53,521 nt of DNA, taken from positions 1 to 53,521 of IMG/VR virus record IMGVR_UViG_3300020281_000034. One strand, given 5' to 3'. How positions within the stretch are numbered: the first letter of the stretch is position 1; each line of letters begins with the position of its first letter. Both the position numbers and the translations under genes were made by a program. This stretch comes from a virus. Under the pieces are notes generated by a model. It was not told the DNA's origin, ran no database searches, and saw nothing but the letters and a program-made list of their open reading frames with translations. Positions 1 to 53,521 of the stretch are shown here, piece by piece.

Positions 1-267
1 TTTCTTTTTCGCTTCCTTTTTATCCCACTTTTCTTTATCTCTTCGTCTATCGAATGTCAGTTCTTGACGCATTTTTAGTTGATTCATAAACTTATCTTTG
101 ATCTTTGGATTGTTACCAGATGCACTGATAAACCAACGAATGGCCTCATACGAGAACCCTTTGAACAGTAATTTTTCACCTCTGTACAGTACTCCTGTTG
201 CATTTTCTAACTCTAATTTGTACTCACCATAGTTATAATAAAGCGTTCTATGCCCCGTTATACCCAA
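1..267 (-). CDS. hypothetical protein, 3' part runs off the left edge
   Basis: An uninterrupted minus-strand reading frame extends from a TTG at 265-267 to the window edge. An in-frame stop lies upstream at 274-276, and a GGGGGA stretch about 10 nt before the TTG can act as a ribosome-binding site. It overlaps the end of the preceding gene, a layout typical of this genome. The visible 89 residues include an aromatic middle part (SYEAIRWFISASGNN) and a very Lys/Arg/Glu-rich tail. I do not recognise the family. The start is the least certain part; an internal ATG at 87 would give only a 29-residue fragment. Confidence 0.5.
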   Translation of the reverse strand, partial: MGITGHRTLYYNYGEYKLELENATGVLYRGEKLLFKGFSYEAIRWFISASGNNPKIKDKFMNQLKMRQELTFDRRRDKEKWDKKEAKKK

Positions 268-442
268 AGTATTCTATTCCCCCACCATGTTGATCATAGT
301 CATATTTGTTCTCAATACGTGCAATCTGGTCTTTCAACACCAACTTTTCTTTCTTAATATCTCTACGTTCTTCATCTGTTAATATATCGTTTTCTAGTCT
401 TTCTTCCAATTTCTGATGTTCTTTTCGTAGAGCATTAAGCAT
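248..442 (-). CDS. small coiled-coil protein, YdcH/DUF465-like
   Basis: A 64-residue protein, almost entirely charged helix. The segment KKEKLVLKDQIARIE and the upstream LRKEHQKLEERL follow the pattern of the YdcH/DUF465 family of short two-helix proteins, whose function is unknown. It is the fourth or fifth gene of a leftward chain of small genes and overlaps the next gene by about 20 nt. The acidic and glycine-rich tail (HGGGIEYFGYNGA) is not part of the usual family. The family call is by pattern only. Confidence 0.6.
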   Translation of the reverse strand: MLNALRKEHQKLEERLENDILTDEERRDIKKEKLVLKDQIARIENKYDYDQHGGGIEYFGYNGA

Positions 443-451
443 ATGAATCTC

Positions 452-703
452 CTATTTTTTCTTTTTGGTTTTCTTCAGAGCGGCTCGTAACGCTCTCTGA
501 AAGTTGATTTCTTCTTGGTCTATTTCTTCATTAGATATAGGTTTAGGTTCTTCCGAAACACTCTTTCTTGTTCTCGGAACAACCTCTTCTGGTATCTCGA
601 CAATCTCGTTCTCGTTATTATCACCATATAAATGTTTGTGTTTTCGTTTGAATTTTTGTATACGATACTTGAGCTGTCTAACTCTTTCATCCATATCATA
701 CAT
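452..703 (-). CDS. hypothetical basic/acidic small protein
   Basis: 83 residues: a basic N-terminal helix (VRQLKYRIQKFKRKHKHL), an acidic middle and a poly-Lys end (KKTKKKK). No family is recognised. The ATG is preceded by AATAAATA with a 5-nt gap, a one-base variant of the T4-type late promoter at the same spacing seen before bS21 (24268) and the gene at 7511. The start could therefore be on a leaderless message, but no separate Shine-Dalgarno sequence is visible. Confidence 0.55.
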   Translation of the reverse strand: MYDMDERVRQLKYRIQKFKRKHKHLYGDNNENEIVEIPEEVVPRTRKSVSEEPKPISNEEIDQEEINFQRALRAALKKTKKKK

Positions 704-714
704 AAAAGTATTTA

Positions 715-918
715 TTAAGTTAGGTACTCCTCTTCTGTACTATCAATGTAGTCATTTTGACCCATGAACTTTCGATTAACTGTGACTCTTTTTACTCGTA
801 CATTACCATCCTCTTCTTCTAGTATGTACTTTGTATGTTCCTCTTTAATGAGTTTACCATTCTGTTTACTCATGAATCGGTCATGACCCCATATGTCAAT
901 TACATTATCGTCACTCAC
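715..918 (-). CDS. hypothetical protein
   Basis: 67 residues, acidic, no transmembrane segment or known motif. It starts 3 nt downstream of the stop of the 922-1296 gene, and a GGAGAT ribosome-binding site lies inside the end of that gene. It is probably co-transcribed with the neighbouring small genes. I do not recognise a family. Confidence 0.55.
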   Translation of the reverse strand: MSDDNVIDIWGHDRFMSKQNGKLIKEEHTKYILEEEDGNVRVKRVTVNRKFMGQNDYIDSTEEEYLT

Positions 919-921
919 AAT

Positions 922-1296
922 TTATCTCCTCTTACCAGTGGCCGAATTTTTTGCGTCAACACTAGATAAAACTTGGAGTCCACCCTTGTTGTACGCTTGT
1001 CCTATGACCACATTTCCTTTATATATAGGAGTTTCTTTGACAAAACCATTACCGATTGCGTCAGATGTCTTGACCTTTGCAGTATATGTCCGCTGATCTA
1101 TCGTACCACCACGACCTTTGACAGTGGTTTTACCATGTTTATACGCAACAAACTCCTCTAGTGTCAACATAGGGAGTTTCATACGTTTCAAAAACTTGTT
1201 GTGTTCACGCATTTCTGACTCGTACTTGCGTGTGTCTACTCTCTTACGCTTGCGTTTGAGATTAGTAGTCGTATAGTAGATAGGTAATATGTGCAT
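922..1296 (-). CDS. hypothetical basic protein
   Basis: 124 residues. The N-terminal third is strongly basic (LKRKRKRVDTRKYESEMREHNKFLKRMK). The rest is Gly/Thr/Lys-rich with TPIYKGNVVIGQAYNKGGLQVL, which may form beta strands. The composition suggests nucleic-acid binding, but there is no motif to prove it. Proteins of this composition recur among small accessory genes of marine T4-like phages. The start sits directly after the stop of the upstream membrane-protein gene. Confidence 0.55.
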   Translation of the reverse strand: MHILPIYYTTTNLKRKRKRVDTRKYESEMREHNKFLKRMKLPMLTLEEFVAYKHGKTTVKGRGGTIDQRTYTAKVKTSDAIGNGFVKETPIYKGNVVIGQAYNKGGLQVLSSVDAKNSATGKRR

Positions 1297-1494
1297 CTAT
1301 CTACTAATAGGATGAATACAAATTGCAGTAGTTATGGCCGCAAGACCATAACCAAACCATGCAAACATTTCAGATAAAGTAAGTGCATTGTCCATACACT
1401 TACCATCACAATCTGCACCAGCAGTACCAAGTATTATGAGAATACCTATGATACCGATACTCCAAGACAGTATAACTCTAAAATTATACCACAT
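1297..1494 (-). CDS. small membrane protein, two predicted transmembrane helices
   Basis: 65 residues with two hydrophobic segments (about residues 7-25 and 43-60) separated by an acidic, Cys-containing loop (GADCDGKCMD). Inner-membrane location is likely. The gene overlaps its neighbour by one base at 1494, so it is translationally coupled. The length and topology are compatible with a holin or a membrane effector, but it is not next to a lysis gene, so no function is assigned. Confidence 0.55.
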   Translation of the reverse strand: MWYNFRVILSWSIGIIGILIILGTAGADCDGKCMDNALTLSEMFAWFGYGLAAITTAICIHPISR

Positions 1495-1778
1495 TAAGCA
1501 GCCTCCAACATTGTAAATGGAACTTGATATGTTGCAGTTTCGCCAGTAATTGGTGATCTTACCATATCGACAAGTGCTCTTGTCTTGTTGATTTTGACCA
1601 CAGTACCAGGCGTCTTTTTTGTTTTCTGAACAACATAGACTCTCATACCTACTTTTATGTCTGATTTTGCTTTCATAGTCTTGATATCTCTACACATACC
1701 CATAACTTCAGTTAGTTCACTAGGTGTCATAGTGTGTAGTATTTCTGATACTTTTCTCATGTTAGTAATAGTAACCAT
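1494..1778 (-). CDS. hypothetical protein with SH3/KOW-like C-terminal half
   Basis: 94 residues. The N-terminal half is helical (SEILHTMTPSELTEVMGMCRDI). The C-terminal half, KVGMRVYVVQKTKKTPGTVVKINKTR, reads like a small beta-barrel of the KOW/SH3 type. The start is supported by AGGAGAATATATA before the ATG, and the ATG overlaps the upstream stop (TAATG). The N-terminal helix resembles LSPIEIENMAAELVKTS of the upstream protein, so the two may be related. Function unknown. Confidence 0.6.
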   Translation of the reverse strand: MVTITNMRKVSEILHTMTPSELTEVMGMCRDIKTMKAKSDIKVGMRVYVVQKTKKTPGTVVKINKTRALVDMVRSPITGETATYQVPFTMLEAA

Positions 1779-1972
1779 TATATATTCTCCTTGTTATCAA
1801 AATCTTCAATTACTAATTCATCTTCATAATCTTGCAGACTTGATGCAACTGCGAACTCTAGACGCAATGCAACATATGGACTTGTTTTTACAAGTTCTGC
1901 AGCCATATTCTCTATTTCTATAGGACTTAAATTTTGTAGTGTCTTTACTGCAAGTTTAGTTCTTACTGACAT
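1778..1972 (-). CDS. hypothetical small acidic protein, first gene of an early operon
   Basis: 64 residues, helical and acidic at the C-terminus (DYEDELVIEDFDNKENI). It is the first gene after the sigma70-like promoter at 1996-2024. Its leader contains AGAGAGG a few nt before the ATG, one of the purine leaders complementary to the loop of the small RNA at 21488-21577. No family is recognised. Confidence 0.6.
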   Translation of the reverse strand: MSVRTKLAVKTLQNLSPIEIENMAAELVKTSPYVALRLEFAVASSLQDYEDELVIEDFDNKENI

Positions 1973-1988
1973 TTTTACCTCTCTGTTT

Positions 1989-2024
1989 ACGAATCACTAT
2001 ATCATATATATTGTTTCGTGTCAA
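1989..2024 (-). promoter_or_regulatory. sigma70-like promoter with ACGAATCA octamer
   Basis: On the minus strand TTGACA (2019-2024), a 17-nt spacer ending in TGA and TATAGT (1996-2001) are followed at once by GATTCGT. The -35 overlaps the stop codon of the upstream nucleotidase gene. The octamer ACGAATCA lies at 1989-1996 on the plus strand. It drives the small-gene block 1972 to 1. Confidence 0.75.
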
Positions 2025-2560
2025 GTCCTATATAGACCATGTGCATAAACCATATTGATATTTTTAACCAAGTCTGCATATGAGTCTTGATTGGCCTGAT
2101 ATAGAAACCCTATTCCACCAGCTTTTTCCCACTTCTCAATGTTACTAGGTTTATCATCAACCAAAATATTTGGTGAACCATCAATAGGATTGGTTGCATA
2201 TTGTTCTTTCTGACGAGTGAATATTAAATTCTCAATCGCAGGGGGCATCAAATCATTGTCCTCTAACCACCTTCTCTTGTGGTATGCAGAGTTATCCCTA
2301 TCACCCCTTAATGGTGACGAACATATTCCCCACTGACCTTTTGACCTTGTTTCTACAAAGTTTACTAAATCATATGTATCTTCAAATATTGATAGTGTGT
2401 AAAAGAAGTCAGTACCTATGAGTTCTTGTAATGACTTGTCTTTTCTTGGAATCTCTTTCCAATGATCTCTATTGAACTTCTTTGCAAATGCACCAAAGAA
2501 GTCTGCAAGGACTCCGTCCATGTCTAAGTATAAAATTGTTGCATTTCCTACTTTTTTCAT
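2021..2560 (-). CDS. 5'(3')-deoxyribonucleotidase-like HAD phosphatase
   Basis: 179 residues. The N-terminal DMDGVLADF supplies the two HAD catalytic aspartates (about D13 and D15). Later motifs are CSSPLRGD (motif II) and LVDDKPSNIEKWEKAGG (motifs III/IV). This is the NT5C-type fold that removes phosphate from (deoxy)nucleoside monophosphates, and such genes are common in T4-like marine phages. I chose the ATG at 2560 rather than an upstream one because it has GGAG 10 nt before it and follows the stop of the small upstream gene. The exact substrate cannot be told from sequence. Confidence 0.8.
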   Translation of the reverse strand: MKKVGNATILYLDMDGVLADFFGAFAKKFNRDHWKEIPRKDKSLQELIGTDFFYTLSIFEDTYDLVNFVETRSKGQWGICSSPLRGDRDNSAYHKRRWLEDNDLMPPAIENLIFTRQKEQYATNPIDGSPNILVDDKPSNIEKWEKAGGIGFLYQANQDSYADLVKNINMVYAHGLYRT

Positions 2561-2561
2561 A

Positions 2562-2726
2562 TTATATTTTCTCCATAGTAATTTTTTTATCATCCCACTT
2601 GAGAAGTTCTAAATTAAACATTGGAAAACAATGTTTAAAGTTTTCCATCTGTGACATTTCTTTTTTGGTCAAGCCAGTTATTGTCATGATGGTTTTTTTA
2701 CCAATTGTCTTTGTTGTAATTTTCAT
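2562..2726 (-). CDS. 54-residue hypothetical protein
   Basis: A short frame (MKITTKTIGKKT... ending TMEKI) with a clean AAGGTGA ribosome-binding site, sitting just behind a consensus promoter (2755-2783). Its stop is one base from the ATG of the nucleotidase gene, so the two form an operon. The sequence is mixed basic/hydrophobic with no known family. Its tight placement between promoter and next gene is the main evidence that it is real. Confidence 0.6.
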   Translation of the reverse strand: MKITTKTIGKKTIMTITGLTKKEMSQMENFKHCFPMFNLELLKWDDKKITMEKI

Positions 2727-2754
2727 AACGAATCACCTTTCTCTCTATACTATT

Positions 2755-2783
2755 AATATACCTGTTTTCATAACAAATGTCAA
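2755..2783 (-). promoter_or_regulatory. consensus sigma70-like promoter
   Basis: TTGACA at 2778-2783, exact 17-nt spacer, TATATT at 2755-2760, minus strand. The octamer ACGAATCA (2728-2735) lies in the leader, overlapping the ribosome-binding site of the first gene. The leader also contains AGAGAG. It drives the 54-residue gene and the nucleotidase. Confidence 0.8.
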
Positions 2784-2795
2784 CCCCTAAAAACA

Positions 2796-2822
2796 AAAAA
2801 ACCTCAAAAAGATGAGGTTTTT
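2796..2822 (-). terminator. intrinsic terminator
   Basis: A stem CCTCA/TGAGG (2802-2806 with 2813-2817), extended by A/T pairs and followed on the minus strand by a run of seven T. It lies after the secreted-protein gene (ends 2848) and directly before the next promoter, insulating the two units. Confidence 0.75.
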
Positions 2823-2847
2823 CTGAAAAATATATTGATGTATTATA

Positions 2848-3243
2848 TTAGAATGATATAGTCGCACCTAACTTAATGTCTTTTCTTTCTGACGCATCAA
2901 TATCCCAGCTTGTTTTACCATATACTTCTACAGGTAATGGAATCATATCACCCATATCGTATGTTAACTCTAGATTAATGTTTGGTCTATTTCCCTCATC
3001 TAAAGTGTCAAACAACATAAAACTGTCGGTTGCAGAGGAGTCGTATATAGAAATAAGTGTACCAATTGATAGTTCTAACTGATCATGATTCCACTCAATT
3101 TCTGGTTCATACTTCATGATTGTATTTTCATTGTCAACTGAATATTCAGCTGTAACATCATGACTATGAGAAAGTTCTGCAACTGTATACGTTGCAAAGA
3201 GTAACACAGCGAGAAACGCTGTCAGACTTGATAGTAATTTCAT
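2848..3243 (-). CDS. secreted beta-rich protein, possibly outer-membrane associated
   Basis: 131 residues with a clear signal peptide (MKLLSSLTAFLAVLLFATYTVA). The mature part has alternating beta-strand segments and ends in LGATISF; a C-terminal Phe after an alternating strand resembles the sorting signal of outer-membrane beta-barrels. It is too short for a normal porin (perhaps four to six strands). It has its own late promoter (3292-3299) and terminator, so it is a single-gene late unit. Possible roles are envelope modification late in infection or a porin fragment captured from the host; neither is proven. Confidence 0.6.
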   Translation of the reverse strand: MKLLSSLTAFLAVLLFATYTVAELSHSHDVTAEYSVDNENTIMKYEPEIEWNHDQLELSIGTLISIYDSSATDSFMLFDTLDEGNRPNINLELTYDMGDMIPLPVEVYGKTSWDIDASERKDIKLGATISF

Positions 3244-3291
3244 GTGAGATTTTCCTTATTCTATTTGTGGACATTGTGTCACACAAAGACA

Positions 3292-3299
3292 TATTTATA
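3292..3299 (-). promoter_or_regulatory. T4-type late promoter
   Basis: An exact TATAAATA on the minus strand, about 50 nt before the ATG of the secreted-protein gene at 3243. There is no -35 element, as expected for gp55/gp33-dependent late promoters. Confidence 0.7.
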
Positions 3300-3300
3300 A

Positions 3301-3966
3301 TTATCTTTTCTTTAATCTTAACTGTTTAGATATCCAAGACTTAGCGATTGTATTATTCACTTTCTTCTTAACAAGTATCATACATCTCTTCCATACTTTC
3401 TTGAATACATCTTCACCAGCATCATTGTTGTCTACAACTATAAAATTACTTGAACCAAATAGTGTTTGAAATTTACCTATGTTATTTTGAACTGCATTCC
3501 ACATCTTCGCAACTTGAACTTCTGGTAGAGTTCTAGACCTCATCTTATTTCTTTCTTGTGCAGTATCTAGTGATGTATTAACAAATATCATGTATGTTTC
3601 ATATCCTAATGCACGTAATCCTCTTACTTGTTGTGATATTTTATCATACTCTCTACCTGTACCATCAATGATAACTCCTAGTCTACCCTTTAGAAAGTTC
3701 CCTTGCATACGGGCCGTAACCTCTTTCGCTTTAACTCTTATATCTTGACCTTGATCAGAATATATATCCTCTGGTGTTGTTTCCAACCCAGCGTCCTTTA
3801 ACATCTTTTCGTATATATCGTCAGAGTTTACAATCTTCATACCCAATCCACCTGTAGATCTTCTTACTACATATGACTTACCAGATCCTGGCCCGCCTGC
3901 AAGAAATATCGCTTTAAATATATTGGGGTCGTAAACTCCTTCCTGTATTTGTTGAAATGTTTTCAT
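3301..3966 (-). CDS. P-loop kinase / zeta-toxin-like ATPase with capsid-targeting N-terminus
   Basis: 221 residues. GGPGSGKS (residues 24-31) is a Walker A motif. VNSDDI, IIDGTGR and FVNTSLDTAQERNKMRSR follow the layout of zeta-toxin/AAA_33 kinases. The first ten residues, MKTFQQIQEG, match the T4 capsid-targeting pattern (MKT-aromatic-x-x-hydrophobic-x-E) and end in I-x-E|G, the cleavage consensus of the T4 prohead protease gp21. The protein is therefore probably packaged in the head and trimmed. The C-terminus is basic (KKKVNNTIAKSWISKQLRLKKR). The substrate is unknown. Its start overlaps the upstream small gene by 53 nt; AGGA precedes the ATG. Confidence 0.75.
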   Translation of the reverse strand: MKTFQQIQEGVYDPNIFKAIFLAGGPGSGKSYVVRRSTGGLGMKIVNSDDIYEKMLKDAGLETTPEDIYSDQGQDIRVKAKEVTARMQGNFLKGRLGVIIDGTGREYDKISQQVRGLRALGYETYMIFVNTSLDTAQERNKMRSRTLPEVQVAKMWNAVQNNIGKFQTLFGSSNFIVVDNNDAGEDVFKKVWKRCMILVKKKVNNTIAKSWISKQLRLKKR

Positions 3967-4111
3967 GTTTTATTCCTAACAACTCCATAGTTTGTTCTTT
4001 ATATAATTGTTCATAGTATTTAGTTTCCTCATTATCCTGTGTCTGTATTGTTCGATTGGTTTGTTTTTGAAACGTCATTTTGTGTACACGATTTTTGAGT
4101 TTTGCTGTCAT
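3914..4111 (-). CDS. hypothetical small protein
   Basis: 65 residues, polar, no known motif. The ATG has GAGG about 7 nt upstream. The 3' end overlaps the P-loop kinase gene in another frame by 53 nt, an unusually long overlap for this genome. The gene is plausible, but the overlap lowers confidence. Confidence 0.45.
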   Translation of the reverse strand: MTAKLKNRVHKMTFQKQTNRTIQTQDNEETKYYEQLYKEQTMELLGIKHENISTNTGRSLRPQYI

Positions 4112-4171
4112 GGTAGCCTCTTTCTATGGTTAATAAATTATCATAACGAATGAGTTGTTATCATCTCCTTT

Positions 4172-5605
4172 CTAAAATGTTACTTCTGAAGGATCTTCAG
4201 AACCTAGTGGTATTCTATAGTCACCCTCGTTACCTTGATCTTTAATGGTAACTCCAGAACTTGGGAATGGTGACTTAACTGTATCTCTTACACAATCCAT
4301 TACTATTCTGTGTATAGGAGAACCTTCTGCATATGTAAATTTATGTAATAAATTTCTGATTAGATACTTTCCTGTCATACTTTCATCAGATAAATCTAGA
4401 CCTATGAGATCACCTACTTGTAATGTTGTGTTGCCTGGAATTGTAACTCTTAATGATAGTGCAGAGTCTAAAGATGCAAATCTAGATGATCTTCTTTGTA
4501 ACCATTGGTCTGTACCCATATAATCATATTGTGATCTCTCACCCCAAGCTGGATTAAACATACCATTTGCAACATTTCTTTCTATCATCTGCACATGAAG
4601 AACAGAGTCTGGATAATCTCCAATTTGTTTACCATACTGATCCATTGCAGTAGACGCTACTGGAGATTTAGTAGATCCATATTTATTATATTGATCGACA
4701 TGAATATCCCTGTCAAAATCCTGTAAATAATTGTAATCAAACTCTTGGTAATCTTTATTAAAAATATCTAACAACACTAGTCTTGACCCATACATACCAG
4801 ACAATCTACTTGACATAGTGTCGGTTGTTGACATTACTTGTATATCTAGAATATTTGTTAATTTAGCAATAACTCCCTCTTCATTATCCCTTAAATCTAT
4901 TTCTTGTGGTGATACTTCACGATAGACACCTTTTGGATTTTTTCTATCCATCATACTGTCTATTGTTCTAAAAAAATAACCTTTGGTTGTTTCATAGAAT
5001 AAAAATGATGGTGCATAGTCATATTCTTTGGATAAACATCTTTTCGATAAATTTACTATGAAATCAAATGGGTGCATATTTGGTGAAACAAGTTTAAAAT
5101 GATTATTCGTAACTTCATAATAAAATTCTTTTTTAGATGCAATTAAATCATCATCTCTTAAAATATTTTGAATGATATCTTCTGATGGCTCACCCTCATA
5201 TGATTTGACAACACGCACATGATTATTTCTGATAAATTCTGGTGTAGTAAAGTGCAACATAAATGCATCTGTATTTTCATTGACTCCAACTTTATCGTCA
5301 ATTTTATAAACGTATAATGGTGTTTCAGTATAATTAATGATACGATTTCTATCACCTGTATCATCAGCGTTCGGTGTTGACAGTTTAAGTTTAAGTTTTT
5401 CTTGACCTATAATACCTATATCTTTGTTACCTAATAAATTATTAGTGTCTTGGAAAGATATAGTTCCACTTACAGATGTAGAGAAAAGATCTTCATATAT
5501 GTTTATATCTGCAACTAGTTCAGTTAAGTCAAGTTCTAAACCACTTACTGTACAAAGTGTACATTCTTCTAGTTGAAATTCACCAGCGTATTGTATGACA
5601 GCCAT
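4172..5605 (-). CDS. 27: baseplate central hub protein, gp27-like
   Basis: 477 residues. The N-terminal part (DINIYEDLFSTSVSGTISFQDTNNLL) and C-terminal part (ATIPGNTTLQVGD-like turn, then a strand ending before the tail) follow the domain order of T4 gp27, the trimeric hub that joins the tail tube to the cell-puncturing device. It is longer than T4 gp27 (391 aa), as is usual in marine relatives. It is the last of three leftward baseplate genes (gp48/54, gp53, gp27) behind the late promoter at 7053-7060. No gp5 lysozyme is visible next to it. Confidence 0.7.
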   Translation of the reverse strand: MAVIQYAGEFQLEECTLCTVSGLELDLTELVADINIYEDLFSTSVSGTISFQDTNNLLGNKDIGIIGQEKLKLKLSTPNADDTGDRNRIINYTETPLYVYKIDDKVGVNENTDAFMLHFTTPEFIRNNHVRVVKSYEGEPSEDIIQNILRDDDLIASKKEFYYEVTNNHFKLVSPNMHPFDFIVNLSKRCLSKEYDYAPSFLFYETTKGYFFRTIDSMMDRKNPKGVYREVSPQEIDLRDNEEGVIAKLTNILDIQVMSTTDTMSSRLSGMYGSRLVLLDIFNKDYQEFDYNYLQDFDRDIHVDQYNKYGSTKSPVASTAMDQYGKQIGDYPDSVLHVQMIERNVANGMFNPAWGERSQYDYMGTDQWLQRRSSRFASLDSALSLRVTIPGNTTLQVGDLIGLDLSDESMTGKYLIRNLLHKFTYAEGSPIHRIVMDCVRDTVKSPFPSSGVTIKDQGNEGDYRIPLGSEDPSEVTF

Positions 5606-5606
5606 A

Positions 5607-6134
5607 TTATTTTCTCAATAGTTGTTGTATTTCTCTCTTTATTTGAGGAATATATTCTGGTTTTATAACTCTTATTTGTCTTTTATTATCCTCTGCTCTT
5701 TCTGCATAATTATAGTTTGTAACTATAACTGCGTCCTCTGGTATGGTATTTGCAGAGTCACTTGGTATTTCTATTACTTTAGTCGTATCACCAGATGTTT
5801 GTTTCACTTCATAATGATGAACTGCATCTGGATTATCATACAGTTCTTGTAAGTTTCTGTCAAATGTTGCATTTGTGAGTGGCCAATCATGATAATAATC
5901 CATTACATCATTTGCAAGTAATAGAACCCAATGAAGTTTTTCGTCATTGTAAAACGCTTTCGCTAAAAATTCTGGAGTCTGACCAGATTGTACATCATAG
6001 TAATCAAATGTAACATTGTATCTTTTAACAAGATCTTTAAATCTAACTTTTCTTGTTATTTCTAAAAAAGTAGTCTTTGTACCATTATCTAATACATCTA
6101 CTTCTATAGTAGGAAAATTTGAAAAAAATGACAT
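5607..6134 (-). CDS. 53: baseplate wedge protein gp53
   Basis: 175 residues. The central stretch TPEFLAKAFYNDEKLHWVLLLANDVMDYYHDWPLT matches T4 gp53 (ANAIYGNPQLYWVLLMCND...YYGW), including the tryptophan and the YWVLL/HWVLL core. The C-terminal IRVIKPEYIPQIKREI corresponds to the gp53 end that closes the wedge. It lies between gp27-like and gp48/54-like genes with 1-2 nt gaps, so it is co-expressed with the hub. Confidence 0.85.
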   Translation of the reverse strand: MSFFSNFPTIEVDVLDNGTKTTFLEITRKVRFKDLVKRYNVTFDYYDVQSGQTPEFLAKAFYNDEKLHWVLLLANDVMDYYHDWPLTNATFDRNLQELYDNPDAVHHYEVKQTSGDTTKVIEIPSDSANTIPEDAVIVTNYNYAERAEDNKRQIRVIKPEYIPQIKREIQQLLRK

Positions 6135-6136
6135 GA

Positions 6137-7018
6137 TTAAAAACCTTCTGCAATTTTCTCTTTTGTTATGATACCAAGTTCTCTAAACTGTAAGGTTAGT
6201 TCTGTTTCCACTGGTTGATCATCAACAAAAAATTGTGTTCTTTCTCCACCATATTTTACCTGTACTGACTCTAATGCACATTCGTCAATTCTATGTAAGT
6301 GTCTGCCAGGTACATATGAAATATCAAATGTGGATGGTACTTCCATTGTTCTACCACCAACACCACCCTCTACAGGAAATTCAGGCATTGCATGATATCG
6401 AAATAATGTAACAATTTCTTTAATTATTTGTGCTTCTTCTGAACTTTTTGGTAACATTCTAAAAGTAAATGCAAATGCTCTCCTATCAATACCTTCAAAC
6501 TTTAATTCAGTTCTATTGTTTGTAACTCTTCCTTTACCCAATTCTAAAGCTGCTTTTGCACCTGTTACACCAAGTCCTTCAGCAACATTTGCAACTAATC
6601 TTGATCCTTCTGCAGCCACAGCACTTGCAACTCTATCAGCAGTTTCTTTTGAGTTTATATTATCTTGATTTATTGCATTACCAGCTGCAAGTAATCCAGC
6701 GACTATTAACCCTATCTCTGTGTCTGCATAATTTACTTTGTGTGATACTTCAATAGTGGGTGGCATCTGTATTTGAATTGTTGAATTTAAAGTTTTTCTA
6801 GGTGGTCTTGGAACTGTTATATATTCATTACCACCAATACCACTTGCGTCTATTGCTCCACTACCATAACTTATAGTTGGTTGTTCTCGTACTCTTATTT
6901 GAAATTGAATGTAATGACTACTACTTTTACCATCTACATCTAGTGGATATTGATAAGAAGTCCTATTTGCAGTGATGTGTGATTTTTGTCCATCAGTTCC
7001 TATGATTAATTGAGCCAT
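6137..7018 (-). CDS. baseplate tube initiator, gp48/gp54-like
   Basis: 293 residues. The C-terminal third (LHRIDECALESVQVKYGGERTQFF, then ETELTLQFRELGIITKEKI) has the strand pattern of T4 gp48/gp54, tail-tube-like proteins that cap the baseplate and start tube growth. The middle holds an Ala/Gly-rich helical insert (about 95-150). I cannot tell gp48 from gp54 without a profile search. It is the first gene behind the leftward late promoter at 7053-7060. Its ATG region also contains the rightward late promoter at 7018-7025. Confidence 0.65.
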   Translation of the reverse strand: MAQLIIGTDGQKSHITANRTSYQYPLDVDGKSSSHYIQFQIRVREQPTISYGSGAIDASGIGGNEYITVPRPPRKTLNSTIQIQMPPTIEVSHKVNYADTEIGLIVAGLLAAGNAINQDNINSKETADRVASAVAAEGSRLVANVAEGLGVTGAKAALELGKGRVTNNRTELKFEGIDRRAFAFTFRMLPKSSEEAQIIKEIVTLFRYHAMPEFPVEGGVGGRTMEVPSTFDISYVPGRHLHRIDECALESVQVKYGGERTQFFVDDQPVETELTLQFRELGIITKEKIAEGF

Positions 7019-7025
7019 ATAAATA
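7018..7025 (+). promoter_or_regulatory. T4-type late promoter, rightward
   Basis: An exact TATAAATA on the plus strand, 39 nt before the gp4 ATG at 7065. Its first base is the first base of the start codon of the divergent gp48/54-like gene, so initiation here and leftward elongation share DNA. Confidence 0.8.
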
Positions 7026-7052
7026 GTCCTAAATATATTATGGTTTCAATAG

Positions 7053-7060
7053 TATTTATA
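7053..7060 (-). promoter_or_regulatory. T4-type late promoter, leftward
   Basis: An exact TATAAATA on the minus strand, 34 nt before the ATG of the gp48/54-like gene at 7018. It forms a divergent pair with the rightward promoter only 27 nt away. Confidence 0.8.
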
Positions 7061-7064
7061 CATC

Positions 7065-7493
7065 ATGACATACAAAGGTAGATATATTCCCTCAAAACCT
7101 AGAAAATATAAAGGTGACCCATCAAACATAATTTATAGAAGTTTATGGGAACGTAAATTTATGGTCTATTGTGATAGAAATGATGCAATATTAGAGTGGG
7201 GCAGTGAAGAAATAATCATACCATATAAGTCACCTCTTGATGGTAGAATACACAGGTACTTTCCAGATTTCTATGTAAAAGTAAAACAAAATGATGGTAC
7301 TATTAAAAAGATGATTATAGAAGTTAAACCAAAGAAACAATGTAAACCACCTGTCGGTAAAAAGAAAACCAAATATTATATAAAAGAAGTTCAGACATGG
7401 GGTGTTAATAAAGCCAAGTGGGAATATGCGTTAGAGTGGTGTAAAGATAGAAATATGGAATTTAAAATTCTAACAGAAGATCATCTTGGTTAA
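7065..7493 (+). CDS. 4: head completion protein gp4
   Basis: 142 residues, same length class as T4 gp4 (150). Matching segments are YKGRYIPSKPRKYKGDPSNIIYRSLWERKFM, WGSEEIIIPY and IEVKPKKQCKPPV, the last being the nuclease-like E-x-K core. The end FKILTEDHLG also fits. gp4 acts with gp50/65 to finish packaged heads before tail attachment. It is the first gene of the rightward tail operon. Confidence 0.9.
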   Translation: MTYKGRYIPSKPRKYKGDPSNIIYRSLWERKFMVYCDRNDAILEWGSEEIIIPYKSPLDGRIHRYFPDFYVKVKQNDGTIKKMIIEVKPKKQCKPPVGKKKTKYYIKEVQTWGVNKAKWEYALEWCKDRNMEFKILTEDHLG

Positions 7494-7497
7494 GTCA

Positions 7498-7505
7498 TAT
7501 AAATA
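7498..7505 (+). promoter_or_regulatory. T4-type late promoter 5 nt before an ATG
   Basis: An exact TATAAATA followed by GGAGT and then the ATG at 7511. With T4 geometry, transcription would start at or next to the A of the ATG and give a leaderless message. AGGAG would then serve as a ribosome-binding site only in transcripts that come from the promoter at 7018. Confidence 0.6.
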
Positions 7506-7510
7506 GGAGT

Positions 7511-8083
7511 ATGACAGAATTAATTGAAGGTATACTAAAGAAAACTGGTGGTAAAGATAGATCAATTCGTTGGTTTCGTGAGAAAGTCAAAGAGTTGGGT
7601 GAAGTACCACCACAAAGACTTATTCGTGAAGGAATAGTTACAGCCAGACCTACGTTTGGTACTATGAACTTTTTTATGTATAGTCCTAAGAATAAAGACA
7701 ATGTTGACATACTACCATATTATGATAGATTTCCTTTAGTCATGCCCATTGAACAATATAACAATGGTTTTCTAGGTTTAAACTTTCACTACCTATCCAT
7801 ACCCATGAGATTAAAACTTCTAAACATCATTAGTGAATATGCAAGTAATGATAAGTTAGATGAAACTACTAGAATAAGATTAACATGGAATAGAGTAAAA
7901 AGAAATCCAATTGTAAAACCTACAGTAAAAAGATATCTTGCAGATCATGTAAGAACTGCATTTCGTAGAATTAATGCAGATGAAATGATGGTTGCAGTTT
8001 TATTACCTGTGCAAAGATTTGTAAGAGCAACTGAAACAAAAGTTTATGCAGACTCAAGAATGTCTGCAAATAGGAGAGGATAA
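7511..8083 (+). CDS. conserved T4-like virion/neck-cluster protein, function unknown
   Basis: 190 residues. FFMYSPKNKDNVDILPYYDRFPLVMPI, FLGLNFHYLSIPMRLKLL and the end LLPVQRFVRATETKVYADSRM are features I associate with a protein found beside gp4 in many marine T4-like genomes; I know no demonstrated role for it. It overlaps the next gene by one base (TAATG). The start is set by AGGAG and by the late promoter. Confidence 0.7.
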   Translation: MTELIEGILKKTGGKDRSIRWFREKVKELGEVPPQRLIREGIVTARPTFGTMNFFMYSPKNKDNVDILPYYDRFPLVMPIEQYNNGFLGLNFHYLSIPMRLKLLNIISEYASNDKLDETTRIRLTWNRVKRNPIVKPTVKRYLADHVRTAFRRINADEMMVAVLLPVQRFVRATETKVYADSRMSANRRG

Positions 8084-8727
8084 TGGCTGCACTAGATGAA
8101 TTTATTGCAAGTTTTAGTAAGTATGGTGGACACGCACTTGCAAATAGATTTGAAGTAAAAATAACATCACCACCAGCGATAAGAGATCCTAACGCAGATA
8201 AACACGTATCATTTAGAGTTGAAGCGTTCACCATGCCAGGTAAAAACATAAGAACTGTTACAAATGAAACAGTATATGGCCCAACTTATGAAATGGCTCA
8301 AGGATTGACATATGCAGAAGATATAAGTATGACATTTTTTCTATCAGCAGAACATTTTGAAAGACAGTATTTTCTAAAATGGCAAGATCTTGTTGTTAAA
8401 CCAAATAATTACAATCTAGAATATTATAATGAATATGTTACACCAATAGAAGTTTTTCAATTGGGAAAAAATGGTTTACCTCTGGCTGGTCTTAGACTAA
8501 ATGAGTGTTTTCCAAAAACAGTTGGTGCAATAGAGTTCAGTGCTCAAAACATGGACATTGCAAGACAAGAAGTTTCTTTTGTTTTCAAAGATTTTGTTTT
8601 TATAGATGCAGATGGAAAAGTAATGGATAATAGTGATAATAGAAAATTTGCAACTACGAATGCACCCATAACTAAAGCTGGGCCTAAACCAACAAATCTT
8701 GGAACATCACAAATTCCATATCGTTAA
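8083..8727 (+). CDS. tail-tube-fold protein (gp19/gp54-like)
   Basis: 214 residues. FEVKITSPP, VEAFTMPGKNI, TYEMAQGLTYAEDISMTFFLSAEHFERQYFLKWQDLV and MDIARQEVSFVFKDFVF follow the beta-sandwich plan of the T4 gp19 tail-tube family. The protein is larger than T4 gp19 (163 aa), with an extra C-terminal tail. Its place between gp4 and gp26 rather than next to a sheath gene suggests a baseplate-proximal tube or tube-initiator role, but it could also be the main tube subunit. Confidence 0.65.
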   Translation: MAALDEFIASFSKYGGHALANRFEVKITSPPAIRDPNADKHVSFRVEAFTMPGKNIRTVTNETVYGPTYEMAQGLTYAEDISMTFFLSAEHFERQYFLKWQDLVVKPNNYNLEYYNEYVTPIEVFQLGKNGLPLAGLRLNECFPKTVGAIEFSAQNMDIARQEVSFVFKDFVFIDADGKVMDNSDNRKFATTNAPITKAGPKPTNLGTSQIPYR

Positions 8728-8748
8728 ATTATAGGAGAAAATTAAATT

Positions 8749-9453
8749 ATGGCGTTACCAAAGTTAGCAACCGCTAAATATGAATTGACATTACCCTCTA
8801 CAGGACAGAAAGTAGAGTTCAGACCCTTTCTTGTAAAAGAAGAAAAAATGTTAATGTTAGCACAACAAGAAGGAAGTCAACAATCTTTAATACGTGCAGT
8901 ACAGGATCTTATTGATGCGTGTACGTTTGGTAAGTTAGATTCAAAAAAATTACCAACATTTGATATAGAGTATGTATTTTTACAGATTAGATGTAAGTCT
9001 ATTGGAGAAACAGCTACTGTCACAGTAATTTGTCCAGATGATGAAGAAACAAAAGTAAAAGTAGATGTAAATCTATCAGAAGTGCAATGTGTTAAAGACA
9101 AGAATCATACTAACGATATAAAAATTAGTGATGATGTAGGAATAATATTTGATTATCCAGAAATAAGTAAAGTTGTAAAAATCACAAGTGGAAAAAATGA
9201 TGCAGCTGCAACTTTTGATGTTATTAAAACTTGTGTTAATCAAATATATGATACAACAAATGTGTATACTAGAAATGACATAGAGGATAAAGATTTAGAT
9301 GATTTTATTGAATCAATGTCACATGAACAATTTATGAAAGTGCAAAGTTTTTTTGAAACTATGCCTAAAGTGAAACATAAAATAACTGTAAAGAATCCTA
9401 AAACTGAAGTTGTAAGTGATTTAACATTAGAAGGACTACAAGATTTTTTCTAG
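8749..9453 (+). CDS. 26: baseplate hub assembly protein gp26-like
   Basis: 234 residues. The opening LPKLATAKYELTLPSTGQKVEFRPFLVKEEKMLMLA and the central FLQIRCKSIGETATVTVICPDDEE with Pro-Asp pairs match the T4 base-plate protein family (gp26). These act as chaperones in hub assembly, analogous to lambda gpG. AGGAGAAAATTAAATT precedes the ATG. The frame ends at a TAG directly behind a T_TTT_TTC heptamer, and a coherent extension follows in the -1 frame (see next entries). Confidence 0.8.
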   Translation: MALPKLATAKYELTLPSTGQKVEFRPFLVKEEKMLMLAQQEGSQQSLIRAVQDLIDACTFGKLDSKKLPTFDIEYVFLQIRCKSIGETATVTVICPDDEETKVKVDVNLSEVQCVKDKNHTNDIKISDDVGIIFDYPEISKVVKITSGKNDAAATFDVIKTCVNQIYDTTNVYTRNDIEDKDLDDFIESMSHEQFMKVQSFFETMPKVKHKITVKNPKTEVVSDLTLEGLQDFF

Positions 9454-9564
9454 TAGCCCTCTCTCATAATACGTTGGAAAACTATTATCAATTAAATTTC
9501 CAACTTATGCAACATCACAAGTATTCTTTAACAGAACTAGAATATATGATGCCATGGGAGAGGG
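9444..9564 (+). promoter_or_regulatory. candidate -1 ribosomal frameshift signal
   Basis: The heptamer T_TTT_TTC (9444-9450) is in the correct phase (X_XXY_YYZ) and abuts the gp26 stop codon at 9451-9453. Six nt later CCCTCTC (9457-9463) can pair with GAGAGGG (9558-9564). Inside that, GTTGGAAA (9473-9480) pairs perfectly with TTTCCAAC (9497-9504). Slippery site, spacer and nested stems are the three parts of a programmed frameshift element. Confidence 0.65.
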
Positions 9565-9647
9565 AGATATACACTAAATTACTTCTTCAATGGTTAGATG
9601 ATGAAAAAACCGCTGAAAGACAAGCGAAAGCAGATGGAAAAAGATAA
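9451..9647 (+). CDS. -1 frame extension of gp26 (tail/hub chaperone long form)
   Basis: After slipping, translation would read LVALSHNTLENYYQ and continue through MQHHKYSLTELEYMMPWEREIYTKLLL to a TAA at 9645-9647, adding about 65 residues. The pattern 'sLtELe-mmpwEReiY..LL' resembles the C-terminal domains of long-form tail-assembly chaperones (lambda gpGT type). No ribosome-binding site or good start codon lies at its head; the only in-frame ATG (9507) has none. This supports expression as a fusion with the 8749-9453 product. A separate gp51-like gene is the alternative. Confidence 0.65.
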
Positions 9648-9666
9648 ATAGAACAAGGAGAACACT

Positions 9667-9789
9667 ATGGATTGTACTTGTAATAATAAATGTAAAAAAT
9701 GCAATCATGAATGTCATTGTGAAAAACAATGTGAAGAATGTGTTAATGATGTTTGTACTGGTTGCGAATGTGATAATTGTAACTGTTAG
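9667..9789 (+). CDS. 40-residue Cys-rich, metallothionein-like peptide
   Basis: 13 of 40 residues are Cys (positions 3, 5, 9, 12, 16, 18, 22, 25, 30, 33, 35, 38, 40), in C-x-C, C-x2-C and C-x3-C spacings, with Lys, Asn, Asp/Glu and two His between. This density and spacing are those of metallothioneins or other metal-cluster peptides. AAGGAGAACACT gives a strong ribosome-binding site. It sits between gp26 and the tape-measure gene, so it is expressed with tail genes. A GATAAATA late-promoter variant lies 16 nt upstream. Metal binding is inferred from composition, not from a known family. Confidence 0.7.
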   Translation: MDCTCNNKCKKCNHECHCEKQCEECVNDVCTGCECDNCNC

Positions 9790-9842
9790 TGGTAGACTTT
9801 ATATCACTCAAACATCACTTGGATTATAGAGAGGAAAGTAAA

Positions 9843-10169
9843 ATGGCTGCACAAAAGAAATTAGAAAAAGGTTCACAATATGCAGATTTTGATGTGGACG
9901 GCGATGGAATAGTAAGTGATGAGGAAATTGAGATGAGCAAAGAAATGATGAGATTAGAGAATGAAGATAAAAAGGCCGATGCACAACGTAACATGGCGTG
10001 GTTTGCATTGTTTGGTATGTTGTTGTATCCTTTTTCAGTAGTTCTTGCAGAGTGGATTGGATTAGATAAAGCGAGTGGTATACTAGGTGATATGGCTCCA
10101 ACATATTTTGTATCAGTTGCAGCCATAGTCGCAGCTTTCTATGCAAAAGAAACCTTTGCGAAAAAATAG
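9843..10169 (+). CDS. EF-hand membrane protein
   Basis: 108 residues from the ATG at 9843, chosen because GAGGAAAGTAAA precedes it; a longer frame from a GTG at 9789 has no such site. Residues 17-28 (DVDGDGIVSDEE) are a textbook EF-hand calcium loop. Two hydrophobic helices follow (about 50-70 and 85-102), with a charged C-terminus. Predicted to be an inner-membrane protein with a cytoplasmic calcium-binding head. The role inside a tail operon is unknown. Confidence 0.7.
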   Translation: MAAQKKLEKGSQYADFDVDGDGIVSDEEIEMSKEMMRLENEDKKADAQRNMAWFALFGMLLYPFSVVLAEWIGLDKASGILGDMAPTYFVSVAAIVAAFYAKETFAKK

Positions 10170-10178
10170 GACAGAGAA

Positions 10179-12053
10179 ATGGTAGAAGTAAGTTTTGGTG
10201 GCGCTAAAGATTTCAAAACCTTAGTTTCAGAACAACAAGCAAACAATAAAGGTCAAGAAGGACTTTTGAAAGTATTAGAAGATATATCTGATACTCAAAA
10301 TCAAATGGCCCAAGCACAAGGTGTTGAACTGCAAGACAAAAACAAAACTGATGCAAAAGAAACAGAAGATAAAAGAGAACAACTGTCAATATTTAAAGTT
10401 ATAAAAAAAGGTATCTTTAGTGTTACCAGTGGTGTAGGTAATCTAACTGGTATTATAGAAAAAAGTGCATTAGATTCTGCAAAAAAAGCAGGTACTAGTC
10501 TTTTAGGTATTGCAAAAAAGTTCTTGTTTGGTGGTGCTCTAATTGCATTATTAGGGTTTCTGGATAGTGAGGAATGGCCCAAGATAACAGAAAAAGCACT
10601 TGCAATTGCAGATGGTATAAAAAAGTTTGTTTTAAGTCCTTTTTGGCCTGCACTAAAAGATTTTGTATTTTCACCATCATGGGAAGAATTAAAAACTTTA
10701 TTTAGTGATTATACTGTTGAAATGGGAACAATAAGTGCAGTTGTAGGTACTTGGGCGATAGTTAAAATAGTTGGTATCGTAACAAAACTTGGTGCAGCTT
10801 TTACTGCAATCGCTGCTGGTCTAACTGCGATTGGTGGAGTCATAGGATTAGGTGCAGCTGCTACTGGTGCAGTTATCGTTGCAATAGTAGCAGGAATTTT
10901 GTTAACTGCAAAAGGATTGTATGATGCATTTAAAAGTTTTATGGATACTTGGAAAGAAACTGGTAGTATTATGGAAGCGATAAAACAAGCTGGTATAGAA
11001 TTTTATTCTACTATCATAGGACTTCCACTTGATTTATTAAAAGATCTAACGTCTTATCTCTTAAATGCACTTGGATTTGAAGAGATAGCTGCAAAACTTG
11101 ATAGTTTTTCTTTTGAGGATATTATCAATGGATTTCTACAAAATGTAAGTGATTTTATTAGTAATATGTTTACTGCAGCCATAGCTGCATTTACTCCATC
11201 AGATGCATTTATTGAAAGAATAACTGGTATATATGATGACCTTGTAGGATTTTTTACCTCTATACCAGACACAGTAGGTCAAAAAATTGAAGATATAAGA
11301 AGTTTCTTTGCAAACCTAAATCTTTTTGGTAGTATTAGAGAGTTCTTTGAAAACCTAGATCTTTTTGGTGATATTAGAGAGTTCTTTGCTAACTTAGATA
11401 TTTTTGGTAGTTTACGAACTTTTTTAACCACATTTGACCCATTTAAAGATGTAAGAGATGTATTAGCTAACTTAAAACTACCAGAACTTCCAGACATAAG
11501 TGAATTGTTTGAAAAGACAGTAAAAAAAGTTACAGATTTCTTTGGTGGTTTATTTGATATAAATGTTAAAGATATTGCAAGAGCAGTTATACCAGACTTT
11601 TTAGAGGGGTACATACCATTTTTGAAAAATGATACACCAGTTGAAGAAACAGTTCAAGAACCAGCTGATGTTGAATTAGAAGAATTAGTAAAAACACCAA
11701 CTGATGAACAAAAAAGGATTCAAGTTCAAACAGAAATACAAGAAGCAAAAGATAGAATTGCAAGATCAGAGTCTGGTGAAAATGTTTACAAAGGTCTTGA
11801 TTACAAAGGAAGAAATCAAGATAGAAAACTTGTCGAACAATTAACTACAGAGTTAAAAACACTATTAGGTAGTGCAGTTGCACAAGCAAATAATGAACTT
11901 GCAGAAGAAAAAAGAACTGGTGGTGGTAGTCCAATAATTACTAATAATAATGTTGTAAATAATAATAATGTAAGTGGTGGTGGTTCTGGTGGCCCAGCTG
12001 TTCCTTATCCTGTTAGAGATTTAACCATTCCTAATTTTACATTTCCTATTTAA
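10179..12053 (+). CDS. 29: tail tape-measure protein, gp29-like
   Basis: 624 residues (T4 gp29 is 590). It has an N-terminal charged coiled-coil part and long hydrophobic helices rich in Ala/Gly/Ile (about 105-130 and 180-265). A repeated amphipathic block (FFxNLxLFGxIREFF) and a low-complexity Asn/Gly tail follow. Size, hydrophobicity and position directly after the gp26 chaperone pair support the tape-measure role, which sets tail length and is ejected into the host. Sequence identity to T4 gp29 is not obvious by eye. It ends 1 nt before a convergent gene with no terminator between. Confidence 0.7.
   Translation: MVEVSFGGAKDFKTLVSEQQANNKGQEGLLKVLEDISDTQNQMAQAQGVELQDKNKTDAKETEDKREQLSIFKVIKKGIFSVTSGVGNLTGIIEKSALDSAKKAGTSLLGIAKKFLFGGALIALLGFLDSEEWPKITEKALAIADGIKKFVLSPFWPALKDFVFSPSWEELKTLFSDYTVEMGTISAVVGTWAIVKIVGIVTKLGAAFTAIAAGLTAIGGVIGLGAAATGAVIVAIVAGILLTAKGLYDAFKSFMDTWKETGSIMEAIKQAGIEFYSTIIGLPLDLLKDLTSYLLNALGFEEIAAKLDSFSFEDIINGFLQNVSDFISNMFTAAIAAFTPSDAFIERITGIYDDLVGFFTSIPDTVGQKIEDIRSFFANLNLFGSIREFFENLDLFGDIREFFANLDIFGSLRTFLTTFDPFKDVRDVLANLKLPELPDISELFEKTVKKVTDFFGGLFDINVKDIARAVIPDFLEGYIPFLKNDTPVEETVQEPADVELEELVKTPTDEQKRIQVQTEIQEAKDRIARSESGENVYKGLDYKGRNQDRKLVEQLTTELKTLLGSAVAQANNELAEEKRTGGGSPIITNNNVVNNNNVSGGGSGGPAVPYPVRDLTIPNFTFPI
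11285..11470 (+). repeat. in-gene tandem repeat in the tape-measure gene
   Basis: Four or five units of about 15-17 codons encode variants of IREFFxNLDLFGD/SIRSFF. Neighbouring units are nearly identical in DNA (TTTTTGGTxxTATTAGAGAGTTCTTTG occurs twice). Unit number could vary between relatives and so change tail length. Confidence 0.7.
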
Positions 12054-12054
12054 T

Positions 12055-12537
12055 TTACCAAAGACCTCTTCTTACACCAGCTGCATAAATGAGTAAACCC
12101 ATTGCAGTAGCAGCGATTCCTAATACAACTACAACTGCGATTATCTCAATAACTTTTCTTCTCATCTCTTGTTGTGCATAAATCGCTTGTTGTCTTTTCT
12201 TTCTAATATCTGCTTCAGTTCTAACCAATTCATCCCATGCAGACATACCTCTTGAAAGTATAATGATTTGTTTGAGTTGATCTCTCATATCTTCTGCTTT
12301 TTTCTTCGCCATGAATGTTTGCATAGCCTCTTCTTCAACTGAACCAGCGGCGAACAGTTTTTTAAATAGTGGTGGTCTTTTACTATATTCCTCACACTTC
12401 TTAATATCAGATACAGCGCCCATCCAACGTGACAAATCACCAGCCATGGACTCTACATCTCTTCCGACTTCAAAACCTTTTTTAATTGTTGTGAAGGCAG
12501 CTGTGGCAGCTGCCAAAGCTGTAACTGGATCTATCAT
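12055..12537 (-). CDS. conserved phage protein with C-terminal membrane anchor
   Basis: 160 residues. The N-terminal helix is Ala-rich (DPVTALAAATAAFTTIKKGFEVGRDVE) and is followed by a charged central coil. One C-terminal transmembrane segment (IAVVVVLGIAATAMGLLIYAA) ends in VRRGLW. I associate this type with marine T4-like genomes next to the tail genes; function unknown. GGAGAGAGG precedes the ATG and gives the longest match (9 nt) to the loop of the small RNA at 21488-21577. Confidence 0.65.
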   Translation of the reverse strand: MIDPVTALAAATAAFTTIKKGFEVGRDVESMAGDLSRWMGAVSDIKKCEEYSKRPPLFKKLFAAGSVEEEAMQTFMAKKKAEDMRDQLKQIIILSRGMSAWDELVRTEADIRKKRQQAIYAQQEMRRKVIEIIAVVVVLGIAATAMGLLIYAAGVRRGLW

Positions 12538-12576
12538 CCTCTCTCCTTTAGATCACAGTACTATTTAGGGATAAAA

Positions 12577-12605
12577 AAAAGTCAGAGATACTCTCTCTGA
12601 CTTTT
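12577..12605 (-). terminator. intrinsic terminator after gp32
   Basis: A perfect 12-bp stem (12577-12588 with 12594-12605, core AGTCAGAGA/TCTCTGACT) with a 5-nt loop. It is followed on the minus strand by an unbroken run of eight T. It ends the gp32 transcript, although the symmetric A/T flanks would let it work in both directions. Confidence 0.85.
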
Positions 12606-12627
12606 TGTCACATTATTTTGTTTTGAT

Positions 12628-12642
12628 AACGAATTATTCGTT
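12628..12642. repeat. 15-nt palindrome AACGAAT-T-ATTCGTT
   Basis: A perfect inverted repeat (7+1+7) spanning the last codons and stop of gp32. Each half carries ACGAAT, the core of the promoter octamer ACGAATCA found at six promoters in this window. It could be a protein-binding site or chance overlap with the coding sequence. Confidence 0.4.
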
Positions 12643-13524
12643 AGCAAGTTTCTCAAAATAGTTCATTGCATCATCATCTTCACTTGTTGATGCAAGTTCT
12701 GGAGCTGGTTCAGATTTAAATGTTGGTTTAAAATCTGTACTATCTTCCTCAACCATTTGAGCAGCAGACTTACCTGTAGTTACAGAACCTGTAAGGACAG
12801 CATCAAGACGAGTCTTCAACTCATCATAAGATTTGAAATTAGATGGTGCAGTAAAATCTTTTAGTGAATACTGTGTATTCCAGATCTTTTCCATCTCATC
12901 ATCACTATCGTTTAGTTTAGATGGTTTATCAAATTCTGATTTATCATAGTTCCAATAACCATCAACCTTACGAATTTTCAATTTGAAATTTGCACCTTCC
13001 CACAAATCAAATGGATTGATAGGAGTTTCATCTTCAAATGCAGGCTGCATCGCTTCACTAAGTTTGTCAAATATTTTCTTTCCATATCTGAAAAGAAATA
13101 CTTTACCTTGATTACTAGGATTTACACTATCACTTACTACATAAATGTTTGAGTAGTATTGTAATTTGCGTTTTTGTTTACGAGCAATTTCTTTATCGCT
13201 CTCAACACCAGAGTTCCACAACTGTGTGTTATACTCTGAAACAGGGTCTTTCTGATTAATGGTGGTAAGAGAGTTCTCTATATACCATTGACCAGTAGGC
13301 CCTTGAAACGCATGATTCCAAACACGAACCCAAGGCATTTCCTCATCCTTAGATGCTGGTAAAAATCTTATAACTGCATAACCATTTCCAGCTTTGTCAA
13401 CTTGTGGTTTCCAAAGTCTTTCATCTACATAAGATTTTTTATCTGTGGTTGGGGTTTCGTCCTTTTGGACTTGTGCAAGTAATTTGTCCAGACTACTCTG
13501 GTTTCTAAGTGCTGAAATAGACAT
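12634..13524 (-). CDS. 32: single-stranded DNA-binding protein gp32
   Basis: 296 residues (T4 gp32 is 301). The N-terminal basic SALRNQSSLDKLLAQV corresponds to the cooperativity region. The core has WKPQVDKAGNGYAVIRFLP, VRVWNHAFQGPTGQWYIENSLTT and YYSNIYVVSDSVNPSNQGKVFLFRYG. The C-terminus is acidic with a final SEDDDAMNYFEKLANE for partner binding. The cysteines that bind zinc in T4 gp32 are absent (DPVSEYN where T4 has CPVCQY), as I recall for other marine relatives. It is a single-gene unit with its own dual promoter and terminator. Confidence 0.93.
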   Translation of the reverse strand: MSISALRNQSSLDKLLAQVQKDETPTTDKKSYVDERLWKPQVDKAGNGYAVIRFLPASKDEEMPWVRVWNHAFQGPTGQWYIENSLTTINQKDPVSEYNTQLWNSGVESDKEIARKQKRKLQYYSNIYVVSDSVNPSNQGKVFLFRYGKKIFDKLSEAMQPAFEDETPINPFDLWEGANFKLKIRKVDGYWNYDKSEFDKPSKLNDSDDEMEKIWNTQYSLKDFTAPSNFKSYDELKTRLDAVLTGSVTTGKSAAQMVEEDSTDFKPTFKSEPAPELASTSEDDDAMNYFEKLANE

Positions 13525-13594
13525 ATTATTCTCCTATGTTAATATATGTTTTTCGTATGTTTAAATATGTCACTTGATTCATAATATATAACTT

Positions 13595-13625
13595 TATTTA
13601 TATCATTTACACAATTGAATGTCAA
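13595..13625 (-). promoter_or_regulatory. overlapping sigma70-like and late promoter of gp32
   Basis: TTGACA (13620-13625), a 17-nt spacer ending TGA, then TATAAATA (13595-13602). Its first six bases serve as the -10 and all eight match the T4 late element. The same DNA can thus be used early and late. The leader is about 65 nt. Confidence 0.75.
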
Positions 13626-13631
13626 TATATT

Positions 13632-13988
13632 TTAGTCATCTTTTTCGTGTAATGATGGGGTATTTTCGTATGTACCAGTAAACTTAATTCCAAGTTCTTG
13701 TGCTTGTTCAAAAGTTAACTTGTCAAATTTCTGAAAATGTTCTTCTTCCCTTTCTACAAGAGCTTCTTGAATTGACTTATCCGATTGAACATCATGATTA
13801 GTACCAATTCTTTCTAGTGTATCTTCTACAGATGGTTGATTGTCATGACTTGCAGCCCATTCTGCATAAGTCAATCCTTCTGTTATCTTACGAATTTTTA
13901 TATCTTCTATAGTTTGTTCTATGAACGAAACTTCTTCTTTTATTTTTTTAAGACTTAATCTAAGTCTAGTGTATTCATCTCTTTCCAT
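13632..13988 (-). CDS. hypothetical acidic protein
   Basis: 118 residues. A coiled-coil N-terminus (RLRLSLKKIKEEVSFIEQTIEDIKIRK) is followed by an acidic half with no known motif. It overlaps the end of thyX by 14 nt and so is coupled to it. I do not recognise the family. Confidence 0.6.
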   Translation of the reverse strand: MERDEYTRLRLSLKKIKEEVSFIEQTIEDIKIRKITEGLTYAEWAASHDNQPSVEDTLERIGTNHDVQSDKSIQEALVEREEEHFQKFDKLTFEQAQELGIKFTGTYENTPSLHEKDD

Positions 13989-14715
13989 TTAAATTCTCCA
14001 TCATTGGAAATATTTTTGAAATTTCGATTGCACAACCTTCTGCAACTTGCATATGTTCTTTCTGTGTACCATTTGCAGTTCTTAACTCTATGTAGTGTAC
14101 CCATGATCTTAGTGTTCCATTCATAAGTATTCTACTCTTAGTCAAACCCTCTGGTAATACTACACGAGCTTGTTCTTTTGCAATACCATTTTTTATCGCC
14201 CATTCATAAACTTCTTTAGATTGTTTGATAATACCATGTTGTTTGCGTTGCCATTCAGTTATGAGTTCTTGTTTTGATTGATCCAATTGTATTGATGGAT
14301 CATTTTCTATTTCTATAGAGTTTTGTCTATTAGTACTGTCTTGTAATCTACACTCACGTACAGTAAATGCATCACCCATATCATTTGGATTTGCATATCT
14401 TTGACTAAACTCTTGAAATGAGAAACTTCTATGTCTTACAATTTGGTGTGCGATATCTCTTGTTGTTTCTATCTCTATGCAAGCGCTAGCCATCTCCAAT
14501 GGCGACCAGTGTTTGTGTTTAATGAGATATAAGATAAGTTTCTGCGCTGTCTTTTTGTTAAATTGGTTTGATGGATTGGAAACACGAGCACAGTACGAAA
14601 TGAGATCTTGTACATCTGTTAATCCTTCTTCTGAAAAATTTTCTGTTGGTGTCGAGTACGACACTAGTTTTACGTTTGGTGTCAAGTTATTTATTCCTTG
14701 TTTTTCGGTCACCAT
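13975..14715 (-). CDS. thyX: flavin-dependent thymidylate synthase ThyX
   Basis: 246 residues. The ThyX signature RHR-x-x-S-x6-S-x-R is present (RHRSFSFQEFSQRY, from residue 94). It is preceded by HWSPLEMASACIEIETTRDIAHQI and followed by RVVLPEGLTKSRILMNGTLRSWVHYIELR, the substrate and flavin-binding helices. It makes dTMP from dUMP with methylene-tetrahydrofolate and FADH2. Together with the class II RNR and the nucleotidase it forms a nucleotide-supply set. GAGG lies before the ATG. Confidence 0.95.
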   Translation of the reverse strand: MVTEKQGINNLTPNVKLVSYSTPTENFSEEGLTDVQDLISYCARVSNPSNQFNKKTAQKLILYLIKHKHWSPLEMASACIEIETTRDIAHQIVRHRSFSFQEFSQRYANPNDMGDAFTVRECRLQDSTNRQNSIEIENDPSIQLDQSKQELITEWQRKQHGIIKQSKEVYEWAIKNGIAKEQARVVLPEGLTKSRILMNGTLRSWVHYIELRTANGTQKEHMQVAEGCAIEISKIFPMMENLNGKR

Positions 14716-14718
14716 ACT

Positions 14719-14916
14719 TTATTTCGCCTCTTCACAACTTAACTGTACTGTGTAATATTCATTAGTTTCCCACCAAGACCAATTATCTAGATTGGCCTTT
14801 TTATTACATTTTTCAATAGTCATAGGTTCATTTAGAACATATTGATTTCCTATATAGACCCAATCAGTTCCATTATTACCCCATAATGAAACTACAAGTA
14901 CAAATAATTTATCCAT
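14719..14916 (-). CDS. small protein with hydrophobic N-terminus
   Basis: 65 residues, beginning MDKLFVLVVSLWG, which could be a short signal peptide. The rest is polar with two Cys (MTIEKCNKKANLDNW and YYTVQLSCEEAK) that could form a disulphide in the periplasm. It lies 3 nt before thyX. No family is recognised. Confidence 0.5.
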   Translation of the reverse strand: MDKLFVLVVSLWGNNGTDWVYIGNQYVLNEPMTIEKCNKKANLDNWSWWETNEYYTVQLSCEEAK

Positions 14917-14925
14917 TATAAATCC

Positions 14926-15138
14926 TCAATTAACCTTTCTTTTTTGTTTAAAAGATCTTAAAGAAGTTATCTCTTCAACTCTTTTAGATAAAACTTGATC
15001 ACGTTTAATTAATTCTGCATTATCATATTCCAGAGTTTTTATCCTACCTTTTAGCTCATTCATTTTTGCACGATAAAAATCTCTTTCTCTAACAAGTTTA
15101 CTTTTATTATTAGAGTGCATTTCTTTTTCCACGATCAT
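14926..15138 (-). CDS. coiled-coil protein
   Basis: 70 residues from the ATG at 15138, chosen because AAGGAGAT directly precedes it and it overlaps the gp59 stop as ATGA. The sequence is one long charged helix (RERDFYRAKMNELKGRIKTLEYDNAELIKRDQVLSKRVEEI). It may act as an oligomeriser or chaperone; no function can be assigned. Confidence 0.6.
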   Translation of the reverse strand: MIVEKEMHSNNKSKLVRERDFYRAKMNELKGRIKTLEYDNAELIKRDQVLSKRVEEITSLRSFKQKRKVN

Positions 15139-15710
15139 ATCTCCTTTAGTAATTGTAGAAGTTTCATTTTGCATTTTTGTTTGTCAAAGCATAAAAATGA
15201 ACTGTACTTTGTAACCATTCTTCTTATATCTGGCCATATTAAGTCTTGTTTTAAATCTCTGTCAAACTGTTTCATGTAGTTGACCAAACTTTGTAGTATC
15301 ACCATAGTTTCCAAACTAATTCTTTTTGCAAGATAAGATTTGATAAGAGTTGGATGTTTACCAGACTCGCACTTAAATATGTTATCAAAACTTTCTTGAG
15401 AAACTAAATGTGACATATCTCTAATAAAGTTATATGTCAACGATTGTTGATTTTTAGACCACTCTATATAATTTTCTTCCTTAAAATCTCCAATGTAACC
15501 TTTCGGTTGTTTGATAAAGTTAGATAGAAAAAAATCTAATTCTTTACCCTCATATTTTCTTGCAACTCTTGAGAAAAAATTCCTGTCTTTTCTTTTCAAA
15601 AAAGATGCTTTTGAGGCAGATGTTTTACCACCATATCTTTTGTAATCATAGTCACTTGTAAAGTGTAATTTAAGACCTAGATACATTTGATAGGCTTCCC
15701 ACGATTCCAT
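15135..15710 (-). CDS. 59: helicase-loading protein gp59
   Basis: 191 residues (T4 gp59 is 217). The alignment by eye covers KRYGGKTSASKASFLKRKDRNFFSRVARKYEGKELDFFLSNFIKQPKGYIGDF against the T4 run ending in ANQDAWIGDI. The distal TLIKSYLAKRISLETMVILQSLVNYMKQFD against the T4 helix NIISFETFILLDSFLNIID also fits. gp59 places the gp41 helicase on gp32-coated forks. It is followed by gp33 as in T4, where 59 and 33 are neighbours. Confidence 0.85.
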   Translation of the reverse strand: MESWEAYQMYLGLKLHFTSDYDYKRYGGKTSASKASFLKRKDRNFFSRVARKYEGKELDFFLSNFIKQPKGYIGDFKEENYIEWSKNQQSLTYNFIRDMSHLVSQESFDNIFKCESGKHPTLIKSYLAKRISLETMVILQSLVNYMKQFDRDLKQDLIWPDIRRMVTKYSSFLCFDKQKCKMKLLQLLKEI

Positions 15711-15712
15711 AA

Positions 15713-15946
15713 TTAAATAGGTAATGTTGCAACTCTTGGTAAAAAGTTTAATTCCCTTGCATCTGCCTCTAACTTCTCTTTCAGAGGTTTAGAAATTAAT
15801 GGAGCGACAGTATCTGGCTCCATATTATTCTTTTCGCAATAATCTAGAATAGCATCCATATAAGTTACACCACCACATTTGACTATTTCTTCAATCTGTA
15901 GTGCAAATTTCTTTGGTGTCATTTTCACGACTTCTTCTAGATTCAT
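15713..15946 (-). CDS. 33: late promoter recognition protein gp33
   Basis: 77 residues from the ATG at 15946 (AAGGAG 8 nt upstream; a longer frame to 16000 lacks this). FALQIEEIVKCGGVTYMDAILDYCEKNNMEPDTVAPLI-SKPLKEKLEADARELNFLP matches T4 gp33 (FIIEKMVEEFGMSYLEATTAFLEENSI... then LLRP). gp33 bridges RNA polymerase, gp55 and the sliding clamp at late promoters. This agrees with the many TATAAATA elements in the window. gp55 is not in the window. Confidence 0.85.
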   Translation of the reverse strand: MNLEEVVKMTPKKFALQIEEIVKCGGVTYMDAILDYCEKNNMEPDTVAPLISKPLKEKLEADARELNFLPRVATLPI

Positions 15947-16000
15947 TACAAAAACTCCTTTGTTATGTTGAAATGGAGTTAACCATGACTCCACACGCAC

Positions 16001-16204
16001 TTATTAAGTAGTGACCCTTATTATTTTGTGTTGGTGGGACTTGGGTACACCCACAACTGAAGAACCAAGATACCATTCTTGCGTAATCTCCAGAACCTAG
16101 TTCCAATCGGTGAGATTGATGTGACACAGCGTGCTTCCACTACCATGCCTGGATACCACTCCTAACTAGTCAAGTTCATATCTCTTGGTGAGATACTCTT
16201 CCTT
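16001..16204 (-). ncRNA. structured non-coding region downstream of tmRNA
   Basis: There is no convincing gene, and base composition is visibly more GC-rich than its surroundings. At least four hairpins can be drawn: TATCTC/GAGATA (16179-16184 with 16190-16195), AATCTC/GAGATT (16085-16090 with 16112-16117) enclosing GAAC/GTTC, CAAGA/TCTTG (16066-16081) and GTGGG/CCCAC (16034-16038 with 16050-16054). It could be the 3' part of the tmRNA coding piece, a second small RNA processed from the same transcript, or a leader of gp33. I searched it for tRNA arms and found none that fit. Confidence 0.5.
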
Positions 16205-16602
16205 GCACAACACGATTTTGGCCGTCGCCAAACTATGAAACTGGTAGTGGTGTTTCTGTTTCCAAGTACACCACTAAAACTCAGTACGATTAAGCAGCTA
16301 GTGCATAATCTACAGGCGCAAAATTATCGTTTGCACTTATTTGTTTTGACCGATAACGAGGTCATGCGACAGTTCTACTCTCATATCCATTTGTTAGTCG
16401 ATCCTATTTCGCCCCCACAAAGACATACTAGCCGATTCTACCTCACAATCAGATGATGTTAACCCTTGTGTACACAGAGGTATGGTTACATATTACAGTT
16501 GGGCTCCCAAGTTCATATGTCATCATCTAGTATGTCTATGGTGGAGGCGATGGGTACTGCCCCCATGTCCTACCCAAATATCAATTCGTATCAACAAACT
16601 GT
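16205..16602 (-). ncRNA. ssrA: circularly permuted two-piece tmRNA
   Basis: Read on the minus strand, the acceptor piece comes first. T-arm ATGGG-GGCAGTA-CCCAT (16566-16550), then CGCCTCC (16549-16543), then ACCA ending at 16539. The coding piece starts at 16416 with GGGGGCG (16416-16410), which pairs over all 7 positions (one G-U) with the acceptor strand, followed by a D-loop-like GGATCGAC. The tag frame starts at GCA (16334) and encodes ANDNFAPVDYALAA, stop TAA at 16292-16290. AACTGT (16374-16369) pairs with ACAGTT (16602-16597), joining the two pieces. A pseudoknot follows the tag: TAGTGGTGT/ACACCACTA (16276-16245) with GAAAC/GTTTC. The spacer between pieces has an 11-bp perfect helix (16421-16431 with 16527-16537). 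The 3' end of the coding piece is approximate. tmRNA rescues stalled ribosomes and tags their products for proteolysis. Confidence 0.92.
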
Positions 16603-16606
16603 ACCT

Positions 16607-16637
16607 TATTTATATCATATAAAATTTTATAAGTCAA
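16607..16637 (-). promoter_or_regulatory. overlapping sigma70-like and late promoter of the tmRNA
   Basis: TTGACT (16632-16637), a 17-nt spacer ending TGA, then TATAAATA (16607-16614), the same composite layout as at gp32. Start of transcription near 16601 would coincide with the 5' end of the acceptor piece needed for the ACAGTT/AACTGT helix. The -35 overlaps the end of the upstream secreted-protein gene. Confidence 0.75.
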
Positions 16638-16986
16638 TACCTTTTTTATTTAAATCTGTATTCATATTGATTCTTCCCTTACCAGATCCTAATACACACG
16701 CAAACTTATTGTCTTTAGTAAACTCTAAAAGAGTCCAAGTAAGTGTTTTTGTATTCATGGCCAGAACAAATCTAGTATTAAGAAATATACCCTCTACTGC
16801 CATAGAACGTCCATCCATCCAAATAAAAGGATCTTCACCAGATGATTTTAGACTTTCTATAACAACATCTGCATTACCACATTGAGCTGGTTTCATTACC
16901 CAACCAGTATTAGGACTTTTTGTCTGTGCGTTTATACTAAAGGTACTGAGCAACAGAAATGTTGTTATCAGAAATATTTTTTTCAT
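16627..16986 (-). CDS. secreted protein of unknown function
   Basis: 119 residues with a signal peptide (MKKIFLITTFLLLSTFSINA, cleavage near AQT). The mature domain is small, with two Cys (AQCGNADVV and KFACVLGSGKGRIN) and WMDGRSMAVEGIFLNTRFVLAMN. It is predicted to be periplasmic. It overlaps the end of the nuclease gene by 50 nt. Related small secreted proteins occur in marine phage and bacterial genomes, but I know no function. Confidence 0.6.
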   Translation of the reverse strand: MKKIFLITTFLLLSTFSINAQTKSPNTGWVMKPAQCGNADVVIESLKSSGEDPFIWMDGRSMAVEGIFLNTRFVLAMNTKTLTWTLLEFTKDNKFACVLGSGKGRINMNTDLNKKGIDL

Positions 16987-17653
16987 TTTCTTCTCTTTCC
17001 CATTGCATTATAAATTCATCAATTACTTCAACAAGCATAGGTAGATACTCATGTTTCTTCTTAATAAACTCTTGAACATGACCATCTTCTGTGACAACAA
17101 GAATAACAATTTGTTCTATTGGTGTACCAGTTCTTTCCTCAAACATCTCTGCATATGCAGATGCTTGTATATAATACTCTAAGTTCCAATCATCATTTCT
17201 TTCTGACTTGGAAGTTTTAAAATCAATTATAGATGGAATGTTATTATACTCTGCAATGCAATCTACTCGGCCTGCAACTTTGTATTTATCACTCCATAAT
17301 CCACATTCTTGTGCATATATATTATTTATATTTGTTTTGATAACATCTTTGATTTGTGTGAATAAACAATAGGGTAAAAATTCTCTATTGTCTTTAGTTA
17401 CTTCTTTATTGTTTAGAAAATCCTCACACATCTGGTGAACTTTTGTTCCACGATTTGCAGCTGTTCTTGCAATATAATTTGCAACGTCATCACCAACTCT
17501 TTTTCTCCATTCAGAAAGACCTTGTTTCTTTCTAAGAGAAAGTACTGTAGTAATAGATGGATATAATCCACCTTGTGGTGTTATATAAAATCTTTTTCTA
17601 TTGACGTTTTTTGTAGATAATTCTGGTATATCTACTGATTTGTGTATAAACAT
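16937..17653 (-). CDS. PD-(D/E)XK exonuclease, RecB/Cas4-like
   Basis: 238 residues. The nuclease core is AGRVDCIAEYNNIPSIIDFKTSK, giving D131, D144 and K146, preceded by RGTKVHQMCEDF (His73) and E116. YYIQASAYA supplies the Q-x3-Y motif of RecB-family nucleases. It probably takes part in DNA processing during recombination or host DNA breakdown. There are no Cas genes nearby and no iron-sulphur cysteines, so Cas4 itself is unlikely. Confidence 0.8.
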   Translation of the reverse strand: MFIHKSVDIPELSTKNVNRKRFYITPQGGLYPSITTVLSLRKKQGLSEWRKRVGDDVANYIARTAANRGTKVHQMCEDFLNNKEVTKDNREFLPYCLFTQIKDVIKTNINNIYAQECGLWSDKYKVAGRVDCIAEYNNIPSIIDFKTSKSERNDDWNLEYYIQASAYAEMFEERTGTPIEQIVILVVTEDGHVQEFIKKKHEYLPMLVEVIDEFIMQWEREENEKNISDNNISVAQYL

Positions 17654-17664
17654 AATATTTCCAT

Positions 17665-17693
17665 TCTATAGTTAATTTTAATCAATATATCAA
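17665..17693 (-). promoter_or_regulatory. candidate sigma70-like promoter
   Basis: TTGATA (17688-17693), 17-nt spacer, TATAGA (17665-17670) on the minus strand, before the nuclease gene. The predicted start of transcription is only about 5 nt from the ATG at 17653. No ACGAATCA octamer is present. Weaker than the other promoters listed. Confidence 0.4.
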
Positions 17694-17700
17694 ATATGAC

Positions 17701-17961
17701 TTACATTGTCAATGGTTTTACAAAACTTTTTTTCCAAACTTCTGTAGCTGGTACACGAATAAATCTTCTCTTTGTTTCGTGTTTATTTGGATTAGGTATT
17801 GTTACCATAACTTTTTTACCTTTACGAAAAGCTTCTGCTTGATGTACTATTCTTTGACCAGACTCGATAAAGTCTTTTCTCATAGACTTAGTTATTTGTT
17901 TAGAAACACTTCGTCTTTCACCTTTAGAGGTTTGTTTATCTCTTTTCTTTTTCTTACCCAT
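17701..17961 (-). CDS. conserved basic protein
   Basis: 86 residues, strongly basic N-terminus (MGKKKKRDKQTSKGERR). The stretch VHQAEAFRKGKKVMVTIPNPNKHETKRRFIRV reads like a conserved strand-turn-strand block, and I associate it with T4-like phages next to phoH. Nucleic-acid binding is plausible from charge only. It overlaps phoH by 8 nt. Confidence 0.65.
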   Translation of the reverse strand: MGKKKKRDKQTSKGERRSVSKQITKSMRKDFIESGQRIVHQAEAFRKGKKVMVTIPNPNKHETKRRFIRVPATEVWKKSFVKPLTM

Positions 17962-18661
17962 TATTTTCTTGTCCTAACTTTATCTTACTAATGAGATATT
18001 CTTTTACTAGACCAGAACGAACTATATCACCTAAATTAAATTCTACAGTTGCAAAACTTTCCATCTTAGATATGATGGACATAAAATACTTGAGGCCTTC
18101 TTTTTCTGATTGTTTTTGTAAATCTGTCTGAAAGAAATCACCACAGAATATTATTTTACTGTCTTGTCCAACTCTTGTAGTAATAGTGTCTAGTTCGTGA
18201 AAATTTAGGTTCTGACACTCATCTACGATAATGATTGCATTGTCTAGTGTTATACCTCGTAAAAAAGATGTGGTTAGAAACATCAAACTTTGTTGATTTT
18301 TTAATCTATCATACAATAAAGAAAATGCGTGTTCATTTGGTTGTGAGAATATAAACCTTACCATGTTCTGGTATGGTACTTGAAACAATGCAGTTTTATC
18401 TTCTTCATCGCCTGGTAAAAAACCTATTTCTCTTGTAGGAACTGCACTACGAACTAGATAAACTGTATCATACTTAGTATCATTTCTTAGACATTCCTGT
18501 AATGCAAGATACAAAGAAATAAATGTTTTTCCTGTACCAGCTGCACCATAGAGAAACATATTCTTTCCTTTTTTGTAATGTTCAAATACTTTCTTTTGAT
18601 TATCACCAACTGGCGATACAGAAATCATATCATCAATTCTAATATCTTTTGCTTTAGCCAT
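17954..18661 (-). CDS. phoH: PhoH-family ATPase
   Basis: 235 residues. Walker A GAAGTGKT at residues 39-46, VRSAVPTREIGFLPGDEEDK (the PhoH signature), Walker B IIIVDECQN and sensor CGDFFQTDL. Common in marine phages and often used as a marker gene. The cellular role is not settled (RNA-related ATPase or helicase is likely). It overlaps both neighbours by a few bases, within a long leftward operon. Confidence 0.93.
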   Translation of the reverse strand: MAKAKDIRIDDMISVSPVGDNQKKVFEHYKKGKNMFLYGAAGTGKTFISLYLALQECLRNDTKYDTVYLVRSAVPTREIGFLPGDEEDKTALFQVPYQNMVRFIFSQPNEHAFSLLYDRLKNQQSLMFLTTSFLRGITLDNAIIIVDECQNLNFHELDTITTRVGQDSKIIFCGDFFQTDLQKQSEKEGLKYFMSIISKMESFATVEFNLGDIVRSGLVKEYLISKIKLGQENNG

Positions 18662-18972
18662 TAACTAACTTTCCATTTACTTCTGTGTTTATCAATCACT
18701 CGTTTTGTCTGTGATTGTTTTACAGTTCTTCTATTGTATCTTTCGTCTATTTCACTGCCTGGGTGATTTTCACCAATCTTCTGTAACACTTCTTTAAACC
18801 CATCATCAGTTTTACTGTCTACTGTAGTTGCAACTGTAGATACAATTGCAAATGGTGTAGGTATTTGTGTTATGTGTGGATTTTTCTCTAGAAGTTCTTC
18901 TCTTCTTGAATTTGACAAAAAGTCATCAAACTGTTCACCAGTTTCATTATTCATAAATCTAAATGTAGGCAT
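18661..18972 (-). CDS. conserved T4-like phage protein
   Basis: 103 residues. The opening MPTFRFMNNETGEQFDDFLSNSRREELLEKNPHI resembles the first half of FmdB-type zinc ribbons but lacks the cysteines. The end IDERYNRRTVKQSQTKRVIDKHRSKW is basic. Genes of this kind sit beside phoH in many T4-like marine phages. Function unknown. Confidence 0.65.
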   Translation of the reverse strand: MPTFRFMNNETGEQFDDFLSNSRREELLEKNPHITQIPTPFAIVSTVATTVDSKTDDGFKEVLQKIGENHPGSEIDERYNRRTVKQSQTKRVIDKHRSKWKVS

Positions 18973-19202
18973 TATCTAACTACCGAATCTCTTAAATCGT
19001 TCAACTCTTTTATTCTATTTAGGAGTCCATATTTCTCTTTATTCATTACTGCAATTTCTTTTTTCAATAACTCTACTTGTCGTCTTAACTCTGCATTTTC
19101 TTGTCTTAAAGATACCCTCTCGTCAAACTTCATACTCTTTTCCTTTCTTAACTTCCAAAGAATCCATTCATAATATCTTTCTGGTTCTACATCATCATCC
19201 AT
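18972..19202 (-). CDS. coiled-coil protein
   Basis: 76 residues. Acidic start (MDDDVEPERYYEWILWKL), then a long heptad-type helix (RVSLRQENAELRRQVELLKKEIAVMNKEK). It overlaps its upstream neighbour by 16 nt and touches its downstream neighbour. No function assigned. Confidence 0.6.
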   Translation of the reverse strand: MDDDVEPERYYEWILWKLRKEKSMKFDERVSLRQENAELRRQVELLKKEIAVMNKEKYGLLNRIKELNDLRDSVVR

Positions 19203-19726
19203 GTTGGTGTTTCTCTATTTGTCCACTTTGCAAAATCTTTCTTATACTTTATATAGTAGTTTCGATATGCAAGTATACTGTCATCACCTTTTACATCATC
19301 AGGCATGGCCTGTGGTATTTCTGTTAAACCTTTTTCTTCAATATTTACTGGTGGTGTTCTAAGAAGTTCTCGTAACAAAGAGTCTGTATAGTGAACTTTA
19401 CCATACCTATGTGTATATTCATCACATAGATTTTCAAATAAACTGTGTAACCAAATATAGTTTGTAATACTTTCTCTTGTCCATATTGCACTTGGATGAT
19501 TAATATGTGAAGCTTTGTAGAGTATATTTTCTATATTTGTATTTGGGTGTTTCCATCTGCGTATTCTACGACCATTCTTAGTCTTATCCTCATACTCTAC
19601 ACCATCAAGTATTCTATGTGCAGTAGACATAAGTTGTGCATACTCTATAATCATTTTCACAACGTGTTTGTCACAATGCATTTGTGCAGACTTTTTAGTA
19701 TCTTCATGTAGATTGAATATGTTCAT
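19187..19726 (-). CDS. conserved phage protein of unknown function
   Basis: 179 residues. Conserved-looking blocks are AQMHCDKHVVKMIIEYAQLMSTAHRILDG, NHPSAIWTRESITNYIWL, LCDEYTHRYGKVH and AYRNYYIKYKKDFAKWTNRETP. The His/Cys/Asp/Lys clustering (HCDKHVVKM) suggests an active or metal site. I have seen this family in many large phages and viruses but know no proven activity. It overlaps the adjacent genes by 4-16 nt. Confidence 0.7.
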   Translation of the reverse strand: MNIFNLHEDTKKSAQMHCDKHVVKMIIEYAQLMSTAHRILDGVEYEDKTKNGRRIRRWKHPNTNIENILYKASHINHPSAIWTRESITNYIWLHSLFENLCDEYTHRYGKVHYTDSLLRELLRTPPVNIEEKGLTEIPQAMPDDVKGDDSILAYRNYYIKYKKDFAKWTNRETPTWMMM

Positions 19727-19953
19727 TTTTTCACACAGAAGTTTCGTAAAAATTTACAATCAACTTCTCCTTTACATACTTTTTCATGTTTTGCATTTTC
19801 CCAACAATCGCCATCTGGTAAATGCATCTGTACAAACATACCCCATGTTCCCATAGAAGTAAAGAGTAAAATAGCAGGAATTATCAACATCATAAAAACT
19901 AGTGTAATAAATGCTGATCCAAATCCCTCATTGTCATATGGTTCATTATTCAT
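19723..19953 (-). CDS. small membrane protein with Cys-rich periplasmic tail
   Basis: 76 residues from the ATG at 19953, which overlaps the stop of the hydrolase gene as ATGA and has GGGAG upstream. One transmembrane helix (FITLVFMMLIIPAILLFTSMG) is followed by a tail with four Cys (DGDCWENAKHEKVCKGEVDCKFLRNFCVKK). Directly downstream of a SleB-type hydrolase, it could be part of a lysis unit (a pinholin or regulator), but this is only positional. Confidence 0.55.
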   Translation of the reverse strand: MNNEPYDNEGFGSAFITLVFMMLIIPAILLFTSMGTWGMFVQMHLPDGDCWENAKHEKVCKGEVDCKFLRNFCVKK

Positions 19954-20384
19954 TTTCTGTTCTCCCATCTATAAAATATATGTTTATCAATTTTTGCAAT
20001 TCTTCTATACTTTTTATTCTTAGCCCAATATGGAAAAACAGAGGTCGCATGATAATGTGTAGCATTACCTACAAGTTCTTCTGTTCTTCCTGCTATTACT
20101 GTCTTTGCAACCATCAAAGAAGTTTTCCATGATTTACTTTTTGTATTCGGTGTATCGTCTGCACCATCACAGTACCAACTAAAATGACACATATTCTTTT
20201 TGGGTAAACCATTACTATCTAAAACTGCTTGTTTAACAACTCCACAGATTGTATCTGGAAATCGTTTATCGTTTACACGATTAATAACGACTTGTGCAAC
20301 AGCAATCTGTCCAACAATGGGTTCTGAACGTGCTTCATGGTACACGTTCATGGCCATACACATTAATGCAGTTTTAAGTAACAT
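19950..20384 (-). CDS. SleB-type cell wall hydrolase (endolysin candidate)
   Basis: 144 residues from the ATG at 20384. The order of motifs YHEARSE (catalytic Glu), GQIAVAQVVINRV, FPDTICGVV, CHFSWYCDG and ATHYHATSVFPYWA fits the Hydrolase_2/SleB family of peptidoglycan lytic enzymes. The hydrophobic start (MLLKTALMCMAM) may act as a weak signal-anchor. A second, unrelated peptidoglycan enzyme is encoded at 21619-22074. AATAAATA 6 nt before the start codons resembles a late promoter with one mismatch. Confidence 0.85.
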   Translation of the reverse strand: MLLKTALMCMAMNVYHEARSEPIVGQIAVAQVVINRVNDKRFPDTICGVVKQAVLDSNGLPKKNMCHFSWYCDGADDTPNTKSKSWKTSLMVAKTVIAGRTEELVGNATHYHATSVFPYWAKNKKYRRIAKIDKHIFYRWENRK

Positions 20385-20393
20385 CACAAGTAT

Positions 20394-20588
20394 TTATTGT
20401 TTATCAACCCAAAATTCATTCCAAAACATATCTAGTTCTTTACTCAACATTACTGATGTTGTAGTAATATCATCAAAATCAAACATTTTTAACCAGAACT
20501 CTTTAAAGGATTCACAATCATTAATAACTTCGTGAGCATGATCCCAAAACTTTTCTTCAAAATCTAACATTAAACTTGACATTCCCAT
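20394..20588 (-). CDS. hypothetical acidic protein
   Basis: 64 residues, rich in Phe, Trp and Asp/Glu (FWDHAHEVINDCESFKEFWLKMFDFDD). It is the first gene behind the promoter at 20615-20643, with leader AAGGAGAGAG before the ATG. Small acidic early proteins of this kind are often host-takeover factors or mimics, but no function is known. Confidence 0.6.
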   Translation of the reverse strand: MGMSSLMLDFEEKFWDHAHEVINDCESFKEFWLKMFDFDDITTTSVMLSKELDMFWNEFWVDKQ

Positions 20589-20607
20589 AACTCTCTCCTT
20601 TTTAATT

Positions 20608-20643
20608 ACGAATCATTATATCATTTTTCGATATAATTGTCAA
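20608..20643 (-). promoter_or_regulatory. consensus sigma70-like promoter with ACGAATCA octamer
   Basis: TTGACA (20638-20643), 17-nt spacer ending TGA, TATAAT (20615-20620), immediately followed by GATTCGT. The octamer is at 20608-20615. It is the best match to consensus in the window, and its -35 lies inside the end of the metalloprotease-like gene. Confidence 0.85.
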
Positions 20644-21007
20644 ACATTTTTCTTTCTAACTTAAAAGCCTCTATTTCATAAGGTCTATCTTCATATGCAA
20701 CCTTACTACTTTTATCTACGGCGAATATATCACCACCAAATTCTTTCTTGATATGTTGTTTAATATGAACAAACTCATGAAAGATTGTTTTAATCAAATC
20801 ATCTACTGATAATTGTCTATTAATTCTAATATAATATGACCTATCATCTAAATCATAAACATCACCACATTGACCAAACTTTAAAGGTTCAATATGAATC
20901 TCATCAATCTTATGTCTAGGTAATAGATAAGACTTTGCGAACCAGAGAGCATCCTCAATGGTTCGTTTTAGTTTTTTATTGGTTCTTCTTTTAAATTCTA
21001 TGTACAT
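20621..21007 (-). CDS. HExxH metalloprotease-like protein
   Basis: 128 residues from the ATG at 21007. IKTIFHEFVHIKQHIK contains a zincin HExxH site followed by a Glu-containing segment (YEDRPYEIEAFKLE) that could give the third ligand, as in SprT/wss-type phage peptidases. Substrate unknown. It starts 1 nt after the upstream gene's stop. An upstream TTG is an alternative start. Confidence 0.65.
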   Translation of the reverse strand: MYIEFKRRTNKKLKRTIEDALWFAKSYLLPRHKIDEIHIEPLKFGQCGDVYDLDDRSYYIRINRQLSVDDLIKTIFHEFVHIKQHIKKEFGGDIFAVDKSSKVAYEDRPYEIEAFKLERKMFDNYIEK

Positions 21008-21008
21008 A

Positions 21009-21194
21009 TTAATCAAAAGTTATTTGAGCTGCATAGTCAATATTATCAAAGATTTTATCTAACTCTGCAATCTTTTCCTTGCACTTCATTATTGCAAATC
21101 CGTTGCCAGGGGTTTTCTTTTTCTTTCGTTCAAGGGAATTTAACATATCTTTAAAGAATGTATATTCTTTTTGTAATTGTGTCAGTTGATTCAT
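21009..21194 (-). CDS. small coiled-coil protein
   Basis: 61 residues from the ATG at 21194. A longer frame to 21272 is ruled out because the promoter at 21225-21253 starts transcription after it. Sequence is LTQLQKEYTFFKDMLNSLERKKKKTPGNG followed by a second helix, giving a helix-turn-helix hairpin. Its leader AAGAGAGAGA is a 9-nt match to the loop of the small RNA at 21488-21577. Function unknown. Confidence 0.6.
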   Translation of the reverse strand: MNQLTQLQKEYTFFKDMLNSLERKKKKTPGNGFAIMKCKEKIAELDKIFDNIDYAAQITFD

Positions 21195-21224
21195 AATAAT
21201 CTCTCTCTTGTTAACTATACCTAT

Positions 21225-21253
21225 ATTATAAACTGATTCGTTTTTTGTGTCAA
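21225..21253 (-). promoter_or_regulatory. consensus sigma70-like promoter, octamer in spacer
   Basis: TTGACA (21248-21253), 17-nt spacer, TATAAT (21225-21230). The octamer ACGAATCA is present in reverse orientation inside the spacer (21234-21241). It drives the 61-residue gene and the metalloprotease-like gene. Confidence 0.85.
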
Positions 21254-21435
21254 GTAAAAAAAGAGGGAACAAAAGTTCCCTCTTGAAGCCTCGTTAAATG
21301 TCACCAAGTTTCGGCCACCCACTCTTGGTGCAGTAACTTCTGTAAGAGTATTGAGTCCTTGAGTTTACCAGACTTGTAACTCACTCTGTTACTTTCGTCA
21401 TGTCATTGGTTTTAATCTCCCTCTTTATTAACTAT
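21254..21435 (-). ncRNA. stand-alone small RNA, about 180 nt
   Basis: Bounded by its own promoter (21442-21470) and a strong terminator (stem 21261-21270 with 21275-21284, then a T run). Internal stems include GTAAC/GTTAC and CACCAAG/CTTGGTG. Base composition is richer in G+C than flanking genes. Coding alternatives are poor: AUG-ACA-UGA and a six-codon frame after a GGGAGA site, then a 27-codon GTG frame. One of these could be a regulatory leader peptide. No known RNA family is recognised. Confidence 0.6.
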
Positions 21436-21441
21436 ACTTAC

Positions 21442-21470
21442 AGTATATACTGATTCGTTTAGTTTGTCAA
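21442..21470 (-). promoter_or_regulatory. sigma70-like promoter of the 180-nt RNA, octamer in spacer
   Basis: TTGACA (21465-21470), 17-nt spacer, TATACT (21442-21447). The octamer lies in the spacer (21451-21458) at the same place and orientation as in the promoter at 21225-21253, so the two are near copies. Confidence 0.8.
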
Positions 21471-21487
21471 CACTTTTTGTTATCAAA

Positions 21488-21577
21488 ACAAAAAACCCTC
21501 AGAAGAGGGTTTTCGCTTGTCGTGGGTTATTAGATTTTAGAGAGTGAGAGAGAGAGGACTAACAATCCCACGACACA
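21488..21577 (-). ncRNA. stand-alone small RNA with pyrimidine-rich loop, about 90 nt
   Basis: Own promoter (21584-21612) and terminator (stem 21492-21500 with 21505-21513, T run). The body is one long hairpin. UGUCGUGGG pairs with CCCACGACA (21575-21567 with 21526-21518). After a bulged A, UUGUUAG pairs with CUAAUAA using a G-U pair that exists only in the minus-strand RNA. The 25-nt loop is UCCUCUCUCUCUCACUCUCU plus AAAAU. The loop is complementary to AGAGAG(G)-type leaders of phage genes. No coding capacity beyond 13 codons. Confidence 0.65.
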
Positions 21578-21583
21578 TGGATT

Positions 21584-21612
21584 AGACTATCATATCATAA
21601 TATAAATGTCAA
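21584..21612 (-). promoter_or_regulatory. sigma70-like promoter of the pyrimidine-loop RNA
   Basis: TTGACA (21607-21612), 17-nt spacer ending TGA (extended -10), TAGTCT (21584-21589). The -10 is weaker than at the other promoters and there is no ACGAATCA octamer, so its control may differ. Confidence 0.6.
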
Positions 21613-21618
21613 TAGTTT

Positions 21619-22074
21619 TTAATCCATTAACTCAAAATGTGGCCCATCAATAAATGGCCTTCTACCTTGTGAACGTCTTAAATCAATATATGCGTTCATA
21701 GCATCTTCCATTGTACCATCCCAATCTCGCATATCATTAATGTGCCATGCAGCTCCCCAACGCACTTGTACACCTTCTTGAATAGCTGCTTCTTTCATTG
21801 CATCTGCAAGATCATCATAAAGGTTCAATTCCCATGATCCCCTTGAACCAACATAGGCCATGAGGTCAACTGCTTTACCCTCTAAATGTTTACTCTTCAT
21901 TGTTTGACTTGCGCCTTTCGCTACAAGCTCTTTTTGTTGTGCTTCGGTTCTTAAACCTTGAATCACGCCAAAGTCAGTTTTTGTCAATCCTATGGCAGTT
22001 TTGACAACTCTTTGCATACGCTCATCAACACCCTCTAGTTTATCTAGTGATCTTTGTGATAATTTAAATGCCAT
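21619..22074 (-). CDS. M15-family peptidase, L-alanyl-D-glutamate endopeptidase-like
   Basis: 151 residues. SKHLEGKAVDL (H63 and D70) and GPHFEL (H146) give the zinc ligands of the VanY/M15 superfamily. QGLRTEAQQKELVAKGAS is the usual N-terminal block of phage LAG-type endolysins. It would cut the peptide stems of peptidoglycan. No signal peptide, so release needs a holin. GGAG precedes the ATG. It is one of two cell wall enzymes in the window. Confidence 0.88.
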   Translation of the reverse strand: MAFKLSQRSLDKLEGVDERMQRVVKTAIGLTKTDFGVIQGLRTEAQQKELVAKGASQTMKSKHLEGKAVDLMAYVGSRGSWELNLYDDLADAMKEAAIQEGVQVRWGAAWHINDMRDWDGTMEDAMNAYIDLRRSQGRRPFIDGPHFELMD

Positions 22075-22076
22075 TT

Positions 22077-22529
22077 TTAACTCCTACTAAAATTATCGTT
22101 CCAATTAAACGCTTCTTTGACAACAGCTGCAGATAATCCTTTATACACTTGATGTAATCTTTTATCTTTTGTGTTAATTACCAACTCTGCTTCTGATTTA
22201 TGTAATCCTTCAAGTAATTGTATAAACATATCTTCTCGTCTAAATTGTGGTAATGGATCGTTACCACCTTTTACATAATTATATAATTTTCTTGCTTCTT
22301 TTGCAAGAACTGTATGTTCTGTTCCTTCTTCTGATTCATTTGCTTTGTATGGAACATCACCTTTTGGAAGTTTCCATTCAATTTTCGGATCAAAAGAACC
22401 TTTTAGTATCATTCTCAATGGTTCACTATCATGTTCTTTGAGAATTGCAACCTTTTTATCTTTTGTTTTTGCATTATTTACTTTCTTTAAAACTTCAGAA
22501 AGTAGTGGTGTATATGTTTTTACGGCCAT
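22077..22529 (-). CDS. conserved T4-like phage protein
   Basis: 150 residues from the ATG at 22529, which has GGAG 9 nt upstream and follows the RNase H stop. Blocks of interest are SEPLRMILKGSFDPKIEWKLPKGDVPYKANE and LYNYVKGG...RREDMFIQLLEGLHKSEAELVINTKDKRLHQVYKGLSAAVVKEAFNW. The family is widespread beside RNase H in T4-like marine phages. No demonstrated function that I know. Confidence 0.7.
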   Translation of the reverse strand: MAVKTYTPLLSEVLKKVNNAKTKDKKVAILKEHDSEPLRMILKGSFDPKIEWKLPKGDVPYKANESEEGTEHTVLAKEARKLYNYVKGGNDPLPQFRREDMFIQLLEGLHKSEAELVINTKDKRLHQVYKGLSAAVVKEAFNWNDNFSRS

Positions 22530-22530
22530 A

Positions 22531-23397
22531 TTAAAAATCTCCAATATCGTTCATAAGATTTCTCAATCTTTTTTGTATAAAATAATTTAGTAGATTTGAT
22601 CTTTCACCTTTTGGTGGTTTGCGATATTCAATCATTATTTCTCTTTTCACATCTTTTGGAATACATTCTAAATCAATTAAAGTTTTATTTCTTTGATAGT
22701 TTCTTAATTGTTCTGCATTACAAAAATCTTCTGGTTCTTGTTTGGACATAAGAATTGAATCTTTTCTTTTCTTACTAAAAGGTTTTTGTCTTAATCCATC
22801 AACAAAAGTATTATCTGGTGATAAGATATTTGGAATACTATCGCTTCTATCTCCTACTAATATATGTTCTTTTATATATAGGTAGGGATCAATACCATTG
22901 ATAAACTTCTTGTTTACAGGGCTGTATTGTGTAACAAAGTTATACTTTTGTAGTTGTATAAAATCTTTGTCACTAGATAATATTAGTACTTTCTCATATT
23001 CATTTGGTGTTTGATTGATATGCATACAAATAGTTGCAATACAATCATCTGCTTCTGCACCATCAACTTCTATTACTTTATATGGAAAGTTTTCTCTAAT
23101 CTCATCACGAATAGTATTTAATGTTTCAAATATTAAATTCCAATCCAGACCAGAGTTGGCTCTGTCTTTCTTTCGATTAGATTTATAGTTTGGAAAATAA
23201 TCTCTTCTCCAATATCTTTTGTTATCATAACATAATACTAGTTCTCCAAATTCTTCAAAGAACTTAGCTCTATACATTCTTAAAGAATTGAGAACCATGT
23301 GTCTAACAAGATTCTCATCTACATCATTTTGTCTTTTAGAACCAACTTGCATCATAAGATTACTGATGGTTACTTGATTCATATCAACTAATATCAT
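22531..23397 (-). CDS. rnh: RNase H / flap 5'-3' exonuclease (T4 Rnh-like)
   Basis: 288 residues (T4 RNase H is 305). The metal-binding carboxylates appear in MILVDMNQ, VDGAEADDCIA (111-121) and LSSDKDFIQLQ (140-150). The helix-hairpin-helix region starts at LVGDRSDSIPNI. RWRRDYFPNYKSNRKKDR-like basic segment contacts DNA. It removes primers and flaps on the lagging strand with gp32, gp59 and gp61, all encoded here. Confidence 0.9.
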   Translation of the reverse strand: MILVDMNQVTISNLMMQVGSKRQNDVDENLVRHMVLNSLRMYRAKFFEEFGELVLCYDNKRYWRRDYFPNYKSNRKKDRANSGLDWNLIFETLNTIRDEIRENFPYKVIEVDGAEADDCIATICMHINQTPNEYEKVLILSSDKDFIQLQKYNFVTQYSPVNKKFINGIDPYLYIKEHILVGDRSDSIPNILSPDNTFVDGLRQKPFSKKRKDSILMSKQEPEDFCNAEQLRNYQRNKTLIDLECIPKDVKREIMIEYRKPPKGERSNLLNYFIQKRLRNLMNDIGDF

Positions 23398-23406
23398 AAT
23401 ACATTC

Positions 23407-23640
23407 CTAGTGTAGTGTTTCTTTCTCTGCTCCTAGTTCAGTTGAGTGATCTACTATCATAGCCATCAAACTTATAAACTCTTTTTCAGACAACACTTCT
23501 TTATATATGCGTGTTGCTGTTGCTTGCATTATGCCTGCAATTTCTAATAGACTAATATTCTTTTTTACAACTAGTTCTTCGACTAATTTTATAATATCTG
23601 CGTGAGCTTCTTCAAATCTTTCTACACGACCCTTTTCCAT
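23407..23640 (-). CDS. hypothetical helical protein
   Basis: 77 residues, all helix by composition (RFEEAHADIIKLVEELVVKKNISLLEIAGIMQATATRIYKEVL). It overlaps the upstream gene by 19 nt. Pattern suggests a small regulatory or adaptor protein; no family is recognised. Confidence 0.6.
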   Translation of the reverse strand: MEKGRVERFEEAHADIIKLVEELVVKKNISLLEIAGIMQATATRIYKEVLSEKEFISLMAMIVDHSTELGAEKETLH

Positions 23641-24011
23641 CTTACTCTCTTTTCTTGATATTCACCATAAAAATCATCACACCAATCACCATGTTTTAGA
23701 TAGTATTCACAGTTACGAATATAACCCTCAATACTAGCAGCTCTTGAGATTGCACCTTTGATATTATCTCTTACAGCTTTTCTTTCGACTGTAAGTAATT
23801 CTTTTTGAGTCTTAATCCACTTACGAATATTCTTTAGACAAAGAATATGATCGTCTGGTAAGTTAATAACTTCCTTTGCAATATTTTTATATTGAGGTGG
23901 ATTTTCTCTCAACCTCTTCTCCCTTGCCTTTGCAAGTCTTTCAGTTGCAGCTATTCTTTGTTCAACCGACATTGGTTTTCTTGGTTTCTTAAATTTTTTC
24001 ACAGTATTCAT
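23622..24011 (-). CDS. conserved marine phage protein
   Basis: 129 residues. Basic N-terminus (KKFKKPRKPMSVEQRIAATERLAKAREKRLREN), then a helical middle and a conserved-looking end (YIRNCEYYLKHGDWCDDFYGEYQEKRVRWKRVV). I have an impression of this family in cyanophage and pelagiphage genomes but know no function. Leader AAGAGAGG before the ATG. Confidence 0.6.
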   Translation of the reverse strand: MNTVKKFKKPRKPMSVEQRIAATERLAKAREKRLRENPPQYKNIAKEVINLPDDHILCLKNIRKWIKTQKELLTVERKAVRDNIKGAISRAASIEGYIRNCEYYLKHGDWCDDFYGEYQEKRVRWKRVV

Positions 24012-24022
24012 TATAACCTCTC

Positions 24023-24268
24023 TTATAATCTCTCTTCTAATTCTTTTTGTAATTTACGTTTGTATCTGCGTATTGCAGCCGCTTTCTCTTTCCTACGTTT
24101 CTCACCTCTGGATTGAAAGTAAGTTTTCTCACGCAGTTCTTGAATAATACCCTCTTTGACAAGACGCTTTCTAAGAACACGCAATGCACCATTTACATCA
24201 TTGTTGCGAACAGATACAGATAAACCTTTTGGTTCATCTGTTTTATTTGATTTCTTTTTATATTTCAT
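24023..24268 (-). CDS. rpsU: ribosomal protein bS21
   Basis: 81 residues. VSVRNNDVNGALRVLRKRLVKEGIIQELREKTYFQSRGEKRRKEKAAAIRRYKRKL is bS21 from the first strand through the two basic helices, with a short Lys-rich N-terminal extension. bS21 sits at the 30S platform next to the anti-Shine-Dalgarno end of 16S rRNA and helps mRNA selection. Phage-borne copies are thought to steer ribosomes to phage messages. A late promoter lies exactly 5 nt before the ATG, and no Shine-Dalgarno sequence is present. Confidence 0.92.
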   Translation of the reverse strand: MKYKKKSNKTDEPKGLSVSVRNNDVNGALRVLRKRLVKEGIIQELREKTYFQSRGEKRRKEKAAAIRRYKRKLQKELEERL

Positions 24269-24273
24269 ACTAG

Positions 24274-24281
24274 TATTTATA
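24274..24281 (-). promoter_or_regulatory. T4-type late promoter 5 nt before bS21
   Basis: An exact TATAAATA, then CTAGT, then the bS21 ATG. The spacing is identical to the promoter at 7498-7505 and places the predicted transcript start at the ATG. Confidence 0.65.
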
Positions 24282-24576
24282 ATAAGTAATTGGGAGTTAA
24301 CCCTTTCTCATATTCTTCATGTATCTCAATAATCTTGTATGCTTCAATACAAGCAGCTTCTAAAAGGTCATGAGCACCATCTGATGTTTTAAACCCATAC
24401 TCATCTGCAAAGTCCATTGAAGAAGAAGTTCTGAAGTACTCTCCAAAACCATAGTTCGCAAGACAATTTGCAAGTTCATTAACATGATTGGAAGAACAAA
24501 CAATCTCGTTGCTTCCATCATCTTCATAGTTATGCAATTCTAATTTACCTTCGTTACAACTCAAATATGAAATCAT
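24277..24576 (-). CDS. hypothetical acidic protein
   Basis: 99 residues, acidic with four Cys (YLSCNEG, IVCSS, ANCLANYG, EAACIEAY). It is the first gene behind the promoter at 24607-24635, with leader AGAGAGAAAGG. It overlaps the late promoter of bS21. No family is recognised. Confidence 0.6.
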   Translation of the reverse strand: MISYLSCNEGKLELHNYEDDGSNEIVCSSNHVNELANCLANYGFGEYFRTSSSMDFADEYGFKTSDGAHDLLEAACIEAYKIIEIHEEYEKGLTPNYLL

Positions 24577-24599
24577 TAATAATACCTTTCTCTCTGTTT

Positions 24600-24635
24600 A
24601 CGAATCATAATACCATTTTCTGCATATGGAGTCAA
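24600..24635 (-). promoter_or_regulatory. sigma70-like promoter with ACGAATCA octamer
   Basis: TTGACT (24630-24635), 17-nt spacer ending TGG, TATTAT (24607-24612), followed at once by GATTCGT. The octamer is at 24600-24607. It drives the acidic 99-residue gene and, by read-through, bS21. Confidence 0.75.
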
Positions 24636-24644
24636 CCCCCCAAA

Positions 24645-24675
24645 CAAAAAAAAGTGCCCCGAAAGACACTTTTTT
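24645..24675 (-). terminator. intrinsic terminator after pstS
   Basis: Stem AAAAAAGTG/CACTTTTTT around a 10-nt loop, with T runs on either strand. It lies between the pstS stop (24700) and the next promoter. Confidence 0.75.
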
Positions 24676-24699
24676 CTAGTAGTGGTAAAAATGTAACTA

Positions 24700-25653
24700 C
24701 TATTCTATAGTAATTAAACCAGCTTCTTCTAGTGGCCCACCAGCTACAGTAAGTGATTTAAAATATTCATCAAACTCTGAAATGCCTGGTATGATACCCA
24801 TGTGTTCTTTCTTTAAGTAATAGAATAAAGGTCTGGAAACTTTATAAGAACCATCTGCAATACTATCAAAAGATGGTTCAACACCATCTACAACAGCACC
24901 ATGTACTTTATCTCTATTTTGATCTAAGAAAGAAAAACCAAAAACACCAAAACGATTAGCGTCTTTAGTTAATTTCTCAACTATAAGATTATCATTTTCA
25001 CCCATTTCAGTAACAAGACCATCTTCTCTTAATCCAGAGCAACGAGCTTTATATCCATCATCACCTTTTTTAGGCATATCATAGATTTTCTTACATACTG
25101 AATGTAATACTAATTCTACGAAAGCATCTCTTGTACCAGATGATGGTGGTGGCACCATAACATCAATCTTTATATGTGGAAGATTAGGATTAATATTATC
25201 CCAATATAGATAACCATTGTCAACCCATTTACCATTAGATAAAACTTTATAAGCAACAGCTTTAAATATTTCTTCTTTGGTTAAAGAAAATTGTGTAGAA
25301 CTATTAGAATTTGCAAACACTATACCATCAAATCCTATTAATCTTTCTATTGGTGTAACGCCATTTGAAGTACATAGTTCAACTTCACTTGATTTAATGG
25401 CTCTACTTGCATTTGTTATATCTGGAGTATCAGTTCCTATCCCTTTACAGAATAATTTCATTCCACCACCAGAACCAGTGGATTCAACGACTGGCACATT
25501 AAATTCTGTACCTTTACCGAATTTTTCAGCTACTATTGTAGAAAATGGAAAAACAGTTGATGACCCCACAATAGAAAGTGTGTCACGAGCAATTGCGCTA
25601 TTCGTTATAAATAATAAGATAGCTGCAGTTATTGTAGTTATGTATGTTTTCAT
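24700..25653 (-). CDS. pstS: phosphate ABC transporter substrate-binding protein PstS
   Basis: 317 residues with a signal peptide (MKTYITTITAAILLFITNSAIA). SIVGSSTVFPFST, ESTGSGGGMKLFC, SRAIKSSE and SSGTRDAFVELV are the phosphate-binding loops of PstS. It would work in the periplasm with the host PstCAB transporter, raising phosphate uptake in infected cells. AAGGAGGCAAAC is a strong ribosome-binding site. Upstream lie a terminator-like hairpin and a possible PHO-box promoter. The neighbour is a second periplasmic binding protein. Confidence 0.93.
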   Translation of the reverse strand: MKTYITTITAAILLFITNSAIARDTLSIVGSSTVFPFSTIVAEKFGKGTEFNVPVVESTGSGGGMKLFCKGIGTDTPDITNASRAIKSSEVELCTSNGVTPIERLIGFDGIVFANSNSSTQFSLTKEEIFKAVAYKVLSNGKWVDNGYLYWDNINPNLPHIKIDVMVPPPSSGTRDAFVELVLHSVCKKIYDMPKKGDDGYKARCSGLREDGLVTEMGENDNLIVEKLTKDANRFGVFGFSFLDQNRDKVHGAVVDGVEPSFDSIADGSYKVSRPLFYYLKKEHMGIIPGISEFDEYFKSLTVAGGPLEEAGLITIE

Positions 25654-25682
25654 GTTTGCCTCCTTAGTCTAAAAATGTGAAA

Positions 25683-25717
25683 ACAAAAAATATAGGGAGA
25701 ACCCAATTCTCCCTATA
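25683..25717 (-). terminator. strong intrinsic terminator, possible pstS attenuator
   Basis: A perfect 11-bp stem (25691-25701 with 25707-25717), 5-nt loop, then a T run on the minus strand. It ends the BMP-protein transcript. It also lies downstream of the candidate pstS promoter (25734-25760) and upstream of the pstS start, so it would interrupt transcripts from that promoter unless bypassed. Confidence 0.8.
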
Positions 25718-25733
25718 CTTTATATAGTTTACT

Positions 25734-25760
25734 ATTATAAACTTGTCACAAAAGTTTCAC
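25734..25760 (-). promoter_or_regulatory. candidate phosphate-responsive promoter of pstS
   Basis: TATAAT at 25734-25739 has no good -35. In place of the -35 are two 7-mers 11 nt apart, TTGTCAC and GTTTCAC on the plus strand (25743-25749, 25754-25760), resembling the direct repeats of a PHO box (CTGTCAT-N4-CTGTCAT). Orientation is opposite to the usual one, and matches are 5/7 and 4/7, so this is tentative. Confidence 0.35.
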
Positions 25761-25762
25761 AA

Positions 25763-26779
25763 TTAATTTGGATTTGGTGCATCTATGCCAGGAAGATACT
25801 TAGACATTCCTAATAGTTCACCTACAGTAAACTTTCCATCAAATGGATCTAGTTCACCATCATTTATTTGTTTCGTAATTTTTATTGCAATATCAGCAAC
25901 ATCTTTAGGCATATTTGTCATTGGAGCCATTTCTACCATTCCAGTATCCATACCACCCCAAGTGTCTGAAGATTCCCAAGTACCATCTAATGCAGCCTGT
26001 ATTCTCTTAATGTAATAAGGGCCCCATTGATCTATGATTGAAGTTAATTGTGTATTTGGTGCAAAACTAATCATATCTGACGCTTGACCGAAACCTTTTA
26101 TACCTAACTCTTCTGCAACTGATAATGGTGCAGTTGAGTCTGTATGTTGTGTAATAATATCAGCACCTTGATTAATCAATGCTTTAGCTGCATCTGCTTC
26201 TTTTGCTGGATCATACCAAGTATTAACCCATACAACATCTATGTCAAAATCTGGATTTACAGAAGTCGCACCTAAGTAAAACGCATTGATACCACGAATA
26301 ACTTCTGGAATTGGAAATGATGCAATATACCCTGCTTTTCCTTCTTTACTCATATGTCCAGCGATAACACCTTGAACATATCTACCCTCATAGAACTTAG
26401 AAGAATATACTGACATATTGTCAGCAGTTTTATATCCAGTTGCGTGTTCAAACTTTACATTTGGAAATTTCTTTGCAACATTTAACATTTGTTCCATGTA
26501 ACCAAATGATGTCGCAAATATAATGTCAACACCATTCATAGCCATTTGTGTCATAACTCTTTCTGCGTCAGGCCCATACTTGACACTTTCAACATAAGTT
26601 GTTGTTATATCATCACCAAAATGTTCTTCGGCCATTATTCTTCCTTGATCATGCATATAAGTCCAACCATGATCTCCAACTGGCCCAACATATACAAATC
26701 CAACTTGTATTTTGTCTGCGTATGCAGAAGAAACACTTAATGATAATAGTAGTACTGATAGAATTTTAAACAGTTTCAT
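25763..26779 (-). CDS. BMP-family (PnrA/TmpC/Med-like) substrate-binding protein
   Basis: 338 residues. Signal peptide MKLFKILSVLLLSLSVSSAYA with no lipobox Cys. GFVYVGPVGDHGWTYMHDQG, DIIFATSFGYMEQ, ATGYKTADNMSVYSSKFYEGRYVQGVIAG and YIASFPIPEVIRGINAF are hallmarks of the basic-membrane-protein family. Those characterised bind nucleosides or purines for ABC import. It would feed host transport with nucleosides or another ligand. This is an uncommon phage cargo, next to PstS. It overlaps the following nuclease gene by 4 nt (ATGA). Confidence 0.88.
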   Translation of the reverse strand: MKLFKILSVLLLSLSVSSAYADKIQVGFVYVGPVGDHGWTYMHDQGRIMAEEHFGDDITTTYVESVKYGPDAERVMTQMAMNGVDIIFATSFGYMEQMLNVAKKFPNVKFEHATGYKTADNMSVYSSKFYEGRYVQGVIAGHMSKEGKAGYIASFPIPEVIRGINAFYLGATSVNPDFDIDVVWVNTWYDPAKEADAAKALINQGADIITQHTDSTAPLSVAEELGIKGFGQASDMISFAPNTQLTSIIDQWGPYYIKRIQAALDGTWESSDTWGGMDTGMVEMAPMTNMPKDVADIAIKITKQINDGELDPFDGKFTVGELLGMSKYLPGIDAPNPN

Positions 26780-27135
26780 TTTTTACCTTTCTTTTTCTGA
26801 GGGTTAATTTGATGTATTTTCATAAAATACTCGGCATCAACTACCACAAGGGGAGTCTTACCATTCTTTTTCATAACAACTATGGGTTCATAGTCATTAC
26901 TATTTTCACACGCTTGAGAATAAGCATCCCAAACATTCAATTTCTCCACATTCTTACATTCTATAGAATATGGAAATTTCTTTCTCGCATCACGAGCCAT
27001 GATTAAATCTTCACCACCAGCTCCCATTGAACGAGATTCTATATCTTCTGGATGTACGTTAAGTTCTTCTATTAACTTATCACGTACCCATTGTTGTAAT
27101 CTTCTACCTTTTGCTTTTGCACTTTGCGTTTTCAT
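26776..27135 (-). CDS. PD-(D/E)XK nuclease, Holliday-junction-resolvase-like
   Basis: 119 residues. KGRRLQQWVRDKLIEEL, ESRSMGAGGEDLIM and YSIECKNVEKLNVWDAYSQA place E, D and E-x-K in the order of archaeal-type resolvases and VRR-type nucleases. The end is basic (QKKKGKK). It could resolve recombination or packaging branches (gp49-like role) or cut host DNA. It is transcribed with the BMP gene. Confidence 0.7.
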   Translation of the reverse strand: MKTQSAKAKGRRLQQWVRDKLIEELNVHPEDIESRSMGAGGEDLIMARDARKKFPYSIECKNVEKLNVWDAYSQACENSNDYEPIVVMKKNGKTPLVVVDAEYFMKIHQINPQKKKGKK

Positions 27136-27137
27136 AG

Positions 27138-27302
27138 TTAATCATCACTATCGTAGTATTCCTCATCATACATGAAATCTTCATTATTACTTATAGGTTC
27201 TCCACAAAAAGGACAATATGTAATTTTATAATATTCTTCTTCCATGTCATATTGAATCGTATACTCTACATCACATGATTCACAAACTATTAGTTTTTTC
27301 AT
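27138..27302 (-). CDS. 54-residue zinc-ribbon protein
   Basis: A short frame with two C-x2-C knuckles (CESC at 7-10 and CPFC at 30-33), the spacing of a zinc ribbon, and a very acidic tail (DEEYYDSDD). It starts just after the stop of the DoxX-like gene (TGA then ATG 2 nt on). Such ribbons with acidic tails can contact RNA polymerase or nucleases; the role here is unknown. Confidence 0.65.
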   Translation of the reverse strand: MKKLIVCESCDVEYTIQYDMEEEYYKITYCPFCGEPISNNEDFMYDEEYYDSDD

Positions 27303-27303
27303 C

Positions 27304-27726
27304 TCATGATACTCTGTTACCTCTTAACGCAAAGAACAAACCACCTACCCAAAGAAATACGTGTAGGTTATCGTACAATAAAACATCTATAAAACTTTCA
27401 GGCTCTCCTATCCATATCACACCTGTCATGATACAACACATAGTGATACCACTAAATCTTGTAACCATGTCACCAATCCAATCTTGCATTTCGCTATACA
27501 TCCATGCAGTTGTCAGTATACCACCAATCAATAAACCTATTCCAGATAAAAACTCACCATAGGTTACAAACCACCATACCAATACAGATAAATCATATGA
27601 TGCAGCTTCATCTACATCAACTGGAATTTTCATCCATCCTTGTTGTATAAAAACAATCGCAAGTGGTATTCTCAATAACCAATGTGATTGACAAAACTCT
27701 GGCATATTACTAAGTATCTTTTTCAT
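27304..27726 (-). CDS. DoxX-like membrane protein
   Basis: 140 residues with about four transmembrane helices. The first, LLRIPLAIVFIQQGWMKIP, fits the DoxX pattern (R-x-x-L-G-x-x-F-x-x-G-x-x-K). FLSGIGLLIGGILTTAWM and LHVFLWVGGLFFALRG also fit. DoxX proteins are poorly understood inner-membrane proteins linked to redox or thiol metabolism. It sits between class II RNR and the binding-protein genes. Confidence 0.65.
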   Translation of the reverse strand: MKKILSNMPEFCQSHWLLRIPLAIVFIQQGWMKIPVDVDEAASYDLSVLVWWFVTYGEFLSGIGLLIGGILTTAWMYSEMQDWIGDMVTRFSGITMCCIMTGVIWIGEPESFIDVLLYDNLHVFLWVGGLFFALRGNRVS

Positions 27727-27916
27727 TATTCTCTAATCCATTTCCTACTTTAATTAAATATTCACCATTTAAATCATGTGTTCCACTATTATGTACTGCC
27801 CACCAGAAACAATTCCATAAATTATAACTACCCCCAACCCACCATGGCTGGGGATATTTTTTTGCATCTTCTCTTATTTTTTTCCAATGACCCACGAATA
27901 GTTTAAATCTATTCAT
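27710..27916 (-). CDS. hypothetical Trp-rich protein
   Basis: 68 residues with seven Trp (for example YPQPWWVGGSYNLWNCFWWAVHN), no clear transmembrane span. It overlaps the DoxX-like gene by 17 nt and the upstream membrane-protein gene by 8 nt, so the three are probably made together. Possibly a peripheral membrane partner. No family is recognised. Confidence 0.55.
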   Translation of the reverse strand: MNRFKLFVGHWKKIREDAKKYPQPWWVGGSYNLWNCFWWAVHNSGTHDLNGEYLIKVGNGLENNEKDT

Positions 27917-28319
27917 GTTCTCCGCCTGGATCTTTTGGATCTAGTCTTAGTGTTTTTCCATCTATCACCATAGTTTGTCTTGCTCTTGGATAACTATGAT
28001 AACCTTTTCTTAGTTTAAATACAGTTTGATTTACTGACTCTGGATTCTTTTCTGCTTGATTAAAAACTAAAAAGGTAATCGCAATACCACTAATTAATAC
28101 AATATGTACAACTGCACTAATACCAAACGCAGTTAAACTTCCAATCATAACTGCAAATATACCACTCCACATAAATGCTAATATTAAAAATAACATATGT
28201 GCAACTTGTGGGTGTAATTTTCTTAATGGTGAATGTTCTATTGTCATTACACCTTTCCAACCGAATTTGAATATTTCATATATTGCAAATGGTGGGTATG
28301 CTTTCCAACTATTTTTCAT
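27909..28319 (-). CDS. membrane protein, two transmembrane helices
   Basis: 136 residues. Two hydrophobic helices (LFLILAFMWSGIFAVMIG and AVVHIVLISGIAITFLVF) are followed by a basic cytoplasmic part with GKTLRLDPKDPGGEHE. Overlaps the RNR gene by 4 nt (ATGA). Function unknown. Confidence 0.6.
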   Translation of the reverse strand: MKNSWKAYPPFAIYEIFKFGWKGVMTIEHSPLRKLHPQVAHMLFLILAFMWSGIFAVMIGSLTAFGISAVVHIVLISGIAITFLVFNQAEKNPESVNQTVFKLRKGYHSYPRARQTMVIDGKTLRLDPKDPGGEHE

Positions 28320-30250
28320 ATTTCACAGCCTCCTGCCGTACACGCTAATTCTTGAGAACTTGTTGTCATATCTTGTTTCTCATATTCTCCTAGTAAACCC
28401 CAATCAACATTCTTAGGCATACTATTCAATATTTCTTCATATTGTTTTTCGTCACAATCTTGATATGGTGCTTGTTTATATGTATGTTCCGAAAATGGTA
28501 GGAAACTGACACCAGACATATAATCAAAATGTTCATAAACCCATGCACCAACCTCTAACCATTCGTGTTCCTTTACAGATATGGTTACAGATGGTTTATG
28601 TTCACACCAATGTTTTTGATAAGTTAACCATAATTCTAATTGTTCTATCGCAGACATATCAGTTCTGAACACTGCATTTTTATTTACTTTCATAGGAAAA
28701 GAAAATACTGATGTATGGCCTGGATTCATTACATCATCTTCTACAGGAAATCCAGAGTCTACCATCATCTGTGTAAGTGGATCTTTTTTATCACCCCTCA
28801 CAGTTCTAATGTAATAAGGGTTATGTCTTGCATGAATACCAGAAGCTGCATCAACTAATTGTGAAACTGTACCAGATGGTTTCACACAAGTAATTGCAGT
28901 TGCTTGATTAATACCCAACTTTTTAGACCATATTTTATTTGTTTCTATTGCAACTTCTCTAAGTTCATCTAATAAACCTTCAAGACTATTGTAAGAATTT
29001 GACACTGGATTTCTTTTACCATTTGTTAAAGGACTATCCATGATACCTGTAAGTGACACACCAAGCAATCTTTCTTCTGAACAATTCTTTTTCCACATAT
29101 TAGAAACATACTTGAAGTTAGTAAGTGTAGATTGAAACGTACCAAGTATGGTTGCAATCCTTACTTTCTCTTTCAAACATTCACTTGTATCAGTTGGTCT
29201 GATAACAGCTTCTGATAAGTTGCAGAATTGTCTATCTCTTAATATGATTTCAGAACATGGGTTTGTACCAAACTCATGACCATCAATAGTTCTTCTACCA
29301 TTTTTCTCAGCCATTTTATTTGCAGACGCACGATTAAAGATACCTCTTTCACCAGACTTAGAATCATATAGTGATTTCCATTCGTCCATAAAGATACCAA
29401 TATCTGGTTTCTCTGTATAACACGCAGAGTTATTTGCAAGCGCTCTTTGACCATGATGTTCCCACCATTGACCAGATTTTGCATGACGCATACGATCATC
29501 AGATAGATTAGATAATGAAATAAGAGCAGATCTTCTTACTCCACCCACAACCACAATCTCTGCAATCTTACATACAATATCGTGACATTCTATAGATGAT
29601 AGTTTTCTTCCTTTTGCATTTGTAAATGTTTTCTCAACAAATCTAAACAAACTATCTAGTGGTTCTGGGCCTGATGCACGACCACCAAATGTTTTAAGTG
29701 GTGTTCCTGCTGGTCTAACCTTTGATAAATCCCACTTTGGTATTTGACCAATATATAACATACCTATAAGTTCTTTGAGTGCTTTTGCCCAACCTAGTTT
29801 ACTATCTGCAACTTGTATCATTGTATCAGAATGATAAAACTCCTCTGCAATAATAGGAAGTTTTGCAGTAAATTGTCTTTCTACAGAAAAACCAACACCA
29901 GTACCATTCATCAATACATAAAGTATTTCATCAAAAGCTGCAACTCTATCAACTGCAACATAAGAACAATTATACCCAGCAATATTTTCTCTCTTCAATG
30001 CTTCACCAGCGGTCATTAAACATCTCATAGAAGGCATCACTTTAATATCTAATACCGCTTCTTCCAACTCTTTTCTTGTTTTATCATCTAAATCATAGTC
30101 ACACATTTCTTTTAAATGTTCAGTAAAAAAATCAAAGTATCTTTCGATAGTTTCATTCCATGTTTCTCTGCGTCCTTCTTCTGGTAACCATCTAGAGTAT
30201 CTAGATAGATGAATAAATTGTTGATATTGCGTTGGTAGTTGATTAGACAT
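28316..30250 (-). CDS. nrdJ: adenosylcobalamin-dependent ribonucleotide reductase, class II
   Basis: 644 residues. NCSYVAVD holds the first redox Cys, NPCSEIIL the radical-bearing Cys and Glu, QFCNLSEAV the second redox Cys, and GTGVGFSVERQF the effector/substrate loop. The C-terminus ends in ACTAGGCEI, the swinging Cys pair. The pattern is that of the monomeric B12-dependent enzyme (Lactobacillus type), somewhat shorter. It needs no oxygen but needs host cobalamin. With ThyX and the nucleotidase it supplies dNTPs. Confidence 0.92.
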   Translation of the reverse strand: MSNQLPTQYQQFIHLSRYSRWLPEEGRRETWNETIERYFDFFTEHLKEMCDYDLDDKTRKELEEAVLDIKVMPSMRCLMTAGEALKRENIAGYNCSYVAVDRVAAFDEILYVLMNGTGVGFSVERQFTAKLPIIAEEFYHSDTMIQVADSKLGWAKALKELIGMLYIGQIPKWDLSKVRPAGTPLKTFGGRASGPEPLDSLFRFVEKTFTNAKGRKLSSIECHDIVCKIAEIVVVGGVRRSALISLSNLSDDRMRHAKSGQWWEHHGQRALANNSACYTEKPDIGIFMDEWKSLYDSKSGERGIFNRASANKMAEKNGRRTIDGHEFGTNPCSEIILRDRQFCNLSEAVIRPTDTSECLKEKVRIATILGTFQSTLTNFKYVSNMWKKNCSEERLLGVSLTGIMDSPLTNGKRNPVSNSYNSLEGLLDELREVAIETNKIWSKKLGINQATAITCVKPSGTVSQLVDAASGIHARHNPYYIRTVRGDKKDPLTQMMVDSGFPVEDDVMNPGHTSVFSFPMKVNKNAVFRTDMSAIEQLELWLTYQKHWCEHKPSVTISVKEHEWLEVGAWVYEHFDYMSGVSFLPFSEHTYKQAPYQDCDEKQYEEILNSMPKNVDWGLLGEYEKQDMTTSSQELACTAGGCEI

Positions 30251-31253
30251 TTACTTTTCTCCACATTGAAAACTGCATCAAGGCTTCTGTTCCTTGATAG
30301 GTATTATTGTCAATTATTGTTTTTATTTCTTCTTTTGTTTTTCCAGATAAAATCATTTCATTTACATCTTTTTCAATAATAGTGCGTGGCCACAAAGTAA
30401 CTTTGTAACCATTAACTATAAACTTTTTTATTTGTTTACAGACTTGTCTGTTTCTAGGTTCGTTATCTGGAACGAGGATAGAATTATCTTTATACTTCTT
30501 AATACGTAAATCACCTTGAGCAACTGCAACACAGTTGTCAATGAAAAGACTATCAAAGGGGCCTTCAACAATGTATATATTCTTTTCTTCATCTATTCTA
30601 TCCATTCCATATATTTTAGGACTACTCTTGTCCAGAATTACTGTTAGATACTTAGGTATCTCTTTTCCGAAAGCTCTTCCTTGATAACCTATTATATCCC
30701 CATCTTTATTTCTAAAGGGAATAATAATTCTAGGATGATCTCCATCTAGTGAAGAAAATTTATTCTTCAAGTGTTTGTTTGAAAATCCAAAGAAATTCGG
30801 ACAGTAATATATATCATTCCAAAATTTTCTAGGTATCAATCTTCGTGACAAAAAGTCAACAGCTGGATGACTTTTTTCAAGATTCTTAAAACTTTTTAAA
30901 TTAAATTTTGTTTTAAATTTTGGTTGTTCAAATTCGTATTGTTCTTGTGGTACAGATTTACCTGTGTAGTTTTGACCATACCCCTCTTTGTATCTTTCTA
31001 GACGATATTCATTGAAAAGATTTGTATCTATAAACTCAATCAGTTTAGGTAAAGTTGTTCCCATAGAACAGTTATGACATTTATAGAACAATTCAGTTTT
31101 TGTTCTATAGATAAACCCTCTGGCCTTCTTTGTATTTTTTTGAGAATCACCACAATAAGGACAAGAGAAATTCCACAAGTAGTCACTTTTCCTTGTGAAA
31201 TTTCTAAGTCTTGGTGATATTAAGGATATATATTTGTTGTCAATATAATTCAT
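30243..31253 (-). CDS. 61: DNA primase gp61
   Basis: 336 residues (T4 gp61 is 342). The N-terminal zinc-binding domain has C31, C34, C59 and C62 (CPYC...CHNC). The TOPRIM core has YIVEGPFDSLF and a later D-N-E (VPDNEPRNRQ). DIIGYQGRAFGKEIPKY fits DnaG-like primases. It works with the helicase gp41, loaded by gp59. It overlaps the RNR start by 8 nt. Confidence 0.9.
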   Translation of the reverse strand: MNYIDNKYISLISPRLRNFTRKSDYLWNFSCPYCGDSQKNTKKARGFIYRTKTELFYKCHNCSMGTTLPKLIEFIDTNLFNEYRLERYKEGYGQNYTGKSVPQEQYEFEQPKFKTKFNLKSFKNLEKSHPAVDFLSRRLIPRKFWNDIYYCPNFFGFSNKHLKNKFSSLDGDHPRIIIPFRNKDGDIIGYQGRAFGKEIPKYLTVILDKSSPKIYGMDRIDEEKNIYIVEGPFDSLFIDNCVAVAQGDLRIKKYKDNSILVPDNEPRNRQVCKQIKKFIVNGYKVTLWPRTIIEKDVNEMILSGKTKEEIKTIIDNNTYQGTEALMQFSMWRKVNV

Positions 31254-31261
31254 TATTTTTC

Positions 31262-31290
31262 ATAATATAAAAATCAAACCAATTTGTCAA
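31262..31290 (-). promoter_or_regulatory. sigma70-like promoter of primase
   Basis: TTGACA (31285-31290), 17-nt spacer, TATTAT (31262-31267). The ATG at 31253 is only 8 nt from the -10, so the leader would be about 2 nt and no ribosome-binding site is visible. This is another predicted leaderless or nearly leaderless start. Confidence 0.6.
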
Positions 31291-31296
31291 TAGATA

Positions 31297-31719
31297 TTAG
31301 ACATTTATTGTAATTACTTTCTGTATGATAAACCCTAAAACAATAGACCCACCGATAATTAACCATCTCCATTTTTCTAGGACACCAACACGATTAGACA
31401 TATCTTGTCGCATCTTTTGAAATTCTTCCACGAGTCTACGTTCCATCTCACTCATCGCTTGATGGGTTTCCTTTGCGTTAGTTGTAATGCGAGAGTGTAA
31501 TTCTTGTACACTATCTCTAAATTCTTTTTCTTGTTGTTCCAAATTTTCTTCCTGGCGTATAAGTTTTTCTTCATGCACAGCCATTATAGTATGTAAAGAA
31601 GAAGATACATCTGCAATCTTTTCTATTGCAGAATCAAGTCTGTGGTGTATTTGTTTCATGTCGTTTACTTCTCTTTTGAGGAGTGCGACTTCTGTTTCCA
31701 CACTTTTACTACTTGACAT
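31297..31719 (-). CDS. long coiled-coil protein with C-terminal membrane anchor
   Basis: 140 residues. Heptad-type helix from about 8 to 110 (ETEVALLKREVNDMKQIHHRLDSAIEKIAD...). One transmembrane segment follows (WLIIGGSIVLGFIIQKVI). Topology would place the coil in the cytoplasm. It lies at the head of the lysis-gene cluster and may belong to it. No family is recognised. Confidence 0.6.
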   Translation of the reverse strand: MSSSKSVETEVALLKREVNDMKQIHHRLDSAIEKIADVSSSLHTIMAVHEEKLIRQEENLEQQEKEFRDSVQELHSRITTNAKETHQAMSEMERRLVEEFQKMRQDMSNRVGVLEKWRWLIIGGSIVLGFIIQKVITINV

Positions 31720-32038
31720 TCTTATCCTTTCTTCTGTGCATTAGGTAATGATATTCATCACCTAACATCTCTAATGTATGCAATCTTCGTTCCAGTTCTT
31801 CAATTTTTCTCGCAATTTTTGGATTTACTTTTTTCCAAGCATCATCTGGTTGATCAAACCATGTCCAACCATAACGATCTCTAACAAAATCTAATATCTT
31901 ATCGAATTGTGAATAGACCCATAGACCTATTCTTGTATCTCTCATGTATGCAATAAACAATGCACCAAATATAGAACCACCAATACCTGTGTAAATCCAC
32001 AACCTGTCGTTCACCATTCTCTCTATCATATCCCACAT
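31709..32038 (-). CDS. membrane protein with helical tail
   Basis: 109 residues. One transmembrane helix (LWIYTGIGGSIFGALFIAYM) near the N-terminus, then DRYGWTWFDQPDDAWKKVNPKIARKIEELERRLHTLE. Overlaps the coiled-coil gene by 11 nt and abuts the lipase gene. I associate similar proteins with marine T4-like phages; function unknown. Confidence 0.6.
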   Translation of the reverse strand: MWDMIERMVNDRLWIYTGIGGSIFGALFIAYMRDTRIGLWVYSQFDKILDFVRDRYGWTWFDQPDDAWKKVNPKIARKIEELERRLHTLEMLGDEYHYLMHRRKDKNVK

Positions 32039-32787
32039 TATTTATTTTCCTTAGTATAATCTATATAAAAATTCATACCATGATCTATTGTTCCATCAAA
32101 TGGGTGTAACTTCTTTATTGCAGCCCACCTACCACGCATCTTATCTTTGAACCTTTGCCATAGTGTCATGTTTCTTATCTCTCCATAATAATTAATGTAT
32201 ATAAGTTTTCCATGATGTTTATATCCCATTAGAAATAATGGTACTCTTGTAACTATATCATTATTATTAACGACACGATAATGTAAAGTTCTAATATTTT
32301 TTACAAAACTTCTTGTTCCAACTCTAGGTGATCCAAATGTTGTAAGTTGATCTACATTACAATATTCTTCAAACCTTGATGTTGCAATAGTAGCCATAGC
32401 TGCACCCAAAGAGTGACCAGTTATATAAAATCTTTTTTTCTCATGTTTTTGTTGGTGATTATTAATTTGATCCCATAATTTATCTACCTCACCTTTAAAA
32501 CCAGCGTGTACTAATCCATTGGTCATTGAACCTCTGGGCCATGCTTTTAGGTCTGCAAATATATCGGATATTTCTTTTGGTTCTGTTCCTCTAAAACACA
32601 AACAATATTCTTCATCATTCCATACTGCATGACATTGAGCACCATCAACATCAAAATATTTGTGTCCAGTGTATCCTAGTTTTTGAAAATGTGGTTTGGA
32701 ATTTTTACCTTTGTATGCCAGTTGTGACAACTGAGCCATTAGGTTAATTTTATTCAGATTGTACGACATCTGGAATAGTATCTTCAT
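32038..32787 (-). CDS. class 3 lipase (alpha/beta hydrolase)
   Basis: 249 residues. GHSLGAAMA gives the nucleophile S126. Asp177 (NNNDIVTRVP) and His236 (DGTIDHGMNF) complete a likely triad. CLCFRGTEP is the conserved oxyanion-side strand of the Lipase_3 family (fungal-lipase type). No signal peptide. It overlaps the outer spanin gene by 38 nt, which ties it to the lysis cluster, so attack on membrane phospholipids at lysis is a reasonable guess. Start at 32787 has GAGG upstream; an internal ATG at 32769 is an alternative. Confidence 0.85.
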   Translation of the reverse strand: MKILFQMSYNLNKINLMAQLSQLAYKGKNSKPHFQKLGYTGHKYFDVDGAQCHAVWNDEEYCLCFRGTEPKEISDIFADLKAWPRGSMTNGLVHAGFKGEVDKLWDQINNHQQKHEKKRFYITGHSLGAAMATIATSRFEEYCNVDQLTTFGSPRVGTRSFVKNIRTLHYRVVNNNDIVTRVPLFLMGYKHHGKLIYINYYGEIRNMTLWQRFKDKMRGRWAAIKKLHPFDGTIDHGMNFYIDYTKENK

Positions 32788-33175
32788 TTTCTGTATTATC
32801 CTCTCTTGGTGTAACTGCTTTTTCGTAGTACAAGATAATCTGATTTTGTTCTTCTATAAATCTTTTTATCTCTTCAAAATTGAGTGCAAGTGACTCAAAA
32901 CTACTAGCTGTCATTGCATATAATACAAACTCTCCTTGCGTACCTTTGATACGATTAATAACATCTTCTAAATTATTTTCTGTGACTACAACAATGTCAG
33001 CGTCTTTCATTTTAACTGGATCTGGACGATTGACAATCTGTATGGTAGGAGCAGGAATTTCTACTTTTTCAACTACTGTGGGTACTGTTACAATTTCTTT
33101 CTCACGAAAATTACTGCAAGCACTTATCATCAGTAACACAACTAATGTCACTAAAAAATACATCAACTTCTTCAT
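32750..33175 (-). CDS. outer-membrane spanin lipoprotein (o-spanin, Rz1-like)
   Basis: 141 residues. Lipoprotein signal with lipobox ISAC (Cys20), then a Pro/Val-rich stretch (VPTVVEKVEIPAPTIQIVNRPDP) and an acidic end. It starts inside the 3' end of the inner-spanin gene in another frame (65-nt overlap), the typical Rz/Rz1 arrangement. It would link to the inner spanin across the periplasm and fuse the membranes at lysis. It is longer than most Rz1 proteins. Confidence 0.75.
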   Translation of the reverse strand: MKKLMYFLVTLVVLLMISACSNFREKEIVTVPTVVEKVEIPAPTIQIVNRPDPVKMKDADIVVVTENNLEDVINRIKGTQGEFVLYAMTASSFESLALNFEEIKRFIEEQNQIILYYEKAVTPREDNTENEDTIPDVVQSE

Positions 33176-33533
33176 TTATCTTTTCCTCACTTGCTTTTGG
33201 ATCTGCAAGGCTATTCTTTATTATATCTGTATTCGCAAGTAATTTTGATATTTCTTTATTTGCGTCCTGTACTTTTTTGAGATTTGTATTTAACTCGTTA
33301 TTTAGTTCTTGTTGTTTCTTTACCTCTGCTTTAAAATTCTCTATCTCTTGTTCTACAGTTTTACGATATTCTTCAAATTGTGTTGTAACTTGTTTATTAA
33401 CTGTTTCAAGTGTTGCATTATTTGTTCTCAAAACAGAAATAGTTTCTTGGGTTGTATCATAATAATACTTGGCCCCATATGCTACAGAGCCAAGTATCAA
33501 CATAATAATTATGGTAATATATACACGAAACAT
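33111..33533 (-). CDS. inner-membrane spanin (i-spanin, Rz-like)
   Basis: 140 residues. N-terminal transmembrane helix (YITIIIMLILGSVAYGA), then a long coiled coil (about 30-110) and a C-terminal part with two Cys (ISCVTDDKCLQ). Topology and overlap with the downstream lipoprotein gene identify it as the inner partner of a two-component spanin. Confidence 0.75.
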   Translation of the reverse strand: MFRVYITIIIMLILGSVAYGAKYYYDTTQETISVLRTNNATLETVNKQVTTQFEEYRKTVEQEIENFKAEVKKQQELNNELNTNLKKVQDANKEISKLLANTDIIKNSLADPKASEEKINEEVDVFFSDISCVTDDKCLQ

Positions 33534-33541
33534 AATTACCC

Positions 33542-33703
33542 TTATTCAGATTTCCAAATAGTCCATAAACCCCACGCAATCGCAACTCCAGCTGCAATCT
33601 TAGCGAGTGGTGTCAAGAATAGAACTAATAGACCTAATGCAATACAAACTGCACCATCCCATGTAGTTCTTTCTGATATTCTATTCTTAATCCAACTAAT
33701 CAT
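33542..33703 (-). CDS. 53-residue membrane protein, holin-like
   Basis: A short frame (MISWIKNRISERTTWDGAV...) with AAGGAG before the ATG. A hydrophobic stretch CIALGLLVLFLTPLAKIAAGVAIAWGLWTIW could form one long or two short helices. It sits directly upstream of the spanin genes, which makes it a candidate holin or holin regulator. It starts 15 nt after the next upstream gene. Confidence 0.6.
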   Translation of the reverse strand: MISWIKNRISERTTWDGAVCIALGLLVLFLTPLAKIAAGVAIAWGLWTIWKSE

Positions 33704-33718
33704 AATGTTCTCCTTATA

Positions 33719-33952
33719 TTATCGCTTTTGCCAAATTTCATATAGAATCCACACAGCGATTAAACCAATAATACCTTGTGAACCTAGTCCAGACATAATA
33801 TTACTTATATTGGTAATCACAGACATTTCGGCAGGCATGAATGGCATTGCACCCAAACCTAACACTTCTAGAATAATTGCAAGAGCAGCGAGTGAAACAC
33901 CTAGATTAGCTAGTCCACCAGCCCATTCTCTTACTTTATTTAATATTTCCAT
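33719..33952 (-). CDS. small membrane protein, holin-like
   Basis: 77 residues from the ATG at 33952 (AAAGGAGAAAGTAAT upstream). Amphipathic N-terminus (MEILNKVREWAGGLANLGVSLAALAIILEVLGLG), then a second hydrophobic helix (IIGLIAVWILYEIW) ending in QKR. Two helices and a basic C-terminus fit a class II holin. It is next to another small membrane gene and the spanins, so the pair may be a holin and antiholin. Confidence 0.65.
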   Translation of the reverse strand: MEILNKVREWAGGLANLGVSLAALAIILEVLGLGAMPFMPAEMSVITNISNIMSGLGSQGIIGLIAVWILYEIWQKR

Positions 33953-33965
33953 ATTACTTTCTCCT

Positions 33966-34418
33966 TTAGAATGATAGTTTAGGATTTGGAGTACCAAAGT
34001 TCTTTTTTCTCATAACAGTTTTTGCAACCAAATCCAATTCTTTTCCATCCCACTTTAATACAAACGGAACATTTATATCTGTTTGCATATCGTTGAGCAC
34101 AGCTTCAGCGTCAGGCCCAAGTTGTGCTATTTTCTTGCCGTGTTTTTTGTATGATTGTCTAAACATACGTATCAATTCTGCAACTGTAATTTGTGTTTTG
34201 TTGCGAATATCATTAACACGATCCAGAAAATGTCGTGTAAACTCAACATCAATACCGACAGATTTATACAATCTATCTGCATATTTTTCTACTGAGTCTA
34301 AATCTTTTTTGGATAGTTTTGCGTCAGATGTAGACGCATTTAAATCTGCGATAGGTTTAAAGTTACCCAGCGCATAGGAGTAAGACATCTCTTTAAGAAA
34401 ATCTTTGAATGTTTTCAT
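33966..34418 (-). CDS. putative packaged head protein, possible RelE/Barnase-like fold
   Basis: 150 residues. The N-terminus MKTFKDFLKEM matches the T4 capsid-targeting pattern and ends with L-x-E. The C-terminal domain VEFTRHFLDRVNDIRNKTQITVAELIRMF, then KWDGKELDLVAKTVMRKKNF, has the His/Arg and strand layout of small phage nucleases of the Barnase-EndoU-RelE group. If right, it would be an internal head protein injected with DNA. The fold call is weak. Confidence 0.55.
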   Translation of the reverse strand: MKTFKDFLKEMSYSYALGNFKPIADLNASTSDAKLSKKDLDSVEKYADRLYKSVGIDVEFTRHFLDRVNDIRNKTQITVAELIRMFRQSYKKHGKKIAQLGPDAEAVLNDMQTDINVPFVLKWDGKELDLVAKTVMRKKNFGTPNPKLSF

Positions 34419-34930
34419 TACTTTACTTTTGAGAGTGCGAAATCAGCTATTTTCATAAACTGACCCTTACTTCCATTTACCATCCGTTTCATTTTTTCTT
34501 GATTAGATTTATTAATCAAGTCAAAAACTTTTGTAATTGCAGATGCAGTAAACATATCAACTTTCAAAGAACCATCTTTAAACTTTATTGTTTTGTGTTG
34601 TTTATTCTTTACAATATTTTTAAGAACATCTATATTATCTTCTACAAGTAAATATTCATTTTCAAAGTTTAGAGTATTCTCTTGCACTTTCTTTGCAAGT
34701 TTTGATTCTCTTTTTGCTCTTGAGTTTTCTATTCGTTTCAAGAAACTTTTTGCTTCTTTAGTTCTACCATCATATGGTTTCTTTTTTCTTTTGACTATAA
34801 CTGTAGAAGAATCATCTCCAGTTCCAACAACAGCAGTTCCAGTTGCATTAGTTGGTGCATCTTCTGTTTGTATTCCTAATTTTGGATCATCATAGAACTT
34901 TTTCATTATGTCATCAAAACTTAAACTCAT
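34418..34930 (-). CDS. conserved T4-like head-region protein
   Basis: 170 residues. Disordered, Thr/Asp-rich N-terminal part, then a basic helix (YDGRTKEAKSFLKRIENSRAKRESKLAKKV) and a compact C-terminal domain (TIKFKDGSLKVDMFTASAITKVFDLINKSNQEKM). No known function. It overlaps both neighbours by 1-4 nt in the cluster of small virion genes. Confidence 0.6.
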   Translation of the reverse strand: MSLSFDDIMKKFYDDPKLGIQTEDAPTNATGTAVVGTGDDSSTVIVKRKKKPYDGRTKEAKSFLKRIENSRAKRESKLAKKVQENTLNFENEYLLVEDNIDVLKNIVKNKQHKTIKFKDGSLKVDMFTASAITKVFDLINKSNQEKMKRMVNGSKGQFMKIADFALSKVK

Positions 34931-35544
34931 AATAGATCTCCTAATTGTAATTCTTTTATATCTTCTGCACTTACAAATATTTTTTGTTTCGTCTTTTTAT
35001 GTATGACAGGAAAAACATCAACTCCTAGTATTGTATCAGAGGGTGAAATATCTTCAAAGGCTTCAACTTCATCACCTTCTAATGCGTCTATTTCATCTTC
35101 CTCATCTTCTCCTGTTACGATAACATCTTGTGTAAGTAAATAAATTCCTTTTGATAGTTTACCATTGTCTAATGTTACTTCTTCTGAAATATCATCATCT
35201 AAATCAATATTGTTTTCTTTTAGATACTTCATAAACTCTTTTTCAAACATCTCTGGATCTTCTATGTGTTCCTTAAAAGTATCTTTCAACAAAAATAGAG
35301 CAGCTGCATATGTACCTAACTTTGTTCTTAAACCTGGCACCTTTTGAAATATTTTCTTGATGTTAAAAACAAGTTTGTGTAAAACTGTATATGCATTTTG
35401 TTCTACAGCTTTATACAATCTTTTCTTTGTTCTAACTCCTTTTTCATCAATGATACCTAACTTAAAGGCATCTGTTTTTTCAAAAGGTGTAACCAATAGT
35501 TTAATGAATCTATAAGTTACAAATAAATCAATCGCTCTTCCCAT
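34927..35544 (-). CDS. conserved phage protein, structural cluster
   Basis: 205 residues. Helical N-terminal half (AIDLFVTYRFIKLLVTPFEKTDAFKLGIIDEKGVRTKK), which I associate with marine T4-like genomes. The acidic middle is DLDDDISEEVTLDNGKLSKGIYLL and the C-terminus EDISPSDTILGVDVFPVIHKKTKQKIFVSAEDIKEL. Function unknown. Coupled to the next gene by one-base overlap. Confidence 0.6.
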   Translation of the reverse strand: MGRAIDLFVTYRFIKLLVTPFEKTDAFKLGIIDEKGVRTKKRLYKAVEQNAYTVLHKLVFNIKKIFQKVPGLRTKLGTYAAALFLLKDTFKEHIEDPEMFEKEFMKYLKENNIDLDDDISEEVTLDNGKLSKGIYLLTQDVIVTGEDEEDEIDALEGDEVEAFEDISPSDTILGVDVFPVIHKKTKQKIFVSAEDIKELQLGDLL

Positions 35545-35906
35545 TATAGTTTCTCTAACACTTTTTTTACCTTTAGATCTTCTTCTACTTCTTTAAGTTC
35601 ATGATCAGAAATCATATTTAAAAATTTCATAAATGTTTTAAGAACACCCCAAAATTCTTTTTCAATCTTAAATAATAATAAAGTAGACCCAGCGTCTGCA
35701 CCAAAAACATTATATATGACAGTTATATGGTTTAATATAAGTCTTTCTTTTAGTTCACCAGTTTCATCATACTTTCTTAATAATCGTTTAATGTACTTGA
35801 ATCGTTTCATATCATCATGAAACTCATACTCACCTTCACATTGTGGATTATCGTAATGTCTGATTGCAAACATTAAGATGTTTTCATTCGTTAATTTTTC
35901 ATACAT
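35544..35906 (-). CDS. conserved small phage protein
   Basis: 120 residues. FAIRHYDNPQCEGEYEFHDDMKRFKYIKRLLRKYDETGELKERLILNHITVIYNVFGADAGSTLLLFKIE is compact and looks conserved, and I have an impression of this family in many T4-like phages near the head genes. No activity is known. It shares one base with its downstream neighbour. Confidence 0.65.
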   Translation of the reverse strand: MYEKLTNENILMFAIRHYDNPQCEGEYEFHDDMKRFKYIKRLLRKYDETGELKERLILNHITVIYNVFGADAGSTLLLFKIEKEFWGVLKTFMKFLNMISDHELKEVEEDLKVKKVLEKL

Positions 35907-35918
35907 AATATAATTATA

Positions 35919-36341
35919 TTAAACTATTTTAGCCTTTATAAAATGAGTTCCAGATTCTGTTTTTACATGATTAATTTCTAATGATAGTCCACCTTCTATT
36001 TTGTGTGAAATACCATCATCATCTGGACTTATATCGTCACCATTTTCTTCTTTACCAGACCTAGCGTATTGTGAAATTGGTAAAGATATTTTACCACCAC
36101 CTTCTGACAAGTCAACATCACCAAATGAAATATGTAATCTCGCAAGTCTTTCTCTTAACTTATTGATAGCGTGTTCTGCAACTAAATGTTCCATACTACC
36201 CATCACACCAAGAAATGCATTAATTCTTTCAATGACTTCTGGATTAGCTAGGTTACCCATACCATAAGAGAAATCACTATCTGCGCTCACTTGACCTTCA
36301 GTTGTCTTAGATCCTTCAGAAATGTATTGATTAAATCTTTT
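35919..36341 (-). CDS. putative capsid-core protein with capsid-targeting N-terminus
   Basis: 140 residues from the ATG at 36341 (GAGGAAGATTAAA upstream; a longer frame begins with a poor start). MKRFNQYISEG ends in I-x-E|G, the T4 prohead protease cleavage consensus, after a capsid-targeting-like helix. The rest, FSYGMGNLANPEVIERINAFLGVMGSMEHLVAEHAINKLRERLARLHISF, is helical and then acidic. Probably an internal or core head protein. Confidence 0.6.
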   Translation of the reverse strand, partial: KRFNQYISEGSKTTEGQVSADSDFSYGMGNLANPEVIERINAFLGVMGSMEHLVAEHAINKLRERLARLHISFGDVDLSEGGGKISLPISQYARSGKEENGDDISPDDDGISHKIEGGLSLEINHVKTESGTHFIKAKIV

Positions 36342-36345
36342 CATT

Positions 36346-36561
36346 TTAATCTTCCTCTTCATTATGCTCGTGTGGTTTATCACCACCTTTATGTGAATGT
36401 TCTACACCATTATCATGTGTATGTAACATTGGATCTTTTTTTCTATGAAGTCTTACAACATTAGGATTTTCCTGTAATATTTCCTGTAGAACTTCAGAAC
36501 TTTCAGATACAGGTTTACCATTTGCACCATATCTGATAGGATCTATTGGAGATTTTTTCAT
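36346..36561 (-). CDS. His-rich small protein
   Basis: 71 residues. The C-terminal third is a His/Asp/Glu-rich metal-binding-like tail (LHTHDNGVEHSHKGGDKPHEHNEEED). The N-terminus reads SPIDPIRYGANGKPVSESSEVLQEILQENP. Together with the Cys-rich peptide at 9667 it hints at metal handling in virion assembly, but this is only compositional. Confidence 0.6.
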   Translation of the reverse strand: MKKSPIDPIRYGANGKPVSESSEVLQEILQENPNVVRLHRKKDPMLHTHDNGVEHSHKGGDKPHEHNEEED

Positions 36562-36570
36562 GACTTACTC

Positions 36571-37032
36571 CTATGATAATGTTGCGCCAAAATTTGACAC
36601 AATGTACCACTTGTCTGTAACCCAAACACAAACAATAGCTTCTCCTTCTGCATCAAATACTGCTTGATTATTACTAGCAAGTGCAGAAGTAATTGTCAAA
36701 GTATATGTTTTACTACCAGAATGTGCTTTACATATAATAACTTTTACTTGTCCATTGTTTGTACCATTTGCAAGTGTACCAGTTATATTACCAGACGCAG
36801 TAGCCAAATCAATTAAAGTAATTGAATTTGTTACATCTGGATTTGCAGTAGTAGTAATATCTGCTTGTATTCCACCTAGTGTAATAAATGTAGGTATGTT
36901 ATTAAAAAGATTTGCAATTGTCATCTTTTTATTAATTGGATTACCAGAGGGATCATCTATTACGTGCAGTAAATCTGCACCAGCAATAGTTGAACCGATA
37001 TCTGTTAACGCAGTTATTTTCTTATCAGCCAT
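36571..37032 (-). CDS. putative virion surface/fibre protein
   Basis: 153 residues. ADKKITALTDIGSTIAGADLLHVIDDPSGNPINKKMTIANLF is a motif I know from phage fibre and structural proteins (trimer-forming 'ITALTD...ADLLHVID...KKITLANL' block). The rest is Thr/Asn/Gly-rich beta. It may be a tail-fibre or head-decoration protein. Confidence 0.65.
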   Translation of the reverse strand: MADKKITALTDIGSTIAGADLLHVIDDPSGNPINKKMTIANLFNNIPTFITLGGIQADITTTANPDVTNSITLIDLATASGNITGTLANGTNNGQVKVIICKAHSGSKTYTLTITSALASNNQAVFDAEGEAIVCVWVTDKWYIVSNFGATLS

Positions 37033-37056
37033 TTTTATCTCCTATATTTTAAACCC

Positions 37057-37311
37057 TCAACTCAATGCAGTAGTTACTGCACTATCGTCTTGCGAGGGAA
37101 TGCTACTGACGTTATTCGCCCCACTTAATTGTTCAATAAACGAGTCACATTGTTGTATTGCACCATTGAGTGCATTATGTTGAGCCGTTAACTGAATCTT
37201 CATTCTTTCTGTTTGTTCCAACTGTTTCTGAACTTGTTTCATATCAGTTTGTAACATTTCTTTTCTTTTTTCAATATCATCAACACTTAAAGTGTTACCA
37301 TTTTTTTTCAT
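37057..37311 (-). CDS. coiled-coil protein
   Basis: 84 residues. A single heptad helix (KEMLQTDMKQVQKQLEQTERMKIQLTAQHNALNGAIQQCDSFI), then a Ser-rich tail. Could trimerise a fibre or act as an assembly helper for the neighbouring virion proteins. No family is recognised. Confidence 0.55.
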   Translation of the reverse strand: MKKNGNTLSVDDIEKRKEMLQTDMKQVQKQLEQTERMKIQLTAQHNALNGAIQQCDSFIEQLSGANNVSSIPSQDDSAVTTALS

Positions 37312-37330
37312 GATTATCCTTAATTATTTA

Positions 37331-37882
37331 TTATGCAACTGTTATAGTCTTAGTTGAACCTCTACCGCCTGCACCGATAACATCACCAGCAGCGAATACT
37401 TTATCAGAAGCAACATTTGTGCCTGCATCTTTAATAGTTCCAGAAATTGTCTGAGCACCAATCGAAAGATTAGTTGCCGCATTAGGAACTGTAAATGTAA
37501 ATACTACACGATTTGTACCTGTTTGTGCAGCTGCAGTTGCTGTCGGATTTGATTGTCCAGATGCTGTAACAGTTAGAGTTGCACCATTAGTAACGTCAAC
37601 AAGTTCGTTGTATACAACAATAACTGAACCAGTAGCAGCTCTTGCATATGTTTTCTTGTCAAAATGAACAGAGGTAATTGTTGCATCAGATAATGCAGTA
37701 GGAAGTCCACTTAATGCACAAAGAATCTCATCATAATGTGTTGATTTATCAGCGTTTGTATAATGACGCATAACCCATCCTTGATCCGTTGCAAAGACGT
37801 TTTGTTTATCTGCTGTTTTATTTCCATCAGTAGTCCACTTTGGTTTGGACTCATCAGAACTTGAATTTCCCCATAGGGCCAT
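37331..37882 (-). CDS. putative virion surface protein with Ig-like/beta domain
   Basis: 183 residues. The opening MALWGNSSSDESKPKW is a start I associate with marine T4-like virion proteins. The rest is Thr/Ala/Val-rich with beta repeats (TLTVTASGQSNPTATAAAQTGTNRVVFTFTVPN). It ends GAGGRGSTKTITVA. Probably on the head or tail surface, in the same late operon as the fibre-like gene downstream. A GATAAATA late-promoter variant is 34 nt upstream of its ATG. Confidence 0.65.
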   Translation of the reverse strand: MALWGNSSSDESKPKWTTDGNKTADKQNVFATDQGWVMRHYTNADKSTHYDEILCALSGLPTALSDATITSVHFDKKTYARAATGSVIVVYNELVDVTNGATLTVTASGQSNPTATAAAQTGTNRVVFTFTVPNAATNLSIGAQTISGTIKDAGTNVASDKVFAAGDVIGAGGRGSTKTITVA

Positions 37883-37915
37883 ATCATTTCTCCTTCTCTA
37901 AGAATTTACTCTTCT

Positions 37916-37923
37916 ATTTATCT
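37916..37923 (-). promoter_or_regulatory. late promoter variant
   Basis: GATAAATA on the minus strand, one base from TATAAATA, 34 nt before the ATG at 37882. The distance matches the exact late promoters in this window. It overlaps the end of the upstream gene. Confidence 0.4.
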
Positions 37924-38383
37924 ATTTCTCAATCTTGTCTTTTGGGGATGTTTCAACCTTAGACATTGGTTTACCTGTCATGGTCTTTTTACCATTCTTA
38001 GGTTCTTCCTCATCTTCATCATCCATTTCTTCTTCATTTTTTACCTTTGCAGACTTTTCCCACATTTTTGTGATCTCATTTGCAGCCATTTGAACTAATG
38101 TTTGATTTTGTTCTTTAACTGCTTTTGATATTGCTTTACGTCTTTTATGTAAGTATTTGTCTGAAGAATCTACATCACCATCATTATCAATATCTTTATC
38201 TTTACGATCCTTAAATTTCTTTTTAACAGCGTCTTGATTTACTGGATCTAGTTTATCTTCTTCTTTTGGTTTTTCACCTTTTTCTTTTTTAGAAATTGCG
38301 ATAGCGGCTTGTTGTGCAGGCGACATTGCCTCAAGCACAGCCTGTTCTAAACTATCTTTTTTAGTTTCAAAGTACTTGGACAT
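37922..38383 (-). CDS. putative head/prohead-core protein with calcium-loop motif
   Basis: 153 residues, highly charged. SLEQAVLEAMSPAQQAAIAISKKEKG and DIDNDGDVDSSDKYLHKRRKAISKAVKE are blocks I associate with marine T4-like core or virion proteins. The second is a dockerin/EF-hand-type calcium loop (D-x-D-x-D-G-D-x-D). The C-terminus is acidic then basic, as in scaffold proteins. Abuts the 38384 gene. Confidence 0.6.
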   Translation of the reverse strand: MSKYFETKKDSLEQAVLEAMSPAQQAAIAISKKEKGEKPKEEDKLDPVNQDAVKKKFKDRKDKDIDNDGDVDSSDKYLHKRRKAISKAVKEQNQTLVQMAANEITKMWEKSAKVKNEEEMDDEDEEEPKNGKKTMTGKPMSKVETSPKDKIEK

Positions 38384-40000
38384 TTATTTCTCCTGTGCAT
38401 TTAATTTATTAATTGTTTCAGTTGCTTTCGCAATCTGTAGTTGTAATTGTGCAATACGTGTTTTCTTTTTATCATCACGCATCTGATCTACTTGTTTCGC
38501 AGTATCTGGTTTATCTGGTTCTTCTTCCTCTGCGACTCTCTTTGCAGTTGCAGTTGCAATCGCCATCTTCTTATCCATAGGCATATTTGGATTATCTTTT
38601 TCTATAGCCTTTGCGATCTCTTCTCTTTTCTTCATTTCTGCATCTGTAAGTTTCTTTTCTTGAACCATTACTTTTGGTTTAAACTTTTTCATGACTTCTT
38701 TGTGATACTTGGTCATATCTTTATTACCAGCATCTACCATAAGTTCTCCATTACTAATATTATCATCATTTACATCAAACTTCATTAGTTGAATACCATC
38801 AAAGTATGACTTAGCAGAACTTGCATCTCTAGAATTTTTAAATTTATATTCTACATACTCAATCTTTTCTACAATTCCTTCTTTCATTTTACCTTTTTGA
38901 ACATCAACACTAGGTTCAATACCTTTGTCATTTAAATATTTCATAAACTTAACAAGGTTTGCACCCTTACCACCAAGTCTAACTTTACCTTTAGTTTGTA
39001 AGTCTTTCATAGCTTGTGGTGCATTGTATATTGTAAGACCTAATCTTTTGGACATTTGAAGAACTGCGTTGTAAAGACCTTTTGGATTTTTAGAATAATC
39101 CAAATCTATAACCATTGCATCTTCGATAAGTGACTCCTCATTCATTCCAAGTTGTTTTCTTAATTTTGCTATTTCTTTTTTGATTTTATCTTGCATTGGT
39201 GAATTAGAAGGTAATTTCAGTGCTCTTGTATAAAGAACTGCAAGGACTTTCATTTTATCCACATCTTTAGGATCAATGTTTAATGCTGTTGCCATTGTTA
39301 CTTCATCAAGTTCAACTTCTTCTTTTACTACAGCGTGTTGTCCAGCACTTTTACCAGTACCTTTTACGTATTTACCTTTAATCTTTTTTGCATAATCTCT
39401 AGCATCTTTTTCGTTATCAAACAGATAAAACTTACTTTCATCAAGTTCAGTTTCTTCTGGTATTACTCTTAGTTTACCAGCAACATATAATGGGTGATTT
39501 TTCATTGCCTTCTGTGCATCTTCTTCATCATTTGAATCTACTGATACAATAAACTTACTACCCTTTTGAGATACTCTATGTCTTATCTTACCTAATGCAC
39601 TTTTAACATCAGTAACAATATCTTTCATTTTACCTTCATCAACTGTTTGTCCTGGCGTCATATTTTTTGTATGATCATCATATTCTTTTGTTCCTATCTC
39701 ATATACCTCTGCCATATTGTAATACTTGCGAGCAATTGCATCTCTTTCTTTTTGATCTTTAGATTCTATTTCTCCAGCTCTTTGATGTCTTTTATTGATA
39801 TCTTGAATTTTTTTGACTTCTTTAGGAGTACCAAAAGATTGTGCAAGTTTGAGTGCAACCATTCCATGTTCGTTGTCATTTTCTAAATCTTTAATTTCTC
39901 GTTTGGTTACTTTCTTTTTCTCTTGAAGTTCGTGTGCAGTTACTGTCCACTCTAAAACTTCTTGATATGCGTCTGTTATTGTTTTTCCATATTTTCCCAT
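38384..40000 (-). CDS. modular virion protein with prohead-protease-like sites
   Basis: 538 residues built of small charged modules separated by acidic linkers that contain L-D-E (ELDE at 185-188 and 230-233; also VQEK). L/I-x-E is the cleavage consensus of the T4 prohead protease, so this may be a polyprotein cut during head maturation. Modules include a SPOR/Hfq-like beta-alpha unit (KFYLFDNEKDARDYAKKIKGKYVKG) and a repeated KFIVSVDSNDEEDAQKAMKNHPL type. The C-terminus is a coiled coil. Enzymatic function is not apparent. Confidence 0.6.
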   Translation of the reverse strand: MGKYGKTITDAYQEVLEWTVTAHELQEKKKVTKREIKDLENDNEHGMVALKLAQSFGTPKEVKKIQDINKRHQRAGEIESKDQKERDAIARKYYNMAEVYEIGTKEYDDHTKNMTPGQTVDEGKMKDIVTDVKSALGKIRHRVSQKGSKFIVSVDSNDEEDAQKAMKNHPLYVAGKLRVIPEETELDESKFYLFDNEKDARDYAKKIKGKYVKGTGKSAGQHAVVKEEVELDEVTMATALNIDPKDVDKMKVLAVLYTRALKLPSNSPMQDKIKKEIAKLRKQLGMNEESLIEDAMVIDLDYSKNPKGLYNAVLQMSKRLGLTIYNAPQAMKDLQTKGKVRLGGKGANLVKFMKYLNDKGIEPSVDVQKGKMKEGIVEKIEYVEYKFKNSRDASSAKSYFDGIQLMKFDVNDDNISNGELMVDAGNKDMTKYHKEVMKKFKPKVMVQEKKLTDAEMKKREEIAKAIEKDNPNMPMDKKMAIATATAKRVAEEEEPDKPDTAKQVDQMRDDKKKTRIAQLQLQIAKATETINKLNAQEK

Positions 40001-40017
40001 TTTATTTTCCTTTAATT

Positions 40018-43000
40018 TTAGAATGGAGTGAATTTTGTTGCAATCGCATCATCATTAACAGTAATCAAATAATTAGATGTGCTCTCATCATTAATGACAT
40101 TACTATCATTACAAGTCAATAGTTTTGTATTTGATACAGCAGTTAATCCACTAGTTGGTACAGTAAAATACTCAACAAATGGTTTTTGTGTAGAAGCAAT
40201 TGCATTAGTTACATCAATTGAATGATTAATTGAACTTGCATCAGTAATACTACCACTACTATTTTGACAAGTTAATAATTTTGTATTTGTTATTGCAGTT
40301 AATGGAGCATTTTGTGGTGTAAAATTAGAAGTATAAACAGCTGTTCCAACTACTAATCTAAGATTTGAAATATAACCATCAAAAACAGCTGAATTAGTAA
40401 TATGTTTTCCTATAAAAGCTGTATTTCCTGTATAATTATTAGTATCACTATATGTTTCATTATCTTCTACGCCATCAAGATATACCTTTGTAGTACCAGA
40501 ACTTCTAACAATAGCATAATGATGCCAACTACCAGTAGATATTGTATCACAAGTAATTCTGTAACCACTGTTTGCATATACTCTAAGATTACCAGATGTA
40601 TTAAAATTTACCATCAAACCAGCTGCATGATTTTCTCTTGTATCGTACACAACACAAGGACTAGGAATAGCATCTAGATTAACCCAAAATTCTAATGTAA
40701 AATCATTAGTTCCAATAACTAAATCATTGGATGTGCCTGTGCTTGGAACTTTTAAAGAATGTCCAGCATCAAAAACAGTTGAACCGCCAGTTGGTGCTGA
40801 ATTAATCGTGTAAGGAAGAGAGCCTGCAACCAATCTAAAATTTGAAATATAACCCTTGAAAGGTTTTTGAAAAGCACTACTATACCACCTACCACCAATA
40901 ATTGATGTTTTTTCACCAAAATCAAATGCAGTGCTTTTTGATCCAGTATTTGATTCTGGAATACCATTAATATATAGTTTTTGTGTATTACTAGAATCAA
41001 TATTTGTAAAAGCTATATGATACCATTGATTTGGTGAAAGTGATGAATTACTTTCAAAAACAACTGCCTGATCATTTTCTACTAATTTTATTTTACCATC
41101 AGTATAAGTCATTATCGCTAAGGCCGCAGTATTTTTACCAAACTGACATACTCCATTAAAGGCAGATATTCTATCAAGATATATCCAAAATTCTATCGTC
41201 CAATCAGAAGTTCCCACATCATATGAATTAAGTATAGATAAGTAATCTCCACTACCATCAAAATATACAGATCCGCCTTCGCCTGCTAAAAATGGAGTTA
41301 CATAATCCCATTTCGTATCTCCATAAGGTGTTAATACATGAACTGATGAACTTGCATCAGTGGGTAATATTGGAACACCATAAGCATTTGCAGATGCACC
41401 ATTATTTGCTGAGATTGAATAACCATTAGAACTTGCATCAGTAATTGTACCAGTACTGTTTTGACAAGTTAATAATATAGTATTTGAATCACTTGTAAAA
41501 GCTGCAATAGGTCGAGCAAAATCTGCACTATATCTTGCTGTACTTGAAATTCTTAGATTAGATATATATCCATCCATACGTTCATTACCATCAGAGTTCA
41601 TACCGATAGTAATTAAACTTGCTGAAGGAGTTGCGGCCATATTTGTTGCTGAATTATTATTATTCCCTGCTACATTCTTTCCATCTATATACATACGAAA
41701 ATTTTGACCTTCTTTAACCCAAGCCAAATGAACCCATCTATTATAAATTATATCGTGAGCTGCATTATTCGTAAATAAATCACTAGTAGCAGAACTATAA
41801 ACGTACATTGCATTAAGTCCACTAGTAGTTTTTCTTCTACCAAATATTATTCGTGTACCTGTGTTAAATTCTACAATATTTTGTTCATCACTAGGTGACT
41901 CAACATCAAAAAATGCCCATGCTTCAACAGTAAAATTTGCAAGAGAATTAATAATATTGGTTGAAGAAATTTGAAGATTGTCATTAGTTCCATCAAATCG
42001 AGTTGAACCAGTAGTTATATCAGTTCCATTTTTTTCTGTAAATGCTAAAAGTTTAGTATTTGTTATAGCAGTTAATGGAGCCTCTGGTACAGTAAAATAA
42101 TCGGTAAATGGTTTTGATGTATGTGCAGCTACATTACCGCCTGCTGCTATAGAAAAATTATTAGAACTTGCATCAGTAATACTACCAGTACTATTTTGAC
42201 AAGTTAGTAGTTGTGTTCCAGATATGGCAGTTAATGGTATACTAGATGGAATAAAACTAGAAGTGTAAACAGCAGTTCCTTTTACAATTCTAAGATTTGA
42301 AATGTAACCATTATAATCACCTCCATCACCTCTATAACCAATAACTGGTGTAGGTGATCCAGAATTTGGAGAATAATCTTGCGTATTAACAGCACTATAT
42401 TTTTCATTGCCATCTAAGAAAATTTTGAAAGTGCCTGATGATCTAACAGCTGCTAGATGATGCCATCCACTTCTAATATCTGTATCTAAATATCCTATCA
42501 TAGTGTTTGAATAAAAAAAGACAGAACCATTAACTCTATAACCATTATCTACAGCAAATTGAATATTATCTACTGCATTACCAACATCATCTAAACAAAA
42601 AATTCTTCTATTTGAACCACCATTAGAATCTAAACTTGAGTCAGTAAAATAAACCCACATCTCAATAGTAAAATCACCTGTTCCAAGTGCAAAATTAGAA
42701 GATGGAGCAACAGTAAGGTGATCATCAACTCCATCAAAAATTGTTGAACCGCCAGATGCTGTAGTAAGTGTGTAAACACTAGACCCTTTTACAACTCTAA
42801 CATTAGACATATATCCAGTTACTGCTCTATCAGTGGCATAAACGTCAGTACCAAGATATCCATCCCAAGACGAAGCATCAACTGTGCCACTATAAGAAGC
42901 AGAACCTTTTACAGAACCATTAACTAAAAGATTTATAGTATTACCAACCCTTTGTAAAGAGATATGATTCCAGTGATCTGGTGAAAGTGCTTCTTGAGCA

Positions 43001-44019
43001 GAAATTTCAAATTGATCTGTTCCACCTACCATATATAATGCTTCTAAATCATAATCACTATCAGAAGCACTTGTTGATGCAGACCCTTGAAATAATCTTA
43101 ATACATTTGAACTATCATCTGGTGACCATTCAATCCAAGACCCTCTTTTATCAGATGCAGATGAATCAGGCCATACCCATGCTTCAATAGTAAAATCTCC
43201 AGTACCAAAATTAAAATCTGAACTAGCAGGAAAAAGAACATAATCTCCAGTTCCATCAAATTTCCATGATCCAGACACCTCAAATGCTAGTGTGAATGAA
43301 GATGCACTAGAGTTTGCAGTATTGATGCCATCAGTTACAGAAAAGGTAATCGCAAATGTACCAGCATGAGCATTATTTGTACTAGGTGTTACTCTAAAGA
43401 ATCTATTGTTACTAAGAGTGTTAGCAGCCAATGCACTATAAGTTCCACCAGATGTTGCACTATTTGTTACAGTTGCAGTACTTCCAAGAGAACCAGTTGT
43501 AACTTGGTATTTGTACTGTAATGCAATACCCTCTGGATCTGATGCAACGATTTCTATCGTAACTGGAGTTCCATCAGTTGCAAAACCATAAGTTGCAGCT
43601 CCAGCAGATGAAATCGTTGGATTCGCATTTGTAATTGTTGCTATCTTATACCAACCAGAACCATTGTAAATCATAAGATTATTCGTTGATGTTACTAACA
43701 CTGTATCACCAGCATTATTACCAGTGATAGGTAAATCAGATGGATTAGTTACAGTACTAGAACCACCTACTGATAAATTTGTTGTTGAACTACCACCATC
43801 AGATGTAGATTGAAACTCAGCTTTTCCATCTGAACCTCTTTTAAATATAACTCTATCATTACCAGAACCAACTTGAACTTCTTCTGCAAAAATCTTTTTA
43901 AATGTCGTGCCATCTTGAGCAGTAACTTTTATGTTACCAGAATCAACAGACAATCTTGATGTTCCGATATTTACTGGATCACTTCCAGAACGAGTAGCTC
44001 TATCTCTTGATTTTCCCAT
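40018..44019 (-). CDS. giant LamG-domain adhesin, tail-fibre candidate (copy 1)
   Basis: 1333 residues. N-terminal head (MGKSRDRATRSGSDPVNIG... to about 130), then an Ig/cadherin-like domain (TITNANPTISSAG to about 250). Five concanavalin-like LamG domains follow, each with 'FDGxxDxL...GTGDFTIEXW', 'WHH.A.VR', 'YLDG' and 'YISNLRLVxGTAVYT'. Linkers repeat 'PLTAITNTKLLTCQNSSGSITDASS'. LamG folds bind glycans or proteins, so host-receptor binding is likely. No signal peptide or anchor. It has a late promoter (44037-44044). It shares the N-terminal 250 residues with the next two genes. Confidence 0.75.
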   Translation of the reverse strand: MGKSRDRATRSGSDPVNIGTSRLSVDSGNIKVTAQDGTTFKKIFAEEVQVGSGNDRVIFKRGSDGKAEFQSTSDGGSSTTNLSVGGSSTVTNPSDLPITGNNAGDTVLVTSTNNLMIYNGSGWYKIATITNANPTISSAGAATYGFATDGTPVTIEIVASDPEGIALQYKYQVTTGSLGSTATVTNSATSGGTYSALAANTLSNNRFFRVTPSTNNAHAGTFAITFSVTDGINTANSSASSFTLAFEVSGSWKFDGTGDYVLFPASSDFNFGTGDFTIEAWVWPDSSASDKRGSWIEWSPDDSSNVLRLFQGSASTSASDSDYDLEALYMVGGTDQFEISAQEALSPDHWNHISLQRVGNTINLLVNGSVKGSASYSGTVDASSWDGYLGTDVYATDRAVTGYMSNVRVVKGSSVYTLTTASGGSTIFDGVDDHLTVAPSSNFALGTGDFTIEMWVYFTDSSLDSNGGSNRRIFCLDDVGNAVDNIQFAVDNGYRVNGSVFFYSNTMIGYLDTDIRSGWHHLAAVRSSGTFKIFLDGNEKYSAVNTQDYSPNSGSPTPVIGYRGDGGDYNGYISNLRIVKGTAVYTSSFIPSSIPLTAISGTQLLTCQNSTGSITDASSNNFSIAAGGNVAAHTSKPFTDYFTVPEAPLTAITNTKLLAFTEKNGTDITTGSTRFDGTNDNLQISSTNIINSLANFTVEAWAFFDVESPSDEQNIVEFNTGTRIIFGRRKTTSGLNAMYVYSSATSDLFTNNAAHDIIYNRWVHLAWVKEGQNFRMYIDGKNVAGNNNNSATNMAATPSASLITIGMNSDGNERMDGYISNLRISSTARYSADFARPIAAFTSDSNTILLTCQNSTGTITDASSNGYSISANNGASANAYGVPILPTDASSSVHVLTPYGDTKWDYVTPFLAGEGGSVYFDGSGDYLSILNSYDVGTSDWTIEFWIYLDRISAFNGVCQFGKNTAALAIMTYTDGKIKLVENDQAVVFESNSSLSPNQWYHIAFTNIDSSNTQKLYINGIPESNTGSKSTAFDFGEKTSIIGGRWYSSAFQKPFKGYISNFRLVAGSLPYTINSAPTGGSTVFDAGHSLKVPSTGTSNDLVIGTNDFTLEFWVNLDAIPSPCVVYDTRENHAAGLMVNFNTSGNLRVYANSGYRITCDTISTGSWHHYAIVRSSGTTKVYLDGVEDNETYSDTNNYTGNTAFIGKHITNSAVFDGYISNLRLVVGTAVYTSNFTPQNAPLTAITNTKLLTCQNSSGSITDASSINHSIDVTNAIASTQKPFVEYFTVPTSGLTAVSNTKLLTCNDSNVINDESTSNYLITVNDDAIATKFTPF

Positions 44020-44036
44020 AGTTGTTCCTTTTTAAG

Positions 44037-44044
44037 TATTTATA
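44037..44044 (-). promoter_or_regulatory. T4-type late promoter
   Basis: An exact TATAAATA on the minus strand, 17 nt before the ATG at 44019, with AAGGAAC between as ribosome-binding site. It is the only exact late promoter among the three adhesin genes. Confidence 0.7.
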
Positions 44045-44048
44045 TCAT

Positions 44049-47000
44049 TTAGAATGGATGAAATCTTGTTGCAATTGGATTACCACTAATAGTAATATTA
44101 TGACTAGATGAACTCGCATCATTAATGACGTTACTATCATTACAAGTCAATAATTTAGTATTTGTTACAGCAGTTAATTTTGATGTGGGTACAGTTATTT
44201 CATCATAAAATGGGCCATCATTTGTTAAAATAGTATGTTGACTAGCTTTTGTTACAGTAACATTATTTGAACTACCATCACTTAATGTTGATCCACTATT
44301 TTCTTGGAATAATAATAATGCTGTACCACTCACTGCCGTTAAGGGTGATGATGGTGGTGTGAAACCAGCACTTGTATACAAAGCTGTACCTTTTACTACA
44401 CGAAAATTACTTACTGATCCTGTATCTGGATAAGCATTTCCACTAGCAGTATTACCAAATGATGAAGTAAATGTTGAACCTATAGAACTACTATGAGCTT
44501 TACTAAGAGTTTCTACGCCATCTCTATACATTTTAACGACATTACCATTTCTAACAATAGCATAATGATGCCATATGCCTGCACTAGCAGCAGATGATTC
44601 ATAGGTTGGATATGTTGCGACAGATCCATATAAAAACCAACTACGAGCAACATGGGTAGATTGAATTGTAAGACCAGTAGAACCAGTACCATTGTGATCT
44701 AATAGTGTATTGTATCCAAGAGAGCCCCACTTATAGAAAAATTCTATTGTAAAATCATTTGTTCCAAAATCAAAACCAGCGTGACTTGCTAAAGTTGTAC
44801 GACCTGTATTTGTAAAATCTAAACCAGCAGCAGTTGTGGTTGGAGTATAAACAGTAGACCCATTTACTATTCTAAAATTTGAAAGATACCCAGCAAGATA
44901 TCCATATGATCCAGATGCATATGATCCTATTTGGATTGACTGATTTTCATCATAATCACGATTGTTAGATACTGACCATTTTAGTTTACCATCTACAAAC
45001 ATCTTTAATGTATTTTCAGAATAATCTCTTTGAAATGCAAAATGTTCCCATGCTCCAGATGTTGGTGTATATCCTGTATCTCTCCAAGCACCAGTATCAG
45101 TATAAACTTGAATTGTTGAATTATGAAATGCAACTTCAAATCTTTTTGCACCAGTAGAACCACTAAGAGAATAAATAATAGTATAATTTGAAGTGTTAGT
45201 TCCTGCCCTTAGAAAAAATTCTATAGTAAAATCGTTAGTACCAAAGGCAAATTCAGAACTAGATGCGATTGTTAAATAATCATTAGAACTATCAGTAGTA
45301 CCATAAAATAATGTAGATCCGCCTGTACCTTGTTCAAATGGAGTCGCATAACTAAATTCTGTACTTCCATAAGGTGTTAATTCATTTGATGCTGTGCTTA
45401 TATCAGTAGGAGCTTTTATAACAGCCACTGAACTAGCAGATGATGAACCAGTTGCTGTAAAAGTATGTCCTGAATCACTTACATCAGTAATACTACTAGA
45501 ATTGTTGCCAATCAATAAAACTGTTTCAGATGCAGTAGGATTACTTATATTTGTGCTTGATGGATAAGTACCACCAGTTTTTGTTAAAGCACCAGATGGA
45601 GGAGTAAATGCACCTGTATATACGGCTTTTCCTTTTACAATTCTTAAATCTGTTACATATCCTTCCCATATCTGGTTTCCACTATTATGACTACCTATAG
45701 TTAATGTAGTGCCAGTGAGATTAAAAGCTGTACTATTTGTATTAGCTTTTTGTATGCCATCTAAAAACATAGTTGTATCTGACCCATTTCTAACTAGAGC
45801 TAAATGATAAAACTTACTTGTATTTAAAGTACCAATATCTGCAACAAGATCATAGTAAACAGAATAAGTGTTACTCCCACCAATTCTTGCAACAATTTCT
45901 CCACCAGCAAACCACATCTGGAATTTATTAGATCCTAAATCAAGTATATAATCATTGTCTGATAAATTACTAATGCCATATTTAAACCAAGTTTCTATAG
46001 TAAAATCACCTGTTCCAAGTGCAAAATCACTACTTGTAGCTGCAAGATTACCACCATTAAGATGAATTGATCCAGTAGTTATATTTTCAGGCGCACTTTC
46101 TGTAAATGCTAAAAGTTTAGTATTTGTTATTGCAGTTAAATCAGAAGTTGGTACAGTAAAATAAGATGAATATGGTGATGTGGTACTACCAGTAAGAGCA
46201 CCAGCAGTAACCATAGTATAATTTTGATCACTATTATCTGCTATTGTTGTTCCAGAACTAGTTTGGTTTGTAAGCAAATAAGTATGTGAAGCTGGTATTG
46301 ACGTATTAACATTTGTAGTGGAAGGATAAGTACCCCCAGTTTTCGTAAGTTGATTACTTGGTGGAGTGAATGCACCAGTATAAACAGCTGTACCAATTAC
46401 GAGTCTTGTATCGGCCATATAACCAAATGTTGGCCAAGTATTACCACCTTGTGCCATCATATTAAGTGTTCCAGATCCATCTTTGTGTGGTATATTGTTA
46501 GCTGAGTTTGCAGTACCACTATGACTTTGAACACCATCTATGTAAGCCTTAAAACTACCAGAATTATTTACAAGAGCAATGTGATGCCATTGATTTCTAT
46601 TAAATGTTCCAGCATCAGCACTAAAACCACCCATACTATATACTGATAATTGTCCACTATACCAAGCAATGTATCCACCAAAACCATGAAAAAATGTATT
46701 ATACGTAGCACTATTGGTGATGTATATCCATGTTTCTAATGTCCATGTTGTTCCCCAACTTGGTAAAGAAGCAGGAGTTGATAACATTCCATATGAAGAA
46801 GAAGCTGAAGATGCAGATGTAACAGATGTAGGTGAATAAGCTGTAGATCCTTTAACGACTCTAAAATTAGAAATGTATCCTGTAAACTCTTTAGATCCAG
46901 AATGTTTATCACCAATTCTAAGTGTAGTTGACGCAACATTATAAGTACTACCAGTATAACTTCCAACTTCAGAACCATTATGAAGAAGTTGTACTTTTCC

Positions 47001-48038
47001 ATTAGCGTGTCTGATAAGAGCATGATGATGAAAAGTATTTTTATCTAAAGTATTACCACTAATACTATATGATAATTGAGTTTCACTACCAAGTTGTGCT
47101 CTTATAGCTCCACTTTTAAAAGTAACTCTTACATCTTCACTACCAAAATCATAAAGAAATATTGTACCAGAACCACTAGTGTCAAAATCAACATTGTAAA
47201 AACACTCTACAGAAAATGCACCAGTTCCAAAAGTATAAGAAGAATTATCTGTAGTTGTTATATAATCTCCGCTCCCATCAAATTTATATGATCCAGATAC
47301 ATCAAATTGTAAAGTAAATTCAGATGCACTAGAAGTTGCAACTGCAACACCATCAGAAGCTGAGAAAGTCAAACTAAATGTACCAGCGTGGGCACTATTT
47401 GTACTAGGAGTGACTTTAAAAAATTTGTTTGTCGTAAGAGTATTAGCAGCTAATGCACTATAAGTTCCACCAGATGTTGCACTAGAAGTAACAGTTGCAG
47501 TTGAACCTATTGAACCAGAACTCACTACATATTTGTATTGTAATGCAGTACCAACCTCTGCATCTGTAGCAGTAATTTCTATAGAAACTGGAGTTCCATC
47601 AGTTAAAAACTGATAAGTTGCATTTCCTGCTGATGTAATACTAGGAGTAGTATTTGTAATTTCTGCTATTTTATACCAACCATTAGATTTTGCAATATAC
47701 ATAAAATTATTTGCAGTAACTAGAGCTTGTTGTCCATCACTTGGACTTGTTGGTAAAAGATCTGTAGTTGCATAAATGGTTGTGCCTGCAACAGCTCCAC
47801 CCTCTGGAGCTTCTCCAGATGCCTGTGTTTGAATTGCAACTTTACCTGTAGAGGAATCTCTTTTTAATATAACCTTATCTGAACCAGTTCCTACATGAAT
47901 TTCTTCAGCTATAAGTTTCTTTTCATTACCACTTATATCTTGAACTTTTAAATCACCAGAATCTGTAATCAACTTTGTGTTATCAATCTGTAAAGGATCT
48001 GTTCCAGATCTATTTGCTCTATCTCTTGCTATACTCAT
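44049..48038 (-). CDS. giant LamG-domain adhesin, tail-fibre candidate (copy 2)
   Basis: 1329 residues with the same layout as the 40018 gene: related N-terminal head (SIARDRANRSGTDPLQID), Ig-like domain ending SASEFTLQFDVSGSYKFDGSGDYI, then five LamG domains. One (about residues 415-545) is more divergent and starts LSTPASLPSWGTTWTLETW. Head and linker sequences are almost identical to the other copies, while the LamG domains vary. The gene is read as part of a three-gene leftward unit. Receptor binding is inferred. Confidence 0.75.
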   Translation of the reverse strand: MSIARDRANRSGTDPLQIDNTKLITDSGDLKVQDISGNEKKLIAEEIHVGTGSDKVILKRDSSTGKVAIQTQASGEAPEGGAVAGTTIYATTDLLPTSPSDGQQALVTANNFMYIAKSNGWYKIAEITNTTPSITSAGNATYQFLTDGTPVSIEITATDAEVGTALQYKYVVSSGSIGSTATVTSSATSGGTYSALAANTLTTNKFFKVTPSTNSAHAGTFSLTFSASDGVAVATSSASEFTLQFDVSGSYKFDGSGDYITTTDNSSYTFGTGAFSVECFYNVDFDTSGSGTIFLYDFGSEDVRVTFKSGAIRAQLGSETQLSYSISGNTLDKNTFHHHALIRHANGKVQLLHNGSEVGSYTGSTYNVASTTLRIGDKHSGSKEFTGYISNFRVVKGSTAYSPTSVTSASSASSSYGMLSTPASLPSWGTTWTLETWIYITNSATYNTFFHGFGGYIAWYSGQLSVYSMGGFSADAGTFNRNQWHHIALVNNSGSFKAYIDGVQSHSGTANSANNIPHKDGSGTLNMMAQGGNTWPTFGYMADTRLVIGTAVYTGAFTPPSNQLTKTGGTYPSTTNVNTSIPASHTYLLTNQTSSGTTIADNSDQNYTMVTAGALTGSTTSPYSSYFTVPTSDLTAITNTKLLAFTESAPENITTGSIHLNGGNLAATSSDFALGTGDFTIETWFKYGISNLSDNDYILDLGSNKFQMWFAGGEIVARIGGSNTYSVYYDLVADIGTLNTSKFYHLALVRNGSDTTMFLDGIQKANTNSTAFNLTGTTLTIGSHNSGNQIWEGYVTDLRIVKGKAVYTGAFTPPSGALTKTGGTYPSSTNISNPTASETVLLIGNNSSSITDVSDSGHTFTATGSSSASSVAVIKAPTDISTASNELTPYGSTEFSYATPFEQGTGGSTLFYGTTDSSNDYLTIASSSEFAFGTNDFTIEFFLRAGTNTSNYTIIYSLSGSTGAKRFEVAFHNSTIQVYTDTGAWRDTGYTPTSGAWEHFAFQRDYSENTLKMFVDGKLKWSVSNNRDYDENQSIQIGSYASGSYGYLAGYLSNFRIVNGSTVYTPTTTAAGLDFTNTGRTTLASHAGFDFGTNDFTIEFFYKWGSLGYNTLLDHNGTGSTGLTIQSTHVARSWFLYGSVATYPTYESSAASAGIWHHYAIVRNGNVVKMYRDGVETLSKAHSSSIGSTFTSSFGNTASGNAYPDTGSVSNFRVVKGTALYTSAGFTPPSSPLTAVSGTALLLFQENSGSTLSDGSSNNVTVTKASQHTILTNDGPFYDEITVPTSKLTAVTNTKLLTCNDSNVINDASSSSHNITISGNPIATRFHPF

Positions 48039-48066
48039 TTATTATTTTCCTTTGACATAAAATGAA

Positions 48067-50946
48067 TTATCCATTATAACTAAACGGCCAGTATCTAGTA
48101 TTACGAATATTACCATTTATTGTTATAGGTAAACTATTAGGGCCTGCATCAGAATCTATAGTTTGATAACCAGTTGTTGTTGAAACTGTACCAGAAGTAG
48201 ACATGGTATGTGGTGTATCACTTGCATCAGTAATACTACCACTACTATTTTGACCAATTAAAAGAACTGTTTCAGATGCAGTTGGGTCTGTTCTATTCGT
48301 ATTATTTGGATAAGTTCCACCAGTTGTAGTTAGAGGGCCAGTGGGTGGTGAGAAAGCACCAGTATAAACTGCTTTACCTTTTACAAGTCTAAAGTCTGAT
48401 ACATAACCTTGCCACTGATAACTACCACCACCACCATAATTACCAAGTCTAAAAGTATTAGTACTATGATTATATGTAGAATTACCAAGAGTACCTTTTT
48501 GTACGCCATCAAAATAAAGGTAAATATTTGTTCCACTTCTAACAAAAGCCAAATGATACCATTGGGTTGTGGATATACTTCCTATATCATTAGTAAGATA
48601 CCAATCAATATATTGACCACCATCATTAGCATAGATATGTCCACTAGTAAAGGTAATTCTTAAACCATTAGCTCCTAAATCGACAAGATATTTATTTCCA
48701 GATAAAGTAGAACTACCATATTTAAACCAAGTTTCTAGAGTAAAATCTCCTGTACCCATTGTAAAATCAGAACTTGCAGATGTAGTAACTGAACCACCAC
48801 CAAGATAAATTGCACCATTTGTAAAGATGGATGGTCTAGACCTTCGAGCAGTTAATAATACTGTATTTGAATCACTAGTGAATGGTGTTGTTGATGGAGT
48901 AAAATCAGCACTATATCTTGCACTATTAGAAATTCTAAGATTAGACATATGACCTAAAAGATCATAACCTTGACCTTGATCTGTACCAATTGTAATTTCA
49001 CCTACTCTAAATGTTGAAGGAAGATTGGTAGCAGAAGTTTGATTATTTCCTTCGACATTAACACCATCTTTATACATTCTTAGGTTAGTACCTTCTTTTA
49101 CAAAAGCAAGATGATACCAAGCGCCACGAGGTACATCATGGGCTGCATCAACTGTATAAACTTGATTTTGCCAAGGATTACCAGACGTACTAGTAAACAT
49201 ACAGTTTTTATTACTGTAAGTTCTTGTTCTACCAAATGACATTTGTACACCACTATAAAGTTGATCAGTAAAATGCACGTACATTTCTTCAACATTAGGA
49301 TCAGTTGTAGCATCACCACCACCAGCAAAATGGAACATCCAAAATTCTACTGTAAGGTCTGAAAGAGATCCCATACCTGCTACTGCATTACCACCACCAG
49401 CTGCATAGTAAATATAATCATTATTTTTATCAAAAAATAATGAACCATAACCAGCGGTAGCCCAAGGAAAAGGATTAAACGCTGAATGAGTAGCAGTACC
49501 AGATTTTGTTACTGTATGACCAGTAGGGCCTATATCGTCTACTGCATCTGGTTTTGTACAAATTAATAACTTTGTATTATTAATTGCTGTAAGAGGTGCA
49601 GTTGGAGGCGTAAAGTTAGAGGTATATACAGCAGTACCATTAACTATTCTAAAATTTGAAATCCATCCAGTAAAGTTATGGTTTGCACTATAACCATGTC
49701 TACCTATCCACAACTTATCTAGTTCATTATAATTTGTACTGTCAGACCATGTACCTTCAGATACGCCATTATAATACATAGTTGTCGTTGAAGAATTTCT
49801 AACAATAGCAAGATGAAACCATTGATTTTCTAGTTCTGGAGTTAAAATGGCACTTTCAATGCGATCAGAACCACTAACATGATATTGCAATTTTATACTA
49901 TCAGCATTACCATTAGAACCACCAGTTCCACCCAATCTAACCATAGGTGCTCTTTTATTAGAGTACGCCCCATCTAATTCTCTAAAATCAAAAAGGTGAG
50001 GTCTATATCCGACAGACATTCTATATCCTATCCTAGCAGTTGGATAATCTTGTGATGGAGCAGGCCCTTGAAGAAAAAACCAACCTTCAATCGTAAAATC
50101 ATTAGTTCCTAAAGTAAAATCAGAGTGTGATGCAACTTCTATATGAGCATCACCAGCTGAAGTAGGGCCTGCATTTAAATCCAAAGCAGTAGATCCAAAA
50201 GTTTCAAATGCTAAACTAAATGAAGATGCACTTGAATTAGCAGTATTAACACCATCAGTTACAGAAAAGGTGATTGCGAATGAACCAGCATGAGCTGCAT
50301 TTGTACTAGGCGTCACTCTAAAGAATCTATTGTTACTAAAAGTATTAGCTGCAAGTGCAGAGTATGTACCACCAGAAGTTGCACTATTTGTTACAGTTGC
50401 AGTTGAACCTAATGATCCAGTTGTAACTTGATATTTATATTGTAATGCAACACCTTCTGGATCTGATGCAACGATTTCTATAGAAACTGGAGTTCCATTT
50501 GTTGCAAAAGCATATGAAGCATTTCCAGCTGATGATATAACTGGATTTGCATTAGTTATGGTAGCTATTTTGTACCAACCAGAACCATTGTAAATCATAA
50601 GATTATTTGTTGATGTAACTAATATTGTATCTCCAGCTTCATTTCCAGTGATAGGTAAATCAGATGGATTGGTTACAGTAGTTGCTCCACCTACAGATTG
50701 CTCAGTTGTGCTACTTCCACCATCAGATGATGTTTGAAATTGAGCTTTTCCTGTACTAGCATCTCTTTTAATAATAACAACATCATTACCAGTTCCAAGT
50801 TTTATTTCTGATGCAATAACTTTTTTTCTATTATTACTGGCATCTTTTACTTCTAAATCACCAGATGCATCTGGTACTAACTTGGTAGTACCAATAACGA
50901 CATCCATATCTCCAGTACGTTCAGCTCTATTCCTTGCTTTTCCCAT
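48067..50946 (-). CDS. giant LamG-domain adhesin, tail-fibre candidate (copy 3)
   Basis: 959 residues with three LamG domains, two fewer than its neighbours. It has the shared N-terminal head (KARNRAERTGDMDVVIG) and Ig-like domain. The C-terminal end SLPITINGNIRNTRYWPF resembles the ends of the other copies ('...ATRFHPF', 'ATKFTPF'), so the terminus is conserved although domains were lost. The C-terminal conserved motif may attach to a common partner. Confidence 0.75.
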   Translation of the reverse strand: MGKARNRAERTGDMDVVIGTTKLVPDASGDLEVKDASNNRKKVIASEIKLGTGNDVVIIKRDASTGKAQFQTSSDGGSSTTEQSVGGATTVTNPSDLPITGNEAGDTILVTSTNNLMIYNGSGWYKIATITNANPVISSAGNASYAFATNGTPVSIEIVASDPEGVALQYKYQVTTGSLGSTATVTNSATSGGTYSALAANTFSNNRFFRVTPSTNAAHAGSFAITFSVTDGVNTANSSASSFSLAFETFGSTALDLNAGPTSAGDAHIEVASHSDFTLGTNDFTIEGWFFLQGPAPSQDYPTARIGYRMSVGYRPHLFDFRELDGAYSNKRAPMVRLGGTGGSNGNADSIKLQYHVSGSDRIESAILTPELENQWFHLAIVRNSSTTTMYYNGVSEGTWSDSTNYNELDKLWIGRHGYSANHNFTGWISNFRIVNGTAVYTSNFTPPTAPLTAINNTKLLICTKPDAVDDIGPTGHTVTKSGTATHSAFNPFPWATAGYGSLFFDKNNDYIYYAAGGGNAVAGMGSLSDLTVEFWMFHFAGGGDATTDPNVEEMYVHFTDQLYSGVQMSFGRTRTYSNKNCMFTSTSGNPWQNQVYTVDAAHDVPRGAWYHLAFVKEGTNLRMYKDGVNVEGNNQTSATNLPSTFRVGEITIGTDQGQGYDLLGHMSNLRISNSARYSADFTPSTTPFTSDSNTVLLTARRSRPSIFTNGAIYLGGGSVTTSASSDFTMGTGDFTLETWFKYGSSTLSGNKYLVDLGANGLRITFTSGHIYANDGGQYIDWYLTNDIGSISTTQWYHLAFVRSGTNIYLYFDGVQKGTLGNSTYNHSTNTFRLGNYGGGGSYQWQGYVSDFRLVKGKAVYTGAFSPPTGPLTTTGGTYPNNTNRTDPTASETVLLIGQNSSGSITDASDTPHTMSTSGTVSTTTGYQTIDSDAGPNSLPITINGNIRNTRYWPFSYNG

Positions 50947-50956
50947 TTAAATACCC

Positions 50957-53521
50957 CTAGTTATCTACCTTTGAACCAGCTCTCCATTGATAACAACTCC
51001 AATATCTTGCTTTCCACTTTGGGCCTGGATTTGTATCACACTGGTGTCTTGCACGAAAAGACTTTCTTGCTTCTGGATCATCTCTATTTATTCCCATGTT
51101 TGGATCACCAAAAGTAACTTTTACAACATTACCTTTATCATTCTTTACATATACACCAAACTTCTTTTTACTTCCAGATGGTAATCTGAAAGGATCATTT
51201 AATTTTACTTTGCGTCCTTGATATTCTGATTCCATAATTGCATGGTCATATAAAGATTTAGAAACGTGTTCTTTAAAAGATATTATCTTTTCTTCTTTTG
51301 GTACACAGTTAGGCACCATCTTTCCATTTTTCTTTTTCATACCCACTTGTTTATGAGTATCCCAACATGGATCTTCTTCTTGAAAATCTTCTGACTTTGA
51401 TTTCTTTTTCTTTTTGTATCCACCAGCACGAATTTGTTTCTGTAAATCTGGATCTGCTTTTCCACCAGTTAACATAGAGTTCACTCTTGCAAACGCCCAT
51501 TGTTGTTGACTTGCGCCTGGTCTATGTCCACCTTTCCATGCGGCCATTCCTCTATCATAACTCTTCTTGAGTATAGAATATGGAACACCAGTTTGTTTGG
51601 ATTTGTTGACTAGACCTTCTATCTTTTCGTCCAGTTGAAATTGTTGGAATGTTTTTACCATATCTATTTCCTCATTATTTTTTTCGTTTTCTGCTGATAA
51701 TTCTTTTGGTAATTCATTTGATTTGACAAGAGAGTTTATATAATCTTTAATAGGTTTAATACTATCAAAACCATAATTCATTGCAGCTCTTGATAGATAA
51801 AAAGAATTACTATGTTTACCTTTTCCCTTTTTTACCATACCAGTATAGTCTTTTACTATATTATTATAAGCTCTTTGATATACTTTTTTCAAACTACTTT
51901 CTTTCACATCAGAACTTATATCTAATATTGGGAGTGCTTCTTTTGCAAGTTTAACACCATGTTTATGATCTGATGGATAATGCCAACCAGCCATAACTCT
52001 ACCAACCCCACATTCATCTGCAGCCTTAATCAATTCTTTTTTATGATCTGGATATTTTTCTGCATAATATTCTGCAACTAATCTAGATTGTAAACTATGT
52101 CCACTTGGATATGCTGGAGTATTCATAGAATCAGAAGGTCTTTTCATAACATTAATATCCATATTCATTTCTTCAGACATTTGCCATGGTCTTGCTCTTT
52201 GATGTAAATTTTTATAATGTCTTGAAATCGTAGAACCAGCAACATTAATCTTATCAATCTCTTCTTGTGAATATTTTAAATTCTTACTATCCATATATTC
52301 TTTCATTGCATATGATGGATCTGCATCATGTTTCTTGACACTTTCTTCAACTTCTTTAGTTCTTCTTTCACCAAACTTTTTAAGTTTCTGCATCTCTTCT
52401 TTAGTTACAGAATCTGATGGCTTTTCAGATTTAAAGTTTTTGTAATCTGCACTTAAATACTTTTCACCATCTTTGTTTTCTTTTACCTTTGGATATTTTA
52501 TTTCTTCTTCACCAAACATCTTTTTGTATTTTTTAGTATACTTTGATGGTTTAGTATCTGCATCTGCATCGCCTGGTGCTGGTTCTCTGGAGTCACCTTT
52601 TGCAAAATGTCTTGCACGAGCTTTCTTAGTTGCAGTTGACATTTTATCACCATCAGCATCTTTTGCAAAATACTTTGCTGGTTGAGTACCTTTCATATCT
52701 TCTACATCTTTATCTTGTTTTACTCTTCTTACCTCATACAACCATCTCTTATGTGTTGTACCATCACTTTCTGCAAATACAAGATAGTTTGTTCCCCTAC
52801 GAACTACTGCACCAGATACACCACTATATTCATCTTCTACAATATCTCCAGTACAGAATATTTTGTTTTCTATATACATATCACGAATAACATCTTCTTC
52901 TGTCATATTAACTTGATGTTCGATAAAGGACTCACGAATACCCATAAACTTACGAACATCTTTAAATAAAGACATTCCATTATTAAAGTTCTTAGGTAAC
53001 CCTAATTTAAAAGTATCGTAATCATTTGCTGATGCAGCTGCTCTCATTTTTGATGCAGACATTCCAGTTACACCTTCTGCGTCTGGATCTCTTTCTCCAG
53101 CAGATACAACTTCTATATTATCAAACCCATAATAACCATGTCTACCCTCAACACCATTATATTTGTTTAATAATGTATCAAACTCTGTAACTCTATCAGA
53201 ACCAACAACCATCACAATTGCTCGGTGTCCTTTATTGTGAAGTGTTACTGCAAGTTCAAATACAGTTCTATCTCTAGTTGTTGTTATATTCCTAGAATGT
53301 TTTGAGAACATCTTTTTCATATATGCAACTTTTTTCACATAGGGTAATGGATCTTTCTTAGGGTTTTCTGAATGTGATGCAAAGATATAGTAAGGTGCGC
53401 CTGGATTGCTCTTAGCGACAGATGCAACTTTATCTAATAACTTTTGATGTCCTATAGTTGGTGGATTGAATCTACCAAAAGTAAAGACAGCAGTATCTCC
53501 TCTAGCTTCTGCAATGTCTAA
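50957..53521 (-). CDS. nucleotidyltransferase / PAP2 polyprotein, runs off the right edge
   Basis: The open frame continues to the window end, giving at least 854 residues; a GTG at 53338 is only an internal codon. The N-terminal domain starts (upstream edge) with FTFGRFNPPTIGHQKLLDKV, the HxGH-type motif of nicotinamide-nucleotide-adenylyltransferase-like enzymes, then GMSASKMRAAA. After an acidic linker comes a PAP2 acid-phosphatase domain: PSGHS near 52100 and AGWHYPSDH near 51980. Next is KTFQQFQLDE (51658-51629) with internal ATG at 51661 and GAGGA before it. The last module is SFRARHQCDTNPGPKWKARYWSC, which I associate with head proteins. Probably a head-packaged, protease-processed fusion. 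Confidence 0.75.
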   Translation of the reverse strand, partial: LDIAEARGDTAVFTFGRFNPPTIGHQKLLDKVASVAKSNPGAPYYIFASHSENPKKDPLPYVKKVAYMKKMFSKHSRNITTTRDRTVFELAVTLHNKGHRAIVMVVGSDRVTEFDTLLNKYNGVEGRHGYYGFDNIEVVSAGERDPDAEGVTGMSASKMRAAASANDYDTFKLGLPKNFNNGMSLFKDVRKFMGIRESFIEHQVNMTEEDVIRDMYIENKIFCTGDIVEDEYSGVSGAVVRRGTNYLVFAESDGTTHKRWLYEVRRVKQDKDVEDMKGTQPAKYFAKDADGDKMSTATKKARARHFAKGDSREPAPGDADADTKPSKYTKKYKKMFGEEEIKYPKVKENKDGEKYLSADYKNFKSEKPSDSVTKEEMQKLKKFGERRTKEVEESVKKHDADPSYAMKEYMDSKNLKYSQEEIDKINVAGSTISRHYKNLHQRARPWQMSEEMNMDINVMKRPSDSMNTPAYPSGHSLQSRLVAEYYAEKYPDHKKELIKAADECGVGRVMAGWHYPSDHKHGVKLAKEALPILDISSDVKESSLKKVYQRAYNNIVKDYTGMVKKGKGKHSNSFYLSRAAMNYGFDSIKPIKDYINSLVKSNELPKELSAENEKNNEEIDMVKTFQQFQLDEKIEGLVNKSKQTGVPYSILKKSYDRGMAAWKGGHRPGASQQQWAFARVNSMLTGGKADPDLQKQIRAGGYKKKKKSKSEDFQEEDPCWDTHKQVGMKKKNGKMVPNCVPKEEKIISFKEHVSKSLYDHAIMESEYQGRKVKLNDPFRLPSGSKKKFGVYVKNDKGNVVKVTFGDPNMGINRDDPEARKSFRARHQCDTNPGPKWKARYWSCYQWRAGSKVDN

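Follow-up and report, generated by a model that had tools for sequence, protein, structure and literature searches.

Permuted tmRNAs are already known in marine phages. The OM43 phage Melnitz was reported in 2022 to encode a two-piece circularly permuted tmRNA, with a locus that runs from a PD-(D/E)XK nuclease gene through a small ORF and ssrA to a gene for a late-transcription coactivator (PMC9004378). In that study, two-piece forms accounted for 53 of 133 phage tmRNA structures, 50 of the 53 being marine or aquatic, and the Melnitz tmRNA grouped with alphaproteobacterial tmRNAs (PMC9004378). A 2025 survey comprises 79 bacteriophage tmRNA sequences and is the source of the permuted-form model used here (PMC11915505). 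The record of the Pelagibacter phage Mosig also carries an annotated permuted tmRNA, and with ARAGORN we found others in DSS3_MAL1, RcSimone-Hastad, and vB_EliS-L02 (a set including roseobacter and rhodobacter phages) and in HTVC008M, where the gene, with tag ANFNEYALAA, is unannotated in the published record (2117-2458 of our locus L543, which covers HTVC008M 143004-147284). Phage tmRNAs are thus known as annotations, and we found no demonstration in the literature of their benefit to the phage.

The tmRNA described below, which lies in a 53,521-nt stretch of viral DNA (the window), is not new in kind, since phage permuted tmRNAs have been published since 2022. A sequence-only reading of the window had recognized a phage-encoded, circularly permuted tmRNA of the two-piece type, which ARAGORN, Rfam, and the individual parts bear out, but it had known of no phage case clearly described as permuted, a claim overturned by Melnitz, where the gene occupies the same locus (PMC9004378), and by the Mosig annotation. 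What is new are three leads around the gene, namely a hybrid promoter, a manA RNA, and an unlisted two-hairpin element.

A permuted tmRNA gene upstream of a late-transcription coactivator

The window comes from a T4-like marine phage, as can be seen from its genes for gp32 single-strand binding protein, primase, and tail and baseplate proteins (PHROGs), and for a gp33-like coactivator, gp59 helicase loader, PhoH, ThyX, RNase H, and a T4 baseplate protein (Pfam). Its closest cultured relatives by gp32 identity are Melnitz (76%) and the SAR11 phages Mosig and HTVC008M (about 60-61%). In this phage, ssrA sits directly upstream of the gene for the late-transcription coactivator, which is 74.7% identical to that of Melnitz and whose ATG at 15946 is preceded by AAAGGAG. 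ARAGORN calls a single RNA gene in the window. It is a minus-strand permuted tmRNA (16199-16631) whose tag reads ANDNFAPVDYALAA. Two Rfam 15 families match at full length on the same strand, RF01849 (alpha_tmRNA) at 16243-16641 with 116.7 bits against a cut-off of 50 (E 3.1e-31) and RF04321 (tmRNA_permuted) at 16290-16602 with 105.9 bits against 47 (E 1e-19), both scores clearing the threshold by a wide margin. The features are as follows.

16539-16602, minus strand: acceptor piece, the 3' half of the tRNA-like domain (5' end approximate; sequence, ARAGORN, Rfam)
16566-16550, minus strand: T-arm, ATGGG-GGCAGTA-CCCAT (sequence reading)
16549-16543, minus strand: acceptor 3' strand, CGCCTCC, followed by A-CCA ending at 16539
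16417-16538, minus strand: intervening segment, 122 nt, predicted to be removed on maturation
16537-16527 with 16431-16421, minus strand: joining helix of 11 bp, AGACATACTAG/CTAGTATGTCT (sequence, covariation, fold)
16243-16416, minus strand: coding piece (3' end approximate; sequence, ARAGORN, Rfam)
16410-16416, minus strand: acceptor 5' strand, GGGGGCG, starting the coding piece at 16416
16404-16397, minus strand: D-loop-like GGATCGAC (sequence reading)
16334-16290, minus strand: tag frame, ANDNFAPVDYALAA and stop, with resume codon GCA at 16334 and TAA at 16292-16290
16245-16276, minus strand: post-tag hairpin of 9 bp, TAGTGGTGT/ACACCACTA, with loop ACTTGGAAACAGAA (sequence reading)
15713-15946, minus strand: T4 gp33-like late-transcription coactivator gene, downstream of the tmRNA (Pfam PF16805, 81.9 bits)

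The CCA end at 16539, the GGGGGCG at 16416, the tag at 16334-16290, and the 11-bp helix sit where the sequence-only reading had put them, and the ends that it gave (16602, 16539, and 16416) match the covariance models. The acceptor and T-arm segment comes first, followed by the intervening and then the coding segment, and the tag frame has its resume codon, its stop, and a hydrophobic AA end. In the acceptor stem, position 3 is a G-U pair (G3-U70 by sequence reading), which is the identity mark for alanine; discriminator A and CCA are present as well.

Pairing of the joining helix among phages goes far beyond chance. Across 53 distinct phage arm pairs, 96.4% of positions are paired; combining arms from different phages lowers this to 67.6% (SD 1.6%). 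Most phage loci share one register, in which the helix starts 0-1 nt past the CCA and ends 4 or 5 nt short of the coding piece. For the precursor hairpin of the window, the fold is 4.0 SD better than that of dinucleotide-shuffled sequences. Since the shuffle test over the post-tag hairpins of all viral loci is weak (20% at p<=0.05), we judged this hairpin, likely a pseudoknot, by matching changes among relatives, which occur in the stem around a conserved loop in L353 and L361. These observations confirm a real, intact phage-encoded permuted tmRNA gene, of two-piece type and alphaproteobacterial kind, which is probably functional.

Nine loci reached through gp59 have a whole or largely readable tmRNA in the same place; it is intact in L124, L126, L127, L129, L130, and L134 and, more distantly, in L131-L133, while the tmRNA loci of L125 and L128 run off their contigs. 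Starting from the coactivator, we found about two dozen tmRNA-gp33 pairs, and the D-arm region was matched in at least 120 viral contigs. No tmRNA lies upstream of gp33 in L348.

Viral tags are mostly 13-14 aa long, and 85 of 87 end in AA. Their last five residues are [YF]A[LI]AA in 63%; the tag of the window ends in ALAA, and tag changes among relatives are conservative (DYALAA, DFAIAA). An unusually long 29-aa tag, ANDNALSNVTFVDFSAPVTAVNEDFALAA, is found in three other viral permuted tmRNAs (L076, L089, and L118). As for bacterial hosts, SAR11-order tags have 9 aa (ANESYALAA, for example) and 40% end in [YF]A[LI]AA, while a biased alphaproteobacterial sample from outside that order has 12-aa tags with 2% so ending. 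The pattern ANDN...D[YF]A[LIM]AA occurs in 1 of 385 alphaproteobacterial genomes, as the only tmRNA of that genome. Redirection of tagging to a different tag, which the sequence-only reading also offered, keeps some probability: the tag has the usual AA end, but its 14-aa form is matched in that one genome of the 385. Assigning the phage to a host by tmRNA similarity and by tag was tried and rejected: no host tmRNA was close enough to that of the window, and the matches to the tag pattern, which came from SAR116, Rhizobiales, and further alphaproteobacteria, had tags of 12 aa and do not fit. Hosts have a permuted tmRNA of their own, which is present in 176 of 197 genomes of the order called SAR11 here, an order reached by genome sampling and labeled Pelagibacterales-like from its genomes of ~1.2 Mb, low GC, and tags. 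The intervening segment has a median of ~86 nt in phages vs. ~31 nt or less in the sampled hosts.

The hybrid promoter and the slot before gp33

Both ends of the tmRNA gene are flanked by further elements, and one of them recurs elsewhere in the window.

16607-16637, minus strand: hybrid promoter TTGACT-N17-TATAAATA, a sigma-70 -35 element joined to a T4 late box, upstream of the tmRNA
13595-13625, minus strand: second hybrid promoter, TTGAC-N17-TATAAATA, upstream of the gene for gp32 single-strand binding protein
16024-16232, minus strand: manA RNA (RF01745) in the gp33 leader, 64.1 bits against a cut-off of 55.2, E 4.4e-14

Two copies of TTGAC-N17-TATAAATA stand in the window, one ahead of the tmRNA and the other ahead of gp32, where 0.03 are expected; TATAAATA by itself is not enriched (11 vs. 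9.2 expected). At 85 distinct viral permuted tmRNA loci, the box is present in 66 (shuffles, 1.75), with TTGAY 16-19 nt upstream of it in 55 (shuffles, 0.05), and the distance from its end to the CCA end has a median of 68 nt, staying within 65-74 nt in all but one. Column counts at these loci also bring out an A-tract, TTGACA, and a TG ahead of the box. At host loci, the box occurs in 0 of 113 alphaproteobacterial and 2 of 52 SAR11-order cases, both at unrelated distances, so that the hybrid promoter is absent and no box stands at the phage position in any of these 165 loci, the 113 having been picked by tag pattern rather than at random and the 52 being mostly high-scoring members of their order. 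Conserved in phages and missing from host copies, this promoter shows that the phage has brought the tmRNA gene under its own programme of expression.

In RB49 and S-PM2, early promoters that overlap with late ones have been described (PMC2984593). For Melnitz, only an early promoter was named and an early-only action was proposed (PMC9004378), yet we find the hybrid promoter at the Melnitz tmRNA as well. Because this promoter joins sigma-70 elements to a T4 late box, tmRNAs that carry it would be made both early and late, a prediction that contradicts the early-only idea. Such expression would not be universal, since the Mosig tmRNA lacks the hybrid promoter.

The manA RNA, a riboswitch candidate of cyanophages and marine DNA (PMC2864571) for which we found no ligand in the literature, forms a clean block of ~219 bp between the tmRNA and the coactivator gene in the window and in L124, the only two among the close relatives to have it here. 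In seven close relatives, the block is missing and the end of the tmRNA abuts the gp33 leader. We rejected an assembly artefact, since the same arrangement is found on a second contig (that of L124, 101 kb), which probably belongs to the same virus population. In Melnitz and six further loci, the slot holds a glutamine riboswitch. With the slot empty in relatives, filled by manA in the window and L124, and filled by the glutamine riboswitch in those seven, leader RNAs appear to have been exchanged in front of the late-transcription coactivator. The glutamine riboswitch comes directly after the tmRNA in L001, L072, L347, L351, L356, L357, and L358, and its presence there in several phages extends the Melnitz report. 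Mosig also has a manA RNA (L002 3974-4181), which is 73.6% identical over the matched stretch and sits before a rubrerythrin gene.

An unlisted two-hairpin element

Between the manA RNA and the coactivator gene lies a third element.

15972-16018, minus strand: two-hairpin element of 47 nt, a 4-bp stem with loop ACTTAATA and a 6-bp stem with loop CATGGTTA (covariation)

It follows the pattern AGGGT-N4-[CA]CTTAATA-N4-CGTG and then a second hairpin with a loop near CAYGGTTA. There is no Rfam family for it, and a search at E<=10 returned junk only. A scan in which the first arms were left free gave at least 120 matches, and those listed represent 87 distinct contexts, 84 of which have fully complementary first arms. 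Among the same listed matches, the 20 distinct pairs of first arms are 91% paired vs. 54% when swapped, and the 28 distinct pairs of second arms 98.6% vs. 61.9%. In an alignment of 17 sequences, all 10 bp change on both sides, and 98.8% of cells are paired vs. 69.0% when shuffled and 30-55% in slid registers. The loops barely vary.

Of 20 long viral records, 14 contain a single copy according to a model of the element (R1). The model also found it in most tmRNA-gp33 loci, but not in ~50 gp33 loci without tmRNA, nor in Mosig, HTVC008M, P-SSM2, S-PM2, or S-SCSM1. Copies include L001 6517-6562, L130 4680-4726, and more than 80 further contexts, some of them after gp32 or tRNA genes or between genes for S21 and Hsp20. 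The phage with the last arrangement also encodes IF3 and ClpS; in viral locus L485 (686-3728), IF3, S21, the two-hairpin element, Hsp20, ClpS, and an IMP-dehydrogenase-like protein follow in a row. Covariation alone cannot separate RNA from single-stranded DNA, and we take the element to be RNA because T-runs (after the element in 16 of the 87 contexts among the matches listed) and leader positions favor this. Our best guess at its function is an element at the end of a transcript or in a leader, with a phage or host protein as its binding partner. We lean, if only slightly, toward a broader proposal, in which the element represents an undescribed class of structured RNA in marine phages, usually with one copy per genome, beside tmRNA/gp33, tRNA, gp32, or translation and proteolysis genes, and in which the element and the dual early/late promoter would jointly tie the tmRNA and late-transcription control into a single phage-specific regulatory unit. 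The copy beside the tmRNA lends itself to structure probing and to the search for a ligand or protein partner.

Proposed role and comparison with known systems

We consider it likely that the intact phage tmRNA is made early and late and supplements host trans-translation by freeing stalled ribosomes, a role that the sequence-only reading had put forward and that the features above leave plausible. Transcription would start from the sigma-70/T4-late-box promoter in both phases of infection, early and late, and would probably continue into the late-transcription coactivator gene. In the precursor, the 11-bp helix would bring the acceptor and coding segments together, and host tRNA-processing enzymes, by analogy with Caulobacter-type tmRNA, would cut out the 122-nt intervening segment, so that two RNAs remain. 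With its G3-U70 pair and CCA, the mature RNA is predicted to be charged with alanine, and it presumably binds host SmpB, since a search of the L124 and L130 contigs, Melnitz, and Mosig turned up no SmpB. Ribosomes stalled on broken messages would then be rescued and a degradable tag ending in ALAA added, the likeliest benefit being that ribosomes are kept free and truncated proteins cleared while messages are degraded in infection.

The tmRNA could instead serve mainly to redirect tagging, marking host or nascent proteins early so that amino acids are recycled, as was proposed for Melnitz (PMC9004378). The near absence of the 14-aa tag form from alphaproteobacterial genomes, the 9-aa tags of the SAR11 order, and the full sigma-70 features of the promoter speak for this, but the xALAA/AIAA degron at the end of the tag is ordinary and resembles that of SAR11 tags, and the late box in the same promoter of most such phages, Melnitz included, argues against early-only action; we regard it as unlikely. 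A decoy role, in which the phage RNA would keep SmpB or alanyl-tRNA synthetase from host tmRNA by competition, has a precedent in the tag-less form of mycobacteriophage DS6A, which inhibits endogenous tmRNA (PMC11915505). The complete tag frame, resume codon, and stop kept here would be needless for a decoy, which makes this reading very improbable. We give still less credence to a host-derived passenger or relic devoid of present function: although related phages such as L348 lack the gene, and tmRNA was found in 17 of 47 clustered contigs (PMC9004378), every close relative has kept it intact, the joining helix showing paired changes and the tag conservative ones, and a phage-type promoter is conserved at a fixed distance. 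Supplemented ribosome rescue thus remains our preferred reading.

Of the known systems, the ssrA of Melnitz EXVC044M resembles the window in its permuted order, in its slot (nuclease, small ORF, ssrA, late-transcription coactivator, and helicase loader), in its closely similar tag ANDNYVPVDYALAA, in its hybrid promoter, and in the two-hairpin element downstream, but the stretch separating tmRNA from coactivator holds a glutamine riboswitch in Melnitz and a manA RNA in the window. The SAR11 myophages Mosig EXVC030M and HTVC008M likewise have a permuted tmRNA at most a few hundred nucleotides upstream of a gp33-like gene, but their tags are short (GEDNFALAA and ANFNEYALAA), Mosig has no hybrid promoter, and neither genome has the two-hairpin element according to model R1. 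The alphaproteobacterial permuted tmRNA (RF01849, Caulobacter type) shares with the phage gene the domain order, acceptor stem, D and T arms, resume region, and post-tag hairpin, whereas the phage gene is distinguished by its longer intervening segment, a tag of other length and ending, and a phage-type promoter.
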